DNA of 64,000 nucleotides, from NCBI GenBank assembly GCA_028284925.1, contig JANQQT010000228.1, positions 1 to 64,000 on the forward strand, read 5' to 3'. The position numbers were made by a program, and so were the translations under genes. Of the stretch, positions 1 to 64,000 are shown piece after piece (the first letter of the stretch is position 1; each line of letters begins with the position of its first letter). Below the pieces are notes generated by a model. The model searched no databases. It was given only the letters and a program-made list of their open reading frames with translations, and was not told the origin of the DNA. The stretch comes from Phycisphaeraceae bacterium. Lineage in GTDB: Bacteria > Planctomycetota > Phycisphaerae > Phycisphaerales > Zrk34.

Positions 1-67
1 ACCCCCATTCCTCTCTCCCATTGCGACCATAGCGCCATTCGCTACCAACCCGAATTCACCAATCTTG

Positions 68-135
68 TTAGCCCCACGTGTCCCCACGTGGGGCCCGCCG
101 CAGAATTCAGAAAATTCGCGCGGTACAACGTGTCA
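68..135 (+). repeat. Covarying hairpin repeat, copy A
   Basis: First of three related copies (others at 217-283 and 2367-2436). Each starts TTA[A/G]CCCC, forms a short GC-rich hairpin, and continues into a conserved tail GC[A/G]GAAxxC..AGAA..CGCGCG. Here the stem is CCCCACGTG paired with CACGTGGGG around a TCC-like loop. The stem sequence differs between copies but pairing is kept, which argues for a conserved structure and not chance similarity. It lies in non-coding DNA beyond the 3' end of the SIR2-like gene. Confidence 0.75.
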
Positions 136-216
136 GCAGCACCAGGAACTCCAATGGAAAACACTCCCAACCACCTGAATCTCCCACCCCCTCCAAAGTA
201 ATAAGACCGACCCTTA

Positions 217-283
217 TTAACCCCAAGCGCCCCCGCTTGGGGCGCGCCGCAGAAAACGAAGAATCCGCGCGATCCAGGGGACA
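217..283 (+). repeat. Covarying hairpin repeat, copy B
   Basis: Second copy of the repeat at 68-135, in the same orientation, about 80 bases before the SIR2-like stop codon (that gene is on the minus strand). The stem is CCCCAAGCG paired with CGCTTGGGG. Compared with copy A, both sides of the stem have changed together, so pairing is preserved. The tail GCGCGCCGCAGAAAAC is close to copies A and C, while the DNA between copies is unrelated. Confidence 0.72.
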
Positions 284-307
284 ATAACAATTACGCACTG
301 TCCGAAC

Positions 308-1408
308 TCAAGATTGAATCTCGTATTTCCTCCAATCTCGCTTGTAAATTTCCAAAGCTTCGGTCATTGACATGGCATTCCCACAGTGATTGGATAATCG
401 GGCTACGAAAGCCTCGAAGGTCGATTGATGCATTGAAAATCGGGATCGTTTTATTTCTGGGCCTAACATCGATGAATATCGATTGAATAGGCCTTGGTTA
501 GGATACGCATCAACGACGAAGAAATTCTTGACACGGTGATGCCCCAACGACGCCAGCGCAAAGAAATACCTGAAAAAAAGGTCACTTGGAGGAAGGGAGT
601 ATCCAAGAATGACGATATTATCTGCTGTTGAGAGTCTCGAAGAGGCAGTTCGCCAAACGGATTGAAGTTCGTTGTGATGTTGCAGTTTACTCAATGTAGG
701 CGGAACGATACAAGGTGTATTGATCTTGTAATACAGATGATAATCATTGTTTCGAATAAGCCTTGCTTCAATCGGGCGTGAGGTGCCGACAATATTAAGA
801 GAATTGAAGTCAATTGGGCAAGTGATTTTCTCGTCTTCGGCCTCCCAGTGCAATGAGCCATGAAGTTTCAAAAAGGGTACTCCTGTTTGCGGACTATCGT
901 CAAGGCAATACTTGATTTCGACGCCTTGTTGGGCAAAAGCAATATCCGCAATGCAGTCATAGTTGAATGTCAAGAGGCTTATGTTTTCGCTTCGTTGCAT
1001 CATGAGATCAATGAATTTAACGAAATTCGACATCACGTGCCAACTCTTGATTTCAGTATCATTGAGAATTTGGAATGGAACAGATTCTTGTAGTGTGCGA
1101 ACAATCACACGTTTGATCGCGTGATCTAGCTTTTCGACATCCTCCTCCATGTTGGGTAACTTATTCAAAAGTTGGGCCATTTCAAAGGCGACATAAATCG
1201 ACTCGATATTCTCCAAGTCAAGCGTTGACTTTGCATGTACAGATTGCAATTGAGCTATGGCCTTAAAGGCGAGTCGAAAAATGGGATCGTCTTCACCGAG
1301 AACACCTTCAAGCATCAGATGCTCCGCCTTATCCAAAAAATCGTTCATCAATGGCGCGCCAGCACCTGCAGATACTCCTGCGCCGAGTATAAAAACGGTA
1401 TTACTCAT
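308..1408 (-). CDS. SIR2-like domain protein (SIR2_2 type)
   Basis: A 366-residue protein with the glycine-rich nucleotide site FILGAGVSAGAGAP at residues 6-19, then LLTFNYD (145-151), KLHGSLHW (181-188) and ILGYSLPPSD (267-276). This motif order matches the SIR2-like (SIR2_2) family. Members are predicted NAD-binding or NAD-degrading enzymes, and several act in anti-phage systems; this one's role is not shown. No signal peptide or membrane segment is apparent. The start is supported by AAGG about 11 bases upstream. No partner effector or sensor gene is adjacent: recO is divergent and the downstream side is non-coding with two hairpin repeats. The + strand here is less C-rich than in recO and the Nramp-like gene, so recent arrival is possible but unproven. 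It could act alone or be a leftover of a defence cassette. Confidence 0.8.
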   Translation of the reverse strand: MSNTVFILGAGVSAGAGAPLMNDFLDKAEHLMLEGVLGEDDPIFRLAFKAIAQLQSVHAKSTLDLENIESIYVAFEMAQLLNKLPNMEEDVEKLDHAIKRVIVRTLQESVPFQILNDTEIKSWHVMSNFVKFIDLMMQRSENISLLTFNYDCIADIAFAQQGVEIKYCLDDSPQTGVPFLKLHGSLHWEAEDEKITCPIDFNSLNIVGTSRPIEARLIRNNDYHLYYKINTPCIVPPTLSKLQHHNELQSVWRTASSRLSTADNIVILGYSLPPSDLFFRYFFALASLGHHRVKNFFVVDAYPNQGLFNRYSSMLGPEIKRSRFSMHQSTFEAFVARLSNHCGNAMSMTEALEIYKRDWRKYEIQS

Positions 1409-1459
1409 GCGAATAGACTACCTTTTTGCTTCAATGAGATCAATCGATATCCCTTAGCC

Positions 1460-1522
1460 CTTTTTTCCACGGCACGTATGTCCTCTCACCAAAACGCGAC
1501 GACGTACATGCCGTGGAAAAAG
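1460..1522. repeat. Imperfect 22-bp inverted repeat between SIR2-like gene and recO
   Basis: The arms are 1460-1482 and 1501-1522, separated by 18 bases. Both arms contain the core TTTTTCCACGGCA or its complement. Two internal mismatches and one extra T separate them from a perfect match. It lies in the divergent intergenic region, 52 bases upstream of the SIR2-like start and 45 bases upstream of the recO start. The T-run is on the 5' arm and the A-run on the 3' arm, which is the wrong polarity for an intrinsic terminator. It may be an operator, a 5'-UTR hairpin or a small insertion; nothing decides between them. Confidence 0.6.
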
Positions 1523-1567
1523 CAACTTCTCCCAAATCCCCACCCCCCAACCCCCCTAAACTCCCCC

Positions 1568-2311
1568 ATGCCAACCCTCCTCTCAAACGCCATCTGCCTG
1601 AGACTCTACGACTGGTCCGAAACCTCACAAATTGTCGTCCTCCTCACCGAATTGCACGGCAAAATCTCCGCCGTCGCCAAAGGCGCCAAACGACAAACCC
1701 CCTCCACACTCGCCAAATTCTCCGGAGGCGTCGAACTCCTCACTGCGGGACAGGCCGTCCTCATCCTCAAACCCAACACCGAACTTGCCCAACTCATCGA
1801 ATGGGACCTCACCAACGCACACTGGTCCCTCCGCCGGTCACTCACCGCCTACCACGCCGGCATGTACGCCGCCGACATCGTCCACCACCTCGTCCACGAC
1901 CACGACCCCCACCCCCAAACCTACCACGCACTCCACAACTTCCTCGCCAACCTCACTCCCGACACCGATCCCTATCCCGCCCTCCTCCGCTTCCAGTGGC
2001 AAACCATCTCCGACCTCGGCTACCAACCCATCCTCGACCACGATGCCCAGACCGGAAAATCCATTGACACATCCTCCCCAACACTCGCCTTCTCCCCCAC
2101 CGAAGGCGGCGTCGTCGCCGACAACGGCGTAGGCCCTCGATGGCGCGTCCGTACCCAAACCATCCAAACCCTCCAGGCCGTCGCACGGAATCAAGACGAC
2201 CCAAACTCTGATCCGGACTCTATTCTCCGTGCCAACAAACTGCTTGCCGCCTATCTTCGGGCCATTCTCGACAAACAACTTTCTTCTATGTTATTCCTCC
2301 TCGACCCCTAA
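1568..2311 (+). CDS. recO: DNA repair protein RecO
   Basis: A 247-residue RecO, the RecFOR mediator that helps load RecA on SSB-coated single-stranded DNA. The N-terminal OB-fold region begins CLRLYDWSETSQIVVLLTE and continues with GKISAVAKGAKR, both typical of the family. The C-terminal region has FSPTEGGVV, the usual place of a zinc site. The four cysteines found in many RecO proteins are absent here (LDHDAQTGK and VVADNGVG replace the usual CxxC pairs), so this is a zinc-less form. An open frame continues upstream, but similarity begins only at this ATG. There is no Shine-Dalgarno sequence; TAAACT lies five bases before the ATG, which suggests a leaderless transcript. The gene is very C-rich on this strand. 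Confidence 0.93.
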   Translation: MPTLLSNAICLRLYDWSETSQIVVLLTELHGKISAVAKGAKRQTPSTLAKFSGGVELLTAGQAVLILKPNTELAQLIEWDLTNAHWSLRRSLTAYHAGMYAADIVHHLVHDHDPHPQTYHALHNFLANLTPDTDPYPALLRFQWQTISDLGYQPILDHDAQTGKSIDTSSPTLAFSPTEGGVVADNGVGPRWRVRTQTIQTLQAVARNQDDPNSDPDSILRANKLLAAYLRAILDKQLSSMLFLLDP

Positions 2312-3075
2312 TCACCAACCGCCGTCCCTTTCCAAATTTAAAAACCTTGACATATCCATGCGCAGATTAGCCCCCAGCCCCCGTGCTGGGGGCGCGCCGC
2401 GGAATCCAGAAAATTCGCGCGCCCCAGGGTGTCCACCATGAAAAGAACTCATTCCTAAACGAACTCCCCACATCTTCTCTTCACCACCCACCTCCAACTT
2501 CCGTGAGCCATGCCGAGAAAATTCCGGGGGCGCACAACGCGTTCGTTTTTCGTCAAACCGACCACACCTACCCGCTCAAAAAATGCTTGACACCCCGTAG
2601 CGAACTTCTCATGCGCATCACCCCTTCACCATTTCTCACCCCATCCCCTTAACCCTTTTATTGCCAACACTTTGCACGCATCTTAACGACTGTCCTGACC
2701 AGTCCGTTCCAAATTCCGGGGGGCGCACAACCGAGTCGTTAAAACGCGCAAAAACACCCCAAAATTTTCACTTTCAACCTGTTTCGCCGCAAAAAGTCCT
2801 CCAAAACACCCCCAAAAACACCATTTCGCGCCCCAATTTCCCGTTAAATTTCTCATCCCACCCCCTACAATTTCACGCACCTCATCAACGTTCGCACTCG
2901 TTCATCCAAACTCACGCGCACCAACCCGTCGCTTTAATCCGCCCTGACCCTGCCTTTCAACCCGTTTCGCCTCTATGTTCACGCGCACACACGCTTCGCC
3001 ATTCCCACCCCATTCGACGCCTTTCACCCGATTTCAAATCAACCAACACTCACGGCCACCAACCCCCGCCCACCT
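2312..3075. other. Non-coding region between recO and the Nramp-like gene
   Basis: About 760 bases with no credible gene. The open frames here encode low-complexity Pro/His/Ser-rich shadows of C-rich DNA. Besides repeat copy C it holds a second short repeat: AAATTCCGGGGG(G)CGCACAAC near 2517-2539 and again near 2711-2732, each followed within a few bases by a TCGTT-containing stretch. A similar TTCCGGGGGCG occurs once more at 51168. Confidence 0.55.
2367..2436 (+). repeat. Covarying hairpin repeat, copy C
   Basis: Third copy, same orientation, 56 bases after the recO stop. The stem is CCCCCAGC with GCTGGGGG, again different in sequence from copies A and B but fully paired. The tail GCGCGCCGCGGAATCC and the following AGAAAATTCGCGCG match copy A closely. 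With A and B it brackets the SIR2-like/recO pair. Confidence 0.75.
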
Positions 3076-4791
3076 CTAAAACAACTTCCCAACCGACTTA
3101 TAAAACGCCACACCACCCGCCACCAGCAACCCAAACATCGACAACCATAAAAACCCATCCCACAACCGCCCCGGCTGCAACGGCCTGTCACAACGCTTGT
3201 ACCTGAAATACAACGCCGCCCCAGCCAGCATCGGCAGCATGATCGACTGCGATACCCCCGAGGCCACCACCATCGCCACCGGAGCCTGCACAAACATATA
3301 CACCAGAAACGCCGCAATAGGCCATCCCACACACAGCCAATGCGTCCACCTCATTCGCGCCGCTTCCGACTCGTCATGCCAACCAAACAGCCCGCACGCG
3401 TCCCCGATCATCCGACCCAGTCCCGCCGCATTCACAAAAAACGTCGAATATAGCACCGCAAACGCCCCAACCAGGAACATATCCGATGCGTATACACCAA
3501 ACACCGGCACGTACATTTCCGACAACGTCCGTACCAGATCCTTGCCTTCCGGATTCAACCCCGTTCGTCCCAACACCGCGGCGCCCAACAGGAAAAACGC
3601 GATCGTTGCCAGCGTATATACCGCCATCGATGACCACGCGTCCATCCGCATCACCCTCATCCAACCATTCGCACGCTTATACCACGCCTCACTCTTATCG
3701 CACGGCCCCGTAAACTTTGCATACCCCTTCTCCAGACACCAATACGGATACATAATCAATTCCATACCGCCGACACCGATAATCCCAAACGCCCCCAACG
3801 CCGTCATCAGCGGATTGGCAGCTGCCTCCTCTATCGCCGGCGGAAGTCGAAAACTCATTCCCCGCGCAATCTCCTCCCCTGTCACCGCCCACTCCGGCTT
3901 CAGTTGCAGCCAGATCAGCGTCCCAATCGTCCCAATCGTGAATCCCACCACCAGAATTGTCGAGAAAATCTGAATCAACCCATATCGCCCAAAATACAGG
4001 ATAATCGACGTGACCACACTCAATATCCCCGCCCACAAATGCGCATCCATCGGATCCCCCTTATTCTTCTTCGCCATCCCTGCCACCTCCCCCTTAACTT
4101 TCGCTTGATGTGCGACCAACCCCGCATGTAACTCCCTTACGCTACTGACCTTACTGTCATTCACCAACCCCTTCCCAATCTCAATCACCTCATCATCCTT
4201 GATCTCATTCAGCGACTTATCCGTCGTCGCTCCCTTGGCAACATGCTCCCCAAATCGCGTCTTGATCCGCGAAATCACCACCTGCGTCCGGACGAGTTCA
4301 TCCTGCATCTCGTTGTACTTCTCCCCATACTCAGTCAACGGCCGACTCATCATCATCGCCTGACCAATCGCACCCACAATCCCCCCTTGCTGGCTCAAAA
4401 CCAATACCGCCACCACGACCCAGACCCAAACCAGCCAGTTTACCTTCGCCCGAGGCCCCGGAACCGTATCCAACGCCTTCAAAGGCGTCTGCGCATGCGT
4501 TACCGTATACCGACCAAACTCAATCTGGCAAAATACCTTGATCACACACCCAATAATGATCAGCCACAAAAGATAAAACCCCGCCTCCGCTCCCACCTTC
4601 GTCGTCGCAATCAACTCACCCGAACCCACAATCGACCCCGCAATGATCATTCCTGGCCCCAGCCGCTTCAATGTCTCAAAAAAACCTGTCGGCGGCTCCA
4701 GCGGCTTCACATCCACCACGCCCCAATCCTCATGTCCGCCATGTTCACCCGAATTACCATCGCCATCCGGTCTCTGCGTATCGTCTGCCAT
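3076..4791 (-). CDS. Nramp-like transporter with a hydrophilic insertion
   Basis: A 571-residue polytopic membrane protein. After an acidic N-terminus it has LGPGMIIAGSIVGSGELIATTK (around residues 44-65), which corresponds to the first membrane helix of Nramp (NRAMP/MntH-type) transporters. Classical proton-coupled Mn/Fe carriers have DPGN there; this has GSGE, and the later MPHN-type motif is replaced by GVGGMELIMYPYW. Substrate therefore cannot be assumed to be Mn or Fe. A charged segment at about residues 150-250 (EYGEKYNEMQDELV onward), unusual for the family, probably forms a soluble loop. Several hydrophobic helices follow to the C-terminus. The divergent neighbour is the uxaA-like gene, with 117 bases between starts. 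GAGG precedes the ATG. Confidence 0.82.
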   Translation of the reverse strand: MADDTQRPDGDGNSGEHGGHEDWGVVDVKPLEPPTGFFETLKRLGPGMIIAGSIVGSGELIATTKVGAEAGFYLLWLIIIGCVIKVFCQIEFGRYTVTHAQTPLKALDTVPGPRAKVNWLVWVWVVVAVLVLSQQGGIVGAIGQAMMMSRPLTEYGEKYNEMQDELVRTQVVISRIKTRFGEHVAKGATTDKSLNEIKDDEVIEIGKGLVNDSKVSSVRELHAGLVAHQAKVKGEVAGMAKKNKGDPMDAHLWAGILSVVTSIILYFGRYGLIQIFSTILVVGFTIGTIGTLIWLQLKPEWAVTGEEIARGMSFRLPPAIEEAAANPLMTALGAFGIIGVGGMELIMYPYWCLEKGYAKFTGPCDKSEAWYKRANGWMRVMRMDAWSSMAVYTLATIAFFLLGAAVLGRTGLNPEGKDLVRTLSEMYVPVFGVYASDMFLVGAFAVLYSTFFVNAAGLGRMIGDACGLFGWHDESEAARMRWTHWLCVGWPIAAFLVYMFVQAPVAMVVASGVSQSIMLPMLAGAALYFRYKRCDRPLQPGRLWDGFLWLSMFGLLVAGGVAFYKSVGKLF

Positions 4792-4875
4792 ATCGCCTCA
4801 CAAACTCAAGTCTTCGAATTGGCCCGATAGTGTAATCGAAAACCGCCCAAAATAACATCTCCTCCCAAACCCGGT

Positions 4876-4902
4876 TTGATGCATTCCCTCACACGCTATA
4901 CT
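4876..4902 (+). promoter_or_regulatory. Candidate promoter of the uxaA-like gene, possibly leaderless
   Basis: TTGATG (4876-4881) and TATACT (4897-4902) are separated by 15 bases, short for a sigma-70 promoter. The TATACT hexamer lies six bases before ATG 4909, so transcription would begin at or next to the start codon. No Shine-Dalgarno sequence is present. Confidence 0.45.
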
Positions 4903-4908
4903 CCATTC

Positions 4909-6561
4909 ATGCCTCAAAATGTCCTTCAGATCCATCCCGATGACAACCTTCTTGTTGCCCTCGCTGACCTCCCCCAGTCCGCCACAATCTCATTCAATGG
5001 CTACACCATCACCCTCCGGCAACCCGTTCCCGCCAAACACAAATTCACCATCACACCCATCCCGGAAGACGGCGCAGCCACCCTATACGGCGTAACCGTC
5101 GGTCGCGTCACACAACCCTTGCTTCCGGGGGCCATGATTACCACCCAAAACCTTCTCCATCACACCGATAAACCCACCATCACAGACCAAAATCCCGTCT
5201 GGACACCGCCCGATGTATCTCAATTCACCGACCGCACGTTCGATGGCTATCACCGCTCCGATGGTCGCGTCGGCCTTGCCAATCATTGGATCTTTATCCC
5301 CCTGGTCTTCTGCGAAAACCACAATCTTCATACCCTCCGCGAAGCCCTCCTGGAACAGCTTGGCTACACCCAAAAACAAACCTGGCGCACCATGACCAAC
5401 CGCATGATCGAAGCGGTCAAAAATGGCGATTCCGCCCGACAGATCATCGACATGCAATTCACACCGGAATCCACCCTCACATCTCAAAAACGCCTTTTTC
5501 CCAACATTGACGGACTCAAATTCCTTACCCACTCTATCGGCTGTGGAGGAACGCGCGAAGACGCTGCCAACCTCTGTAAACTCTTCGCAGGCTACATCAA
5601 TCACCCCAATGTTGCCGGCGCAACCGTCCTCAGCCTCGGCTGCCAGAACGCCGAAGTCTCCGCAATGACCGATGCCCTCCACGACCTCAATCCACGCTTC
5701 GACAAGCCGCTCTACATCTTCGAACAGCAGAAGGTCGGCGCAGAATCCGCGTTGATCGAAAAGTCCCTTCGCCACACTATGGCAGGCCTCATCGAAGCCA
5801 ATCAGATCACGCGCCAACCCGCTCCCCTCCATCACCTGCGCATGGGCGTCGAGTGCGGCGGGTCCGATGGATTCAGTGGCATTTCCGCCAATCCCGCCAT
5901 CGGCCACGCCGCCGATATGCTCGTCGCCCTCGGCGGCGCAGTCATCCTCGGCGAATTCCCCGAACTCGCCGGTACCGAACAGGAAATCATCGATCGTTGT
6001 GTCGATCGCTTATCCGCTGAAAAATTCCTCAGCATCATGGATGCCTACGAAGCACGCGCCCTCGCTGTCGGTAGCGGATTCGATCAAAACCCCTCCCCCG
6101 GCAACATCGCCGATGGCCTGATTACCGATGCCATCAAATCCGCTGGCGCCGTCAGGAAGGGCGGCTCCTCGCCCATCACCGATGTCCTCGATTACACCGA
6201 GCCTTCCACCAGGCCCGGCCTCAACCTTCTCTGCACACCCGGCGGCGATGTCGAGTCCACCACAGCCCTTGTAGGCTCAGGCGCAAACATCATCTGCTTC
6301 TCCACCGGGATGGGTACGCCCACCGGTAACGCCGTCGCCCCCGTCCTCAAAATAGCCACAAATAGCGACGTTGCTGTGCGCATGCCCGATGTCATCGACA
6401 TCGACGCCGGACCCATCATCCACGGAACCTCCACCATCCCCCAAATCGCCCACCAAATCCTCGAATCCACGATTTCTGCCGCCTCCGGCCGCTATATCCC
6501 CAAAGCCGTCGCCCTCGGGCAGGATGATTTCATACCCTGGAAGCGAGGCGTGTCTCTATAA
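4909..6561 (+). CDS. Altronate/galactarate dehydratase family protein (UxaA-like)
   Basis: A 550-residue member of the UxaA/GarD family, which dehydrates sugar acids such as D-altronate to 2-keto-3-deoxy acids in hexuronate breakdown. The N-terminus (ALADLPQSATISFNGYTI, then PVPAKHKF) is the small SAF-like domain. The large domain follows with DGYHRSDGRVGLANHW, THSIGCGG, GVECGGSDGFSGISANPAIG and STGMGTPTGN, all typical family segments. The length fits a full two-domain enzyme. Upstream TTG and ATG codons exist at 4876 and 4879, but similarity and the TATACT hexamer favour ATG 4909. Altronate and galactarate dehydratases cannot be separated by eye. No other hexuronate gene is adjacent. Confidence 0.82.
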   Translation: MPQNVLQIHPDDNLLVALADLPQSATISFNGYTITLRQPVPAKHKFTITPIPEDGAATLYGVTVGRVTQPLLPGAMITTQNLLHHTDKPTITDQNPVWTPPDVSQFTDRTFDGYHRSDGRVGLANHWIFIPLVFCENHNLHTLREALLEQLGYTQKQTWRTMTNRMIEAVKNGDSARQIIDMQFTPESTLTSQKRLFPNIDGLKFLTHSIGCGGTREDAANLCKLFAGYINHPNVAGATVLSLGCQNAEVSAMTDALHDLNPRFDKPLYIFEQQKVGAESALIEKSLRHTMAGLIEANQITRQPAPLHHLRMGVECGGSDGFSGISANPAIGHAADMLVALGGAVILGEFPELAGTEQEIIDRCVDRLSAEKFLSIMDAYEARALAVGSGFDQNPSPGNIADGLITDAIKSAGAVRKGGSSPITDVLDYTEPSTRPGLNLLCTPGGDVESTTALVGSGANIICFSTGMGTPTGNAVAPVLKIATNSDVAVRMPDVIDIDAGPIIHGTSTIPQIAHQILESTISAASGRYIPKAVALGQDDFIPWKRGVSL

Positions 6562-6814
6562 TATCTTTATTTATAAAGGTTTATGCTTCTCTTTTGGTGC
6601 GCCTGGCACAGGTTTTAAGTAGGGATTCTGACCGATTTATGTAGAAGCTGGTCATCCCCGGGAATCGCTTTTGATAGCTATTCCCCTCAAGCAAAAACTG
6701 GAAAGAATCTACATCCCGCAACTATCATATTGGGGCACAAAAACGGGGGTATGGTCACCAAACAGGCATCAAAGCGGGTTAGACGCGCGATAATCACATA
6801 TCAGGAGAGAACAC

Positions 6815-8401
6815 ATGGCCTCGAAGATTCGATTGGGTATGGCGTTTTTGTTGGTGGCGTTTTTTATCGCACCCGCATGGTCGAGTTCCAAAGAAGGTGA
6901 AAAGAAAAAGATCGTCAGCCAGATCAAGAAGCTCGGAGAAGCCGACGCGCTAGATCCAGAGCTTCGAAAGCTCACCAGGTTGACGGAACTGGACCTTGAG
7001 GACGTAAAAATCTCAATCCTACCTTCGGGAATTGGCAAGCTCACAGACTTGAGGCGGTTGAACCTGACGGACAATTACCTCACGACCTTACCTCCGGATA
7101 TTGGCAAGCTCACCAATTTGGAGTGGCTGGCCGTTGGGCAAAACGAAATCACAGTACCCTCCGAGATCGGCAAGCTATCCAATTTGAAGCGGCTGGAACT
7201 CGACCACAACTATTTCAGCAAGCTTCCACCGGAGATTGGCAAACTCACGAAGTTGGAGTGGCTGAACCTCGAACGCAACAAACTTGCCACGATACCGCCT
7301 GAGATTGGTAAGCTCAGGAATCTCAAGTTGCTGAACCTGAACGGCAATAAACTCACCAAGCTGCCGCCTGAGATCGGTAAGCTCACGAAGTTGGGGCGAC
7401 TGGTCCTCAGCCGCAGCAAACTCACAACCCTACCTCCGGAGATTGGCAAGCTCACCAAGTTGGAGCGGCTGGACGTTGACCGCAACAAACTCAATACCCT
7501 ACCTCCGGAGATCGGAAAGCTAACCAAGTTGAAGCGGCTGAATCTTGGGCAGAACCGACTCACGATACCGCCGGAGATCGGAAAGCTTACGAATTTGGAG
7601 TGGCTGGCCATCGACTACAACAATTTCCTTAAGCTTCCGCCAGAGATCGGCACGCTCACCAAGTTGGAATTGCTGGATCTAGAAGCCAACAGCCTCGCCA
7701 AGCTACCGCCAGAGATCGGAAAACTCTGGAATCTGAAGTTGCTGGATCTGAACAATAATCAACTCACCACCCTACCGCCAGAAATCGGCAATCTTGTAAG
7801 TTTGGAGCGGCTCCGCCTTAGGCGAAATAAACTCACCACGCTGCCACAAGAGATCGGCTGGCTCACGAATCTTGAGGGGCTGGTCCTCAACCGTAATAAA
7901 CTAACGACCTTACCGGCCGGGATTGGCGGACTAACGAACCTGGAGGGGATGCACCTTGACTACAACCAACTCACCACGCTTCCACCGGAAATTGGCAAGC
8001 TTACGAGTTTGAAACGGCTGAAGGTTACATTCAACCAACTCACCACGTTACCGCGTGAGATCGGCGGGCTTACAAATCTGGAGGGAGCAAACTTCGAATA
8101 TAACAAGCTTACCAGGCTTCCGCGTGAGATTGGCAGGCTCAAGAATCTGAAATGGTTGTACCTGCAGAATAATAAACTGACCGCGCTTCCGCCCGAAATT
8201 GGCGAGCTCAGAACACTAACGGCACTGTACCTCGGTGACAATCCCATCACGGACGCTGATCTGGATTCTTTGAACTCACTGATAAACCTGCAGTGGCTGG
8301 ATCTCAGGGGAACAAAGGTCACCAAACAGGGCGTAGCAGCACTTCGGTTGGCGTTGCCAAAGTGCACCATTCAAAGCGACTTCGACAAAAAACGGCCTTG
8401 A
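6815..8401 (+). CDS. Secreted leucine-rich-repeat protein
   Basis: A 528-residue protein with a signal peptide (MASKIRLGMAFLLVAFFIAPAWS) followed by 18 recognisable repeats of about 23 residues, consensus LPPEIGKLTxLxxLxLxxNxLTT. Two repeats (PSEIG after EITV, PPEIG after LTI) are one residue short. The last units change to ITDADLDSLNSLINLQWLDLRGTKVT and a cap ALPKCTIQ, an ending common in planctomycete LRR proteins. The repeats resemble the long LRR class of bacterial and plant proteins and suggest protein-protein contact outside the cytoplasm; no enzymatic domain is present. AGGAG lies seven bases before the ATG. DNA repeats are similar enough that unequal recombination could change copy number. 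Confidence 0.9.
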   Translation: MASKIRLGMAFLLVAFFIAPAWSSSKEGEKKKIVSQIKKLGEADALDPELRKLTRLTELDLEDVKISILPSGIGKLTDLRRLNLTDNYLTTLPPDIGKLTNLEWLAVGQNEITVPSEIGKLSNLKRLELDHNYFSKLPPEIGKLTKLEWLNLERNKLATIPPEIGKLRNLKLLNLNGNKLTKLPPEIGKLTKLGRLVLSRSKLTTLPPEIGKLTKLERLDVDRNKLNTLPPEIGKLTKLKRLNLGQNRLTIPPEIGKLTNLEWLAIDYNNFLKLPPEIGTLTKLELLDLEANSLAKLPPEIGKLWNLKLLDLNNNQLTTLPPEIGNLVSLERLRLRRNKLTTLPQEIGWLTNLEGLVLNRNKLTTLPAGIGGLTNLEGMHLDYNQLTTLPPEIGKLTSLKRLKVTFNQLTTLPREIGGLTNLEGANFEYNKLTRLPREIGRLKNLKWLYLQNNKLTALPPEIGELRTLTALYLGDNPITDADLDSLNSLINLQWLDLRGTKVTKQGVAALRLALPKCTIQSDFDKKRP

Positions 8402-9042
8402 CCGGCCGGGTTTACCTTCCTTTGTACTTATCAACCCAAACGGAATCAGTCTCACCACTCATTAGGCGCTCGGGTAAAATTCGTTTCCGCGCGTCGTTGT
8501 ATTCCTCGGATGGCAACTTGGAAACGCCTGTCTTTCTCCGGCCTTACAATTCGTACGTGATTCCAGTTTGACCTTGTTCGGTAGCACTCGGCAGACGTGA
8601 ACGGGACAGTAGACACACCCGCCTACATACATTGAAGGTAGTACAGAAACGGTGGTAAGGTCAGTTTGTCGACCACGGTTTCCGAGTATTGCATGTGGGG
8701 TGTGTGAATGCAGGTGCGGCAGGGAGGTACCGGATGATGATTTATAGCCATGTCTGCCCGAATGTCCCATTCAATGACATGAACGCATCGAATGACCTTG
8801 TTATTCGCATGAAAATGGATTATTCATATAGTCCGAAAGCGTCTTCTCTTGTTGATAATCTGCCCATTCGATGCGGCGAACGATCCGTTTTCATATTGTC
8901 ATGCGTCTGATTGGCTGATATGCTGAAACGCTTGAGTTGAGATTCAGGCCTTGCGATGGGGGATAAAGGGGGTTTTTCGGACAGTGGATAGCGGATTGGC
9001 ACTGTGAGCAGGGTGGTCTGAACGTGTTGATAAGGGTTGACG
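8402..9042. other. Non-coding region after the LRR gene
   Basis: About 640 bases. Directly after the LRR stop there is a short inverted repeat (CGGCC and GGCCG around 8391-8410) without a strong T-run, a weak terminator at best. Short open frames occur on both strands but lack recognisable motifs or good ribosome sites. I see no RNA gene. Confidence 0.4.
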
Positions 9043-10200
9043 ATGAGTGAGACGAGAATTCATACAGCTTGTGGCCGGTGCGCGACCGAGTATGAGTTGC
9101 CTATGTCGATGCTTGGTAAGACGGCCAAGTGCAGTAAGTGTGGCGCGGAGTTTAAGATTCGACCCATACGAACACGAAAAGCTAATCCTCCCAGTCTAGC
9201 AGCAAGTCCCGATGATAAGTACAAGCTCAATGAGCGAGACAGTGGTACTGAAGAGTGGTCTGGCCCGCCTAAAGCCAAGGAAGTTAAGGCGGCGATGCCT
9301 CAACAGACCTGTCCAAACTGCGGGACTCGATTGTTGATGACGGCTGTGGTCTGTACGAATTGCGGCTACAGTTTTCAGACCCGGCGTGTGGTGGGTGATC
9401 CGCTCTATGAAGATTTGGCTCCCGATTTGCGCTCCGCAATGCTGCAGGTGTTCAAGAAGGGGCAGACGTACTCGTTGATGTCCTGGGCGGTTATCAATGT
9501 GCTGGTGGGGCATTTGGTGATTGCCGGGTTGATGGAATTGTTTGCTCTGAAAGCGGTTGCCGATTTGTTTGAGGGCGCCGAAGGGGTCCAGACAATGATT
9601 TATACGGGTGTGTATATTGGGGTGGTGGCTTACTTTTTGAGGTTTCATTTTCAGGTTCCGCGCGACTACGCCCGCGGACTGGGGACGTGGAATCTGATCG
9701 GACATCTGATGGCCGGCGTGTATGGAGCCATGATTCTGCTCATTGCGCTTGGGCCGTTTCTTCTGGTGATGTATCTGGGGGCGGGTGTGAGTATCGATAG
9801 TCTGATGGCGGGTGAGAGGATCAGTATGGCGGGCGGGCAGATATTTTTGTCGGTGGTGACGTTGATATGGGCGACCTTTTATTATGTGTTTGGGCTGGCG
9901 AGCCAGGCTGTGTTTGAGTCGGTGAATCCCGTTCGTCCATTTACGTTGTTCGCGGAGGCGTGGCGGGCACATTTAAGTGTTTTTGGGGTTGGATTGGCTG
10001 CGGGAGTGATCGGCTGGTTTCTTTTCATGATTTGTAATGCTGTAATGGGCGATTCGATATCGGGCAGATGGTATGGTTTTTTCCAGTCGTTTGTGGGGAT
10101 GATTCTATTCAGCGCGTTGTTGATCCCGCCGTTGGGTATGCAGGGGGTTGTTCTGCGGCGACGTCTTCAAGAAGAGCGACGTGTTGCGGGCGTTCGCTGA
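9043..10200 (+). CDS. MJ0042-type zinc-ribbon membrane protein
   Basis: A 385-residue protein with two zinc ribbons in the soluble N-terminal part. The first is CGRCATEYELPMSMLGKTAKCSKCG, an MJ0042/zinc-ribbon_5-like motif seen in many planctomycete and proteobacterial proteins. The second is CPNCG and CTNCG near residues 88-110. Five or six hydrophobic helices fill residues of about 145-375, for example GHLVIAGLMELFALKAVADL and FFQSFVGMILFSALLIPPLG. The cytoplasmic ribbons may bind protein or nucleic acid; function is unknown. ATG 9043 is chosen over TTG 9037 because AAGGG stands seven bases before it. The PQQ propeller gene follows 81 bases downstream. Confidence 0.75.
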   Translation: MSETRIHTACGRCATEYELPMSMLGKTAKCSKCGAEFKIRPIRTRKANPPSLAASPDDKYKLNERDSGTEEWSGPPKAKEVKAAMPQQTCPNCGTRLLMTAVVCTNCGYSFQTRRVVGDPLYEDLAPDLRSAMLQVFKKGQTYSLMSWAVINVLVGHLVIAGLMELFALKAVADLFEGAEGVQTMIYTGVYIGVVAYFLRFHFQVPRDYARGLGTWNLIGHLMAGVYGAMILLIALGPFLLVMYLGAGVSIDSLMAGERISMAGGQIFLSVVTLIWATFYYVFGLASQAVFESVNPVRPFTLFAEAWRAHLSVFGVGLAAGVIGWFLFMICNAVMGDSISGRWYGFFQSFVGMILFSALLIPPLGMQGVVLRRRLQEERRVAGVR

Positions 10201-10281
10201 ATCTCAGGCCCGGTCCCATCCAGAATGAGGTATCATATTGCCATCGGCGGGATGGGCTATTCTTGCTGAAAGGATCGATTT

Positions 10282-11562
10282 ATGCGTTTAAGCGGCTGTT
10301 TTATGGTTGCGGTAATGGGAATGGCTGTTGGTATGGGCGGATTTGCCTGGGGGAATGAAAGTTGGCCGGAGTACCGTGGGCCGTTTGCCAATGGGCATTC
10401 GGATTCCACAGGATTGCCGCTGAAGTGGTCTGAAAAGCAGAATGTTAAGTGGAAGGTTCCCATTCACGGTCGAGCGTGGTCGACACCGGTTATTCTGGCG
10501 AATCAGATCTGGATGACGACGGCGACGAAGGATGGAAAGAAGATGTACGCGATTTGTGTGGCGCGTGATACCGGGAAAATTTTGTTGGACAAGTTGTTGT
10601 TTACGAATAAGAAGCCACGACCTTTGAGCAATAGTGTGAATTCCTATGGTTCGCCGTCGGCGGTCATTGAGGAGGGACGGGTTTACATTCACTTCGGCAG
10701 TTACGGGACGGCGTGCCTGGATACCAAGACGTTTAAGGTGTTGTGGGAGCGTCGTGATTTTGAATGCAATCACTATCGCGGGCCGGCGTCCTCACCGTTG
10801 CTGGTGGATGACAAGTTGGTGTTGACGTTTGACGGTTCGGATTTGCAATACTCAGCGGCCGTGTATAAGGCGACGGGCAAGACGGCGTGGCGGACGAAAC
10901 GTTCGACGGATTACGGAGATGTTTTGCCGAATGGTAAGTTCAAGGCGAATGGCGACTTTCGCAAGTCGTATAACACGCCGATTGTGATCATGCGCGGTGA
11001 TCGGAAGGTGTTGGTGAGCCCGGCGGCGAAGGCTGTGTACGGGTTGGATGCCCATACGGGGAAGGAGTATTGGCAGGTTCGTTACAAGCAGCATTCTTCG
11101 GCGTCGCGTGTGGTGTATGGGCATGGGTTGTTGTTTGTGAATACGGGATATTCGCGGCCTGAGATGAAAGCGGTGCGACCCGGCGGGAGTGGGGACGTGA
11201 CGGAGACACACGTGGCGTGGCATAAGAAGAAGGGATTGCCGAATCAACCCTCGCCATTATTGATTGGTGATTATCTTTATTTGCTTTCGGATGGCGGTGT
11301 GGTGTCGTGTCGAGCGGCAAAGACGGGGAAATTGATGTGGCAGGGGCGAATCAAGGGTAAGTTTTCGGCTTCTCTTCTTTATGCGGATGGTCGTATCTAT
11401 GCGTTTAATAATCAAGGGTTGGCGACGGTGTTAAAGCCGGGCAAGGAGTTTAAGGTGTTGGCGACAAACGAGTTGGACGCCGGATTTATGGCGTCGCCGG
11501 CGGTGGCGGGGAAGGCGTTGTTTTTGAGGACGCGGACGCATTTGTATCGGATTGAGAAGTAA
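10282..11562 (+). CDS. Secreted PQQ-like beta-propeller protein
   Basis: A 426-residue exported protein with signal peptide MRLSGCFMVAVMGMAVGMGGFAWG. The mature part begins SWPEYRGPFANGHS, the standard start of the planctomycete PQQ-binding-like repeat family, and contains blade motifs such as YAICVARDTGKILLDK, VYGLDAHTGKEYWQ and VSCRAAKTGKLMWQG. This predicts an eight-bladed propeller in the periplasm. PQQ-binding catalytic residues of alcohol dehydrogenases are not evident, so it is not assigned enzymatic activity. AAAGGA precedes the start by eight bases. Confidence 0.87.
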   Translation: MRLSGCFMVAVMGMAVGMGGFAWGNESWPEYRGPFANGHSDSTGLPLKWSEKQNVKWKVPIHGRAWSTPVILANQIWMTTATKDGKKMYAICVARDTGKILLDKLLFTNKKPRPLSNSVNSYGSPSAVIEEGRVYIHFGSYGTACLDTKTFKVLWERRDFECNHYRGPASSPLLVDDKLVLTFDGSDLQYSAAVYKATGKTAWRTKRSTDYGDVLPNGKFKANGDFRKSYNTPIVIMRGDRKVLVSPAAKAVYGLDAHTGKEYWQVRYKQHSSASRVVYGHGLLFVNTGYSRPEMKAVRPGGSGDVTETHVAWHKKKGLPNQPSPLLIGDYLYLLSDGGVVSCRAAKTGKLMWQGRIKGKFSASLLYADGRIYAFNNQGLATVLKPGKEFKVLATNELDAGFMASPAVAGKALFLRTRTHLYRIEK

Positions 11563-11629
11563 GGCTCATCACATTGCTTTACCGACGCGTCTTGTTTCTC
11601 TAGGTCAGTCGCGCGGGAGGTAGGGGGGG

Positions 11630-13144
11630 TCAGGCGAGTTTCTTTTCGATGACTGTGCCGTCTTTAGTGGTTTGGACGTTGTAGCCGGCGTCGATAATTT
11701 TCTGGCGGATTTCGTCGGCGAGGGCGTAGTCCTTGTTTTTCCTCGCGGTGTCGAGTTGTTTGGCCCAGGTTTGTGCCTCGGTATCGGGGCCTTCGGTGGT
11801 GTCTGATGATGAGGCATTTGAGTCTTGTGGAGGGAGGACACCTAATACAGAATCGAGTGATTCGAGGATGGCTCGTGCTTCGGCGGGGTTGGCGTTCTTC
11901 TCGTTCAGGAAACTGAAGACGACGGCAAGGGCTTCGGAGATATTCAGGTTGTCGGACAGGGCGTTGATGAATGTGGCGATGACAGGGTGGGAGTTGTCGA
12001 TCTGAGCGGAGGATTTGGATTCGTAGACGGCCTGGTTGTAGGTGGTCTGGATTTTCCGTACGGCTGCGGCTGAATCATGTAGGCCTTTTACGGTGAAATT
12101 AAGGTTGGCACCGTAGTGGGTTTTGATTAGTTCGTAACGAAGCACTGCTGGATGTACGGTGTTGCCTGTTACGCGGCCTTCAAAGACATCGCGAGCGGTG
12201 TAGAAACTTCCTTTGCGCTTCGACATCTTTTCTCCTTCTACGAGGAGGAAGCGTGTGTGTATCCAGAATTTGGCGAAGTGTGTTGCGCCTGTAGCGCCGC
12301 ATGACTGGGCGATTTCGCATTCGTGATGAGGGAATGTGAGGTCTTCGCCGCCGGTGTGGATGTCGATGGTGTCGACGCCGAGCACCTGTCGCGCCATGGC
12401 GGAGCATTCGATATGCCAGCCGGGATATCCTTCTCCCCAGGGTGAATCCCATTTCATGATGTGTGAAGCGTCCGGCTTCCATAGCATGAAGTCCGCCGGG
12501 TGTCGCTTGGATGCGATCACATCGTCGCTGATGCGTCCGCCTTCGCCGGCCCTGAGTTTTTCGATGGTGTTGCCGCTGAGTTCTCCATATTGGTCAAAGG
12601 ACTCGACGGAGAAATACACCGTACCATCGGCGGCGATGTAGGCATGCTCGCGTTCGATGAGTTTGGCGATCAAGGCCTGCATTTCGGGGATTTTTTGTGT
12701 GGCGTGGGGCATCATGGCCGGGTATTCATTGGCGACCTTTAGGCCGAGTGCTCGGGCGTCATTGAGAAAGGCCTGAGTGTAGAATTCAGCGACCTGATAA
12801 GGGTCATCGGGATTCTCCACGGCTCCGGCGGGGACCTTGCCGGACTTTTTGTCTTCCTTGACCCTTGCGGCCGCGGCTTGCATTTTGTCCTGCCCGCCGC
12901 CATCGGCGATATCGTCCTCCGTCATGTGGCCCACATCGGTGATATTCATGACGTGTTTGACATCGTGTCCGGTTAGTTCGAGGAATCGCCGGAGCAGGTC
13001 TGCTGCGATGAATGACCGGAAATTGCCAATGTGCGAATAGTCATAGACCGTTGGTCCGCAGGAGTACATCCGTACCGTTGGCGGATCAAGCGGCTCGAAC
13101 GTCTGTAGCGAGTTGGTCAGGGAGTTGTAGAACTGAATGGTCAT
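11630..13144 (-). CDS. cysS: Cysteinyl-tRNA synthetase
   Basis: A 504-residue class I aminoacyl-tRNA synthetase that charges tRNA-Cys in the cytoplasm. [15 protein letters not shown] (28-41) gives the zinc-binding cysteine and the HIGH-type motif; [10 protein letters not shown] and the zinc-ligand region [16 protein letters not shown] follow; KMSKRKGSF near residue 305 is the KMSKS loop. The C-terminal helical domain is slightly long, with a low-complexity linker [17 protein letters not shown]. The frame is open upstream to 13183, but family similarity starts at MTIQFYNSL, so ATG 13144 is used. No Shine-Dalgarno sequence is visible there. It converges with the PQQ gene. Confidence 0.96.
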
Positions 13145-13453
13145 GTCATGCGCCGAGGTGAGGAAGGTGTCGCAACATCCCACAGCCGGGGGACGTCGGC
13201 GGCATGATATGAAGGGGGGGGGAGAGGGTCTAACCGAGGAACGCGTCGTTGGCGACGAAATCGCTCTTCAAGATTTATTTCAGATGCGCGCGGCGCGTTG
13301 CGTGGTTTCTTCGGGGACGTTGCGCACGGTTCCGTGGGACGGGGTGTATAAATACGGCACATTGTTGGCCCAAGGTGGTATTTTATTCGTACAATATCGG
13401 TGCTGCATTGAGGCACAGGACTTATAAATTCGTCTGTATTCAGGAGATATGTT
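13145..13453. other. Non-coding region between cysS and the small unknown gene
   Basis: About 310 bases in a divergent position. It should hold promoters for cysS (leftward) and for the 13454 gene (rightward), but no convincing -35/-10 pair was found. The sequence is G/T-rich on the + strand like the genes around it. No RNA gene is recognised. Confidence 0.35.
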
Positions 13454-13696
13454 ATGCTCACCCCTGCCGAGGTGGTTGACGAGTATTATCTGGAAGTGCG
13501 TTGCAAATTGCTTGAGATTGCTGCGATCATGGACCGCTACGATCGATCTGTTCAGCGGGGCGACGGTGAGGCGTTAGGCGATGATCCTCGCCTGAAGCAG
13601 TGTCGCGAGTCGCTTGCCGTTTTGAATTCACCCCAGGAAGAGCCGAATCGGGCTGAGCAGATTGCGTTGGTGTTTTCTCATCCCGTGCCGGCTTGA
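13454..13696 (+). CDS. Small protein of unknown function upstream of TatD-like gene
   Basis: An 80-residue protein starting MLTPAEVVDEYYLEVRCKLLEIAAIMDRYDR, which looks helical and amphipathic, followed by a more polar tail. No family was recognised. AGGAG stands seven bases before the ATG, base composition matches the neighbours, and the TatD-like gene begins 49 bases later, so a shared transcript is likely. It contains no signal peptide or membrane segment. It may be a small partner of the hydrolase, but nothing in the sequence shows this. Confidence 0.65.
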   Translation: MLTPAEVVDEYYLEVRCKLLEIAAIMDRYDRSVQRGDGEALGDDPRLKQCRESLAVLNSPQEEPNRAEQIALVFSHPVPA

Positions 13697-13745
13697 CGGT
13701 TGATTTTTTCCGAGGCGGGCGGGCAGGAAATTAGGAGTACGTGTC

Positions 13746-14588
13746 ATGTACATTGTTCAGCCGCATTATCACGCGATTGCGAGAACGGCCCAGGATTATG
13801 AACGTATGGCGATGTCTGGCGTGGTGGCCGTTGCCGAGCCAGCGTTCTGGGCGGGATTTGACCGCGATTATCCCGAAACATTTCTGGATTATTTCAAACA
13901 GATTTCCGAATTTGAACCGACGCGTGCGGCGATGTATGGGATTCGGCATTTTTCATGGGTGGCGGTGAATCCGAAGGAGGGGGAGAATGTCGCGCTGACT
14001 GAGGCTGTGTTGGAGAAGATGCCGGAGTTCTTCGATAACCCCAACGTGCTTGGCGTGGGTGAGATTGGATTGCATAAATCCACTGCCAATGAATGCAAGA
14101 CGTTTGAGATGCAAGTGGATATGGCGTTGAAACACAATCAGTTGATTCTGATTCACACGCCGCATCTGGATGACAAGGTGATTGGAACAACGCGTATTCT
14201 GGAGATTCTTGAGAACTTTGATTGTGATCGCAGTCGTGTCTGGATTGATCATGTCGAGGAACACACCGTGAAGATGGTGCTGGATAAGGGGTATTGGGCG
14301 GGGATGACGCTTTATCCGTTAACCAAAATGACAGGGGAGCGGGCGGCGGACATTCTGGAAATGTATGGCTGGGAGCGGATGCTGGTTAATTCGTCTGCGG
14401 ATTGGGGGCCGAGTGATCCGTTTACTTTGCAGGAATGCGTGTTGGAGTGCAAGCGGCGGAAGTTTACCGAACAGCAGGTGTTGGATATTTTCCACAATAA
14501 TCCGTGCCGCTTTCTCAGTCAGAATCCTAAATGGGATATCAAGCCGATTCGGATTGAGACGATTGAGGAGGGGGCCACAGTTAACTGA
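13746..14588 (+). CDS. TatD-like metal-dependent hydrolase (EboB-like)
   Basis: A 280-residue amidohydrolase-superfamily protein. Metal-site residues are visible in order: HxH in QPHYHAIA (residues 7 and 9), GVGEIGL, LILIHTPH, IDHVEEH and NSSADWGPSDP. This resembles the TatD branch found in the ebo gene cluster (EboB) and in cyanobacteria, more than true TatD DNases. In the ebo cluster the partners are EboA and a UbiA-type EboC; here only a small unknown protein is adjacent, while a UbiA-like gene lies 25 kb away. Substrate is unknown. AGGAG precedes the start. Confidence 0.82.
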   Translation: MYIVQPHYHAIARTAQDYERMAMSGVVAVAEPAFWAGFDRDYPETFLDYFKQISEFEPTRAAMYGIRHFSWVAVNPKEGENVALTEAVLEKMPEFFDNPNVLGVGEIGLHKSTANECKTFEMQVDMALKHNQLILIHTPHLDDKVIGTTRILEILENFDCDRSRVWIDHVEEHTVKMVLDKGYWAGMTLYPLTKMTGERAADILEMYGWERMLVNSSADWGPSDPFTLQECVLECKRRKFTEQQVLDIFHNNPCRFLSQNPKWDIKPIRIETIEEGATVN

Positions 14589-14609
14589 GTTGGTGGAGTT
14601 TCAATTGAA

Positions 14610-14650
14610 TGAAAAGGAATGCGCGATCTGACCAGGGTCGCGTCTTTTCA
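14610..14650. terminator. Bidirectional terminator between converging genes
   Basis: TGAAAAG (14610-14616) pairs with CTTTTCA (14644-14650), and inside it GCGCGA-type bases pair with TCGCGT. A/T runs on both sides give it terminator polarity on both strands. It serves the TatD-like gene (+) and overlaps the last codons of the GyrI-like gene (-). Confidence 0.65.
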
Positions 14651-15136
14651 TTTAATCGATACCCAATAGCCCATGACCGAGTCTTTGGTTTCGCCATCGA
14701 AGCGGTGGTCGTAGTGTTCGATGTCGGCGACACCGGCGTGTTCATATGGTGAGGAGGGCAGCCATTGGCAATAGATTTTTTTGCAGGTCTCGGCGATTTG
14801 AGAGATGGGGCCGCGGTGGTCGAAGATTGCGAAGCGTGTGGGGGGGATTTGATAGGTGGTCATGCCGTTAGGGATGTTCTTTACTGAATCGACAAGCCGA
14901 CCTGCGATGTACTGCCGTTTATCGGGATGAGATCGTTCGTTTTCGGGCCTTGCGTACAGCAGTGCGTACATAGCGTCATCGATGGGGTTATGAATCTCAT
15001 CGCGGCGTTGGAGGATGTCATGCCAGAGAGGTGTAATGACTTCGGTGGCGTTGTAATCGGAGGAAAGGGCGTGTATGAAGGAGGTTTCGAGACCGACGAT
15101 TTGGAGGGCGGGTTTTTCGACAATCATTGGTTCCAT
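14648..15136 (-). CDS. GyrI-like/AraC effector-binding domain protein
   Basis: A 162-residue stand-alone effector-binding domain of the GyrI-like/AraC_E_bind family. The pattern KPALQIVGLET at the start, ARPENERSHPDKRQYIAGRLVDS in the middle, PPTRFAIFDHRGPISQIAETCKKIYCQWLPSS and a C-terminal IEHYDHRFDGETKDSVMGYWVSIK are typical. Such domains bind small hydrophobic or cationic ligands, and as free-standing proteins may sequester ligands. No DNA-binding domain is attached. GGAG lies eight bases before the ATG. The upstream gene leuC is separated by an intrinsic terminator. Confidence 0.85.
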   Translation of the reverse strand: MEPMIVEKPALQIVGLETSFIHALSSDYNATEVITPLWHDILQRRDEIHNPIDDAMYALLYARPENERSHPDKRQYIAGRLVDSVKNIPNGMTTYQIPPTRFAIFDHRGPISQIAETCKKIYCQWLPSSPYEHAGVADIEHYDHRFDGETKDSVMGYWVSIK

Positions 15137-15166
15137 GGGGCATCTCCAACACCTGATTGAGTTAAT

Positions 15167-15196
15167 AAAAAAGCCCTCATAATCTGAGGGTTTTTT
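15167..15196 (-). terminator. Intrinsic terminator of leuC
   Basis: CCCTCA (15174-15179) pairs with TGAGGG (15185-15190), flanked by six A and six T. Stem polarity works on both strands, but it lies 23 bases past the leuC stop on the minus strand, so leuC is the natural user. Confidence 0.85.
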
Positions 15197-15218
15197 GCGT
15201 TTTGGTCAAGTGTGGATT

Positions 15219-16628
15219 TTACACGACGCCTGCGGAGCCGGTGAGGATTGGTTCGCTGACGTATTCCCGGGGGTCGGTGACGTTTCCTGTGAGTGCTGAT
15301 GCCGCGACGGTGAGGGGAGAGGCGAGGTAGACGCCGGCTTGTTTGTGTCCCATGCGGCCGGGGAAGTTGCGGTTGGTGGTGGAGATGCAGTTGACGGGTT
15401 CGTTGAGGCGTCCGAATGTGTCCTTGGGGCCACCGAGGCAGGCGGCGCAACTGCTTGGCGCGATGTCGCAGCCTGCGTTCTGGAGGATTTCGTAGATCGA
15501 CTCTTCATCTTCGCCCTTTGGCTGGCCCTGGACGTTCAGGCGAAGCATGTCTGCGTGTACTTCCGTTGAGCCGGGTACGACGAATGTTGGGATTTTGACC
15601 TGTTGGCCGTCAAGAATGGCGGCGACCATGATCATGTCGGTGATCTTGCCGCCTGTGCACGAGCCGACGTAGGCGCGGTCGAGTTTCACATCGCTGCAGT
15701 TGCGGGCGGTGTCTGTGTTGTCCGGGCTGTGGGGTTGGGCGACGAGGGGTTCGAGGATGCTCAGATCCCATTCGGCTTCGTAGCAGTATTTGGCGCCGGG
15801 GTCTTCCGTGACGACTTGCCAGTCGGGTCGATTGGATCGGGCGTTGACGTAGTCGAGGGTCTTTCGATCGACATCGCAAATGCCGTTCTTGCCGCCGGCT
15901 TCGATGACCATGTTGGTGAGCGTCATGCGGTCTTCGAGCGTGAGGGACGTTACGCCGTCGCCGGTGAAGTACATGGTTTTGTATGTTCCGCCGGATACGC
16001 TGATTTCGCCGATGACGGCGAGGATGAGGTCTTTGGCGGTGAGGTAGGGGGGGATCTCACCTCGGAAGAGGAATTTCATGGTAGGTGGGACTTTCACCCA
16101 GCTTTTGCCTGTGCCCAGGACGAATGCGGCGTCAGTATTCCCGATGCCGGTTGCGAATTGACCAAAGGCTCCGGCGGTGCAGGTGTGGCTATCGGTTCCT
16201 AGAAGCACTTCTCCAGGGCGCAGGTGGCCCTCTTCCGGCAACGCTTTGTGGCAGACGCCTTTGTAGTTGGTGTTGTTGGGATCCAGATAAGGGTTGGGCA
16301 TCGTCGGATCGGAGGTCACGAAATCGGGATCGTAGTAGTATTTGATTCCCTGTTCTTTTACGAAATCGCGAAGGATCTGGATATTGCGGTGGCAGATGGC
16401 ATCGGCGGTGAAGATGTAGTGATCCGGGACGATTACCACACGGTCGGGATCCCAAACCTTAGCATTATCGCCGAATTGCTGTTTGAAGATTCCGATTGTG
16501 CCCGGGCCGCAGACATCGTGCGTCATAAGGACATCGATATCAATCCAGATGTTTTCACCAGGGGTAACGTGATCGCGACCGGCGTGTTTCGCGAGGATCT
16601 TTTCGGTGATGGTCATCGGATTGGACAT
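15219..16628 (-). CDS. leuC: 3-isopropylmalate dehydratase large subunit family (LeuC)
   Basis: A 469-residue aconitase-superfamily protein that would isomerise 2- to 3-isopropylmalate in leucine synthesis, using a 4Fe-4S cluster. Cluster cysteines are seen in GSCTGGK (near residue 324) and SCAACLGG (near 391 and 394). MTHDVCGPGTIGIF, LLGTDSHTCTAGAFG and GRMGHKQAGVYLASP are characteristic. The family includes homoaconitase and methylmalate isomerase, so substrate is inferred. The small subunit (LeuD) is not adjacent; it must be encoded outside the window or elsewhere. AAGGGAA lies nine bases before the ATG, and a strong terminator follows. Confidence 0.88.
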   Translation of the reverse strand: MSNPMTITEKILAKHAGRDHVTPGENIWIDIDVLMTHDVCGPGTIGIFKQQFGDNAKVWDPDRVVIVPDHYIFTADAICHRNIQILRDFVKEQGIKYYYDPDFVTSDPTMPNPYLDPNNTNYKGVCHKALPEEGHLRPGEVLLGTDSHTCTAGAFGQFATGIGNTDAAFVLGTGKSWVKVPPTMKFLFRGEIPPYLTAKDLILAVIGEISVSGGTYKTMYFTGDGVTSLTLEDRMTLTNMVIEAGGKNGICDVDRKTLDYVNARSNRPDWQVVTEDPGAKYCYEAEWDLSILEPLVAQPHSPDNTDTARNCSDVKLDRAYVGSCTGGKITDMIMVAAILDGQQVKIPTFVVPGSTEVHADMLRLNVQGQPKGEDEESIYEILQNAGCDIAPSSCAACLGGPKDTFGRLNEPVNCISTTNRNFPGRMGHKQAGVYLASPLTVAASALTGNVTDPREYVSEPILTGSAGVV

Positions 16629-16768
16629 ATTCAGTTCCCTTCTGTCATGCAGCGTTCGCCAACCTGGAAAAAGACACGCCGGGATCGACGTGGTAGGGGG
16701 GATGGCCGAAGATTATCTGTGAATTGGAAGTTTAGTCGGGTTCTTAGGCAAAAACGAGCGGAAATGGG

Positions 16769-17545
16769 CTACATTTGGACCCAGGGGATGTGTCCGATGA
16801 GTGGATATTGGTCCAGATCGATGACCGAGCCACTGATGGGGCGGGCGTCGTCGCTGAGCCACCATGCGATGATTTTGGCGATCTGTGTTGGCTCCATGAG
16901 CTTGCCTGTTGGCGCGATTTCCGATGGCAGTTTTGCGTGCCAATCGGGCGGCAAACCATCATCCTGTTTGTAGCGGTGTTCATTTTCGGTAAGTGTCCAG
17001 CCGACGTTGAAGTGATTCACGCGTATTTCATATTCACGTTGCAGCCAGTCACCGAGGTTTTTGGAAAGGGTCATGAGCGCGCCTTTGGAGATGCTGTAGG
17101 CGAGCAGGTTTTTCTCACCGCAATAGGCGTTGAGGGATCCGATGTTGAGGATGCAGCCGCGTGTTTTGGCCAGATGCTCCAAGCCTGCCTGTGCGAGAAG
17201 TAATGGGGCTCGTGCATTTATTGTCATTACCTGATCGAAGAGTTCCGGTGTGGTGGAGGTGATATCAGACCTGACCACCGCTGCGGCGTTATTGACGATG
17301 CCATCAAGTCTTCCGAATCTTGAAATTGCTGCACTGATGAGACGCTCGGCAGCATTGGGATCTGACAGATCATCCAAATGGAGGGATGCGTTTGCTCCTA
17401 ACTCTTCACACATCGTCTTGCCGCGCGATTCATTCCGACCGTGTATCAGTACACTTGCCCCATGCGCTACACATTGCTCAGCGATCGCGCGACCGATTCC
17501 GGTTGTACTCCCCGTGATGATGATGGCTTTTTCGGAAAGGGACAT
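16769..17545 (-). CDS. Short-chain dehydrogenase/reductase
   Basis: A 258-residue classical SDR. The NAD(P)-binding motif is ITGSTTGIGRAIAEQ at residues 10-24; GIVNNAAAV is the NNAG-equivalent; NIGSLNAYCGEKNLLAYSISKG supplies the catalytic Ser and Tyr-x3-Lys. An Arg at HGRNESRG after the second strand suggests NADP preference. The substrate is not predictable. No Shine-Dalgarno sequence is visible; TATAAA is eight bases upstream of the ATG, a possible leaderless promoter. The gene lies 56 bases past the start of no operon partner: gpmI ends 57 bases upstream of it but codes the same way, so readthrough from gpmI is possible. Confidence 0.88.
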   Translation of the reverse strand: MSLSEKAIIITGSTTGIGRAIAEQCVAHGASVLIHGRNESRGKTMCEELGANASLHLDDLSDPNAAERLISAAISRFGRLDGIVNNAAAVVRSDITSTTPELFDQVMTINARAPLLLAQAGLEHLAKTRGCILNIGSLNAYCGEKNLLAYSISKGALMTLSKNLGDWLQREYEIRVNHFNVGWTLTENEHRYKQDDGLPPDWHAKLPSEIAPTGKLMEPTQIAKIIAWWLSDDARPISGSVIDLDQYPLIGHIPWVQM

Positions 17546-17601
17546 ACTGCGGGTTTATACCAGATTTGTCCCTTGTCTTTGGTCACTTCGCGCGATTTTG
17601 G

Positions 17602-19224
17602 TCACGGAACAAGCGATTCACCCGTCATTGCCTCCGGTTGGTCCAATCCCATTAACTTGAAGGCTGTGGGTATGATGTCTGCCAATCGTCCGCCGGATTT
17701 CAGCTCAATCTTTTTTTCATCCCGATAGCGATCATCCACAATTATGCACTCGACGTCGTACGTTGTGTGTGCTGTATGGGGTGAACCTGTATCCGGATCA
17801 AACATCTGCTCGGCGTTGCCGTGATCTGCCGTAACGATGAGTTTGCCGCCCTTATCCAATGTTTTTTGGACGATCTTGCCGACACATTCATCTACGGTTT
17901 CCACTGCTTTGATTGCTGCATTCAAATCGCCCGTATGTCCCACCATGTCGCCGTTGGCAAAATTGACGATGATTAATGCGTAGTCCTTATCCAAGGCGTC
18001 CAGCGTCGCATCTCGCACACCAAGTGCGCTCATTTCCGGCTGAAGATCGTACGTCGCCACTTTCGGGCTCGGAATAATTGCCCGATCTTCTCTGTTGTAG
18101 GGTTCATCGCGGTAATCGTTGAAGAAGAACGTCACATGCGGGAACTTCTCCGTTTCGGCGCATCGAAATTGCTTCAAACCCAGCTTTGCAATTGTCTCGC
18201 CTGCGATATCTGCCATCTTGGGCGGTTTCGGGAATGCCACGTCCACCCATTGTTCCAATTCCGTTTCGTAGGCCGTCATGGTGACGTAAATCAGGTCCAG
18301 TCTGTTGCCGCGATCAAATCCTTTTTCTCCTGAATCCGGCGAAGGGGGTACTTGACCGAAAAATTTGTCCATCACGAATGCACGTGTGATTTCCCGTGGT
18401 CGATCGCCTCGGTAGTTATAGAAGATTACAGAGTCGCCATCTGATATGCGCGTCTCCCGCCAATCATCGCCAACCGTGCGTGGCTCAATAAACTCGTCCC
18501 CTTTTTGTGAACTGTTGGTTGGAGAACCGTAGTAATCCTGGGCTGCATCTGCGGCGGATGCAAAGTTCGGAGGATCGTCACCGCGACCTGTCATCAGGTC
18601 ATACGCTCGTTTCACACGTTCCCAACGGTTGTCGCGATCCATGGCGTAGTACCTGCCGCACACGCTCACGATATTCCCGACGCCGATTTCCCTGGCCCTG
18701 GCGTCAATCGCCGCAAGGAATCCCTTTCCCGTGAACGGTCCCGTATCACGCCCATCCGTAAAGGTGTGAATCACAACCTTCTGCATGTTATTTTGCTTGC
18801 AGACTTCCAGGCATCCATAGAGGTGCGTCAACAGGCCGTGAACGCCGGCATTCGAGGCTATGCCGATCAAATGGACAGTCTTATCGGCATTTTTGGCTCT
18901 TTTTATTGCTTTGAGAATGGCGGGATTCTTCAAAATCTCGCCTGAGCGGACGGCTTTGGTGATTCTGACGGACTCTTGATTTACGATACGCCCTGCGCCG
19001 ATGTTCTGGTGTCCCACTTCGCTGTTACCCATTGTGTCTTCGGGGAGTCCGACATCTTCGCCGCTCGTGTGGATCAGTGTGTGCGGATAGTGTTTCAGCA
19101 GTGCATCACAGTGAGGCGTGTTTGCAATTTTGACGGCGTTGAATTCATCGTGTTCGGTGTTGGGATTGCGACCCCAACCATCGCGCACGATGACGACCAT
19201 GGGGGCGAGGGTGGTGCTGGACAT
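17602..19224 (-). CDS. gpmI: 2,3-bisphosphoglycerate-independent phosphoglycerate mutase
   Basis: A 540-residue glycolytic enzyme interconverting 3- and 2-phosphoglycerate, of the alkaline-phosphatase superfamily with two metal ions. Visible landmarks are VVIVRDGWG (first metal Asp), MGNSEVGHQNIGAGR with the phospho-acceptor Ser 68, TDGRDTGP, NFANGDMVGHTGD and VTADHGNAEQM. The length is near the usual 510-550. GGAGG stands six bases before the ATG, one of the best ribosome sites in the window. Confidence 0.96.
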   Translation of the reverse strand: MSSTTLAPMVVIVRDGWGRNPNTEHDEFNAVKIANTPHCDALLKHYPHTLIHTSGEDVGLPEDTMGNSEVGHQNIGAGRIVNQESVRITKAVRSGEILKNPAILKAIKRAKNADKTVHLIGIASNAGVHGLLTHLYGCLEVCKQNNMQKVVIHTFTDGRDTGPFTGKGFLAAIDARAREIGVGNIVSVCGRYYAMDRDNRWERVKRAYDLMTGRGDDPPNFASAADAAQDYYGSPTNSSQKGDEFIEPRTVGDDWRETRISDGDSVIFYNYRGDRPREITRAFVMDKFFGQVPPSPDSGEKGFDRGNRLDLIYVTMTAYETELEQWVDVAFPKPPKMADIAGETIAKLGLKQFRCAETEKFPHVTFFFNDYRDEPYNREDRAIIPSPKVATYDLQPEMSALGVRDATLDALDKDYALIIVNFANGDMVGHTGDLNAAIKAVETVDECVGKIVQKTLDKGGKLIVTADHGNAEQMFDPDTGSPHTAHTTYDVECIIVDDRYRDEKKIELKSGGRLADIIPTAFKLMGLDQPEAMTGESLVP

Positions 19225-19574
19225 CGAATTCCTCCAAGGGTGTCGGATGCCTGAAAAGGCGAGTCGATTTTAGACAGGCCGTTTTGGAGGGGCAAAGTTG
19301 AAAAAATCTGAAAAAATTTTGTCAATAACAAAGGTGTGAATCGGGAGGTTGGATGTAGAGAATGGTTGACGTGTTGGTACGAATGGGTCTTGTATTTGTG
19401 TTCAAGTTGGTGGTGTGTGTCATAAGCAGTGGGTTAAAGGTTCAAGAAAAGGGATGCAAGTCGCCGATAATTTTTTTCAAGATTGGGCGTTGAGTGGTTG
19501 ACAAGTTTTCATTGACCGAATTCAATTTGTCCAACAGCTCCGTATAGCCTTCCTTCACTAAGGAGACACACGCC
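19225..19574. other. Intergenic region with candidate promoter of the Lys-rich gene
   Basis: About 350 bases, divergent to gpmI and the Lys-rich gene. TTGACA at 19498-19503 is followed after 17 bases by TTCAAT at 19521-19526, a 4-of-6 match to -10. This would give a leader of about 40 bases. Other parts are A-rich with no clear gene. Confidence 0.4.
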
Positions 19575-19880
19575 ATGGCAAAGAAGAAGGCCGCAAAGAA
19601 AAAAGCGACCAAGAAGAAGGCCGCTAAGAAAAAAGTAGCCAAGAAGAAGGTAGCCAAGAAGAAGGCCACCAAGAAAAAAGCGACCAAGAAAAAGGCCGCC
19701 AAGAAGAAAGTAGCCAAGAAGAAGGCTGCTAAGAAGAAAGTAGCCAAGAAGAAGACAGCTAAGAAGAAGACTGCCAAGAAGAAGGCTACGAAGAAGAAGG
19801 CCGCTAAGAAGAAAGCGACCAAGAAAAAAGCAACCAAGAAGAAAGCTACCAAGAAGAAGGCAGCTAAGAAGAAGAGGTGA
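19575..19880 (+). CDS. Histone H1-like protein of 20 Lys-rich pentads
   Basis: After the initiator Met the whole 101-residue protein consists of exactly 20 pentads, [A/T]KKK[A/V/T], ending AKKKR. Sixty residues are Lys. It resembles the C-terminal tail of histone H1, chlamydial Hc1/Hc2 and AlgP/PhaF tails, but has no other domain. Such tails bind DNA or RNA non-specifically, so a nucleoid role is likely but inferred. Codons alternate AAG and AAA and the 15-bp unit is not perfectly repeated, so the array is not a fresh expansion. AAGGAG lies ten bases before the ATG. A terminator lies about 105 bases downstream. Confidence 0.88.
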   Translation: MAKKKAAKKKATKKKAAKKKVAKKKVAKKKATKKKATKKKAAKKKVAKKKAAKKKVAKKKTAKKKTAKKKATKKKAAKKKATKKKATKKKATKKKAAKKKR

Positions 19881-19986
19881 GTTTGACCTGATTCCGCAGG
19901 AGCCGGAATCGTCGCTCCGAAGTCGCCTGCTCCGATGTGAGGCGACGCGACTAAAACTCACTCCACAAACAGGCTATGGAGCAAGA

Positions 19987-20016
19987 AGAGACGCACTGAG
20001 ATGCGTCTCTTTTTTT
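19987..20016 (+). terminator. Intrinsic terminator after the Lys-rich gene
   Basis: AGAGACGCA (19987-19995) pairs perfectly with TGCGTCTCT (20002-20010), followed by a T-run to 20016. Upstream in the same 3' region, GATTCCG/CGGAATC near 19890 and GTCGCCT/AGGCGAC near 19921 form two more hairpins, so the transcript has a structured 3' end. Confidence 0.88.
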
Positions 20017-20184
20017 GTATTCAGATCGCCTTCAACCGGTGTGTCTGTTCATTTTGCATATCCCTGTTTTACTTTCCTATGGTGTTCCGAGGATATTGCT
20101 CGGGCCGAACCCGCGAGCTATACTCGGCAAGTCGTTAATAGAATTTCAGTGTCACACTTAAGCCCAGAGGGCGAGGACAAGCCT

Positions 20185-20442
20185 ATGTCCCACTACATTG
20201 CCGAACCGTGTATCGGAACGAAAGATACGGCATGTGTCGACGTCTGCCCCGTCGACTGCATACACCCCACCAAGGACGAGCCGGAATTCGAGACGGAGGA
20301 CATGTTGTACATCGATCCGGATACCTGTATTGACTGCGGGCTATGTGTAGATGAGTGTCCCGTTAAGGCGATTTTCCCGGAAGAAGACTTGCCGGAAGAA
20401 TGGGAATCCTTCATCGAGAGGAACACCGCTTACTACGCCTGA
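20185..20442 (+). CDS. 7Fe-type ferredoxin (3Fe-4S/4Fe-4S)
   Basis: An 85-residue ferredoxin for low-potential electron transfer in the cytoplasm. CIGTKDTACVDVCPVDCI near the N-terminus has the spacing of seven-iron ferredoxins, where one Cys of the first cluster is missing and a 3Fe-4S cluster forms. CIDCGLCVDECPVKAI is a complete 4Fe-4S motif. The C-terminal EEDLPEEWESFIERN matches the tail of Thermus-type 7Fe ferredoxins. The frame is open upstream to 20041, but the family begins at MSHYIAEPC, so ATG 20185 is used. Confidence 0.92.
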   Translation: MSHYIAEPCIGTKDTACVDVCPVDCIHPTKDEPEFETEDMLYIDPDTCIDCGLCVDECPVKAIFPEEDLPEEWESFIERNTAYYA

Positions 20443-20476
20443 TGGTCCTCACACAATTTCGGATAGAAATTCCAAT

Positions 20477-20512
20477 AAGGCCCGACACATTTGTGTGGGG
20501 TCTTTATTTTTT
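20477..20512 (+). terminator. Terminator after the ferredoxin gene
   Basis: CCCGACACA (20481-20489) pairs with TGTGTGGGG (20492-20500) with one G-G mismatch, extended by A-T and G-T pairs, and is followed by a T-rich tract. It lies 35 bases after the stop. Confidence 0.7.
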
Positions 20513-20614
20513 CAAATCGCTTCCTTGTTTCCTCAAGACGATGTCGAATTGACACGTCAACGTCGGACATTGTTGTGAAAAACACGCGTATTCCGTACTG
20601 AGCGGTTGAATGGG

Positions 20615-21772
20615 CTACTTACATACACGCAGCCGATGTTCATCTTCCGCCGCGATCATCTCGGGAATCGCGTCCTGAATAATCCGGTTTACCGACTTTC
20701 CTTCTTTGTGCTTTTCCAGCCATCGTATTGCCACATTGCCTTCGTCCAATATCTCGCGCAATGGACTGAGATAGTTGCAAAACCCGTACTCGCGTGCGGT
20801 AATCATGGCATCGTGGTAATAAATTTCCAGCCACTCTCGGACTTCCATACGCTCTCCGTCATGCCAATGCCGAACAACGGCATTCAAGCTGCTCTTCATA
20901 ACGGCCTGGTTGTTTTGATCGTTGATTTCCATCAGGTCATCAAGGCGTGTGGCGCTTGGAATTCTACTGAGAACCAACGGATCCAGAGTGGGGTCGTCCT
21001 GCAATTGATGAATCCTTGCTTCCGTCAACGCTGTGATTGCGATCAGATGCTGCGGGTCGTCAATGCGATCACACACGCGCAGTTCGATCCGATTAAGTTC
21101 ATGAGGCACATTTTCCCCGTTCGGTCGCGCGCTGATCCACAAATGACGGCCGTTCTGCATTCTGCCGTCGACTATTGCATCCTCAACGAAATTGACGTAA
21201 TCGGTGTGCGATTCAAACAACGGCACATAACTGGGGGTATGTGGAAACTGTGCCCATCGCTGCGAGTGAAATCCGGTTGTTTTTCCATCCAGAAACGGAC
21301 TTGCCGCCGATAGGGCCAAAAACAGACAGGCTTCCATACGCAGTAACCGACTTGCCCGCATGATCGTTTCCACATCGTCCAGACCGATGTTGATATGGGC
21401 ACTTGCCGTCACCACGCGCGTAAAGTACGTATCCCGGATGTACCGGTAATATGGATTCGTTTCATCCGAGATATGAAACTGAGTTGAATCGCCCGTACTC
21501 ATCGTCGCTCCCGGGATCAGGGTGAATTCTCCTTCCGTTTTCAGCCACTCCCTGAATTGTCGTCTTTCACCCATCAGGACACATCCGAGCTCCTCATAAT
21601 CCCGAATCGGCGGCGATACAAACTCGGCGTTCCGACAGTCTGGTTCTGTCTGAAACCCTTTGAGTGCTTCCTTTGCCCTGTGTGAGATTCCGACGATTGT
21701 TCCATCCGGCGTGCCGGTGTACACCTCTTCCTCAATTCCCTTGAGCAATAGATGACGAGACAGTTCGCTCAT
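20615..21772 (-). CDS. gshA: Glutamate-cysteine ligase, cyanobacterial type
   Basis: A 385-residue GCS2-family ligase, the first enzyme of glutathione synthesis, joining glutamate and cysteine with ATP. LLKGIEEEVYTGTPDG is the N-terminal metal/substrate region; AEFVSPPI, SAHINIGLDD, GRHLWISARPNG and LNRIELRVCDRI follow the cyanobacterial GshA pattern. The gene overlaps gshB by four bases (ATGA), so the two are translated together, and this pairing supports the assignment over other GCS2 members such as EgtA or YbdK. Confidence 0.85.
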   Translation of the reverse strand: MSELSRHLLLKGIEEEVYTGTPDGTIVGISHRAKEALKGFQTEPDCRNAEFVSPPIRDYEELGCVLMGERRQFREWLKTEGEFTLIPGATMSTGDSTQFHISDETNPYYRYIRDTYFTRVVTASAHINIGLDDVETIMRASRLLRMEACLFLALSAASPFLDGKTTGFHSQRWAQFPHTPSYVPLFESHTDYVNFVEDAIVDGRMQNGRHLWISARPNGENVPHELNRIELRVCDRIDDPQHLIAITALTEARIHQLQDDPTLDPLVLSRIPSATRLDDLMEINDQNNQAVMKSSLNAVVRHWHDGERMEVREWLEIYYHDAMITAREYGFCNYLSPLREILDEGNVAIRWLEKHKEGKSVNRIIQDAIPEMIAAEDEHRLRVCK

Positions 21773-22779
21773 TGGTCGTTCCCCGCTGTTCGCATTGTCG
21801 TCAAAGGCGCCGCGGTTGTATTGGACATGTCATTCTCGACGAGCGTTTCGACAAACTCGATCACGTCGTCTTCCAGTTGCAGCCCGTACAGACGATTGGC
21901 CTCCTGAATACACGTTGGTGAAGTTACGTTCACCTCAATCAGGTAATCCCCAATGACGTCGATCCCTGCAAAGTAAATGCCCAGTTCGACCAATGCCGGT
22001 CCGATAGTTTCGATGATGTGCCGCTCGCGGTCCGTTAAATCCGTAGCTGCGGGTCTTCCACCTGCAAAAAAGTTGTTTCGATGATCTTCCCCCATCTGGA
22101 CGCGAAGGACGGCGGCCAGGAATTCACCGTTCAAGAGCAGTATCCGTTTATCGCCAGTTGTTGCCTGGGGAATGTACTTCTGAACAATAACGTGTTTGGT
22201 TTCCTTGATGCTAAGCGTTTCAAAGGCAACGATTGCGTTCGGGTCGCCTTTGGAGACCAGGAACACACTCAGTCCGCCAAACCCGTCCGTGGGTTTAACG
22301 ATAACACTTTCGTGTTCAGAAAGAAATGCCTCATAATCCTTCCGATCTCGCGTTACCAGCGTAGGTGGCACGAGTTCTGTGAAACGTGTTGCCCAGAGCT
22401 TCTCGTTGCATGTTCGCAGACCGTGTGGCGAATTGATTATCGGAATACGTGACGACAAATGATCTACCAGCCAAGTATCCATCAGATAGCGATGATCAAA
22501 CGGCGGCTCGGTTCGGATAAAAACGGCATCTACATCGTCTTCACTAAGGGATTCTATTTTACCACGTACAAACGGTCCCGCCGTCTTATCCGTGATTGCC
22601 GGGTCGGGCGTTACTGGTTCTGCATTAAAGATAACCTTGCCGTTAAGAAGGCTCATGCCGCCTGCAGGCACAAAAAACACGCGATGTCCGCGTCGGGCAG
22701 CTCCAACCATGAAGATAAATGACGTATCTTTCGATACGGCAACGGTTTCAAGCGGGTCCATGATAAAAACGTAATTCAT
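21769..22779 (-). CDS. gshB: Glutathione synthetase
   Basis: A 336-residue ATP-grasp enzyme joining gamma-glutamylcysteine and glycine. MNYVFIMDPLETVAVSKDTSFIFM is the classic GshB N-terminus; RTEPPFDHRYLMDTWLVD, NSPHGLRTCNEKLWAT, VIVKPTDGFGGLSVF (glycine-rich loop), GDKRILLLNGE and YLIEVNVTSPTCIQE complete the ATP-grasp site. It is the first gene of a gshB-gshA operon. TATGAT, about 50 bases upstream of the start on the minus strand, is a possible -10. Confidence 0.94.
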   Translation of the reverse strand: MNYVFIMDPLETVAVSKDTSFIFMVGAARRGHRVFFVPAGGMSLLNGKVIFNAEPVTPDPAITDKTAGPFVRGKIESLSEDDVDAVFIRTEPPFDHRYLMDTWLVDHLSSRIPIINSPHGLRTCNEKLWATRFTELVPPTLVTRDRKDYEAFLSEHESVIVKPTDGFGGLSVFLVSKGDPNAIVAFETLSIKETKHVIVQKYIPQATTGDKRILLLNGEFLAAVLRVQMGEDHRNNFFAGGRPAATDLTDRERHIIETIGPALVELGIYFAGIDVIGDYLIEVNVTSPTCIQEANRLYGLQLEDDVIEFVETLVENDMSNTTAAPLTTMRTAGNDQ

Positions 22780-23355
22780 GCGATTTAGTTCCGTACCTCC
22801 GATGCGACACCGCTCATGCGGTTACATCATACCACCCAATTACGGCAGATTGGTGTAATTTGGATTAGCCGTCTCCTGTGTTGGCGCCAGTTGGTTAGGT
22901 TATCGATTGATAATGAAGGATCAAGGAAGAACGCTTTGACGTAATGATTGCAAAGGTGGTGGGAACGAATCCGGGCTGGTCCAATAAATCCTCTGATCCA
23001 AGATGTTTACGAAGTCCTTTCTCGTGTCAACCGAAGTTGGCCAACAGAGAGGGTGCCACACACGATATAGGCGACGGAGTGTGAGAATAGTAGGTTTTGG
23101 TGTCAAAAACGGCGTTTTGCTCGGCAGTTTGCTTAAGTGCCATTCAATCCCGGACGAATAACGTTATGGACGGTTTCCTTGTACTAGGAGAGATTGCATC
23201 GCGTATTCGGGATTCCATAACGAATTGGGGTTAGACGCTCGTGATATGGTCATTAGGAGAAGTACGGGCCGACCCATTAGCGTGTATGCTCGCCGTATGC
23301 GTTCGACCGGCGTAGATGGACACGTTTCTTGTGAAAGGATAGATACCAGTAGTCC
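22780..23355. other. Non-coding region between gshB and the GGDEF/EAL gene
   Basis: About 575 bases, divergent. AATTAC and GTAATT around 22839-22861 form a short inverted repeat. No RNA gene or credible protein gene was recognised, and the short frames lack motifs. Confidence 0.4.
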
Positions 23356-25557
23356 ATGAGCTTGATCCCCGTAAAATCATTCCGCGGGAAACTGGTGGTT
23401 TGTTCCGTCCTTGCGACGTTTATTGCCGTGGTGATTACCTGCGCGATGACGGTTGTGTTTAATACGCCGAATGTCAAGGACGCGGCCGCACTTGATCTTA
23501 GTCGCAGGGCACGCATACTTGCTGCGGGAAGCGGTGAGCACCTGGCGAATCATCGATTGGACGATCTGAAGGAACTTCTTTCATCTGTTAAATTTGATTG
23601 TGACATACTTGCCGCTCATGTCTTTGATCCTCAGGGCAATCTTGTTGCGGAAATACAACCACCCGGTGTGAGCATCCATCTTTCTGAATCACCTCCCAAA
23701 CGCGATATCACCTGGCGTGGTGATTTGCTCACTGCCTCGAGCCAAGTCTGGTACAACAAGAAGCCGATAGGGACATTGGCTTTGTACAGCGATACAAGCG
23801 CGCGACAGGCTCCCTATCGGGCGCGCATTGCGATGGCCATCATTGCGGGTGTACTGGCTATTCTGCTGTCCTCGCTTTTGGCCATTCGATTCAGTCGAAA
23901 GATGGCCGGTCCTATCGATGAGCTTCGCGAAATTGCGGATCGTATCGCTTTCGACCACGACAATGTTATCCCCGCGTCTCGAACGGGCAATGATGAGTTG
24001 GTCGATCTTACGGATCGGTTCAAGAGCCTGATGGTTGAGATTCAGATGCGCGATCTGGAGCTTCAGATGGCGCATGATCAATTGGAAAAACGCGTCAGTC
24101 AGCGAACAGCCGAGTTGGAAGCTCAAACCGCAACCCTCAATCAGGAAGTCAGCGAACGTAGACGTGTCGAGAAACAGCTTTGGCACAATGCGTTGCACGA
24201 TGGTCTTACCAATCTTCCGAATCGCTCACTTCTTATGAGTCGACTTGAGCAATCTGTAGACCGAGCCAAACGTCTGGATACCTATTACTTTGCTGTTCTC
24301 TATATGGACCTTGATGATTTCAAAATCATCAACGACTCGCTAGGGCATCAGGCGGGTGATGACCTTCTTCGAGGCATCGGTGATCGATTACAGACTTGTC
24401 TGCGAAAACTCGACATGACCTCCAGGCCCACGGATACCACCACGGCCCGATTGGGTGGCGATGAATTTGTCGTGCTTCTTGACGGCCTCAAGAGACCTGA
24501 AGATGCGGTGAGCGTTGCCCAACGAATTCGCGAGGTCATGAACCAGCCGTTCCAGATCGCCAACCGTGAGATCGTATCGCGAATCAGTATCGGAATTGCT
24601 ACCAGTGACCATACACATCAGTCCGGCGGAGATATTCTTCGTGATGCCGATACCGCCCTTTACCACGCCAAGGCTGAGGGTAAGGGGTGCTATGCTGTCT
24701 TTAATTCCCAGATGCGTGAGAAAGCCATAGCAAGACTCGCGTTGGAAACCGACATGCATAAGATGATTGATAACGGGGAACTTCGCCTTGTCTATCAGCC
24801 GATTGTCTCTCTCGAATCAGGTCTAGTTGAAGGATTTGAGGCTCTGGTGCGCTGGGATCACCCGGAGAAGGGCATCATCAGTCCTGCGGAATTCGTTCCC
24901 ATAGCGGAGGAGACGGGCCTGATCGTTCCTCTGGGCAATTGGGTTTTGCTCGAAGCCTGTCGCCAACTGCAGCAATGGCGCGAGAGATTTGAGGAGCACC
25001 GTCGTATGACGGTCAGCGTCAACGTATCCAGCAGGCAGATCGTCGGCGACGAAATGGTAAAAGTTCTTGAGAATACGCTTGAGGAGACGCGACTTCCCTG
25101 TGAACTGCTCAATATCGAAATTACCGAAACGGTCATGATTCGGGATTTTGAACGAGCCCAGATTGTTCTCAACGAAATTAAATCCCGAGGTATTGGCCTC
25201 CGTATGGATGACTTTGGCACGGGATACTCCTCCCTGAGCTACCTTCACGCAGTTCCTATTGACGCGATCAAACTTGATCAGACGTTCATTCGCAACGCCG
25301 CCTTGGATGGGGAACACGGATCGACCATTCAGGCGGTCGTTACGCTTGCAAAAAACCGCGGGTTCAAAGTAATTGCTGAAGGCGTCGAAACGATCGATCA
25401 CCTCATGCAGTTGCAGGCTCTGGAATGCGAATATGCTCAAGGTTACTTCTTTGCCAAACCAATGCTTGCCAGTGAAGTGGAGGACATGTTGATCAATGGC
25501 CCGTCCTGGCTGAAGCATTCGTCCGAACAGGACGAGGTATCCAGCGAACATCGTTGA
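23356..25557 (+). CDS. Membrane-bound GGDEF-EAL c-di-GMP protein
   Basis: A 733-residue protein. A first membrane helix (KLVVCSVLATFIAVVITCAMTV) is followed by a periplasmic sensor region of about 110 residues resembling CHASE8, a second helix (MAIIAGVLAILLSSLLAI), HAMP and a coiled coil with ELEAQTATLNQEVSE. The GGDEF motif is intact at 367-371, but eight or so extra residues (around MTSRPTDT) separate it from the preceding RKLD, disturbing the usual I-site spacing. The EAL motif is at 495-497, and VNVSSRQ, EITETVMI, DDFGTGYSSL and AEGVET are present. It may therefore both make and break c-di-GMP. The start is supported only by similarity. Confidence 0.93.
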   Translation: MSLIPVKSFRGKLVVCSVLATFIAVVITCAMTVVFNTPNVKDAAALDLSRRARILAAGSGEHLANHRLDDLKELLSSVKFDCDILAAHVFDPQGNLVAEIQPPGVSIHLSESPPKRDITWRGDLLTASSQVWYNKKPIGTLALYSDTSARQAPYRARIAMAIIAGVLAILLSSLLAIRFSRKMAGPIDELREIADRIAFDHDNVIPASRTGNDELVDLTDRFKSLMVEIQMRDLELQMAHDQLEKRVSQRTAELEAQTATLNQEVSERRRVEKQLWHNALHDGLTNLPNRSLLMSRLEQSVDRAKRLDTYYFAVLYMDLDDFKIINDSLGHQAGDDLLRGIGDRLQTCLRKLDMTSRPTDTTTARLGGDEFVVLLDGLKRPEDAVSVAQRIREVMNQPFQIANREIVSRISIGIATSDHTHQSGGDILRDADTALYHAKAEGKGCYAVFNSQMREKAIARLALETDMHKMIDNGELRLVYQPIVSLESGLVEGFEALVRWDHPEKGIISPAEFVPIAEETGLIVPLGNWVLLEACRQLQQWRERFEEHRRMTVSVNVSSRQIVGDEMVKVLENTLEETRLPCELLNIEITETVMIRDFERAQIVLNEIKSRGIGLRMDDFGTGYSSLSYLHAVPIDAIKLDQTFIRNAALDGEHGSTIQAVVTLAKNRGFKVIAEGVETIDHLMQLQALECEYAQGYFFAKPMLASEVEDMLINGPSWLKHSSEQDEVSSEHR

Positions 25558-25751
25558 GTTTCTGTTTGTTAGCCGTGAAATGGCTCAGGCATTCCAACAC
25601 TTCTTTTTTTCCGCAATCTTTGATTTTTTCCGTGGTTCCATTAATGAAAATGTGCGTTCGTTGATTTTCAAAAATGGGGTTACAACGCATCCTGGATGCC
25701 CTATTCTATTGCTTTACGTTGTGTCCTTTATCAGGCCAAGGAGTGAACAGC

Positions 25752-26498
25752 ATGCATTCCCGGATTTTTCTATCGATCGTACCCGTCGTCCTGGTCGCAA
25801 TTGCCTTTTGTCTTCCTGCGGTCACGCATGCAAAAGTCAAATCCAAACCGAAAAAGAAACGCGTCAATCCGGTTTTCGCACCGGTCAAGGATGATCCGGG
25901 CCTGCCACGCGTCCTTATCATCGGTGATTCCATATCAATCGGGTACACGCTGGGTGTGCGTGCAAATCTCAAAGGTAATGCCAACGTCCATCGCGCCCCA
26001 ACCAATTGTGGGCCGACGACCCGTGGTCTTGCAAAGATCGATGAGTGGCTTGGCAAAGAAAAATGGGACGTCATCCATTTCAATTGGGGGCTACACGATC
26101 TTAAATACATCACCAAGACGGGTAAACGTGTTCATCCGGACAAAGGAAAAATACAGGTTCCCAAAGAGCGGTATGAAAAGAACCTCCGCAAACTTGTCCA
26201 GCGAATGAAAAAGACCGGTGCTGTGCTGATCTGGTGTTCCACGACACCGGTCCCTGAAGGTTCGCATGGCCGTATCGCCGGCGATTCCGTCAAATACAAT
26301 GCTGTCGCCAGGAAAGTCATGGAATCTGAAAAGGGTGTAATCACCAACGACCTTTATGCCTTTACCAAACCCCAGCTCGGCAAAATCCAAAACAAGCGTG
26401 ATGTTCACTTCCATCGGGCAGGAAATGCTGTAATCTCAAAGTACGTCGCAGGCGTTATCTTGAAGCACCTGCCAAGATCCAAACCCAAGGCTGACTGA
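25752..26498 (+). CDS. Exported SGNH/GDSL hydrolase
   Basis: A 248-residue protein with a signal peptide (MHSRIFLSIVPVVLVAIAFCLPAVTHA), a basic linker KVKSKPKKKR, and an SGNH hydrolase fold. Block I is LIIGDSISIG with the nucleophilic Ser; NWGLHD is the Asn block; RDVHFHRAGNAVIS supplies the Asp-x-x-His pair. These enzymes usually deacetylate or de-esterify polysaccharides. The frame is open upstream, but AAGGAG nine bases before ATG 25752 and the signal peptide fix the start. The next gene is the gspE-like gene, 59 bases downstream, with its own likely promoter. Confidence 0.88.
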   Translation: MHSRIFLSIVPVVLVAIAFCLPAVTHAKVKSKPKKKRVNPVFAPVKDDPGLPRVLIIGDSISIGYTLGVRANLKGNANVHRAPTNCGPTTRGLAKIDEWLGKEKWDVIHFNWGLHDLKYITKTGKRVHPDKGKIQVPKERYEKNLRKLVQRMKKTGAVLIWCSTTPVPEGSHGRIAGDSVKYNAVARKVMESEKGVITNDLYAFTKPQLGKIQNKRDVHFHRAGNAVISKYVAGVILKHLPRSKPKAD

Positions 26499-26557
26499 TT
26501 TTTCGCTTGATCTGACTGCGCGCATTCTGTTTGCTCGAAAATCCTGCATAAACTTTA

Positions 26558-27742
26558 ATGATGGTTTTTGATGAACTTACCCAACATGCCGATGCTCGGG
26601 CCATGGTCGATCATCTGCTTGCCCAGGCACTGCATCGGTCTGCGTCTGACATTCACATTGATCCTCAGGCCGACGGGGTGCATTTCCGTCTTCGAATTGA
26701 TGGCCTTCTCCATGATCCTGAAGTCATCCCTGCAGAAGCCGGTCGTGCCGTTGTTACGCGCCTAATGGTTATGGCTCAACTTCTTACATACAGACTCGAC
26801 GTTCCCCAGGAAGGTCGTCTGACGTTTGCTCCAAAGTCAAATGAGAGTCCATCCAAGGGGAATTCTTCGCAACATGGTCCAAGTAGGCTTTCTTCGCTCG
26901 TGGGAGGAAACTACAGCGGGGTGACTGTGGTGGATATGAGAGTGAGCGTGATGCCCACGACGCATGGTTTGCGGGCCGTTATACGATTACCTGCCGAGCT
27001 TGCCCAGCCTCGCCGGCTTAATGAGTTAGGTCTATCTGAGCCTCCGCTCAACGCTCTTCTTCAATTCGCCCAAATGGATACGGGTCTCCTACTTTTAACC
27101 GGTCCCGCCGGCTCGGGCAAAACCACTACCATCTACGCACTGCTTCAGCATATTTTTGATACGCAAGACGGTGTCAGCATCATTTCACTTGAAGACCCTG
27201 TAGAACGCGACCTTCCTGGTGTTTCGCAAGTCCAGGTCTCTTCCCAGGGACAATTAACCTACGATCGTGCCCTTGCGGGCATTATGCGACAAGATCCTCA
27301 GGTTCTCGCCCTTGGCGAAATTCGTGATCGAAATACCGCGTCGATTGCGATCCAGGCTGCGCTTTCGGGTCATCGTCTAATCGCTACACTTCACGCAGGT
27401 TCGTCTGTCGCGGCGCTGGCTCGACTGATCGAGATGAATATCGAACCCTACCAGATTACCAGTGCTCTTTTTGGAGTCATCAATCAACGGCTTGTGCGAA
27501 GGTCTTTTGAATCCGACACATCAGACGATTATCGTGGTCGCGCGGTTATTGCTAACTTCACCGACGTCAACGAAGCCCTCCGAAGCGCGATCATTGAGCA
27601 TCCGGATTCCGATTCGCTTCATGCCGCCGTCATTGCACAGCCTCACTATCATTCGCTACGTACCGTAGCCGATGACCTCGTCACGAAGGGCGTCACACGC
27701 CGGCAGGAGGTCGAGCGCGTGCTTGGCCCAGTAGATCCATAA
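26558..27742 (+). CDS. Short GspE/PilB-like secretion ATPase
   Basis: A 394-residue type II secretion/type IV pilus assembly ATPase. It starts almost directly at ASDIHIDPQADGVHFRLRIDG, so the usual N-terminal N1E domain is absent. Walker A is GPAGSGKTTT (residues about 184-193), the Asp box is SLEDPVERDLPGVSQVQV, Walker B is VLALGEIRD, and the His box is ATLHAG. The tetracysteine zinc motif of GspE is lacking, and a Ser-rich loop (SNESPSKGNSSQHGPS) is inserted before DMRVSVMPT. It is the first gene of a six-gene tight operon. ATG 26558 or 26561 may be used; TAAACT is three to six bases upstream, and no Shine-Dalgarno sequence is seen. Confidence 0.9.
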   Translation: MMVFDELTQHADARAMVDHLLAQALHRSASDIHIDPQADGVHFRLRIDGLLHDPEVIPAEAGRAVVTRLMVMAQLLTYRLDVPQEGRLTFAPKSNESPSKGNSSQHGPSRLSSLVGGNYSGVTVVDMRVSVMPTTHGLRAVIRLPAELAQPRRLNELGLSEPPLNALLQFAQMDTGLLLLTGPAGSGKTTTIYALLQHIFDTQDGVSIISLEDPVERDLPGVSQVQVSSQGQLTYDRALAGIMRQDPQVLALGEIRDRNTASIAIQAALSGHRLIATLHAGSSVAALARLIEMNIEPYQITSALFGVINQRLVRRSFESDTSDDYRGRAVIANFTDVNEALRSAIIEHPDSDSLHAAVIAQPHYHSLRTVADDLVTKGVTRRQEVERVLGPVDP

Positions 27743-27794
27743 CCAGTATATTGTCCAATACCTGCTGCCAATCGCGAACCTAGCCTTATTCATT

Positions 27795-29048
27795 ATGCCG
27801 GAACACGCCATTCAATCCGACTCGCTTCAGGCATTTGCGTATACCGCCCAGAGTCGCGAGGGCCTTTCTGTTAGTGGAACGATCGACGCCGTTGATGCTG
27901 ATGAGGCGCGATGGCGTTTGAACGAAGTGGGTCTACGCGTTCTTGTTCTTCGTCGTGCGGGGCGTCCAAGCAAGACCAAATCCATTCGAAGTAATGAATT
28001 TCTCGCATTCAACCAGCAGCTCGCCCACCTTACGGAATCAGGCATGCCTCTCGAGCAGGGTCTCCGCCTGATTGCGACTGATATCGACTCTACGAAGCAA
28101 TCCAACGCCATCAGCGCAATCGCAGACTCTCTCGAATCCGGTGACTCGCTTGCCGAGGCCTTTGAAAAACACAGCTCTGTCTTCCCTGCTCTCTATGGGC
28201 GCGTTATCCAGGCTGGCGTCAAATCAGGCAACCTTAGTGGCATCCTGCTTAACCTGGGACAACATTTCGAACTTATCCAACGACTCCGCCGCACCATTTG
28301 GAACGCGGCTACTTATCCCCTCGTCATTTTGATTATGTTTCTAATCATTCTCAGTTTCATTGGCGCATTTCTTGCTCCGCAGATGGAAGCTCAGTTTGAT
28401 AATTTCACTGACCTTGTAGACGATGCGCAATCCCTTCCATTAATTTCTCGTTTCGTTTTTGCGGTGGCTGAATTCATCCCATATTTCACAACGGTTTTTG
28501 TGCTTTCCGTTGTTGCCGTATGGTTTGCATGGTCTCGTCAGAAGCACCCAGACGCGGCTATTCCCGCCTCCAAACGTCGCTTATTACGTTTTCCTCTAAT
28601 CGGTCGCGTTTTGTGTCATAGTCTTACCGCCCGTTGGTGTGGAGCGGTTGGTATGGGCGTCCGTGCGGGCCTTGATCTTCCGGCCGCCATCTCCTTGGCT
28701 GCCGATGCTGTCGGAACCAATGCGCTTGCTCAGGACAGCCAGATTCTCATCAAAGCTCACAGTGAGGGTCGACCGCTTGAGACGGTCGACACTCTCACGG
28801 TTTTGTCGCCGTCTGTTATAGTTGCAATGGATCTGGCGATGCAACGCAACGATTTGATACGAGCTCTTTCCACTCTCACCCAAATGTATCGCGATCAGGC
28901 CGAGCAGCGACTTGAAACGCTCTCTTCCGTCCTTCGCCCGATGCTCATTATCGTCGCAGGCGCTGTCATCGCGGTCGCCATTCTTGGAATCTTCGTCCCT
29001 CTGGTACAGTTGATCGAAACGGTAACTTCATCAATAAACAATGCTTAG
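27795..29048 (+). CDS. GspF-like inner-membrane platform protein 1
   Basis: A 417-residue GspF/PilC-family protein. The N-terminus (FAYTAQSREGLSVSGTIDAVDADEARWRL) matches the GspF start domain; EFLAFNQQLAHLTESGMPLEQGLRLIA opens the first T2SSF domain; TYPLVILIMFLIILSFIGAFLAPQME and LRPMLIIVAGAVIAVAILGIFVPL are membrane helices. Such proteins form the membrane platform on which pseudopilins assemble. It lies 52 bases after gspE-like and overlaps the next GspF-like gene by eight bases. Confidence 0.9.
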   Translation: MPEHAIQSDSLQAFAYTAQSREGLSVSGTIDAVDADEARWRLNEVGLRVLVLRRAGRPSKTKSIRSNEFLAFNQQLAHLTESGMPLEQGLRLIATDIDSTKQSNAISAIADSLESGDSLAEAFEKHSSVFPALYGRVIQAGVKSGNLSGILLNLGQHFELIQRLRRTIWNAATYPLVILIMFLIILSFIGAFLAPQMEAQFDNFTDLVDDAQSLPLISRFVFAVAEFIPYFTTVFVLSVVAVWFAWSRQKHPDAAIPASKRRLLRFPLIGRVLCHSLTARWCGAVGMGVRAGLDLPAAISLAADAVGTNALAQDSQILIKAHSEGRPLETVDTLTVLSPSVIVAMDLAMQRNDLIRALSTLTQMYRDQAEQRLETLSSVLRPMLIIVAGAVIAVAILGIFVPLVQLIETVTSSINNA

Positions 29049-30183
29049 TTTCTTTCTACAGATTCACAGCACCCTCATATTCCTTGCCGTTGTTGCGGGG
29101 CCTTGGATCGCTGCGCTTGTATTCGAATCGATTTGTCGCACACGTCGTCGGCGACTCGCCACCATACTGATCCATTTCAACCAGGCCATTCGTTGCGATC
29201 TCCCGCTCCCCGCCATGCTCAAAGCCGCCGCGCGCTCAGACGAAGATCGCATCGTGAGGCGCTACCTTGCCCAACTGGCTGAATGCCTGCAAAAGGGCGC
29301 TTTACTGAGTACCGCGATGCGGGAGTCCATTCGTTCTGTTCCCCAACGCGTCGTTGGTCTCATCTCTACTGCCGAGCGTACTGGCAGCCTAAAGTCCACG
29401 ATTAACTACCTGGCAGATGGCCTTAACCAAAGTATCCAATCCAGACGTAAGTCGTTCGCTGGAATCTACATCACCCTCCTTCTCTTCATGACTACCGCAC
29501 ATTTCGTCGTCGTCATGTTTAGAATCAACCCTGAACTGCAGCAATACGCGTATCTTTCAACGGACATTCTTGGTGTGTCGCAATATACCTGGTCCATCCT
29601 TGTATACTCAGTCATCACTGTTGTCGTTCTGGCCTACCTGCTAGTTGTTACCTCGGCGAGTGATCAAATTAGCGCCCTACTGTTGCGATTTGCACATGCC
29701 TTTGATCTGATTTTGTACCGTATTCCTGTAGTTGGCGCGATTCAGCGCGATAGAGGCCTCACTGATGTCTGTCACGTTGCTGCTGGTGCCCTTGAAGCCG
29801 GGATATCCCTGAATCGCGCTATCGCGGAAGCGGAACACGTTGGCATCAATCGCGCCTTGCGGTCGCAACTTCGTTGCTGGATTGTTCGCCTTGAAGCCGG
29901 TGATTCCCCCGCGGAGGCAGCCCGGAAGGCCCACTTACCAAGTCTTGTCGTCGGTATGGTGCGTTCCGGTACAGCGGCCGGAAATCTTGCTCAGGTGTTC
30001 GACTTTATGGGTCACTATTTTTCAGCCAAGTTCAGTCGCGCAGTCACAACGCTTCGTGCCGCCCTGGGGCCGACATTGGTTATCCTCATTGGTATCCTTA
30101 CCGCCATTGTCGCGTATCAACTTATGCTCCCCTTTCTTGATGCCAAGCTCTGGGAACTTAAGGAGATGGGGGTGGGATCTTGA
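29041..30183 (+). CDS. GspF-like inner-membrane platform protein 2
   Basis: A 380-residue second T2SSF-domain protein, diverged from the first. HFNQAIRCDLPLPAMLKAAARSDEDRIVRRYLAQ and CHVAAGALEAGISLNRAIAEAEH each resemble the start of a T2SSF repeat. Membrane helices are at the N-terminus (LIFLAVVAGPWIAALVF), mid-protein (GIYITLLLFMTTAHFVVVMF, STWSILVYSVITVVVLAYLLVV) and C-terminus (ALGPTLVILIGILTAIVAYQLM). Two platform proteins in tandem are unusual. Overlap of eight bases upstream and four downstream (ATGA) indicates co-translation. Confidence 0.85.
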   Translation: MLSFFLQIHSTLIFLAVVAGPWIAALVFESICRTRRRRLATILIHFNQAIRCDLPLPAMLKAAARSDEDRIVRRYLAQLAECLQKGALLSTAMRESIRSVPQRVVGLISTAERTGSLKSTINYLADGLNQSIQSRRKSFAGIYITLLLFMTTAHFVVVMFRINPELQQYAYLSTDILGVSQYTWSILVYSVITVVVLAYLLVVTSASDQISALLLRFAHAFDLILYRIPVVGAIQRDRGLTDVCHVAAGALEAGISLNRAIAEAEHVGINRALRSQLRCWIVRLEAGDSPAEAARKAHLPSLVVGMVRSGTAAGNLAQVFDFMGHYFSAKFSRAVTTLRAALGPTLVILIGILTAIVAYQLMLPFLDAKLWELKEMGVGS

Positions 30184-30569
30184 ACCTGGAATTCTCACTA
30201 AGAAATGGTCGGTCTTGCATTGCGTTTATCCTTACCGATGCCGTCCTCGCCCTCCTCATCGTTTCAACTCTTTTGTTGCTCCTTATCGTTTCGTCCAATC
30301 GAACTCAAAGTGCAGTGAGTCACCTTGCCCAATACAGGAACGCTGTTTTCATTGCTGAACGCGTTCTCTTTGATCTGCAGCAGGGTCGTAATATTGCATC
30401 GGTCAGGAAATCCATTGCCTCGGACGGCAACACGTCATTCACCGTTCGTCATCTCGAATCCGGCGGGACTGTTCGCGGCCGTATTTGGGTAATTGTTGGT
30501 GTTACCCATGACAAAAAGCACGCTACGCTGATGGGACTTGTACGTCCGAAGGTTCTGAAAAAACCATGA
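30180..30569 (+). CDS. Minor pseudopilin-like protein (GspI position)
   Basis: A 129-residue protein with one N-terminal hydrophobic segment, SCIAFILTDAVLALLIVSTLLLLLIVSS, and a small polar domain. It has the shape of a minor pseudopilin, but the prepilin cleavage motif GFxxxE is not canonical (RSCIAFILTDAVLA, with Asp where Glu is normal). Position between GspF-like and GspJ-like genes, and ATGA overlaps on both sides, support the assignment more than the sequence does. Confidence 0.65.
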   Translation: MNLEFSLRNGRSCIAFILTDAVLALLIVSTLLLLLIVSSNRTQSAVSHLAQYRNAVFIAERVLFDLQQGRNIASVRKSIASDGNTSFTVRHLESGGTVRGRIWVIVGVTHDKKHATLMGLVRPKVLKKP

Positions 30570-31093
30570 TTCGATCTCATATCAGACAATCCGGCTTCAC
30601 CATTATCGAACTTGTCGGTTCCCTGGCGGTCATGGCTGTTGTCATGCTTATCTCTGTCAAGATTGTGAATACCACGCGCGTCGTCCAACGTGGCACAACT
30701 GGCGTTCATCAGGCTGACCGGAATCCTGTCCAATTTCTTGACCGTCTCCGCAGCGACATTTGGGGCGCAGAAGAATTCAGGCTAGGTAACCCTCAAACTC
30801 TTGCTATTTGGCGCATCGGTCGGAGCGGTAGGCCCTCTAATGCTGAATCCCCGGATCGAATGTTGATTTCCTGGCGGATCGATAAGAAACGCGGCATTCT
30901 CATCCGTCATGCCTCACAGGGCACAAGCGAGCCGCAAATAAATCAGTGGCGGATTGACAATCTTCGCTTTGCCTTTGAGCAGGATGGCGGCAGACTTATT
31001 CTTCGTCCTGCAAACCATTCTCCCACACGGGCTGTCATCCCGAGTGATTTCCACTTATTTGCACACCTCATTAATCTTCAGGAGACCCGTTGA
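30566..31093 (+). CDS. Pseudopilin, GspJ-like
   Basis: A 175-residue prepilin-like protein with a textbook signal: basic start MIRSHIRQSG, cleavage before FTIIELVGSLAVMAVVMLIS, Glu at position +5. The C-terminal domain (FLDRLRSDIWGAEEFRLGNPQTLAIWRIG) resembles GspJ. After processing by a prepilin peptidase (not in this window) it would join the pseudopilus tip. Overlaps both neighbours by four bases. Confidence 0.82.
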   Translation: MIRSHIRQSGFTIIELVGSLAVMAVVMLISVKIVNTTRVVQRGTTGVHQADRNPVQFLDRLRSDIWGAEEFRLGNPQTLAIWRIGRSGRPSNAESPDRMLISWRIDKKRGILIRHASQGTSEPQINQWRIDNLRFAFEQDGGRLILRPANHSPTRAVIPSDFHLFAHLINLQETR

Positions 31094-31572
31094 ATCGTAA
31101 CTTCGGACATTGTGTTACATCTCACATGCGTCTGGTCTCACCAGTTCGGCGATTACAACGCCCTCGTGGTTTTGTCACCATTATCGCCATAGCCATGATC
31201 TTCGTTGTTGCCGCCACGCTCATTACAATGATGGCCCGCGTAGGCTCGGAGGCCGCGGGACACCTTTCCGTCAGTTATCAGGCCCAACTCCGGCAACTTC
31301 TCCAAGCCGGTGGCGTTGCCGCGTGGTCCCTCCTACCGGATCAGAATCCGCAATCCAACACGCTGAATCTCTCACTTCCCGACTCACTCACCAAGCATGG
31401 CGCCAAAGTTACGCTCGAATCATTACTTTCGCCCAGCAAGCTTCGTATGAGTGTTAATATCGTTGCTGAACTTGGCGGTAAAAAAATCCGCCAACGCATT
31501 ATCTTTGTCAACGATAATAAGCGGTGGGGACCGGTTTCTGCCGACCTTGTGTTGTCGGCATCCAAACCTTGA
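31090..31572 (+). CDS. GspK/PilX-like minor pilin protein
   Basis: A 160-residue protein with a basic N-terminus and RGFVTIIAIAMIFVVAATLITMMAR, the form of PilX/GspK N-termini (GFV at the cleavage site, no Glu at +5, as is normal for GspK). The body is short compared with GspK (about 300 residues), so the large GspK domain is missing. It begins in an ATGA overlap and ends 44 bases before the PVC haem gene. Confidence 0.68.
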   Translation: MNRNFGHCVTSHMRLVSPVRRLQRPRGFVTIIAIAMIFVVAATLITMMARVGSEAAGHLSVSYQAQLRQLLQAGGVAAWSLLPDQNPQSNTLNLSLPDSLTKHGAKVTLESLLSPSKLRMSVNIVAELGGKKIRQRIIFVNDNKRWGPVSADLVLSASKP

Positions 31573-31616
31573 TGCCGATTACGCTATGGAAATCTCGATA
31601 GGCTTCTGGACTTTCA

Positions 31617-34592
31617 ATGTTGAACCTAAAGCTCATTTCGTTCATGACCGTCACAATGATTGTGTTGTTTCCGCTAATACCTGCTTTCACCCAACCATTG
31701 CCTGATTTCAAGAACCAGCTTCCTCGCATTAGGCCCCTCTCTACCAAAGAGGCACTCAAGGCCTTCACCATCAAGCCAGGCTTCCAAATCCAACTTGTCG
31801 CGTCGGAACCCACCGTTGTCGATCCCATTGCCATGTCCTTCGATGCGGACGGTAGATTGTACGTCATTGAGATGCGCGGTTACTCTGAGCAGAGCAAGGA
31901 CCTTCTTGGCCGCGTCCGCCTCCTCGAAGATCGAAATGACGACGGCTACTACGAAACCTCCACAGTCTTTCTGGATAAACTCTCGTGGCCCACGGCCATT
32001 GCTTGTTATGATGGCGGCGTGTTCATCGGCGCCGCGCCTGATATCCTTTTTGCCAAGGACACGAATGGTGACGGAATAGCGGATGTCCGAAAACGCATCT
32101 TCACCGGCTTCGGCAAATCCAATGTACAAGGCTTGCTCAATAGCTTTCGTTGGGGGCTCGACAATCGTTTCCACGCTGCTACCAGCAGCAGTGGTGGCAA
32201 CATTCGAATACTCGCCAACTCCGGTTCCACCAAGCTCCTCCGTCTTGGAAAACGCGACTTTGCCTTTGACCCCAGGACCTTTAAGATCACATCCACCAAT
32301 GACACAGCCCAGCACGGTATGTCATTCGATGACTGGGGAAAAAAATTTGTCTGTTCCAATTCCAATCATCTCCAGATGGTGGTCTTCGATTCGGGATACA
32401 CCGCGCGCAACACACGCCTCCAAGTACCATCCGCTCGCCTTGCTATTGCCACAGACGGTCGCCAGGCTGATGTTTATCGCAAGAGCCGGGTGGAACCCTG
32501 GCGCGTCATTCGTACTAAGTTACGCGTTGCCAAAAAAGTACCCGGGCCGATCGAAGGCGGCGGTCGCGCGGCTGGTTATTTTACAGGTTCCACCGGTATT
32601 ACCATCGCCCGTTCACCCGCCCTTGGGCCGGATCTCAACGGCTACGCCATCATCGGCGACGTTGGTTCGAACATCGTCCATCGAAAAAAACTCATATCCA
32701 GCGGCCTGACGTTTCGTGGTGAGCGTGTCGACCAGAATTCTGAATTTCTCGCGTCCTCTGATATCTGGTTTCGCCCGGTTCAATTTGCTAATGGTCCCGA
32801 TGGCGCTCTCTACATTCTCGACATGTACCGTGAGGTTATTGAACATCCCAAATCCCTTCCGCCGATGCTCAAAAAGCATCTTGATCTCACGAGCGGCAGT
32901 GATCGCGGTCGTATTTGGCGGATTACCGGAAAAGGCGCCAAACATCCGCCTCAGATAAGACTCGATTCTGTGTCGGTGTCCAAACTTGTTTCTCTTCTTG
33001 CACACCCAATTGCATGGTATCGAGAAACCGCCTCGCGCCTCCTCTACGAACGCGCAGATCGGTCCGCGATTCCGCTCATCACCAAGCTGGCCGCGAGTTC
33101 CGCTAATCCTCTCGCACGCCTCCATGCCTTATACGCTCTTCAGGGTCTCAATGCCCTTAACGAATCCCTATTACTCAAATTTCTCGCTGATTCTGATCCC
33201 AACGTTCGATGTCATGCGATAAGACAGTGTGAACCCTTCCTATCCCAATCAGTCCTTCTAAGCTCGAAGCTCCTAACGCTCGTGAAAGACAAAGACATTC
33301 GCGTACGGTATCAACTTGCTTTTTCTCTCGGCTACCACAACTCTCCCGCTTCCGACCGTGCATTAGCAAGGATCTACCACGCCGATGGTCACGACCAATG
33401 GGTGCGACTTGCAGTCTTTAGCTCCATTGCCACCCGGGCCGATCAGGTATTACAGAGCTTCATCGCCGGTCTCGGCCAGAAACCAAGTTCCCGCGAACTA
33501 AGCCTTACCCAAAAGCTTGCCCGACAGATTGGCTTTCAAAATCGACCCAACCAGATTGCGGCAGTCCTAAGTGTTCTTACCGATCCCAAGCAGTCGCCCA
33601 ACCTCACTTATTCTCTCCTGCGCGGCCTCTCCAAAGGTCTGACCGAAGCTGGATCTACCCTTGCCAATACTCTCAAGTCAGACCAGGTCAAAGCCATCTT
33701 TGCTCGCCTCATTCGCGACGCACGCGCCGTTGCTCTCGATAGAAAAAGGCCCGCTTCCCAGCGTGTCTCATCCATCCAAACTCTTGCCTTGGCTCCCTGG
33801 AAGCAAATTAAGACTGACATTGGCGCACTTCTCTCCCCAGATCAACCGGCCTCCATCCAACTCGCCAGTATCCGTGCCATGTCACGCTTCAAGTCGCCCC
33901 AGCCGGCTAGCCTTATTCTCGATACCTGGCCGGGTCTTACTCCTACGGCACGTTCCGAAGCCATCGAGTTCCTCCTTTCCCATCCCCATCGTACATCAGC
34001 TCTCCTTACACGCATTGAAGCTGGCAAATTTAATCTCTCAGCTCTCGATGCCTCTCGCCGACTTCAACTCACCGCTCACCCTGACAAAGCTGTGGCCGCT
34101 CGTGCTAAAAAAGTCATCACCAATGAAGCGGTCAAACCCCGTGAACAAGTCATCAAGGCATATCTTCCCGCGCTCAATCTCAAGGCTAATCCAAAACGCG
34201 GCAAGACCCAATTTATCGCCATTTGCTCCGCTTGCCATCGTGCCGGGAATGTTGGTCGTGACCTTGGTCCAAACCTTGCCGCCATGGCTGCCCGCGGTCC
34301 GCAAGCCATCCTCATCAACATCCTCGACCCCAATCGCGAGGTCAATCCGCAGTTCGTCAATTACATCATTACCCTCAAATCAAGCCAGATCCTTACCGGT
34401 ATGATCACAAGTGAAAGCGATACCGCCGTTACGCTTGTCCGCGCAGCGGGTGTCACGCAAACCATCCTGCGCGCCAAGATAAAATCCATTCGATCCACCG
34501 GTCTCTCCCTCATGCCAGCGGGACTCGAAGCGGCTCTCAAACCGCAGGATGTCGCGGACCTTATCGCCTTCATCAACACCTTTAGGAAATAA
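31617..34592 (+). CDS. PVC-type haem-binding CxxCH protein with propeller and HEAT repeats
   Basis: A 991-residue exported protein. After a signal peptide (LISFMTVTMIVLFPLIPAFTQ), a sugar-dehydrogenase-like propeller of the planctomycete membrane-bound dehydrogenase type (FQIQLVASEPTVVDPIAMSFDADGRLYVIEMRGY, then EDRNDDGYYE, ANGPDGALYILDMYREVIEHP) occupies about the first 430 residues. HEAT-like repeats follow, and a C-terminal cytochrome c domain has CSACH and GRDLGPNLA. This architecture is typical of PVC bacteria; substrates are mostly unknown. It lies 44 bases after the pseudopilin operon, the same way, so it may be a client of that system. Confidence 0.9.
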   Translation: MLNLKLISFMTVTMIVLFPLIPAFTQPLPDFKNQLPRIRPLSTKEALKAFTIKPGFQIQLVASEPTVVDPIAMSFDADGRLYVIEMRGYSEQSKDLLGRVRLLEDRNDDGYYETSTVFLDKLSWPTAIACYDGGVFIGAAPDILFAKDTNGDGIADVRKRIFTGFGKSNVQGLLNSFRWGLDNRFHAATSSSGGNIRILANSGSTKLLRLGKRDFAFDPRTFKITSTNDTAQHGMSFDDWGKKFVCSNSNHLQMVVFDSGYTARNTRLQVPSARLAIATDGRQADVYRKSRVEPWRVIRTKLRVAKKVPGPIEGGGRAAGYFTGSTGITIARSPALGPDLNGYAIIGDVGSNIVHRKKLISSGLTFRGERVDQNSEFLASSDIWFRPVQFANGPDGALYILDMYREVIEHPKSLPPMLKKHLDLTSGSDRGRIWRITGKGAKHPPQIRLDSVSVSKLVSLLAHPIAWYRETASRLLYERADRSAIPLITKLAASSANPLARLHALYALQGLNALNESLLLKFLADSDPNVRCHAIRQCEPFLSQSVLLSSKLLTLVKDKDIRVRYQLAFSLGYHNSPASDRALARIYHADGHDQWVRLAVFSSIATRADQVLQSFIAGLGQKPSSRELSLTQKLARQIGFQNRPNQIAAVLSVLTDPKQSPNLTYSLLRGLSKGLTEAGSTLANTLKSDQVKAIFARLIRDARAVALDRKRPASQRVSSIQTLALAPWKQIKTDIGALLSPDQPASIQLASIRAMSRFKSPQPASLILDTWPGLTPTARSEAIEFLLSHPHRTSALLTRIEAGKFNLSALDASRRLQLTAHPDKAVAARAKKVITNEAVKPREQVIKAYLPALNLKANPKRGKTQFIAICSACHRAGNVGRDLGPNLAAMAARGPQAILINILDPNREVNPQFVNYIITLKSSQILTGMITSESDTAVTLVRAAGVTQTILRAKIKSIRSTGLSLMPAGLEAALKPQDVADLIAFINTFRK

Positions 34593-34647
34593 CAGCACCG
34601 ATATCTATCTCAATCGTGCGTTATCTCGCGCAAATTTCGCTTTCCAT

Positions 34648-35418
34648 TCACGCCTTCAATATCGACGCAGCGGCGTCATCGAGATACAACGTCACATTCC
34701 CATGTTTCTGCAATACCGAGGCGGGCACGTTCACCGATACTTCGCCCTCCACCGAGTTCCTTACCGCCTCAGCCTTTCGCTTATCCGGCACAGAACACAG
34801 AATGGCCGATGACTTCATGATCTGTAGAATCCCCATGCTGATCGCTTGTGTCGGTACTGCCTCCAACGACGGAAACCAACCCTCTCCTAGTTGCTGGCGT
34901 CTACACGCCTCATCCAGATCAACCACGATATACGGTGACTCCGTCTCGAAATCAGCCGGCGGATCATTAAACGCCAAGTGTCCATTCTCTCCTATCCCCA
35001 CGAATGCCACATCAATCGGATGCTCCAGAATGATCTTTCCTACACGCTCACACTCGGTCTCTACATCCCCTTCCCCGTTGATGTAATGAAAATCTCTTAA
35101 CGTCAACCGATCCACAAACCGCTCTTTCAGATAACCCCGAAATGAAGCCGGATGCGTCATTTCAAGTCCAATATACTCATCCAGATGAAATCCCGTCACG
35201 TTCGTCCAGTCGATCCCAGACTCATTAATCAACCCGGCCAGGGTGTGAAACTGACTTGTTCCCGTGGCCACGATAATATTCGCGGCTCCTCTTTGCTCAA
35301 TCGCCTCTCGAATCAGCATGGCACCATCTTTCGCTGCAGCTGCTCCCATCTCTTCCGGTGTCGGGAATTGCTTTATTTGCATGAGTAAATCCTGTACTGG
35401 TTTTGGTTGGTTCGACAT
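34648..35418 (-). CDS. nagB: Glucosamine-6-phosphate deaminase
   Basis: A 256-residue NagB-family enzyme converting glucosamine 6-phosphate to fructose 6-phosphate and ammonia. [14 protein letters not shown] is the phosphate loop, [12 protein letters not shown] carries the catalytic Asp, and [15 protein letters not shown] has the Glu-Asn-His active-site triplet. The C-terminus is standard for the length. It converges with the PVC gene 55 bases away. It could serve amino-sugar recycling from the cell envelope or breakdown of amino-sugar polymers. Confidence 0.92.
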
Positions 35419-35716
35419 GATACGAGATGTTCCATCGATTGTGAACGAACGAAGTACCGATGCTGCAATCGATGATGTATCGTTGTGATCTGGCTAAGAT
35501 ATACTGTGTTGTTATCGGAACTGAATCCGTTCCGATGTGCGTGGTTCGGTTCGTTACAGGTATTGCGAACGTTCAGCCCGATAAGACACATCTAATTTCG
35601 TTTTTTACGCAGGATTTTGATCCGAAACCAATGCCACTGGCAAGTACGTTCGATATAGACACTACGGATAGTTGTCGTGATCGTAGCGATGTTGGATGAA
35701 AAGGAACAAACCTTAA
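35419..35716. other. Leader region of the NusG-like gene
   Basis: About 300 bases, divergent to nagB. A 79-codon open frame (35460-35699) has no motif and no good ribosome site, and I do not call it. AAAAGGAA stands nine bases before the NusG-like ATG. This is where an antitermination leader or an ops-like element would lie; none was recognised. Confidence 0.35.
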
Positions 35717-36253
35717 ATGGCTGGGCAAGTCGAATCAGAAATTGTGATTGCAAACCAACTTCCCGATGACGGGGAATGGTACCTGTTGCACACGCGCCCG
35801 CGCCAGGAGAAACTTCTGGATGCCGATCTCGAAGCGATGGGTATCGGTCGTTTTCTTCCCCTTATCGAAAAAGTGCAATTCCGCGGTAAACAAAAAACTT
35901 CGGCTTTTCTACCGCTCTACTCCGGATATGTTTTCCTTCGGGGAACGCGCGATCAGGCATTTGAAGCCGACCGAACCAAGCGTGTTGCCCGGATTATCGA
36001 AGTTTCCGACCAGATCGGTCTGCAGTGGGAGCTCGAGAATCTGCATCTTGCCTTGGAAAGAAAAGCCGAACTCGACCCGTATCCCTATCTCAGGGAGGGA
36101 ACACGCGTTGAAGTTAGATCCGGCCCGTTTGAAGGTCTTCAGGGCGTTATCGAAAGGAAGAAGAACGCAAGTCGTTTGATTTTGCAGATTGATATGCTTG
36201 GCAGAGCCATGTCTTTCGAAGTCGAGAGCGCATTGCTCGAGCCAATGGATTAA
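35717..36253 (+). CDS. NusG-like antiterminator (UpxY/RfaH type)
   Basis: A 178-residue NusG paralogue. The NGN domain begins WYLLHTRPRQEKLLDADLEAMGIGRFLPLIEKV, continues with LPLYSGYVFLRG, and the C-terminal KOW domain is LREGTRVEVRSGPFEGLQGVIERKK. Specialised NusG paralogues of this kind (RfaH, UpxY, LoaP) let RNA polymerase read through long polysaccharide operons. It is followed after 26 bases by a nucleotide-sugar dehydrogenase, which fits that role. Housekeeping NusG is usually next to rplK; no ribosomal genes are here, supporting the paralogue reading. Confidence 0.87.
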   Translation: MAGQVESEIVIANQLPDDGEWYLLHTRPRQEKLLDADLEAMGIGRFLPLIEKVQFRGKQKTSAFLPLYSGYVFLRGTRDQAFEADRTKRVARIIEVSDQIGLQWELENLHLALERKAELDPYPYLREGTRVEVRSGPFEGLQGVIERKKNASRLILQIDMLGRAMSFEVESALLEPMD

Positions 36254-36279
36254 TCCAGGTATTACAGGTGGAGCCTACC

Positions 36280-37677
36280 ATGAGCATCGGAAATAATGAC
36301 CCCTCGTTCGCAACGGCCGTCGCCGAAGCGCCCCAGCAAGACACGACGCCTTTTACAGGAAGTGATATGACGTTAGGACAGAAAATCGAAAGCAAAACAG
36401 CGGTTGTGGGCGTTGTAGGTCTTGGATATGTTGGCCTCCCTCTGGGAAGGGCATTCTGCGAAGCTGGACTTCGCACAATCGGTTTTGATGTCGACCCTCA
36501 GAAAATTGAGGACATTGAAGCCAACCGAAGCTATCTCAAACACATGGGCGATGACTATGTTCTCAAAATGAACGAAACCAACAAATTTGAAGCCACGACT
36601 GATTTCTCACGCATGGGCGAAGTGGACGCCATTCTCGTTTGTGTTCCTACGCCACTCGGGCAGCATCTTGAACCGGACCTGAGCTACGTGGAAAAAACGA
36701 CCGAAGCTATTGCAAAAACACTCCGCAAAGGACAACTTGTCGTTCTGGAGTCCACCACGTTCCCGTCCACAACGCGTGGTGTCATGCAGCCTGTACTCGA
36801 ATCCACGGGCCTCAAGTGTGGGGAGGACTTTTACCTTGCCTATTCACCAGAGCGGGAAGATCCGGGGCGAAAATCACACAACACACAAACCATTCCCAAA
36901 CTCGTCGGCGCCACCGGCCCCGAAGGCTGCGATCTCGCCGTCGCTCTCTATCGGCACGCCATATCGGACATTATTCCCGTTGCTTCCGCGGAGGTTGCCG
37001 AAGCTGCGAAACTTCTCGAAAATATCTACCGCGCCGTCAATATCGCGCTCGTCAACGAAATGAAGGTTGTCCTCGAAGCGATGGGTATCAACATCTGGGA
37101 CGTTGTCGATGCGGCTTCCACCAAACCTTTCGGTTTCCAGGCTTTCTACCCAGGGCCCGGTCTTGGCGGTCACTGTATTCCCATCGACCCATTCTATCTT
37201 ACGTGGAAAGCTCATGAAGTTGGGCAACCGACCAAGTTCATCGAGCTTGCCGGTCAGGTCAACCACGCCATGCCTGACTACGTTGTCAGCCGTGTAACAC
37301 TTGCGCTTAACGGTGTAGAAAAGGCCGTCAAAGGCTCGCGGATCCTCGTTCTTGGTCTTGCGTACAAACCTGATGTCGACGATGTTCGCGAAAGCCCCAG
37401 CTTTGAACTCATCGAACGGCTCGAAGGTCTCGGCGCGGAGGTGGATTACCACGATCCGCATGTTCCCAAAACACACAAAATGCGACGCCATGACCTTCAG
37501 CGGGAGAGCATTGCATGGAGTGAACAGGCTCTTGCAGCGTATGATTGTGTACTCATATCGACTCACCACGCCTGGTATGACTGGCAGTTTGTTGCCGATA
37601 ATGCCAAACTTATCGTCGATACGCGAGGCGTCATGCGCGACGTTTACGGCGATACGCAACACATCGTGAGGGCATAA
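36280..37677 (+). CDS. UDP-sugar 6-dehydrogenase (WbpA-like)
   Basis: A 465-residue NAD-dependent enzyme oxidising C6 of a UDP-sugar to the uronic acid. VVGVVGLGYVGLPLGRAF is the Rossmann motif; LAYSPEREDPG and LLENIYRAVNIALVNEMK follow; the catalytic Cys is in GPGLGGHCIPIDPFYLTWKA; GLAYKPDVDDVRESPSFELI starts the C-terminal domain. The wording around the Cys resembles UDP-GlcNAc dehydrogenases (WbpA) more than UDP-glucose dehydrogenases, so the substrate is inferred. A GTG at 36268 is in frame, but AGGTGGAG lies seven bases before ATG 36280. It indicates polysaccharide synthesis, with the NusG-like gene just upstream. Confidence 0.9.
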   Translation: MSIGNNDPSFATAVAEAPQQDTTPFTGSDMTLGQKIESKTAVVGVVGLGYVGLPLGRAFCEAGLRTIGFDVDPQKIEDIEANRSYLKHMGDDYVLKMNETNKFEATTDFSRMGEVDAILVCVPTPLGQHLEPDLSYVEKTTEAIAKTLRKGQLVVLESTTFPSTTRGVMQPVLESTGLKCGEDFYLAYSPEREDPGRKSHNTQTIPKLVGATGPEGCDLAVALYRHAISDIIPVASAEVAEAAKLLENIYRAVNIALVNEMKVVLEAMGINIWDVVDAASTKPFGFQAFYPGPGLGGHCIPIDPFYLTWKAHEVGQPTKFIELAGQVNHAMPDYVVSRVTLALNGVEKAVKGSRILVLGLAYKPDVDDVRESPSFELIERLEGLGAEVDYHDPHVPKTHKMRRHDLQRESIAWSEQALAAYDCVLISTHHAWYDWQFVADNAKLIVDTRGVMRDVYGDTQHIVRA

Positions 37678-37734
37678 GCCCGACGAAAACATTTTTGTCA
37701 AAACCCGACCCCGAACCCAAGACGGATACGACGC

Positions 37735-38142
37735 ATGCGGGACGAATTCAAGACACTCGTTCCTTTCAGCTTCACAGCCATCATGCTGTGGGCGTCTCTG
37801 TTAGTCGGCTGCTCTGCTCCACCAGCCCGCGAAGGCGGATTCCACTCGCCAAACCCGGCGTCTAAACTCTATGCCATCATCAAGGCGGGTCAGGCACGCG
37901 ATAAATCTCAGATCCCCGACCTGATCGAGCAACTCAACAGTGATGACATTGCTGTTCGCATGATGGCGATCATTGCACTGCGCGAAATTACCGGAAAAGA
38001 CATGGGCTATCGCTATTACGATTCCCCATTTTCTCGTGATACTGCTATTAAGAAATGGGTCGCAGAATACGCATCACCCAGCTCGATAGCGCCTTCCGAT
38101 GCACCCCCATCGGATTTCGTGACTGGGAAATTCAGCCGTTAG
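37735..38142 (+). CDS. Predicted lipoprotein with a HEAT-like repeat
   Basis: A 135-residue protein with an export signal ending in the lipobox LLVGC (Cys at about residue 26), followed by SAPPAREGG. The body has one HEAT-like pair, IPDLIEQLNSDDIAVRMMAIIALREITGKDMGY, ending SRDTAIKKWVAEY, a pattern common in small planctomycete lipoproteins. The C-terminal 25 residues are low-complexity Ser/Pro. Function is unknown. The RsbW-like gene begins 11 bases downstream. Confidence 0.7.
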   Translation: MRDEFKTLVPFSFTAIMLWASLLVGCSAPPAREGGFHSPNPASKLYAIIKAGQARDKSQIPDLIEQLNSDDIAVRMMAIIALREITGKDMGYRYYDSPFSRDTAIKKWVAEYASPSSIAPSDAPPSDFVTGKFSR

Positions 38143-38153
38143 ATTTTTTTACC

Positions 38154-38624
38154 ATGACGAGTCAAAATGACATCGAAATTTGCGTTCCTTCACAACCACG
38201 CTATCTCTGTGTCGTTCGCGCTGCCGTTGGCATGGCTGTCGAGAAGTTCGGTTTCGTTCATGAAGTACGTCATGCCATACAGCTCGTCGTTGATGAAGCA
38301 CTGTCGAACATCATTCGTCACGGTTACGATGGCCGCGAGGATGGTCCAATACGCATAAGCCTCCGTGAGATTCCCGGCGGTAATGAAAACGATCAGGCCG
38401 AAATTCAGATCATCATTGAGGATGAAGCAAAGCAAATCGATCCCAGGCAGATCCAGGGGCGCGAACTTGATGACATTCGGCCCGGCGGACTCGGTGTTCA
38501 CCTCATTAAGGAAATCATGGATGAGGTCACCTATGTTCCCCGCGAAAGGATTGGCATGCGATTAACCATGCGAAAGTTCATTGACAAATCTGATCTGGTG
38601 CAACAAGAAGGACCTTCCGTATGA
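38154..38624 (+). CDS. RsbW-like anti-sigma factor / serine kinase
   Basis: A 156-residue HATPase_c_2 protein. The N-box is VVDEALSNIIRHGYD, the G1 region is IEDEAKQIDP (the usual Gly is Ala) and the G2 region is PGGLGVHLI. These proteins bind a sigma factor or other target and phosphorylate a STAS partner on Ser. The STAS gene overlaps by four bases (ATGA), so this is a kinase/antagonist pair. The frame is open upstream into the lipoprotein gene, but ATG 38154 begins the domain. No sigma factor gene is in this operon; an MlaE-like permease follows instead. Confidence 0.86.
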   Translation: MTSQNDIEICVPSQPRYLCVVRAAVGMAVEKFGFVHEVRHAIQLVVDEALSNIIRHGYDGREDGPIRISLREIPGGNENDQAEIQIIIEDEAKQIDPRQIQGRELDDIRPGGLGVHLIKEIMDEVTYVPRERIGMRLTMRKFIDKSDLVQQEGPSV

Positions 38625-38965
38625 CTCAACAACCGCTGACTGAAGTTGCCGAGACTCTCTCCGATGGTATCGTCGTCTCTATATACGGTGACATTGACCT
38701 TCAACGCTCGCCGGACCTCCGCATCGCACTCATCCAACACACCGAAGGCTCACACGGACGTCTCATTGTCGATCTCACGTCCGTCTCATATATGGATAGC
38801 TCAGGCGTGGCCACTCTCGTCGAGGTTCTTCAATACCAATGCCGAAGCGGTGGATCGCTTATTCTCTGTAATCTCCAACCTAACGTCCAAAGCATTTTTG
38901 AAATCTCAAAACTCGATTCCGTCTTCAACATCGTTCCCGATATTGATACCGCACGCACCGCCTAG
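38621..38965 (+). CDS. STAS-domain protein (anti-sigma antagonist or MlaB-like)
   Basis: A 114-residue single STAS domain. DGIVVSIYGDIDLQRSPDLR is the first strand-helix unit, and YMDSSGVATLVEVLQ has the Ser usually phosphorylated by an RsbW kinase. With the RsbW-like gene overlapping upstream, the reading is an RsbV/SpoIIAA-type antagonist. MlaB, the STAS subunit of the MlaFEDB lipid transporter, has the same fold and the next gene is MlaE-like, so it may instead be a transporter subunit under kinase control. Confidence 0.87.
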   Translation: MTQQPLTEVAETLSDGIVVSIYGDIDLQRSPDLRIALIQHTEGSHGRLIVDLTSVSYMDSSGVATLVEVLQYQCRSGGSLILCNLQPNVQSIFEISKLDSVFNIVPDIDTARTA

Positions 38966-39012
38966 CCGATGATCCTTGCAGCAGGATGTACCTCCATCCC
39001 GGTGCAAGAAAT

Positions 39013-39852
39013 ATGTCGGACTCTCAAACCAAAAAAACGACTGGCCGAATTGTCGCCCAGGTTACACGCCTCGGTGGGGCTATCAACGCTTCGCTTGAGT
39101 ATGTCGGTGGCATGGCGTACATGGCTCTGGATACACTCGTATGGTGTGGTAGAGCGTGGTTTAGAAAAGGCGTCCGATTCGGTCGCGAAGCACTCTATGG
39201 TCAGATTGTGCGCATCGGTGTACGCTCCATCTTTATCATTGCTCTCCTTTGCGCCTGTATTGGCATGATCCTCACGCTCCAGATGGCTCCACCGCTTGAA
39301 GACTTCGGTCAGAAAGATGTGGTTGCGAATATTGTCGGTGTGGCTGTCCTTCGAGAACTTGGTCCCCTCATCAGCGCCATCGTACTCACCGGATTTGCCG
39401 GCGCATCCATCGCCGCCGAAATTGGAACCATGGTCGTTGGTGAGGAGATCGAAGCCCTCGAATCCATGGCACTTAACCCCGTTCGTTTTCTGGTTCTCCC
39501 ACGCGTCCTTGCTTCCGTTATCAGTCTTACGTTGCTCTGCGTTTTTGGCGATGTCATTGCGATCCTTGCTTCCGCCGGTGCAAGCTGGCTTATTCTCGAC
39601 GTTCCGCTTGGTGTTTTCGAATCAAACCTATTGGGTCAGGTAAAACTCTCCGATTTCCTTACCGGCGTAGGTAAGGCTGCCATTTTCGGTTTCCTTATTG
39701 GACTTATCTCCTGCTACAACGGACTCCGCGTCAGCGGCGGTGCAGCCGGCGTCGGTCACGCCACTACACTCACGGTTGTGCACTCCATCGTGTCCATCAT
39801 TGTCGCGGACATGATCTTTACCGCTATCTTCTACATACTCGGCTGGGCATGA
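39013..39852 (+). CDS. MlaE-like ABC permease
   Basis: A 279-residue MlaE/YrbE family permease. FIIALLCACIGMILTLQMAPPLEDFG is the first membrane segment; VAVLRELGPLISAIVLTGFAGASIAAEIGTMVVGEEIEALESMALNP is the family signature including the coupling region; three more hydrophobic segments follow. Such permeases move phospholipids or other hydrophobic molecules between membranes. The usual MlaF ATPase and MlaD substrate-binding genes do not follow; the next gene is opposite. ATG 38986 is also in frame; neither start has a strong ribosome site. Confidence 0.88.
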   Translation: MSDSQTKKTTGRIVAQVTRLGGAINASLEYVGGMAYMALDTLVWCGRAWFRKGVRFGREALYGQIVRIGVRSIFIIALLCACIGMILTLQMAPPLEDFGQKDVVANIVGVAVLRELGPLISAIVLTGFAGASIAAEIGTMVVGEEIEALESMALNPVRFLVLPRVLASVISLTLLCVFGDVIAILASAGASWLILDVPLGVFESNLLGQVKLSDFLTGVGKAAIFGFLIGLISCYNGLRVSGGAAGVGHATTLTVVHSIVSIIVADMIFTAIFYILGWA

Positions 39853-39875
39853 TTCACACTACGCTGTGAAACATC

Positions 39876-40841
39876 TCAACCTGACAGCTCTCGCTGGAAC
39901 TGTGTCTGCCCATGCCACCGACTCATCGCACGAATCAACGTCATACTACCCAAAGCCAATCCAAACAAACCCGCCATCAAGACCGACTCCTCCCACAGCC
40001 CTGCCCCCATTAACCAACTCGCATCATAAACAATCAACCACAACAACGCCCATTTCATCATTAATCCCCCGGCCTTTGCCGTCATTCCTTCGCGTTTCAC
40101 AATCGATATCGTTAACCACACATAGCCAATTACCGCCAATGCAGGCAGAATCCCGATCCATCCTTTTCCTTCGATAAATATCCCCTCGCGCCTACCCATC
40201 CAGCCCAATACATAAAGCGTCATCATTACCCATGCAATCACCAGCACCCAAATCCCCGCCGCGCTCAGTCGAGGCCGTTTATCTTCCAGTCGATGGCAAA
40301 TCGCCGACACGGCTATTACATGCGTCAACGTCAACCAGATCGGCCACCAGAAGCTGAAGGATGGCGCAGCAATCATCATGTTGGTTGCTCGAATCAGACC
40401 AAGCAACAACAGGCCCATTGCCGGGACAAACTTGCCAAAACCGTCATAAAGAATGATCAGCGCCAGGCATACAAAACACAAAAACACGCTATGCCCACCC
40501 AGCCCCACGCTTGCTCCCAACGCAAGCAAACCCGCCGTTCCTGCCAGCGACACCGCAAGACTCATCGACACACGTCCCGATGGCAATGGCCGCTTTGGGG
40601 CGAACGTCTTATCGTGACGCGCACCCAAAATGTCGTTCAACACCATCCCAAACACATACAACCCTCCCGCAACCCCCATAGTTACAGCCAACATCCCTGT
40701 TAACGAAAGCCCATGCTCCATGCTGCCGCCAAACGCGTCAGCGAGGATGACCATAACCCAGATATTCGAGATAGCCGTAAACACTAACGCAATACGCGAC
40801 AGTTGTAACACGGGTAAAATTCTGTCCGTAATAAACGACAT
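39876..40841 (-). CDS. UbiA-like prenyltransferase family protein (EboC-like)
   Basis: A 321-residue membrane protein with about nine helices. VLNDILGARHDKTFAPKRPLPSGRVS corresponds to the first Asp-rich motif of UbiA prenyltransferases (NDxxDxxxD), but the central Asp is Gly. The second Asp-rich motif is replaced by AICHRLEDKRPRLS. This resembles the divergent EboC branch. Catalysis therefore is uncertain. There is no Shine-Dalgarno sequence; TAAAAT lies six bases before the ATG on its strand, which suggests a leaderless message. Confidence 0.8.
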   Translation of the reverse strand: MSFITDRILPVLQLSRIALVFTAISNIWVMVILADAFGGSMEHGLSLTGMLAVTMGVAGGLYVFGMVLNDILGARHDKTFAPKRPLPSGRVSMSLAVSLAGTAGLLALGASVGLGGHSVFLCFVCLALIILYDGFGKFVPAMGLLLLGLIRATNMMIAAPSFSFWWPIWLTLTHVIAVSAICHRLEDKRPRLSAAGIWVLVIAWVMMTLYVLGWMGRREGIFIEGKGWIGILPALAVIGYVWLTISIVKREGMTAKAGGLMMKWALLWLIVYDASWLMGAGLWEESVLMAGLFGLALGSMTLIRAMSRWHGQTQFQRELSG

Positions 40842-41909
40842 CCCACGATTTTATGCGACTCTCGACCAAACGTTCTTTTCATTATCTGAAATACGCTTTT
40901 TTTCACAGATACCGTCGCCACGCAGATCTCTTAACACTTTTTCCACCCCTTGGCCACAATTTCCTGACTTCTCCACATTCACCAATTTACCCTCTTGCAA
41001 CACTTTTCACGCGCAGTATTCTTCACGGTGGCAGTGACGTGCTGCCGCGGTTGGCTCCGGCGGACCGTGATCTTTGAAATGTGAACAGCGTCGTGAGTTG
41101 CAACGACCTTCACCCTCGGGTGGATAGTCGCTTCGGAACGGGGCATGCCCAACCGCTTGTCCCTTCCAGAGTCGACGAACATCTTGCAACAACTCGCTTG
41201 ACGATCGCCGTAGGCAATTCTGATTGTCTATTAGCGATTCGTGAAGGATTTGATGGTGATGCCCTCATCAAGCTGTGCATCACAGCAGGCCTGCGCTCTG
41301 CTGCGTATGCACCGCAAAGTGAAGGCGAAATCGCGTTCGACGTAATCTATCGTTAACCCCCGGGGGTCGCCCGAGGGAAGACAAACGATTCGTTGAGCAT
41401 CATCGAGACCGACGCCCTCCGCGATTTGCAAATGTTGGTTTTTGAATCAGCGACCGTAAACCACTGCGGGCCAATCTGTTTCGATATCATCAAAACAAGT
41501 AATGGAGCCGATGGGTAAGTCCTTCGGGATAGGCCACAGGTTCTTTTGCTTCGAGATGTTTTAGCCGCGAAATTCATCCGGGAAGTGCCTCGCACGGAAG
41601 GATGAAGTACGCGGTCGGTCAGGGGTGACGCAGGCATCGTTTCGGAAAAGACGAGCAATCGTCTTGATCCGCATGGACGTAGACGATGTCCGGCGTCATG
41701 ACGACGATGCCCCGATCTCCTTGAAAAGCTTGCAATGTCACGCGAGAGTGTGACACCGTGGCGAAGCCCTTCTGGTCAGGCCGGCCAATTGGGCGGGGCG
41801 ATCAACATCGTGCGTCGGTCTCGGTAAGGCATAAGTGGCGGTCGGCTTGACGGAGTCGCCGCGGAACCATGGGCTTGGCTTGCCTCGGGACAGACTGGCG
41901 GATCGATAA

Positions 41910-41929
41910 AATCATTCGGCCGAATGATT
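41910..41929. repeat. Perfect 20-bp palindrome
   Basis: AATCATTCGGCCGAATGATT reads the same on both strands. It is followed by CAGACGATTTTT. Loop-less palindromes of this length are typical of protein binding sites for dimers, and hairpin formation is also possible. No flanking gene is within 250 bases. Confidence 0.75.
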
Positions 41930-42120
41930 CAGACGATTTTTAACAGACGACGTCTCCGCGTGCACCGGATTAGATGGACCGAGTCCGCCGCACCATTGAC
42001 TTGGGCGGAGGCCCATCACGTTCACAGCAAAGAAATAAATCCTCGGGGAATGGGTATGGAAACATACCGTATCGCCGATCGATTGGAAAGTCGGAGCTGA
42101 CCGCAGCAGCATTACTCTGC

Positions 42121-42151
42121 AAGAACGAGGCTACATTGCCTCGTTCTTTTT
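42121..42151 (+). terminator. Intrinsic terminator in gene-free DNA
   Basis: AAGAACGAGGC (42121-42131) pairs perfectly with GCCTCGTTCTT (42138-42148) and a T-run follows. No + strand protein gene lies upstream for over 2 kb, so its transcript may be a small RNA. On the minus strand it also has an A/T-flanked stem and could end the TPR/AAA+ operon, whose last gene stops at 42189, 38 bases away. Confidence 0.85.
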
Positions 42152-42188
42152 GCGCACCATCATCCGGCATGCGCCGATCACCTGGTCC

Positions 42189-43145
42189 TTACTCCCTCGC
42201 GCTGGGCTTCTTAGACTGATCGCCCGATGTAAAAGCATAAACAATCGTTCCAGCCAGTGGAACCAGCACAAATGCCGCCAGTATCCACGACGGACTGATC
42301 GAAAAATACCAGGATGCCAAAATCAGGATTCCCAAACTCAGCAGGAACGCCGCCCCAAGTAATAACCTCGCTCGCTTTGTAAGCGTCTCCAACCGCATAT
42401 TCAGTCGCGTGAAGAATGCGAATATCGAATTCATCGAATGATAAGCGTGATGCATTCCGTTCCTGGCCGATTCATTTGTCGGATCGATCCGCAGGCACTC
42501 CCGAAAATGATAACAAGCCTTCTTCGCCTCGCCCTTTTGCAAAAATGCCCACCCATGTGTCTCATGTGCATCCGCATCATCCGGCCCGAGCTTCAACGCT
42601 TCCTCCGATAAACTCATAGCCTCATCTCGGTCCCCCATCCAACGTACCAGTTCCGCCCGCAATACTCGCGCCTCAAGCATTTCCGGGTCAAGCTCAAGCG
42701 TCGTCCCGATCACTTCCAACGCCTTTCTTCGCCTCTCCTTCACACAAAGGATTCGTGCCTTCAATAGATGGACACGTGCCTCATAAGGATCAAGTCTTAG
42801 ACTTTCCTCCACCGCCTCCATCGCGATGTCCATACGCTTACCTGTCCCTCTTCCCGTCATCGCCGCGACCCGGTGGCCCTTTCTTCCTTCCCAATGCTCA
42901 TCATTGAAAATCACCAACGCCCGTACGAAATGCACATACGCGTCGTCCGGTTCTAGTGTCACCGCCCGCTCCGCTGTCTCATTCGCCTCTGCATGTCTCC
43001 CAGTCAGCGAACAGCACAACGCCACAATTGCTGTCGCCTCACTATTCTCCGGCTCCTCACACAACACGCGCCCCGCGTATTCCTCCGCGAGCTCATAGCG
43101 TCTCTGTTCATACGCAATCCACGCTTGGGCTAACTGCCTGCTCAT
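42189..43145 (-). CDS. TPR membrane protein 2
   Basis: A 318-residue protein, third gene of the AAA+ operon. Five or six TPR units cover about residues 1-245 (for example RRYELAEEYAGRVLCEEPEN, AMSLSEEALKLGPDDADAHETHGWAFLQ, ACYHFRECLRIDPTNESARNGM). After a basic amphipathic stretch FFTRLNMRLETLTKRARLL come two membrane helices (LGAAFLLSLGILILASWYF, PSWILAAFVLVPLAGTIVYAF) and a short basic tail. It aligns along its length with TPR membrane protein 1, including FNDEHW in place of FSDEHW and RLNMRLE in place of RFNMRVE, so the two are duplicates. The TPR part is probably cytosolic. Confidence 0.82.
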   Translation of the reverse strand: MSRQLAQAWIAYEQRRYELAEEYAGRVLCEEPENSEATAIVALCCSLTGRHAEANETAERAVTLEPDDAYVHFVRALVIFNDEHWEGRKGHRVAAMTGRGTGKRMDIAMEAVEESLRLDPYEARVHLLKARILCVKERRRKALEVIGTTLELDPEMLEARVLRAELVRWMGDRDEAMSLSEEALKLGPDDADAHETHGWAFLQKGEAKKACYHFRECLRIDPTNESARNGMHHAYHSMNSIFAFFTRLNMRLETLTKRARLLLGAAFLLSLGILILASWYFSISPSWILAAFVLVPLAGTIVYAFTSGDQSKKPSARE

Positions 43146-43161
43146 TCCAATGAATCCAGCT

Positions 43162-44133
43162 TTACTTCAATCCGTCTTTCTTCTGTTCCTTCTCCAGCAA
43201 TCGAGCTCGGATGGGTGTGAGGTAATACCATGAATAAACGATTGCAAGAAAAGCGATGACACTTCCATAATTCCATAAGAGATTTGGAAAAATCTTCTCA
43301 AAAAAATAATCAAAGATAATGAAAATCGGCAGAATACAAAGACCCAATATCCAGAAACTCTTGTCGCCAAATCGCTCCACACGCATATTGAATCGAAGCA
43401 AACCTGCGTAAATCCGGTTTTTGGATTTCCTGGCACACGTCAATCCAACTCGTGCGATCAGGTTATTGGGATCAATTCGCAATGCCTCCGTGAAGTGATC
43501 AATCGCTTCATCTATTCTGTTTTGCTGGATGTAAACCCATCCCCGTGTGTCATGCGCATCATCATCCTCCGGCTCGATCTCCAATGCCAGCTCTGCCGCC
43601 GCTGCGGCACCTTCGGTTTTGCCTTTGAGTTGTAATATCTTTGAACGCAGCATATGTGCGTCGGCATAGTCGGGATCTATGGTGAGCGTCGTCTGGATTA
43701 CGTCTAGTGCCAATTCATATTTGCTCAGGTGATACAGAATCTGGGCGCGTAGATGATGCGAATCCGCATCGTAGGGGTCAAGCTCAATGCTCACGCGTAC
43801 GGCTGAATGCGCAGCCGAGAGGCGCGCCTTTTCACCCTGTTCCTTAAAGCCCGGAACGGAATGTAATTTTCTCGCAACCCAATGCTCATCGCTAAAAATA
43901 ACCAGTGCATTGACATAGTGTAAATATGAGCTTTCCGGGTTCAACTCAATTGCGCGACGGGCCGGCTCATGCGCTTCCCTTTCCCTGTCGGTCAGAACCA
44001 GGCACAACGCCAATAAACCTAAGGCGTCAGAATCATCCGGGCTTTCTTCCAACGTCTTATTGAGATACTCGATCGCTATCTTGTATCGATCTCGATCAAC
44101 AGCAATCAGAGCCTTGTCGTAATGTTCGCTCAT
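43162..44133 (-). CDS. TPR membrane protein 1
   Basis: A 323-residue protein with TPR units over about residues 1-240 (DRYKIAIEYLNKTLEESPDDSDALGLLALC, ALDVIQTTLTIDPDYADAHMLRSKIL, AIDHFTEALRIDPNNLIARVGL), then FNMRVERFGDKSF, two membrane helices (WILGLCILPIFIIFDYFF, YGSVIAFLAIVYSWYYL) and a charged tail RARLLEKEQKKDGLK. It starts in a four-base ATGA overlap with the AAA+ gene, so the two are translated together. It is a paralogue of the next gene, 16 bases downstream. Likely job: membrane anchor or adaptor for the ATPase, inferred from context. Confidence 0.83.
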   Translation of the reverse strand: MSEHYDKALIAVDRDRYKIAIEYLNKTLEESPDDSDALGLLALCLVLTDREREAHEPARRAIELNPESSYLHYVNALVIFSDEHWVARKLHSVPGFKEQGEKARLSAAHSAVRVSIELDPYDADSHHLRAQILYHLSKYELALDVIQTTLTIDPDYADAHMLRSKILQLKGKTEGAAAAAELALEIEPEDDDAHDTRGWVYIQQNRIDEAIDHFTEALRIDPNNLIARVGLTCARKSKNRIYAGLLRFNMRVERFGDKSFWILGLCILPIFIIFDYFFEKIFPNLLWNYGSVIAFLAIVYSWYYLTPIRARLLEKEQKKDGLK

Positions 44134-45491
44134 CGCAATTTAAGATAATCCAGTATCTCATCATAAGCTCCACCCTGATTCGAATACATCGCATAGTTCC
44201 GAGCTGTGGCAAACCACTCTTTCGTGCTGGGTTTAACCTGCTTTGCCGCTTTCTGCAAATCCTTCGTCATCAAGGGCGTCGGTACTCCCGTCTTCATCGC
44301 ATCCGCCAGCTTTCGCTCCACTGCGATATCAATCATTGCCTTGATATCCGCCCCGCTGAAGTCCTGAATTTTCTTCGCCAATCCCTCTGCATCCACCTTC
44401 TCTACGGGTTTGCCTGCCAACATCAACTCCGTAATTGCCGCGCGTCCTCCTACATCCGGTGGCGGTACAAAAATAATCCGATCAAAACGGCCTGGTCGCC
44501 GAAATGCCGAATCCAAATGCCAAGGCGCATTTGTCGCAGCCAATATCAATACGCCTTCATTTGATGACTGTACGCCATCCAACTCCGCCAGAAACTGATT
44601 GATCGTATGTCGCCCAGCCGATCCTCGCATATCCGATCGGCTCGCCGCCAGTGCATCCACTTCATCAAAGAACAACACGCAAGGCGTATTCGCCCTGGCT
44701 TGCTCAAAAATCGCATGGAGGTGCTGCTCACTGTTTCCGATCCACATATCCAGCACATCGTGAATACTTACACAGATGAACGATGCATTTACCTCACCCG
44801 CAGTCGCACGCGCCAGGTACGTCTTCCCGCACCCAGGCGGTCCGTACATCAATATTCCGCCCCCAATCGCTTTCCCATATGCCTCATACAGTTCGGGGTG
44901 ATTCATCGGATGAATGATCTTCATCCGAATCTCCTCCTTCAATCCCTCCATACCTCCCACGTCCGCAAATTTTACCTTTGGTCTCTCAATCTCCGTCGTC
45001 CCGCTCGCATTCGTCTCCCCATGCCCCGCGCGAATTCGCCCAAGCTCATCCACATCCCCATCATCCTCAAATCCGTCCAAATCGACACCCATTCCCAACT
45101 CGTTCTCAAACGCCGCGTCGGTCAACGATCCATCAGCCTCAATGGCCTTCCGATATTGATGTTTCGCCCCGCTCACATCATCTGTTTCAAAAAGCAACCG
45201 GGCATAGAGCAAGTTGGCTGCAGCATTCGCCTCACCTTCGTGTACCAAATGCTCCATAATGACCATTGCTTCCGATCCCTTCCCATCATACCGATACGCC
45301 TCCGCCAGCGACACCTTCAACGTGGTATCACGCGGCGACAGCTTCGTTGCCTCAAGATATTCCAACGCGGCCTCACCATGACGAGCAAAACTCGTCAGCG
45401 TCTGCGCCAAATGGATCCGCAGAGGCAAATTGTTTGGCGACACCTTTAATGCCTCACGCAACGGCAATATCGCTTCATCACCCGATGCCAT
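44130..45491 (-). CDS. TPR-AAA+ ATPase of Vps4/katanin style
   Basis: A 453-residue protein. The N-terminal 125 residues are three or four TPR-like units (LREALKVSPNNLPLRIHLAQTL, ALEYLEATKLSPRDTTLKVSLAEAY, KHQYRKAIEADGSL). An acidic linker leads to one AAA+ domain opened by VKFADVGGMEGLKEEIRMKIIHP. Walker A is GPPGCGKT (about 217-224), Walker B is VLFFDEVDAL, and arginine fingers are in RRPGRFDR. Pore loop 1 is MWIGNSE, like KWMGESE of Vps4, katanin and spastin. This is the eukaryote-like single-ring remodelling class, not FtsH (no protease domain). GTG 45497 is possible, but AAAGG nine bases before ATG 45491 favours ATG. It leads a three-gene operon. Confidence 0.88.
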   Translation of the reverse strand: MASGDEAILPLREALKVSPNNLPLRIHLAQTLTSFARHGEAALEYLEATKLSPRDTTLKVSLAEAYRYDGKGSEAMVIMEHLVHEGEANAAANLLYARLLFETDDVSGAKHQYRKAIEADGSLTDAAFENELGMGVDLDGFEDDGDVDELGRIRAGHGETNASGTTEIERPKVKFADVGGMEGLKEEIRMKIIHPMNHPELYEAYGKAIGGGILMYGPPGCGKTYLARATAGEVNASFICVSIHDVLDMWIGNSEQHLHAIFEQARANTPCVLFFDEVDALAASRSDMRGSAGRHTINQFLAELDGVQSSNEGVLILAATNAPWHLDSAFRRPGRFDRIIFVPPPDVGGRAAITELMLAGKPVEKVDAEGLAKKIQDFSGADIKAMIDIAVERKLADAMKTGVPTPLMTKDLQKAAKQVKPSTKEWFATARNYAMYSNQGGAYDEILDYLKLR

Positions 45492-45497
45492 AGCCAC

Positions 45498-45792
45498 ACA
45501 CCTTTCGAAAAATATCGTGACTCAAATTGTACGATATTCCTCTTCACCCACCAAACCTTCTGGCCAATTGACTCACTCGTATTTTTGGGTGACAGGTCTC
45601 CTCGCAACCTTCTCCAACACCCATATTCGTCCGTGATCGACAGCAATTTCATCACCCCCGGCTTTCTAAACAGACAATTCCCAATTACTAAATAGATGTG
45701 AAGAACCTCGTGTCGGACAAATTTACGATTCAGGATGTGTCTTTCATCACGGAGTGATTTCGTCTGTACGTGTGATTGTTCCATCTCTCAAT
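45498..45792. other. Intergenic region upstream of the AAA+ operon
   Basis: About 295 bases between the AAA+ start and the AHSA1 stop, both transcribed leftward. It should carry the AAA+ operon promoter; no clear -35/-10 pair was found. No gene or RNA is recognised. Confidence 0.35.
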
Positions 45793-46308
45793 TCACAAAG
45801 GCCAGTTTTCCGATCGACTCCGCTTCGGCGTCATAAATTCTGTCAACTTACATATCAGTAAAATCATTCGCGATGAGAACGGCGGGCGACCATTCTCCAG
45901 CACACCCTTCAGCGTCTTTACGATAAAATCGCCGCCTTGCGACATATACTTCTCTGTCTTCGTACCCTCTGGAACATCCTCTGTCGTCAAGGTAAATTCC
46001 ACACCGTCCTCAACCTCCTTCAATTCATAACTTACCTTGCAGGGCGGATCATCCAGATTCGTAAATTTGAACGTATGGGAATACTTTCGTGGCGGATCAA
46101 ATTCCAGAACCTCACCCACAATCCCGGTGTATTTCCCACTGCGTGTTCGCATTCGTATGGGGGCACCCGGCGCCAAACCCGTCGTATCCAGCATCGAATT
46201 AAAAAAACACGCTATCGGAGTGTCCGTCTTCGTGATCTCACGCCACACATCTTCAATTTTCGCACGAATCAAAACGCGATAAATCTTTTTTGACTGCTCA
46301 GCCATCAC
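45793..46308 (-). CDS. AHSA1-like SRPBCC domain protein
   Basis: A 171-residue START-like protein of the AHSA1 (activator of Hsp90 ATPase homologue) family. The pattern VLIRAKIEDVWREITKTDTPIACFF, GAPIRMRTRSGKYTGIVGEVLEFDPPRKYSHTFKF and ELKEVEDGVEFTLTTEDVPEGTKT is typical. These proteins enclose a hydrophobic ligand. It overlaps the ArsR-type gene by 11 bases, the usual ArsR-AHSA1 pairing in bacteria, where the regulator controls the pair. Ligand unknown. Confidence 0.88.
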   Translation of the reverse strand: MMAEQSKKIYRVLIRAKIEDVWREITKTDTPIACFFNSMLDTTGLAPGAPIRMRTRSGKYTGIVGEVLEFDPPRKYSHTFKFTNLDDPPCKVSYELKEVEDGVEFTLTTEDVPEGTKTEKYMSQGGDFIVKTLKGVLENGRPPFSSRMILLICKLTEFMTPKRSRSENWPL

Positions 46309-46645
46309 CTATTCCTTCTTCTGATTTCGATTCAACCTGGTACTTCAATCTTGTAACCGATGTTGCCCACAATGAGCTGTACTCGGTCGTCCAACGGTCA
46401 TATATCATCTGAATCGGTACCGCGTTAAAATAAAAGTGTCGCGACCGACCCTCCTTTACGGACAACACCAGTTCTCCCTCTTCCAGAATCTTTAGATGCT
46501 TCATCACCGCAATGCGGCTAATCGCAAAATGACTCGATACCTCATTCACATTGCATCCTGCATTGTTTTTGATTATGTCAAGCATCTCGCGCCTCAGCGG
46601 GTGAGCAAGAGCCTGAAACACGTTGTCCATCGATTCAGGTTTCAT
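46298..46645 (-). CDS. ArsR-family transcriptional regulator
   Basis: A 115-residue winged-helix protein: VFQALAHPLRREMLDIIKNNAGCNVNEVSSHFAISRIAVMKHLKILEEGELVLSVKEGRSRHFYFNAVPI is the complete ArsR HTH. Metal-binding CxC of ArsR/SmtB is absent, as expected of the AHSA1-linked branch. A perfect 16-bp palindrome begins two bases upstream of its start codon, so it probably represses its own operon. Co-transcribed with the AHSA1-like gene. Confidence 0.91.
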   Translation of the reverse strand: MKPESMDNVFQALAHPLRREMLDIIKNNAGCNVNEVSSHFAISRIAVMKHLKILEEGELVLSVKEGRSRHFYFNAVPIQMIYDRWTTEYSSLWATSVTRLKYQVESKSEEGIGDG

Positions 46646-46647
46646 TG

Positions 46648-46663
46648 GTAACTATATAGTTAC
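46648..46663 (-). promoter_or_regulatory. Palindromic operator of the arsR-AHSA1 operon
   Basis: GTAACTATATAGTTAC is a perfect 16-bp palindrome between the arsR start (46645) and the apt gene. Dimeric ArsR regulators bind such sites in their own promoters. It contains TATA-like bases and probably overlaps the -10 or start region, so binding would block transcription directly. Confidence 0.8.
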
Positions 46664-46704
46664 ATGTTTGTGCGGCAAAGTCAACCCCCAAATTACAAAA
46701 GAAC

Positions 46705-47223
46705 TCAATACTCAATCACGCAATGCAGCTGGTTCCCATACTCACCCAATTTCTTCCTGCCTTCCAAAAACGACAATTCAATCAGGCAGGTAATGCCCAC
46801 TAACTCGCACTCCATTTCATCCACCAACTCGCAGCACGCCCGCATCGTCCCGCCCGTTGCAAGCAAATCATCGGCAATCAACACACGCTGGCCCGGTTGC
46901 ACGGCATCCTGATGAACCTGCAACATATCTGTCCCGTACTCCAGCTCATATTCACGCGTATGCGTTTTCCACGGCAACTTGTTCGGCTTTCGAATGGGCA
47001 CAAATCCCGCTGACAAAGTCTGCGCCAACGCTGTCCCGAAAATAAACCCTCGACTCTCCGCTCCAGCCACCAGATCTACATGTTTGCCCCGGAAAGGGCT
47101 CACCATCTGCTCCAGCGCCATCGCCAATGCCCCTGGATTATTCAACAATGGGGTGATGTCCTTAAACACGATCCCCTCTTTCGGCCAATCCGGAATATCC
47201 CGTATGAATCTAGTCAAATCCAT
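46705..47223 (-). CDS. apt: Adenine phosphoribosyltransferase
   Basis: A 172-residue type I phosphoribosyltransferase making AMP from adenine and PRPP in purine salvage. FIRDIPDWPKEGIVFKDITPLL is the Apt N-terminus; AGAESRGFIFG and KPNKLPWKT follow; the PRPP motif is RVLIADDLLATGGTM. GAGGG lies eight bases before the ATG. It sits upstream of arsR in the same direction, with the ArsR operator between them. Confidence 0.95.
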   Translation of the reverse strand: MDLTRFIRDIPDWPKEGIVFKDITPLLNNPGALAMALEQMVSPFRGKHVDLVAGAESRGFIFGTALAQTLSAGFVPIRKPNKLPWKTHTREYELEYGTDMLQVHQDAVQPGQRVLIADDLLATGGTMRACCELVDEMECELVGITCLIELSFLEGRKKLGEYGNQLHCVIEY

Positions 47224-47392
47224 TAATAATCCCTCATTTCAAGCGTGAACTAATTCCCCCAAAAATCACCCTTACCTCTGGTTTATACCACCATAACCCC
47301 CTAACGCCAACCCGTGACCTTGCCGGATAGCCCTCGTATAATGGCCGACTTTCCTTCTCCAACACCCAAAACCCCAAACCAAAGATTGCACG

Positions 47393-47716
47393 ATGAATAT
47401 GGCTTCAAGCAAAGGCAAAACCAAACTCGAAACGGTCGAACCTATCGGTAAACGCGTCCTCATTCGAAAGGATCAGGATAAGAAGACCACCAAATCCGGT
47501 ATTCACCTTCCTGATAAGATTGAGATACCAACCCTTACCGGCCGTGTCGTCGCTGTCTCAGCGCAGGTTGACAGTGATGATGACTACCCCATTCTTCAAT
47601 ACGACCGCGTCCTCTTCAATCCCACCGATGCCATTCCTGTGGACTTTGAAGGCGACAATCGCCTCTTCGTTGTCCCCATCGAGAATATCGTCGCTGTTTT
47701 CAGAACGGCCGATTGA
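47393..47716 (+). CDS. GroES-like co-chaperonin
   Basis: A 107-residue Cpn10 family protein. VEPIGKRVLIRKDQDKKTTKSGIHLPDKIEIPTLTGRVVAVS covers the family N-terminus and mobile loop, and YDRVLFNPTDAIPVDFEGDNRLFVVPIENIVAVF the C-terminal strand region. The first 14 residues are an extension. No groEL is adjacent, and the GYGG... mid-region wording is diverged, so it may be an extra co-chaperonin and not the main GroES. TATAAT at 47337-47342 is a likely -10. Confidence 0.82.
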   Translation: MNMASSKGKTKLETVEPIGKRVLIRKDQDKKTTKSGIHLPDKIEIPTLTGRVVAVSAQVDSDDDYPILQYDRVLFNPTDAIPVDFEGDNRLFVVPIENIVAVFRTAD

Positions 47717-47801
47717 ACCCGCTCGCCATTGCTTACGCTCCGTATTCACACCTTTTCCGAAACGGTATGACCTTGCCGCGGTAGGGGGGTAAATCCGCTC
47801 A

Positions 47802-49127
47802 ATGTCCCTCCCTGACCCGTTGCCAATTCAGCCGCTGACCTTTCCTTTCGATCTTACCATCGAAGACCTTCCCGGTTCAAAGTCACTCACCAACCGCGCA
47901 CTCCTGCTCGCAGCACTTGCGGATGGTAAGTCCACACTCACCGGCGTCCTCTTCTCGGATGACTCCCGTGTCATGCTTGATGCCCTTGCCAGGCTCGGGT
48001 TCAATCTCCAGATCGACGAATCTTCGCGCACCGTCACCATCACAGGGCAGGGGGGTAGATTACCGGTCGACTCTGCCGAACTATTTCTGGGCAATGCCGG
48101 TACGGCCACACGTTTCCTTACCGCCGCATGCTGCCTGGGTCAAGGTCCTTACACCATCGACGGCATCCCTCGCATGCGCGAACGCCCAATAGGTGAACTC
48201 GTCAACCCTCTTCGACAACTCGGCGCCAACATCCAATACAACTTGAACGAGAATTGCCCTCCCATCACCATCTCCGCAGAGTCCATTGCCTCCTCCTCCC
48301 TCAGTATGGCTCCTACTCTGTCCAGCCAGTTTATTTCTGCATTACTTCAGATTGCCCCCTGCCTCCCCGAAGGTCTCGTTATTAATTTCAAGGGGCCCAT
48401 CACGAGCCTTCCTTATGTCAAAATGACTCTCAGGCTGATGCAAGCCTTTGGAGCCCAAATCAAGCACGACTCCGACTACCGTTCTATCAAAATCATCCAT
48501 ACCAATAGCTATCAACCCCAATCACTGCACATCGAACCGGATGCCTCCAATGCCAGCTACTTTCTTGCCGCTGCGGCGCTCTCTCCCGGCAGTCACCTAA
48601 AAATCTCCGGCCTCGGCTCGGACTCCCTCCAGGGTGACGTCCGATTCGTAAATGTTCTCCAGGAAATGGGTGCCGCCGTCTCCATTACGCCTAATACCAT
48701 CGACATCACAGGCCCACCACAACTCGCTGGCATCGACATCAACCTCAATGACATGCCCGACATGGCTCAAACACTCGCCGTGATCGCGCTCTTCGCAGCT
48801 GGACCAACGACCATTCGCGACATCGGCAATCTACGCGTCAAGGAAACCGATCGCCTTGCCGCGCTCCACAACGAGCTTTCCAAACTTGGTGCTGCTGTCG
48901 AAATCGCTGGCGATGATCTTCACATCATTCCCCCGCGATTGCCAACGGATGGTGCGGGAGGCCGTAACGTGCTTCCGGAGGCCGACATCGATACCTACGA
49001 CGACCACCGTATGGCCATGTCGTTCGCCGTCGCCGCACTCAATTCGCCTGGTATACGCATCAACGACCCCGCCTGCGTCAACAAAACATTCCCCGATTTC
49101 TTCCAATACCTGAATCGACTTCGGTAG
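47802..49127 (+). CDS. aroA: 3-phosphoshikimate 1-carboxyvinyltransferase (EPSP synthase)
   Basis: A 441-residue enzyme of the shikimate pathway joining shikimate 3-phosphate and PEP. Key segments are PGSKSLTNRALLLAALADG, LFLGNAGTATRFLTAACC, RMRERPIGELVNPLRQLGA, VKETDRLAALHNELSKLGA and YDDHRMAMSFAVAAL. The length is normal. The ABC exporter follows 18 bases downstream on the same strand. It lies 7.6 kb from pheA, which uses the product of the same pathway. Confidence 0.95.
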   Translation: MSLPDPLPIQPLTFPFDLTIEDLPGSKSLTNRALLLAALADGKSTLTGVLFSDDSRVMLDALARLGFNLQIDESSRTVTITGQGGRLPVDSAELFLGNAGTATRFLTAACCLGQGPYTIDGIPRMRERPIGELVNPLRQLGANIQYNLNENCPPITISAESIASSSLSMAPTLSSQFISALLQIAPCLPEGLVINFKGPITSLPYVKMTLRLMQAFGAQIKHDSDYRSIKIIHTNSYQPQSLHIEPDASNASYFLAAAALSPGSHLKISGLGSDSLQGDVRFVNVLQEMGAAVSITPNTIDITGPPQLAGIDINLNDMPDMAQTLAVIALFAAGPTTIRDIGNLRVKETDRLAALHNELSKLGAAVEIAGDDLHIIPPRLPTDGAGGRNVLPEADIDTYDDHRMAMSFAVAALNSPGIRINDPACVNKTFPDFFQYLNRLR

Positions 49128-49145
49128 CGGATAAACTAAACGACC

Positions 49146-51005
49146 ATGAACAAGCTCTGGCAATTCGCCCTGCAGATGTTGCATTACAAGCGTCTGTTGT
49201 TCTTCGCCCTTCTCGGGGCGCTCTTCGATGCGGCCTGCGCCTTCGGTGGATTCGGTGCTCTCATCTGGATGTTCAAGCAGGTACGCCACTTCGATCAGCC
49301 CATGCGCGAAACCATCCGCCAAAGCCTCCAGAACGACACCATCACATCAATTTACGCCAATGCTCCCGGGCTTGCGGATTACTTCCCACGCGACAACGTC
49401 GCGTGCTTCGCTGCCGTTATGGGCATCCTGCTCGGCGTAACTATCCTCGGCTCAATCGGACGATTCATACACCAATACTTCTCCATCACCGTCGCGCTAC
49501 GCGTCATCATGCGCGTAAGAAGAGATATCTACCACCGCCTCATCCACATGCCAATGGCAATCATCATCAACGATGGCACTTCCGACAAATTGAGCCGCAT
49601 TCTTGCCGATACCGCTCGACTTGCCCGCGCCTACACCTCACTCCTGGGCAAATACGTTCGTGACTTCTGCCAGGGTGTCGCCTTCCTCATCTGGGCTTTC
49701 ATCATTGACTGGCAACTCTCCGCGACCTTTCTCATTGGTGTACCGGTTATCCTCATCTTCATACGTAAGTTCGGCAAGCATGTTCGCCGCGCCACGCGCC
49801 GTGCACTTCAGCAAACCGGGAAAATGGTCGGCGCCATTCAGGAAGCTTTGCAAGCCCTCCGAGTTGTCAAAGTGCACGGCGGAGAAGGCTACGAGAGACG
49901 ACGATTCAATACCATCAACCGACGCGTTCTCGCGGAAGAAATGTCTGCCCGAACGGCTCGCGCACTCACCAGCCCAATCGTTGAATCCATTGCTATTGCC
50001 GCCGTAATGGGCGTTGCGACCTTCGCCGTCTGGCTCGTCTACGAACATGGTAGAAACATCGATGATCTCGCTATGGTACTGATGGCGCTTGCCATCGCCG
50101 GTATGACCATGAAGCCCATCGGTAATCTCAATAACAACCTTCAGGAAGCCGCTGCCGCTGCCGATCGCATCGACGAAATCCTCTCCATGCCTGTTGAGCC
50201 GTGCGCTCGCGGTCTGGGCGACTTCCGTGGCAAACGACTTGCTCTACATCAAAAGTTTGTTAAGTTCGAAAATGTCTTTTTTCAATATGACGGCACTGAA
50301 GAGCCGGCTCTTAGAGGCGTTAACCTTACTGTTCCCCACGGAAATGTTTGTGCTATCGTTGGCGGAAATGGGTCCGGCAAGAGTACGCTCCTCAACCTTC
50401 TCCCACGCCTTTACGGTCCGACCAGCGGTCGCGTCCTTATTGACGGACAGGATATTGGCCTATGCTCTCTCCGTAGCGTCCGAAGGCAAATTGCAATGGT
50501 TACACAGGAAACGGTCCTTTTTGACGGTTCCATACGGGACAACATTGCATATGGCGCCCGCCATGCTACCGTCGAAAAAGTCGAAGCTGCCGCCAAAAGA
50601 GCCTACGCCCACGAATTTATCTCGCAACTTGCCGATGGTTATGACGCCTTGGTAGGTGAGCGCGGCTCCCGTCTCAGCGGTGGCCAACGTCAACGTATCG
50701 CCATCGCGCGCGCCATACTTCACGAACCGGCAATTCTTATCCTTGATGAAGCGACCAGCCAGATCGACGCCGACTCGGAAGCGAAGATTAACGAAGCCCT
50801 CAGCCAGTTCGTACAGGATCGCACCACGTTTGTTATCGCTCACCGATTATCCACGGTCGTCAATGCCGATACGATCGTCGTTCTTCACGATGGTCTCATC
50901 GAAGCTACCGGCAAACACAACGAACTCCTGGAAAATTGCGCTATCTACCAAACGCTCTGCCAAACCCAGCTACACAGTGCCGACACTAACCACGACAATA
51001 ACTGA
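49146..51005 (+). CDS. MsbA-like ABC exporter (fused permease-ATPase)
   Basis: A 619-residue half-transporter. The membrane domain has six helices (LLFFALLGALFDAACAFGGFGALIWMF at the start, GVAFLIWAFIIDWQLSATFLIGVPVILIFI later). The ATPase has Walker A VGGNGSGKSTLLNLLPRL, the signature LSGGQRQRIAIARAI, Walker B AILILDEATSQIDADSE and the His switch IAHRLST. Such exporters move lipid A, lipids or drugs. TAAACT lies eight bases before the ATG, so a separate leaderless promoter is possible although aroA is only 18 bases upstream. Confidence 0.9.
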   Translation: MNKLWQFALQMLHYKRLLFFALLGALFDAACAFGGFGALIWMFKQVRHFDQPMRETIRQSLQNDTITSIYANAPGLADYFPRDNVACFAAVMGILLGVTILGSIGRFIHQYFSITVALRVIMRVRRDIYHRLIHMPMAIIINDGTSDKLSRILADTARLARAYTSLLGKYVRDFCQGVAFLIWAFIIDWQLSATFLIGVPVILIFIRKFGKHVRRATRRALQQTGKMVGAIQEALQALRVVKVHGGEGYERRRFNTINRRVLAEEMSARTARALTSPIVESIAIAAVMGVATFAVWLVYEHGRNIDDLAMVLMALAIAGMTMKPIGNLNNNLQEAAAAADRIDEILSMPVEPCARGLGDFRGKRLALHQKFVKFENVFFQYDGTEEPALRGVNLTVPHGNVCAIVGGNGSGKSTLLNLLPRLYGPTSGRVLIDGQDIGLCSLRSVRRQIAMVTQETVLFDGSIRDNIAYGARHATVEKVEAAAKRAYAHEFISQLADGYDALVGERGSRLSGGQRQRIAIARAILHEPAILILDEATSQIDADSEAKINEALSQFVQDRTTFVIAHRLSTVVNADTIVVLHDGLIEATGKHNELLENCAIYQTLCQTQLHSADTNHDNN

Positions 51006-51184
51006 ACCTGAGTACACTCTCAAGCAAGTCCATCCTTTGTGCCTCGCGTACCCAAACGGTCAAACTTGTCCGTATGTGGTCTGTTTTCTCTCATATGACC
51101 AGACAGGCATTGGGCGTACTTCGGTAACCACGAAATTCCTAAACCTTTCCTGATGCGTCGCAAAAACTTCCGGGGGCGTAAAAA

Positions 51185-51291
51185 GGGCGTCTGGAGGGGA
51201 CGACCAGACGCCCCAAGATGGCGTGAACGCCAAAAAAGCCAGCGCTCACGGAGGCAGGGATGGGCGCCCAAGGAGAGGCGCCCGGCCTGGC
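51185..51291 (+). ncRNA. Candidate structured RNA or 3' UTR element
   Basis: GGGCGTCTGG (51185-51194) pairs perfectly with CCAGACGCCC (51204-51213). GGCG-TGAA-CGCC follows at 51220-51231. GGGCGCC (51262-51268) pairs with GGCGCCC (51277-51283), enclosed by GCCAG (51238-51242) with CTGGC (51287-51291). Three hairpins in 107 bases suggest a folded RNA. No known riboswitch consensus was recognised, and neither strand has a clear promoter or T-run, so orientation is a guess. Confidence 0.4.
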
Positions 51292-51837
51292 AAGCGTAAG
51301 GATTGACAACGAAAGGTACTTCTACTCGCCTGACCTGTGTTTTATACGATGTCTATCGGAAAAAGTTCTCGTTTGATGTCCCGATATGTCGATCTCTTTT
51401 TTCCCGCCGGCTTAACCCCTACTGGCGGTGTTCTTGCATCGTTTGCACGATTTGGCAGCAATCAGAGCAGAAAAGTGGAAAAAATGGCTAATTTGGTGAA
51501 AAAACTCGCACCAGACTTGCAATAGATGTAAAGCCTTGTAAAGTAAGAGGATATACTCTCAATTTGAGTTGAATTGCTATTCCAGCATACTAACGTGACA
51601 GAATATTTTCCCTTCCTGCGAAATTTAGGGGTATCGCTCGGCATCTTATCCATGTATATTAATAAAAGGGAAAATGCCGATTATAACGAACAGGGCCCTC
51701 CAATTCGGCGTTCAACCTCGCGATTTGAAGCAAAATCGCGATGATATACCTGCCCCAATGCTCGGATTTGGCACGGCTATTGCCAAAACAAATCCAATGC
51801 ATAAACGTATAAACCATTGAAAGGAGGGGGGGAGGCT

Positions 51838-51861
51838 ATGGTAGCCAACCTCCAGGAATAG
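51838..51861 (+). CDS. Seven-codon leader ORF upstream of the sigma factor
   Basis: ATG GTA GCC AAC CTC CAG GAA TAG encodes MVANLQE. AAAGGAGGG lies about ten bases before this ATG, the best ribosome site nearby, whereas the sigma-factor ATG is a further 28 bases on and has only AGGA within the leader's last codons. The leader region also forms a stem, GGAGG..GGT with ACC..CCTCC. This arrangement suggests translational coupling or attenuation of the sigma-factor gene. Confidence 0.45.
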   Translation: MVANLQE

Positions 51862-51865
51862 AGCG

Positions 51866-52936
51866 ATGCGTAACACACTAGTCAAAGCAAACTCGGTCTT
51901 CGGTCGTCAACAGCAACGACGTGCCGTCGCCATGCAGCCTTCTTCCTCAAATCTTTCTAGGAGAGAACAGGAAACGCTAAAGGAGATCCTGCAGACAACC
52001 ATGGACTACGTCGATGATCCCGCGTTTCCCAAATCCAACGCGCACAAGAAACTCTTCGATGAAGCCCCGGAAATTCCCAAGCCAAATACCAGTTGGTATC
52101 ACCCCGTCATGGAGGATCTCAGCACGGACAGAAACCTCAAGACGGTCGTTAACGTCGTGCTTAACGCCAGGCAGGAACAGGCCCTTTTCCTCCAGTTCAA
52201 TTACGCCCGATACCGCGTGGCTAAACTGCAGCAGAAAATCGGTGACAAACCCGTCTCGGATGAACAGGCCCGTGAGATTCTTGAATGGCACGCGCTTTCA
52301 CAAAAACTGCGCGATCAGATCGCCCAATCAAACCTTGCCCTCGTCCTCGCTATGGCCAAGCGCGTGAGACATAGCGAGATGGATTTTGCCGATCTCATCA
52401 GCGAAGGCAACATGGCTCTTCTTCGTGCCATCGATAAATTCAATGTCAGCCGTGGATTTAAATTCTCAACCTACGCCTGTCGTGCAATCCTCAAGGCCTT
52501 CAGTCGGTCCGGTATGAAGCACAGCCAGTACCGCCAACTCTTTCCCACCGATTTCGATCCTGCCCTTGAACGATCTGATTTCCAGCGGAAGAAGTTTGAC
52601 TCGCATGAATCCGAATGCGCCGATGAAGTCATGCACATCGTCATGGATAACCGTGCTGAACTTACCGATGTCGAACAACAGGTTATTCACCACCGATTTG
52701 CACTTAACCGTTCTGAAAACGATAGTTCCGTGCCTCTCACTCTTGAGCAGGTAGGCCAGATCGTCGGTCTCACCAAAGAACGCGTTCGGCAAATTCAGAA
52801 CAAAGCCCTTGAGAAAATCAGAAAAACACTCGAAGGCGAGTACATCAATGGGCCGGCCAATGAGGAAGAGGTCGAAGAGACGACCACGGATCGAAAGGGC
52901 GAAAACACGCGTTCAACCAAACGCGCCCGTCGATAA
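51866..52936 (+). CDS. Sigma-70 family RNA polymerase sigma factor
   Basis: A 356-residue sigma factor. After a 90-residue N-terminal part with no recognised domain, region 2 reads IAQSNLALVLAMAKRVRHSEMDFADLISEGNMALLRAIDKFNVSRGFKFSTYACRAILKAF, and region 4 reads LTLEQVGQIVGLTKERVRQIQNKALEKIRKTL. Region 3 is weak or replaced. The C-terminal 35 residues are acidic then basic. It resembles the group 2/3 or planctomycete-specific sigma factors, not ECF (region 2 and the linker are long). A short leader ORF and hairpin precede it, and a strong terminator follows. Confidence 0.92.
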   Translation: MRNTLVKANSVFGRQQQRRAVAMQPSSSNLSRREQETLKEILQTTMDYVDDPAFPKSNAHKKLFDEAPEIPKPNTSWYHPVMEDLSTDRNLKTVVNVVLNARQEQALFLQFNYARYRVAKLQQKIGDKPVSDEQAREILEWHALSQKLRDQIAQSNLALVLAMAKRVRHSEMDFADLISEGNMALLRAIDKFNVSRGFKFSTYACRAILKAFSRSGMKHSQYRQLFPTDFDPALERSDFQRKKFDSHESECADEVMHIVMDNRAELTDVEQQVIHHRFALNRSENDSSVPLTLEQVGQIVGLTKERVRQIQNKALEKIRKTLEGEYINGPANEEEVEETTTDRKGENTRSTKRARR

Positions 52937-52975
52937 GTTCTGACCATTATCAGGTCAGTTAATCCAAACTTTCCA

Positions 52976-53008
52976 AACTCCACCCTTCTTCGAGCGGTGG
53001 AGTTTTTT
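52976..53008 (+). terminator. Intrinsic terminator of the sigma-factor gene
   Basis: AACTCCACC (52976-52984) pairs perfectly with GGTGGAGTT (52996-53004) and is followed by T's to 53008. It lies 39 bases after the stop. Confidence 0.88.
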
Positions 53009-53168
53009 CATGATCCACGCGGTTTCTGTATTGGTGTGCGATACATACATGGATTTGCCCATTCTTCGCTGTCTGTTTTTGACAATGTTTGCACACTCCG
53101 AATTCAAATTGAAAACACACTTTCCATCCGCTCAAATGCCTCCCCAGCATCAGGCGGGAAAAGTGATC

Positions 53169-53204
53169 AAAGTGCCGTGATCGATATGCCACGGCACTTT
53201 TTTT
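53169..53204 (+). terminator. Second intrinsic terminator, possible end of a small RNA
   Basis: AAAGTGCCGTG (53169-53179) pairs perfectly with CACGGCACTTT (53190-53200), followed by seven T's. It lies 160 bases after the first terminator with no protein gene between, so it may end a small + strand RNA; TTGACA near 53078 is a possible -35 but no good -10 was found. On the minus strand its base also carries an A/T flank, and it lies 83 bases past the 53287 gene, which it could serve. Confidence 0.75.
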
Positions 53205-53286
53205 GATTCGTCAATGGGGTTGTTTCAGAACGCCCGCCAACCGCTTCTCTCCCTTTCTCATCGCCCTGATCTTCAAGAAGTACCGA

Positions 53287-54117
53287 TCACGCCGCGACGG
53301 CCGTCTTGTCTCCGCCTCCTGATGCACCTTTCGGCTTCGATTTCTTCATGCCTCCCGCCTGTTGCTGAATAATCAAGCCAATTACCGCCGGCACCATCAC
53401 CAACAACGGAAGAATGAACGGTTTTTCGGTCAGATGGGTCGCGATACTCGATCGAATACTCTCAACTTGTAGCAGCAATGCCAATGCACCCAAAACCGTT
53501 AACACCGACCCGCTAAAACTGGTGAACACCACGACCGACAATTCAAACACAATAAAGCTCAGCAATCCGAAGAACATCAGACCCACCAGTGCCCCCACCC
53601 AGTGCATATCCGGGTTGATATCCGTCATCCCGCGCTTCGCGAGCGCAGACGCCAGGCCAACCCAGGCATTCGCCCCGATAAACGCCCCAGCCAACCCGCC
53701 CGCTACAGCCACCGCATACTTCATCAACGGCCACGCCAATACCGCCATCAATACCCCCAAGCACGTACCCACAATCATCTCAGACTTCACCGATCCGCCG
53801 AGTTTATATCCGACCACCAACCCGGTCATCAATGCAATAATGATCACCATCCATCGATACAACTTAAACCCCTGTAACAAACAAACCAGCCCAACTGCCA
53901 CGAATACCGCAGCCAACACGGTTGGCAACTGCGACATACTCGATATCAATTCCTCCGGATGCGCCAACGCATCCATCCGGCCAAACATATTAGACACGGC
54001 CTCCGCCGTCGAATGCAGATCGCCACCCCCGCTACCTGATTGCGCCTGATTTGCGGCCTCGTTTGCCGCTCCAGCTTTTTCGGGTTGACCTGCCCGGGCA
54101 AGGATAAACGTCATCAT
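53287..54117 (-). CDS. Multi-pass membrane protein, DUF4203-like
   Basis: A 276-residue protein. A polar N-terminus (GQPEKAGAANEAANQAQSGSGGGD) is followed by about seven closely spaced membrane helices from residue 68 to 255, for example TVLAAVFVAVGLVCLLQGF, WMVIIIALMTGLVVGY and GMLGVLMAVLAWPLMKYAVAVAGGLAGAFIG-like segments. Glycine-rich helix pairs resemble the DUF4203/TMEM198 family. The C-terminus is basic and Gly-rich. AGGAG seven bases before ATG 54117 sets the start. Function unknown; the next gene upstream encodes a related protein. Confidence 0.72.
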   Translation of the reverse strand: MMTFILARAGQPEKAGAANEAANQAQSGSGGGDLHSTAEAVSNMFGRMDALAHPEELISSMSQLPTVLAAVFVAVGLVCLLQGFKLYRWMVIIIALMTGLVVGYKLGGSVKSEMIVGTCLGVLMAVLAWPLMKYAVAVAGGLAGAFIGANAWVGLASALAKRGMTDINPDMHWVGALVGLMFFGLLSFIVFELSVVVFTSFSGSVLTVLGALALLLQVESIRSSIATHLTEKPFILPLLVMVPAVIGLIIQQQAGGMKKSKPKGASGGGDKTAVAA

Positions 54118-54267
54118 GGCCGTACTCCTCTTACGAGAGCCTCTTGCTTCCTTTCCTTAATCGCAAAAGCCAACTAAAACAGCCATTGCGACATCAACCG
54201 CAACTTAGCCGGTCTCTCCATGACGCAATATTGCAATTACGCGGACCTGTATCCTCAATGCGGCTTA

Positions 54268-55287
54268 CTACTTATCGGTTGAACCTTTGCAAAACGTCCA
54301 CTGCAACAATGTTCCGATAATCGTAAGTCCCAAGATCGCATACATGCCCCCACGAGGCGTGGTCGGCAGGATATCCCCCAGCAATTCAACCTTATCGCCA
54401 AGCTTGTTGACTCCCATGGACATCATCAAGACTCCCAACAAACTCGTGACCAGCGATGCCGCCAAATTCGGCAACAGCAACGCGATCACAAACGCCACCG
54501 CGGCTCCACCAATACAAACTGATCCCATGATCCACTTCTCGCCACTACTCAATCCTGCTCCCCCAACTGCACTGCCCTGATCTTCTTCGGCTTCAGTGCG
54601 ATGTCCATCTCCGTCGCCGCCTTGGTCGTCATGCTTCGATTCCCCGTCGCCCCAAATGAATGAGTTTAACGCACCCAAACTCTTTGATATGCCCTCATCC
54701 ATCGCCCCAACCATATTTTTGATCTGGACCATATCTTCTTTCATTTTCGTTCTGTTCTCGCCATTCTTATTCTCGTCTCTATCGCCTTCCTTCTGTTCGC
54801 CCTCTTCTTCCTTCTTAGGCTTGATCCGGGCATCCAGATACTGCTCATTCACATCCCGAATCGCCTCCTCCACATGAGGCAATATCGCCGGCGGTGTCTG
54901 CCCCTGCACAATCATCAGGATCCAGGGCGCCACAACTGCTGTAGCCACCGCCATCACCAACGCAATCCCGATCCGCCACAACATGAAAAACACTACGGCT
55001 GATAATATTGCCGCCGCTATCACATAAACTGTCGAACTCGTATCCGGCCAGTTGATTCGAACGATTGACCATGCCGTTGTTGCTCCAACCGCCATTCCAA
55101 ATACCGTAATCGCCGGACGTACCAGCTTTCGACCGAATAACCAAGCCATTAACCCCATCGATGCTAGAAAAAAAAGAAGTGCATCATACCACCACCAGGG
55201 TACAGTCAAATGCCTGTTATCAACCAAGAATTCGAAGTTGCCTTCCAACGTACTGCTCCCTTCACGCGCCCCGATTGACCATCGCAT
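54268..55287 (-). CDS. Multi-pass membrane protein with a charged loop, DUF4203-like
   Basis: A 339-residue membrane protein. Four N-terminal helices (YDALLFFLASMGLMAWLFG, AITVFGMAVGATTAWSIV, VYVIAAAILSAVVFFMLWRIGIALVMAVATAVVAPWILMIV) lead to a highly charged segment of about 100 residues (KKEEEGEQKEGDRDENKNGENRTKMKEDM and GDGESKHDDQGGDGDGHR). Three more helices end the protein. The helix-turn-helix pairs resemble the 53287 gene, 150 bases downstream, so the two may form a complex. The charged loop is likely cytosolic. No function is known to me. Confidence 0.7.
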   Translation of the reverse strand: MRWSIGAREGSSTLEGNFEFLVDNRHLTVPWWWYDALLFFLASMGLMAWLFGRKLVRPAITVFGMAVGATTAWSIVRINWPDTSSTVYVIAAAILSAVVFFMLWRIGIALVMAVATAVVAPWILMIVQGQTPPAILPHVEEAIRDVNEQYLDARIKPKKEEEGEQKEGDRDENKNGENRTKMKEDMVQIKNMVGAMDEGISKSLGALNSFIWGDGESKHDDQGGDGDGHRTEAEEDQGSAVGGAGLSSGEKWIMGSVCIGGAAVAFVIALLLPNLAASLVTSLLGVLMMSMGVNKLGDKVELLGDILPTTPRGGMYAILGLTIIGTLLQWTFCKGSTDK

Positions 55288-55382
55288 TCCTACCCTTACA
55301 ATAGCTGTTCATCGGGAAACCGATATCAGCATTGTAGTCCCTCCCAATCAATATCGACACAACAATTACCGATGAGCCACAC

Positions 55383-56486
55383 ATGAAGCCCGCCGACAAC
55401 GACAACCCAATACTTGCCGAATTACGACGCAGAATCGACGATATTGACCAGCAACTCGTCAGGCTACTTAATGAACGCGCAGAGATTGTCGTCGACGTCG
55501 GTAACCTCAAACGGACCGATAACTCCACGCCCATCTACGCCCCCGATCGCGAACAAATCGTCCTTCAACAGATCAGGGAGTACAACAAAGGCCCTCTACC
55601 CGATTCCTGCCTCGAAGGAATCTGGCGTGAACTCATGTCCGGCTCCTTCGCCCTCGAACGCCCGCTTCGTATCGGTTTTCTTGGTCCGCTTGGTTCTTTC
55701 AGCCACCTCGCCGCAACCAGACAATTCGGTTCGTCCGTGGACTACACAGCTTTTGAGTCCATTCCCGGTGTATTCCACGGCGTCGAAACACGTCGCATCG
55801 ACCTTGGTCTCGTTCCCGTCGAGAACACCATCGGCGGAGCCATACACGACACACTCGATACCTTCCTCCAGACTTCCGCCAGGGTTTGCGCTGAAATCCT
55901 AATTCCCATTCAGCACCACGTCCTTTCAAAATGCGCATCCGATGACGAGATAGAAAAAATCTACACCCGCCCTGAAGTCTTTGACCAGTGCCGCAAATGG
56001 CTTTCCGACCATGTCCGCAAAGCCGAACGCATGGCCGCCGCTTCAACTGCTCGTGCCGCCGAGGTCGCCGCATCAGATCCGGGGACTGCAGCCATCGGCT
56101 CTTCTCTTGCCGCCTCAATATACAACGTACCCATTCTCCACGAGAATATTGAAGATAACCCCAACAATATCACACGCTTCTTCGTCATAGGTCACCAGGC
56201 CTCTCGTCCCAGTGGCGATGACAAAACCGCCATCCTCTTTACCACCGCACACAAGCCCGGAGCACTTGCCGAAGTCATCGATGCCTTCCGTGACAAAGGC
56301 GTCAACCTGACCCACATAGACAAGCGGCCTTCCCAACGCGTGAATTGGGAATACTGTTTCTTCATTGATTGCGAAGGGCACTCCGAAGAGGAACACGTCG
56401 CCACCGCCATAGAGTCTGCCCGCAACCACTGTCTCCAACTTACCATCCTCGGCTCCTTCCCGCGAGCTACCAACGTCCTGCTCTAG
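55383..56486 (+). CDS. pheA: Chorismate mutase/prephenate dehydratase (PheA)
   Basis: A 367-residue bifunctional enzyme turning chorismate to prephenate and then to phenylpyruvate for phenylalanine. The chorismate mutase domain is LAELRRRIDDIDQQLVRLLNERAEIVVDVGNLK (about 10-85). The prephenate dehydratase domain runs from RIGFLGPLGSFSHLAA through PVENTIGGAIHDTLD to NNITRFFVIG. The C-terminal ACT domain is TAHKPGALAEVIDAFRDKGVNLTHIDKRPSQ, which has DKRPS in place of the usual ESRP. Feedback by Phe is probable. No Shine-Dalgarno sequence is seen. Confidence 0.94.
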   Translation: MKPADNDNPILAELRRRIDDIDQQLVRLLNERAEIVVDVGNLKRTDNSTPIYAPDREQIVLQQIREYNKGPLPDSCLEGIWRELMSGSFALERPLRIGFLGPLGSFSHLAATRQFGSSVDYTAFESIPGVFHGVETRRIDLGLVPVENTIGGAIHDTLDTFLQTSARVCAEILIPIQHHVLSKCASDDEIEKIYTRPEVFDQCRKWLSDHVRKAERMAAASTARAAEVAASDPGTAAIGSSLAASIYNVPILHENIEDNPNNITRFFVIGHQASRPSGDDKTAILFTTAHKPGALAEVIDAFRDKGVNLTHIDKRPSQRVNWEYCFFIDCEGHSEEEHVATAIESARNHCLQLTILGSFPRATNVLL

Positions 56487-56559
56487 TCGCTATTCCCGTC
56501 CATTCCTCCGATTCTTCACCTCTTTAAACCCTGATCGCTCCTAATGTCGATGCTCTGGT

Positions 56560-57636
56560 ATGTCCCTCGAACATTCCCCGGCAAACTTGCGTAATAGACC
56601 GCCTGCCAAGCGTCATCTTTTGTCAATCACCAGGATCATCCATGTCCTTTGCGCCCTTGGTCTTCTTGCAGCTTGGGTTCTTTATCTCCTCGCAACTTTC
56701 TATCCACAATCGATCGATGCCTCCATTGAATCTGCTTCATACATCCATTTACGCTTGATGTGGATCGCCTACCTAGCCTTCTCACTCAAAGCTCATCTTG
56801 CCATCGGCGTCTCCATAGCGTTTCTTGGTTTCTTTGTTCTCAGAAAATGGTGGTGGCTCGCATGGTCCGCGATGCTCATCGCGTTTTCCGGTGTTCCCAT
56901 TCTCATTTACCAGTATTCTTCCCAACCGCCTCCCCAGCTCGCCGAACCTACGCTCAAAGTCCTCTCGGTCAATGTTCTCGCCTACAACTATAAAATCACG
57001 CCGATCGCCGAAACCGTAAAAAGTATCGATCCAGACATTGTCGTTCTTCAGGAATTCAGCCCCCAGTGGAATAAATGGCTCCCCGGAGCCCTTCGCGCAA
57101 CACACCCGCATCAGTTTCTCAATCCACGTGGTGGCGCGTGGGGCGCAGCCATCTTTTCCAAACACCCCTTCAAACAACAACAGGTCATTCCATTTTCCGA
57201 AGACCCCGGCATGGTTGTCCACCAGCGCATTGTTATCAGCTTTCACGACCAGGATATCGCCATACACAACGTTCACCTTCTCAATCCCATGTCCCCCTTC
57301 GGCTTTAAGCAAAGTCGCCTCCACCTCGCCGAATTCCTCGGTCACATTCGTGCCGAGAAACTCCCTGCCGTCCTTGCCGGCGATTTCAACGCCGTACCCT
57401 CTTCCACGCCCATAAAGGAAATTCTTGCCCTCGGCTATCATTCGGCACATACCTTCACCCGGCCGAAACCCTGGACCACTTGGACACCGACGCTCCCAGT
57501 CCCTCACGTCCCGGGGCTCATCTTGGACCACATACTCACCTCCAAAACACTCATTCCTACTAAATTGCAGGCCCACGATGCCATGGGCTCAGACCATCGT
57601 ATGATCCTCGCCACCATAGGCTTTCCAAAACCCTGA
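56560..57636 (+). CDS. Membrane-anchored endonuclease/exonuclease/phosphatase family protein
   Basis: A 358-residue protein. Three N-terminal membrane helices (IIHVLCALGLLAAWVLYLLATFYP, LMWIAYLAFSLKAHLAIGVSIAFLGFFVL, MLIAFSGVPILIYQYS) precede an EEP domain from about 125. Its motifs are LKVLSVNVLAYN, VVLQEFSPQW, DIAIHNVHLLNP, PAVLAGDFNAVPSSTPIKE, LDHILTSK and GSDHRMILATI, with all catalytic Asn, Glu, Asp and His in place. The YafD-type arrangement suggests a membrane-bound phosphodiesterase with the catalytic part outside. Substrate unknown. Confidence 0.88.
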   Translation: MSLEHSPANLRNRPPAKRHLLSITRIIHVLCALGLLAAWVLYLLATFYPQSIDASIESASYIHLRLMWIAYLAFSLKAHLAIGVSIAFLGFFVLRKWWWLAWSAMLIAFSGVPILIYQYSSQPPPQLAEPTLKVLSVNVLAYNYKITPIAETVKSIDPDIVVLQEFSPQWNKWLPGALRATHPHQFLNPRGGAWGAAIFSKHPFKQQQVIPFSEDPGMVVHQRIVISFHDQDIAIHNVHLLNPMSPFGFKQSRLHLAEFLGHIRAEKLPAVLAGDFNAVPSSTPIKEILALGYHSAHTFTRPKPWTTWTPTLPVPHVPGLILDHILTSKTLIPTKLQAHDAMGSDHRMILATIGFPKP

Positions 57637-57832
57637 CAATCCCGGATATTCACCGATACATGGCTGATTTGCTCGCCAAACACTCTTCTAACCAAAAAAG
57701 TCTTGCATTTTTTCGAACCCTCCATTAAGATGACGTCTGGCGTTTCCTTTGCGCCCATATACCCGCTCCCACCTTGTTGCGGGTCGACGGAAAATTGAGA
57801 GATTTGATCATACTCCACGGAGTTATTAAAAA

Positions 57833-58747
57833 TTGGCGTCTCGAAGGATTGATCACGTTGGGCTGTGCGCACTCATGGCGATTGCTGTCATATGTGTCGC
57901 ACCTTCCGTTTCCAACGCCATCACCATTAACCTCTTCGGGACAGGTGCCAACCAACCCGACTCCGCCATAGGCGGTGGCAGTCTCATGGACATCGCCCGT
58001 ACGGCTGCGGATGCTTGGGAAAACGTTTTCCTTGATGATCACACACTAAATATTACTATCAAATGGGGTCCACTCCCAAGTAACACCATCGCCCTCCACG
58101 AGGCTGGCGCGTTTAGCGGAAACCCTGTTCGCCAGGCTTCCGCAACCATCACCTTCGACAACGATAGTTCTCGCGCATGGTTCCTCGACCCTACGCCAAA
58201 CTTGAATGAGGAATGGTCTAACTTTTTCTCAGAAGAACGCGATCTCGGCGGTGGAATCATCAACATCAGAAATACATACACCGGGTATCGCGGCCCAAGA
58301 ATCAACCCCGGCAACCTGACACCTTTCGACCTGTTCTCCGTTGCTATACACGAAATTGGTCACGCGCTTGGCCTCAGCTCCGCCAACCCCGCTTACCATG
58401 CTGAGTCCTGGCCAGACAATGAAATCAACATCACCGCGCCCCTTCCCTTTGCCGGCTCAGTAATTCCAACCAACAATGCCCAGACCCCTGCCAATTCAAG
58501 CTCATCCAATGCCCACTTTAGTTCCGCCATCCTCCCTCACACACTTATGGTCTCCGGCCTTCCTCAGGGCATAAGGCGTCTTCAAACCCATGCCGACATT
58601 CTCGCCAACGCACAGCTAAGCCAATTTCGCAACATCAACCTCAACCCGCTTCAAGTCATTCCTGCTCCCTCAACAGGAATCCTTGCCCTCACGGGCCTCG
58701 TCTTCGCTGCGCTCCCGCGAGGTATAAAACGTAATCTTGCTGCGTAA
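57833..58747 (+). CDS. Exported matrixin-like metalloprotease with PEP-CTERM-like tail
   Basis: A 304-residue protein with a signal peptide (VGLCALMAIAVICVAPSVSNA). The zinc motif HEIGHALGLSSA is at 173-184. The third ligand His expected at the eleventh position is Ser, and no replacement is certain. The C-terminal IPAPSTGILALTGLVFAALPRGIKRN has the PEP-CTERM layout (PxP-like motif, hydrophobic helix, basic end), expected to be sorted by an exosortase. The start is TTG 57833 with CGGAG 10 bases upstream; ATG 57875 is an alternative that would shorten the signal peptide. No exosortase is in the window. Confidence 0.78.
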   Translation: MASRRIDHVGLCALMAIAVICVAPSVSNAITINLFGTGANQPDSAIGGGSLMDIARTAADAWENVFLDDHTLNITIKWGPLPSNTIALHEAGAFSGNPVRQASATITFDNDSSRAWFLDPTPNLNEEWSNFFSEERDLGGGIINIRNTYTGYRGPRINPGNLTPFDLFSVAIHEIGHALGLSSANPAYHAESWPDNEINITAPLPFAGSVIPTNNAQTPANSSSSNAHFSSAILPHTLMVSGLPQGIRRLQTHADILANAQLSQFRNINLNPLQVIPAPSTGILALTGLVFAALPRGIKRNLAA

Positions 58748-58853
58748 TTCAACACGCGGTGGAAACAGGATCTGCGATTGATCCAATCTAGGCGCTCGGT
58801 ACTCATCACACCGGGCGTCTTTTTCTATGCGCGATTCAACTCTCCCTACCCGC

Positions 58854-60302
58854 TCAATTCCCCAGCGAATCAAATGTCCAGTCATCCAGAGGTGTATATC
58901 TTCTCGAATCACACTCAATTCCAACGCCAAACCCCTCCGTCAATAGGCTCGTTACATCGACCTTTCCCTCGCGAATTTTGAGCGTTGCAAACCCTTGCGC
59001 ATGTCGCTCATAAACATCGCCATGCTTCTCCAGAACAGCCGCCTGGACGTCCTCCTCATACATGCTCAAACCCAGGAAATAGTGATGCCCGTTTCGTTCA
59101 ACATGCCCCACACCCAGCGTGGCCGCCACCGCTGTATCCTGCAACATGGCGATTGGCCCAACCTGACACAAATCCTCACCACTAAGTACAAGGCCCTCGC
59201 ATTCGCCCTCGCGATGCCGATGCTCCAGTAAACACGCATTGGCAACACTCTTAAACACCCCCTTGCAATTTTTATGAGATGTCCCCACATACCCGCAATC
59301 CAGCGCGTCCGTCAGACTGTTCAGTCCCCCATCCGATTCATCAATAATGATCGGCGGCCGATCCACCCATCCAATCAATTCATCACCCAGCTCCTTCCCC
59401 AATGCCACATCGCGATGAAACGGCTGTTCGACAAATAGCAACCGCGACATAAACGCTTTCAATTCTTCTGCGCCACGCAGCACCCGCCACAGCTTCTCAA
59501 ACGGCCCTACGCTCCGGTAAAACTCATTCCCATCCAGTGTAAACTGATACTCCCCCTCGCTCTCCTCCAAAATCTCCGCAACAACGCCGAGCCGCTCAAT
59601 ATCCTTTTCTGCATCTCCAGATAACTTGATCTTGAAATGCGTCAATCCATACGCCCGGATGCACGCCTCAAGTGATTGGGGCAATCCGTCATCGCACCGA
59701 TCTTCTTCAGCAATATCTGAATCCCGTAACGCATCCGCCAAACCCACCGTATGCCGCACACTCACCTCATGACACGGCTCAACCGGCAGCAAATCATCCG
59801 GTTGCTCTCCCGCCAATTCCGGATGAATCTCACCCAAATGAATCCCAAGCAAATTCTGTCTCAACGCATTTCCAAAACTATAACCCGTCGCCCGGCAATA
59901 CCCGTCTATGATTGCTCGCTCAATCAAACTCACGCCGAATGACCACAGCAGGGGCGGATACCCCTCACCTGTCGCCCAACGCATCTGTTGCACATAAATC
60001 GCCTGCCATAAATCAAACACCGAATGCGCACTGCCCAACTGTTCCGCAAACCCGCAAGCCGTCTCAATCACATGCAACATGTCCGCAAGGTCCGCCCGGA
60101 AATCCGTATTCGGATCCTTCGTAAACCACTTGGGCGGCAAACCCTCGGAACTCAATCCAATGTGCTCCTCCCCATCAATGCTCATCGTCGCCCGAACAAA
60201 CAAATGAGGTACAGCGGTTAGCGACGCAATCCCGTACTTAAAGGGAAATCGCGTCCGCATGTTCAGCACATGCATCTCAACCTTCTTGACCTTAATACTC
60301 AT
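58854..60302 (-). CDS. Enolase-superfamily (mandelate racemase-like) protein
   Basis: A 482-residue member of the enolase superfamily. FKYGIASLTAVPHLFVRA is the N-terminal capping domain; the barrel supplies the Lys motif THFKIKLSGD, FTLDGNEFY, LLFVEQPFHRD and IIDESDGGLN as metal ligands and GTSHKNCKGVFKS near the end. Reaction cannot be predicted. It is longer than typical family members (about 380), with an extended insertion (VEPCHEVSVRHTVGLADALRDSDIAEEDRC). It overlaps pyrC by four bases on the same strand, so the two are co-translated. Confidence 0.8.
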   Translation of the reverse strand: MSIKVKKVEMHVLNMRTRFPFKYGIASLTAVPHLFVRATMSIDGEEHIGLSSEGLPPKWFTKDPNTDFRADLADMLHVIETACGFAEQLGSAHSVFDLWQAIYVQQMRWATGEGYPPLLWSFGVSLIERAIIDGYCRATGYSFGNALRQNLLGIHLGEIHPELAGEQPDDLLPVEPCHEVSVRHTVGLADALRDSDIAEEDRCDDGLPQSLEACIRAYGLTHFKIKLSGDAEKDIERLGVVAEILEESEGEYQFTLDGNEFYRSVGPFEKLWRVLRGAEELKAFMSRLLFVEQPFHRDVALGKELGDELIGWVDRPPIIIDESDGGLNSLTDALDCGYVGTSHKNCKGVFKSVANACLLEHRHREGECEGLVLSGEDLCQVGPIAMLQDTAVAATLGVGHVERNGHHYFLGLSMYEEDVQAAVLEKHGDVYERHAQGFATLKIREGKVDVTSLLTEGFGVGIECDSRRYTPLDDWTFDSLGN

Positions 60303-61603
60303 CGAGTCAATCGATCCTTATCACGATTTAACTTGACCCTTCCGCTTACGATTGTCGCCACCGCACGCCCCTTCACGCTCCACCCGTCAAACGGGCAGTT
60401 TCGACTCTTGCTCTTAAAAGCGTTCACATCAATCACCCACTCCTCCTCTGGATCAATCACAGTCACATCCGCATCTGCATCGGATTCCGGATCGAGCGTT
60501 CCTTTGCACTCCAGTCCGCAAAGTTCCGCAGGCGCAACCGTCATCATCTCGATCATCCGGGGCCAGTCAATCACCCCGCCATCGATCAACGCCTTCGCAT
60601 ACAGCGCAAGTGCGCAGTCCAATCCAATAATCCCAAACGGCGCGTTCGCAAACTCATTTTCCTTTTCCTCCGATGTATGCGGCGCATGATCTGTCGCCAA
60701 TACCGTAATCACCCCATCCTTCACACCCTTCAGCAACCCTGCCACATCTTTCTTTGTTCGCAACGGTGGGTTCATTTTTGCATTCGTGTCATAGTCCGTA
60801 CACGCCTCTTCCGTCAGAAGCAGATGATGTGGACTAACCTCACCCGAAATCGACTGCCCTGCCTTCCGCGCCCGCTTAATAATCTCCACACCACCCGCCG
60901 TCGTCACATGTTGCGCATGATACCGACACCCGATCGTCTCGTTCAGCATCACATCACGCTGAATCATCAACTCCTCCGCCACACCGGGCCACCCCGTCAA
61001 CCCCAGCTTCGTCGCCGTTACACCCGCATTCATAACCGCCCCCCGTGTCAGCGATGGTTCCTCGCAATGCTGCATAAAACACTTCCCCGTGGCCGCAACG
61101 TACTTCAGCACCTTCACCATCACACCCGCGGACACCACCGGCGAACCGTCATCGCTAAAACCTACAGCCCCGCTTCGCGCCATCAGTCCAATCTCCGCTA
61201 ACTCCTCTCCCGCTCGATTCTTTGTCGCAGCGCCGATCGCAAATACGTGGCACTGATTCGCCCTCGCCGCCTGCTTATGCACAAACTCAATTCCCGTCTC
61301 GTCATCGAGTGCCGGAGTTGTGTTGGGCATACAGCAAATACTCGTAAACCCGCCATTGATCGCCGATGCCGCCCCCGTCGCAATCGTCTCCTTTTCCTCC
61401 TGGCCCGGTTCTCTCAAATGGACATGCGGATCAATCAAGCCCGGCGAAACAATACAGCCGGAGGCGTTAAATACCGCTCCCTCAGGTTTGGACACACGTC
61501 CAACCTTTACCACCTTCCCACCTTCCAAAACAACATCTGTCTTTTTGTCCAGTCCCGTTGCCGGATCAATCACCCGGCCGTTCTTTATCGTTAACTGCGC
61601 CAT
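60299..61603 (-). CDS. pyrC: Dihydroorotase
   Basis: A 434-residue class I dihydroorotase of pyrimidine synthesis, cyclising carbamoyl aspartate. The metal-binding HxH is in DPHVHLREPG; GGFTSICCMPNTTPALD, QHCEEPSLTRGAVMNAG and VLATDHAPHTSEEKENEF follow. The frame is open upstream to 61651, but MAQLTIKNGRVIDPATG is the family start, so ATG 61603 is chosen. A weak TAACCT lies seven bases before it and no Shine-Dalgarno sequence is seen. Confidence 0.93.
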   Translation of the reverse strand: MAQLTIKNGRVIDPATGLDKKTDVVLEGGKVVKVGRVSKPEGAVFNASGCIVSPGLIDPHVHLREPGQEEKETIATGAASAINGGFTSICCMPNTTPALDDETGIEFVHKQAARANQCHVFAIGAATKNRAGEELAEIGLMARSGAVGFSDDGSPVVSAGVMVKVLKYVAATGKCFMQHCEEPSLTRGAVMNAGVTATKLGLTGWPGVAEELMIQRDVMLNETIGCRYHAQHVTTAGGVEIIKRARKAGQSISGEVSPHHLLLTEEACTDYDTNAKMNPPLRTKKDVAGLLKGVKDGVITVLATDHAPHTSEEKENEFANAPFGIIGLDCALALYAKALIDGGVIDWPRMIEMMTVAPAELCGLECKGTLDPESDADADVTVIDPEEEWVIDVNAFKSKSRNCPFDGWSVKGRAVATIVSGRVKLNRDKDRLTR

Positions 61604-61845
61604 GACGAAAAGGTTAGCCGCTTGCCCGCAAATTGCAATGCCAAATCCCACCTTTCACCCGTTCCAAACCCAATCTCGTCTACGACACTTCGGGTCAGGT
61701 GAAGTTCGCAGAGCTCTGAAAGTTTACGGTATCCCGGCTGACGATTGTGGTCAGCGAAATCTATCAATCGAATGCCGTTCGATCCATATAGCCTCTGTCA
61801 CTTTCTATTCGGTTGAAGAAAATTTGATTTATTTCATCCATCCGC

Positions 61846-61874
61846 TTGACATGAGACTCTGGATGTACGATAAT
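61846..61874 (+). promoter_or_regulatory. Sigma-70 promoter of the GbsR-type gene
   Basis: TTGACA (61846-61851), 17-base spacer, GATAAT (61869-61874): one of the best -35/-10 pairs in the window. It is followed directly by TTCTGTAAAG (61875-61884), a half-site of the palindrome at 62596-62620, so the regulator may control its own start. Confidence 0.78.
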
Positions 61875-61904
61875 TTCTGTAAAGACTGAAATGAAGGAAA
61901 ATCA

Positions 61905-62456
61905 ATGCCCCTCACACCCATACAACAGCGTTTCATCCTTCACTGGGGCGAAATGGGTGCCAAGTGGGGTATCAACCGGACCGTCGCTCAGGTACACGCA
62001 CTTCTCTATATATCCGAAAACCCCCTCAATGCTGAAGAAATCACCGAAACGCTCTCCGTTGCGCGCTCGAACGTCTCCAACTCCCTCCGCGAGCTGGTCG
62101 GCTGGGGAATCGTCAAGACCTCCCACAAGATGGGTGATCGTCGTGACTACTTCCACACCCTCGAAGATGTCTGGGAAATGTTTGAAGTCATTGTCGCCGA
62201 AAGAAAGAAACGCGAAATCGACCCCACCGCACAACTTATCCGCGAATGCGTCGAGGAAGCCGGAAACAAAAAACGCGAAGCCTTCACGCACAAACGACTT
62301 ACTGAAATGCTCGACTTCCTCGAAACCATGACCTCCTTCTACGACCAGTTTTCCAAACTCCCCCGCGATTCCTTTCTCCGATTCGCCAAAATGGGCGCCA
62401 AGCTCACCAGCTTCTTCGGCATTACCCCCCGAAAAAAATCAACTAAGCCCAAATAA
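61905..62456 (+). CDS. GbsR/MarR-type transcriptional regulator
   Basis: A 183-residue winged-helix protein of the GbsR branch. LHWGEMGAKWGINRTVAQVHALLYISENPLNAEEITETLSVARSNVSNSLRELVGWGIVKTSHKMGDRRDYFHTLEDVWEMF contains the whole domain; the C-terminal helices (LDFLETMTSFYDQFSKLP) would dimerise. GbsR relatives sense small ligands such as choline; no betaine genes are here. AAGGAAA lies eight bases before the ATG. Its likely targets are its own promoter and the group starting at 62652. Confidence 0.9.
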   Translation: MPLTPIQQRFILHWGEMGAKWGINRTVAQVHALLYISENPLNAEEITETLSVARSNVSNSLRELVGWGIVKTSHKMGDRRDYFHTLEDVWEMFEVIVAERKKREIDPTAQLIRECVEEAGNKKREAFTHKRLTEMLDFLETMTSFYDQFSKLPRDSFLRFAKMGAKLTSFFGITPRKKSTKPK

Positions 62457-62595
62457 CTCACACTTGAAACTCGTCATGAATATTCTGCCCGCTACAAATC
62501 TGATCAACGACTCTTTTTCCCCATTTATGTGCCCATTATGCTTTGGGATTTTTCGCTTTGTCAAGACTTCCGGCTCCATTTTTTTACCCCTATAT

Positions 62596-62620
62596 TTCTG
62601 TAATAACAGAAATTACAGAA
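62596..62620 (+). promoter_or_regulatory. Palindromic operator, likely GbsR-type target
   Basis: TTCTGTAAT (62596-62604) and ATTACAGAA (62612-62620) are perfect inverted arms around seven bases. TATATT directly before the left arm could be a -10. The same ATTTCTGTAA follows the -10 of the GbsR-type gene at 61873-61882. The site is 31 bases before the membrane-protein start at 62652. Confidence 0.78.
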
Positions 62621-62651
62621 TTAACCGCCTGCGTTAGGCAAGGAGCAAACC

Positions 62652-63053
62652 ATGAACTACCTCGAATACACCTACATCACCTACCTCACCCTATCCATCG
62701 CGATCACCATCTGGGTCGCACGAACACTCCATAAGAACGGCAGGGCATTCCTCATCGAAGCATTTGCCGGGAATGAATCCCTCGCCGACTCCGTCAACCA
62801 CCTCCTCGTTGTCGGCTTCTACCTCCTCAACGCTGGCTACATCACCCTCACACTCAAATATGGTGACAAACCCATCAACCTCTCACAATCCATTGAATTT
62901 CTCTCCACCAAACTTGGTCTCGCACTCATCGTCCTCGGCGCCATGCACTTCGCCAACATCTACATCTTCCACCGTCTGCGCAAACGCGGAACACTCCATC
63001 TCGTCCCACCCCCCGTCGAACCTGACCAAACCATCGAACCCGTCACCCTTTGA
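62652..63053 (+). CDS. Small integral membrane protein, unknown function
   Basis: A 133-residue protein with three or four hydrophobic helices (YTYITYLTLSIAITIWVART, VNHLLVVGFYLLNAGYITLTL, KLGLALIVLGAMHFANIYIFH) and a polar, Pro-rich tail. No family was recognised with confidence. AAGGAG lies seven bases before the ATG. It follows the palindromic operator and is the first gene of a group with the DCC protein and the partial gene at the edge, so it is probably regulated by the GbsR-type protein. Confidence 0.78.
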   Translation: MNYLEYTYITYLTLSIAITIWVARTLHKNGRAFLIEAFAGNESLADSVNHLLVVGFYLLNAGYITLTLKYGDKPINLSQSIEFLSTKLGLALIVLGAMHFANIYIFHRLRKRGTLHLVPPPVEPDQTIEPVTL

Positions 63054-63092
63054 CGTGTCAATCAACCCCAACACCCGCCCGGGAGGTGCCCC

Positions 63093-63806
63093 ATGAAAAC
63101 CCTCTACGTCCTCTTCGATTCCGACTGCGGCTTCTGCATCCGATGCATTCGCTGGCTAAGCAAACAACCCAAATTTATCCCCATGAAATACTTCCCACGC
63201 GCCGCCGCGATCGTCAACGAAAAATTCCCCAACATCATCGATCCCCAAAAACTCGACGAAATGATCGTCATCGCCGACGACGGCGCCGTCTACCGCGGAA
63301 CATCCGCCTACATCATCTGCCTCTACGCCTTACGTAACTACCGAGAGTGGGCACTCCGTCTTACCTCCCCCATCCTAAAACCCCTTGCGCGCATTGCCTT
63401 TTCCAAGATTGCCCAAAATCGCCTCCGTATCTCCCGCTGGTTCAACCTCTCTACCGACAACTGCCTCGCCACCGAACTCCGTACCTCCCACATCCACACC
63501 ACCTGCGACCACAGTACTTGTCCTACACCCACCAACCTAATACCAAAAACCCCCGACTACTCCCACCTCATCGATCCTTACCCTCCTCGCTCGGCCACAC
63601 CCTCCAGACTCAAACCGCTCAGACTCATCTTCCTAATTGCCCTCGCCCTTGTCCTGCTCTTCCTCATCTCCGACATCATCATTCGCGCCATCATCCTCAT
63701 CATTCTCGTCGGCACACTCTGGCCCCACCAAAACCCCCACCAACCCTCTAACCAAACCCTCGAAGCTCTCAACCAACACCTTAATAAAAAGGAGTCTGTG
63801 CCATGA
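63093..63806 (+). CDS. DCC1-like (DUF393) thiol-disulfide oxidoreductase family protein
   Basis: A 237-residue protein. YVLFDSDCGFCIRCIRWLSKQ gives the DCC motif with DxxCxxC; the domain continues to about residue 115 with MIVIADDGAVYRGTSAYIICL and KPLARIAFSKIAQNR. The C-terminal part is low-complexity (Pro/Thr/His) then has a hydrophobic double helix (LIFLIALALVLLFLISDIIIRAIILIILVGTLWP), so the protein is membrane-bound. Family members are predicted redox proteins; role unknown. GGGAGGT lies six bases before the ATG. Confidence 0.82.
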   Translation: MKTLYVLFDSDCGFCIRCIRWLSKQPKFIPMKYFPRAAAIVNEKFPNIIDPQKLDEMIVIADDGAVYRGTSAYIICLYALRNYREWALRLTSPILKPLARIAFSKIAQNRLRISRWFNLSTDNCLATELRTSHIHTTCDHSTCPTPTNLIPKTPDYSHLIDPYPPRSATPSRLKPLRLIFLIALALVLLFLISDIIIRAIILIILVGTLWPHQNPHQPSNQTLEALNQHLNKKESVP

Positions 63807-64000
63807 ACACGCGCCATCCGCCCCAATCTAATAACCCCCGATTTCCGTTCAAAAGAAATACCAGGCAATTCATCGTCTTCACCCGTTTTCGTCTCTCCAT
63901 CCTAATCCTGTCTCTTATGGCTATCGGCATTTATTCTCTCACATGGCTATTTCCCTGGAGTCTGATCGACCTCTTCTTCGGTGGCAAGATAATCTATGTG
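63803..64000 (+). CDS. Membrane protein, truncated by the window edge
   Basis: The frame starts in a four-base ATGA overlap with the DCC gene and stays open for 66 codons to the end of the window. It reads MNTRHPPQSNNPRFPFKRN, then TRFRLSILILSLMAIGIYSLTWLF as a membrane helix and SLIDLFFGG. AAAAAGGAG lies ten bases before the ATG. It is the third gene of the operon starting at 62652. Family cannot be assigned from this part. Confidence 0.7.
   Translation, partial: MNTRHPPQSNNPRFPFKRNTRQFIVFTRFRLSILILSLMAIGIYSLTWLFPWSLIDLFFGGKIIYV

Follow-up and report, generated by a model that had tools for sequence, protein, structure and literature searches.

Gene organization of the locus

Three genes lie in tandem on the minus strand of the window, i.e., the whole 64,000-nucleotide stretch of DNA that was analyzed. 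They encode a TPR-AAA+ ATPase and two predicted TPR membrane proteins, T1 and T2:

44130..45497, minus strand: TPR-AAA+ ATPase gene (455 aa, GTG start)
44130..44133, minus strand: ATGA shared by the stop codon of the ATPase gene and the start codon of T1
43162..44133, minus strand: T1 gene (323 aa), TPRs and a C-terminal two-helix membrane hairpin
42189..43145, minus strand: T2 gene (318 aa), tandem paralogue of T1, TPRs and two C-terminal hydrophobic helices

The gene order is ATPase, T1, T2, with 16 nt between T1 and T2. The three open reading frames, the ATGA overlap and the 16-base gap reported in the initial annotation were all located exactly as described there. The overlap likely couples translation of the ATPase and T1; in relatives, the spacing between the ATPase and partner genes was often -3 or 0 nt.

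Upstream of the ATPase gene by 295 nt, and also on the minus strand, an ArsR-like HTH gene and an AHSA1/SRPBCC gene (45793-46645) look like an ordinary separate pair. On the plus strand, positions 38055-39852 contained a HATPase anti-sigma-like gene, a STAS gene and an MlaE permease gene in a row, and positions 23356-30183 contained a gene for a GGDEF-EAL protein with the E and F genes of type II secretion/type IV pili after it. An MlaD gene (7463-8539) was directly upstream of the TPR-AAA gene in one relative (L112); no Mla gene was recognized upstream of the ATPase in the two other relatives that were read.

Domains and motifs of the ATPase

Pfam matches to the ATPase comprised one AAA domain (residues 215-345, E 2.6e-41) and, N-terminal to it, TPRs at residues ~4-121. 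Residues 138-167 formed an acidic linker of low model confidence. Walker A (219-226), pore loop 1 MWIGNSE (251-257), Walker B (274-281), the sensor-1 region ATNAPW (321-326) and the arginine-finger motif, with the fingers within FRRPGRFDR (332-340), were all intact. The initial annotation had described TPR units and a single AAA+ domain with a MWIGNSE pore loop, and the Pfam matches and the pore loop bear this out. A conserved C-terminal tail, STKEWFATARNYAMYSNQGG, occupied residues 424-443, and the C-terminus itself, LKLR, is not an HbYX motif.

Several domains of related ATPases had no match. There was no MIT domain in Pfam, the N-terminus carrying TPRs instead, and no Vps4_C (PF09336), which the same library detected in another protein (L087). 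No HExxH/FtsH zinc protease domain was matched, and ~110 residues follow the AAA match. The two AAA domains and N domain of Cdc48 were likewise absent from this protein of one AAA domain and a TPR N-terminus. The structure model was mediocre (pLDDT 72), with the TPR helices and acidic linker visible; given that pLDDT, fold matches of the ATPase serve for class assignment only. Judged from these sequence features, the protein belongs to the classical AAA ATPases of the p97/Vps4 type, has intact catalytic motifs, and is predicted to work like a single-ring AAA motor.

Conservation and linkage of the ATPase and its partner

A genome scan using the ATPase matched 508 relatives, and 80 were kept. 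The 80 homologues were ~56-64% identical to the query over nearly its full length and came from Planctomycetota, Verrucomicrobiota, Cyanobacteriota and Melainabacteria; more distant homologues occurred in Actinomycetota. A same-strand gene homologous to T1/T2 followed the ATPase gene in 78 of the 80 loci at a distance of a few bases to ~1 kb, and the first ATPase-partner gap was 120 nt or less in 67 of 80. Of the two exceptions, one contig ends ~200 nt after the ATPase gene, and in the other (L035) no partner was detectable in any frame.

Among 246 Planctomycetota genomes, 43 contained the ATPase and 33 a partner domain with six helices, and 32 were shared (Fisher p ~1e-29, a value that takes no account of kinship among the genomes). 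Contig ends explain the single genome with a partner but no ATPase and one genome with the ATPase alone. Eight loci with a weak six-helix partner match, or none, were inspected (G075, G159 and G242 were left out). One was a contig-end case, and the remaining seven of seven had an adjacent TPR-TM protein, encoded upstream of the ATPase gene; most of these proteins were short, and one or two helices were detected in them. Conservation of gene order had been proposed as a test in the initial annotation; linkage of the ATPase and a partner was kept in the 78 loci and, with the partner upstream, in seven of the eight weak-partner loci. Partners standing apart from the ATPase, which would have spoken against the proposal, were confined to the one contig-end case (32 of 33 with the ATPase).

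A unique three-gene system was rejected: the core has two components, and the number of partners ranged from one to four across relatives. Nor did a conserved third gene appear among the neighbors listed in a comparison that also took in antisense open reading frames. Overall, the pair is a conserved two-component system with a patchy distribution in at least five bacterial groups. The patchiness extends to the window's own order, where the close form of the ATPase was found in 5 of 61 genomes searched.

In Actinomycetota the pair was also present in Streptomyces, Nonomuraea and Actinomyces oris. In an Actinomyces oris plasmid record (L168:3485-5952) the TPR-AAA gene overlaps a TPR membrane-protein gene, and this human oral actinomycete is a possible experimental model. 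Culturable carriers of the pair include Nostoc, Calothrix, Blastopirellula, Lacipirellula, Streptomyces and Actinomyces oris. Two record labels (L059, L166) seem to be in error: the TPR-AAA family occurs in a MAG labeled Klebsiella pneumoniae, and a Nonomuraea 'plasmid' of 11.85 Mb is more likely a chromosome.

That unrelated genes came to be adjacent by chance has next to no probability. TPR proteins are common in planctomycetes, which lends the idea what weight it has, but the linkage is kept in both gene orders and across five or more bacterial groups, and chance adjacency was rejected on the recurrence of the pair in 78 of 80 homologous loci. The membrane-tethered ATPase with TPR partners that the initial annotation proposed for a planctomycete-like cell is supported, in what is a planctomycete of the Phycisphaerae type, and its gene linkage is strongly conserved.

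Partner proteins and the membrane domain

T1 and T2 had strong Pfam TPR matches and two hydrophobic segments each, starting at residues 255 and 281 in T1 and 258 and 280 in T2, as expected from the TPRs and two C-terminal helices of the initial annotation. The hinge noted there (RFNMRVE, RLNMRLE) is real and represents, at this locus, a segment found throughout the family just before helix 1 (consensus YRxMLxYFLWMxRLSxRxQW). The paralogy of the two proteins was also borne out: they were 40-44% identical and formed sisters with high support (99/91 and 100/99). Both carried a ~20-residue insert inside the TPR array. An insert at the same site was found in one partner each of three other loci (L031, L052 and L115), and in some relatives it is the first partner that carries the T1-like insert. 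Placing the insert-bearing partners in a single clade gave a p-AU of 0.32.

The partners of close relatives were larger (~420 aa), with TPRs and about six helices, and this six-helix partner was present in relatives whose ATPase was 56-64% identical to that of the window. A model of the six-helix partner (mean pLDDT 93) contained 14 helices in TPR-like pairs and ~six membrane helices. The matches listed in a fold search with the partner were TPR proteins and gave no information on its membrane domain. Mean column identity of the six-helix domain was ~40%, so the domain might do more than anchor.

No six-helix partner domain was found in the window's genome (92% complete, 311 contigs) by a six-frame search with stops read through. 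A six-helix partner broken by a frameshift or MAG error was considered unlikely: both T1 and T2 are complete proteins of ~320 aa encoded 16 nt apart, and no six-helix remnant was seen. Some short partners of distant Planctomycetota aligned to helices 1-2 of the six-helix domain, strongly in the case of L165 (49.6 bits). The T1 hairpin aligned weakly to the same helices (15.1 bits, against 6.5 for the best of 50 shuffles), and the T2 hairpin scored no higher than its shuffles. On the best tree, two or more changes were needed to account for the two-helix partners; a single clade and origin had a p-AU of 0.23.

The window is a variant in which the partner is a two-helix hairpin protein, duplicated as the sisters T1 and T2. 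Because distant Planctomycetota also use two-helix partners, the TPRs and hairpin are suggested to be the essential part. Similarly, the ATPase is well conserved while the membrane part of the partner varies from one or two to six helices, which suggests that the TPRs and hairpin are the common core.

The multiplied, divergent partners and patchy distribution would also suit a defense or conflict system that senses infection or envelope damage, with the membrane domain as effector. The ATPase had a distant match (117 bits) to the defense ATPase IetA, but only within the AAA domain. The partners had no PADLOC match; there were no known effector, nuclease or sensor domains, and no defense genes were recognized among the annotated window genes around the locus. 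A defensive role is rated highly improbable.

Placement of the ATPase among AAA classes

The nearest solved relatives of the ATPase, by sequence and by fold, were p97/Cdc48. NCBIfam scores were 212 bits for FtsH, 210 for PAN, 210 for CDC48 and 180 for CdvC/Vps4, all far under the curated cut-offs (e.g., FtsH 211.6 bits against 600 and PAN 210 bits against 500).

In the AAA tree, Cdc48 and VAT reference domains were taken from solved-chain alignments; query sequences for Vps4, katanin, spastin and Msp1 were checked against solved chains, and the PAN reference was accepted by score alone (521 bits over 247 residues). The TPR-AAA family formed one clade (100/100) that joined weakly to Vps4/katanin/spastin (81/90). 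Alternative groupings were retained, with p-AU values of 0.20 for TPR-AAA with Cdc48/PAN and 0.37 for TPR-AAA with FtsH. The TN.PW motif was common to the TPR-AAA family, Vps4 and katanin. RRPGRFDR is also retained in the TPR-AAA family, whereas Vps4, katanin, spastin and Msp1 differ there. The MW.G.SE pore loop was rejected as a marker of the Vps4 class since the D2 domain of p97/Cdc48 has it as well (TMWFGESE). For the Vps4/katanin assignment of the initial annotation the signs are divided: TN.PW and the weak tree affinity agree with it, the retained RRPGRFDR and a CdvC score below those of FtsH, PAN and CDC48 do not, and the pore loop, present in p97 D2 as well, does not discriminate.

A pair of this kind has been mentioned before. 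One sentence of a 2024 paper in mSystems (PMC11237479) notes that "VPS4-like" AAA+ genes of bacteria have a TPR-6TM gene as neighbor, with ACB74714.1 as an example. The bacterial VPS4-like genes were read there as transfers from archaea, and function was stated only as membrane-proximal action (PMC11237479). The earlier view that no described system has this set was therefore wrong. No further account of an AAA+/TPR-TM pair was found in the literature searched, which covers few subscription journals.

In a Vps4/ESCRT-like reading, the ATPase would take apart a polymer involved in shaping or sealing membranes. The TPR-TM protein would replace ESCRT-III, either recruiting the ATPase or forming the polymer. 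The tree affinity and TN.PW point this way, as does publication of the pair as VPS4-like with Snf7 'displaced' (PMC11237479). Against it, the ATPase is without MIT and Vps4_C and keeps RPGRFDR, its CdvC profile score is lower than those for FtsH, PAN and CDC48, and neither an ESCRT-III protein (Snf7/CdvB) nor PspA was found in the 92%-complete genome. Overall, this reading is considered unlikely.

Two loci from the window's order contained other AAA proteins. On one short contig (L169:279-4823, genome G013), a reverse transcriptase, an FGE-type stretch, a Snf7-like protein, a Vps4-like AAA protein and a caspase-GYF protein are all encoded in the same direction. The FGE-type stretch resembles the variable region of a diversity-generating retroelement, the Snf7-like protein (E 8e-4) is under the Pfam cut-off, and the Vps4-like AAA protein has a Vps4_C match. 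This is possibly a bacterial ESCRT-III/Vps4 pair in a conflict-type locus; the terms Snf7, ESCRT and Vps4 were absent from two papers on bacterial conflict systems. The other locus (L088:109-2298, genome G037) encodes a bacterial two-domain Cdc48-like AAA protein of 729 aa, the first AAA domain of which groups with archaeal and plant Cdc48 D1.

The ATPase could also be a dedicated assembly or secretion accessory, in the manner proposed for EccA in type VII secretion, recycling or assembling one envelope complex with the partner as membrane adaptor. The TPR-AAA architecture is that of EccA, the partner is placed in the membrane, and occurrence in 43 of 246 genomes is patchy, as for accessory systems. 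However, the EccA profile scored 30 bits against a cut-off of 467 with the match confined to the AAA domain, and the neighbors listed included no conserved third gene; such an accessory role is judged distinctly unlikely.

Proposed mechanism

The ATPase and its partner may well form a membrane-docked AAA+ unfoldase or dislocase, the favored of the readings considered, to which we give about even weight for and against. As read from sequence, the pair has intact threading-ring motifs, no protease domain, a TPR N-terminus and obligately linked TPR membrane partners; TPRs are predicted on both proteins and membrane helices only on the partner. The ATPase would form a cytoplasmic hexamer, and the partners would be inserted in the inner membrane so that the TPR arms reach into the cytoplasm, a topology favored because no signal peptide was seen, basic segments lie beside the helices and the number of helices is even. 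The TPR arms of the partners would hold the ring at the membrane, present clients, or both, and recruitment of the ATPase through TPR-TPR contacts is presumed. ATP hydrolysis would then thread clients through the pore; these would be proteins within or attached to the membrane, or assemblies of such proteins, and would be released unfolded or dissociated without proteolysis, like clients of p97 and Msp1. In the window, T1 and T2 may combine in mixed docking sites, or the clients of the two may differ. Gene linkage would fit other shared processes, and polymer disassembly by the ATPase is possible since the published precedent reads it as VPS4-like.

A broader version of the dislocase reading, in which the pair is a general membrane-protein dislocase and a widespread bacterial counterpart of p97/Msp1, with a soluble TPR-AAA ring docked by interchangeable TPR membrane receptors, is put forward tentatively and is somewhat doubtful. 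If true, a TPR arm with a hairpin would be the smallest sufficient receptor, as exemplified by the window and the distant two-helix loci, and duplication of and insertion in receptors would diversify clients.

FtsH, in which motor and protease are fused, is regarded as the main means by which bacteria extract proteins from the inner membrane. If many environmental bacteria also have a conserved AAA motor that works without proteolysis and has membrane receptors of its own, this would add a new branch to membrane-protein quality control or membrane remodeling, and the pair would bear on the origin of Vps4- and p97-type machines. With two genes only, it is easy to test.

Comparison with known systems

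The published pair (PMC11237479) and the window have in common a classical AAA+ gene adjoining a TPR membrane-protein gene, and going by the published description alone, the window trio appears to belong to the same family as the ACB74714.1 pair. The published partner has six membrane helices, whereas the window partners have two each and occur as a tandem pair. Added here to the earlier account are the linkage statistics, the reach into Actinomycetota, the two-helix variant, the duplicated insert-bearing partners, and an AAA domain that may group with Vps4, Cdc48/PAN or FtsH.

EccA of type VII secretion resembles the ATPase in having a TPR domain followed by an AAA domain; the profile match is weak and limited to AAA, and no type VII genes were recognized near the window pair. 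Vps4/CdvC, katanin and spastin are likewise single classical AAA rings with an N-terminal adaptor domain, and Vps4 and katanin have TN.PW. In contrast to these, the window ATPase has no MIT or Vps4_C, keeps RPGRFDR, and has no ESCRT-III substrate in its genome. Msp1/ATAD1 resembles the pair in the proposed working mode, a membrane-held AAA motor extracting proteins, but the anchor of Msp1 is in its own chain and that of the window is a separate protein, and the sequences are not specifically close. With p97/Cdc48, the ATPase has in common the MW.G.SE pore loop as in D2, the RPGR arginine-finger motif and no protease, and it differs in its single AAA domain, in an N-terminus of TPRs where Cdc48 has its N domain, and in a membrane adaptor encoded in its operon.
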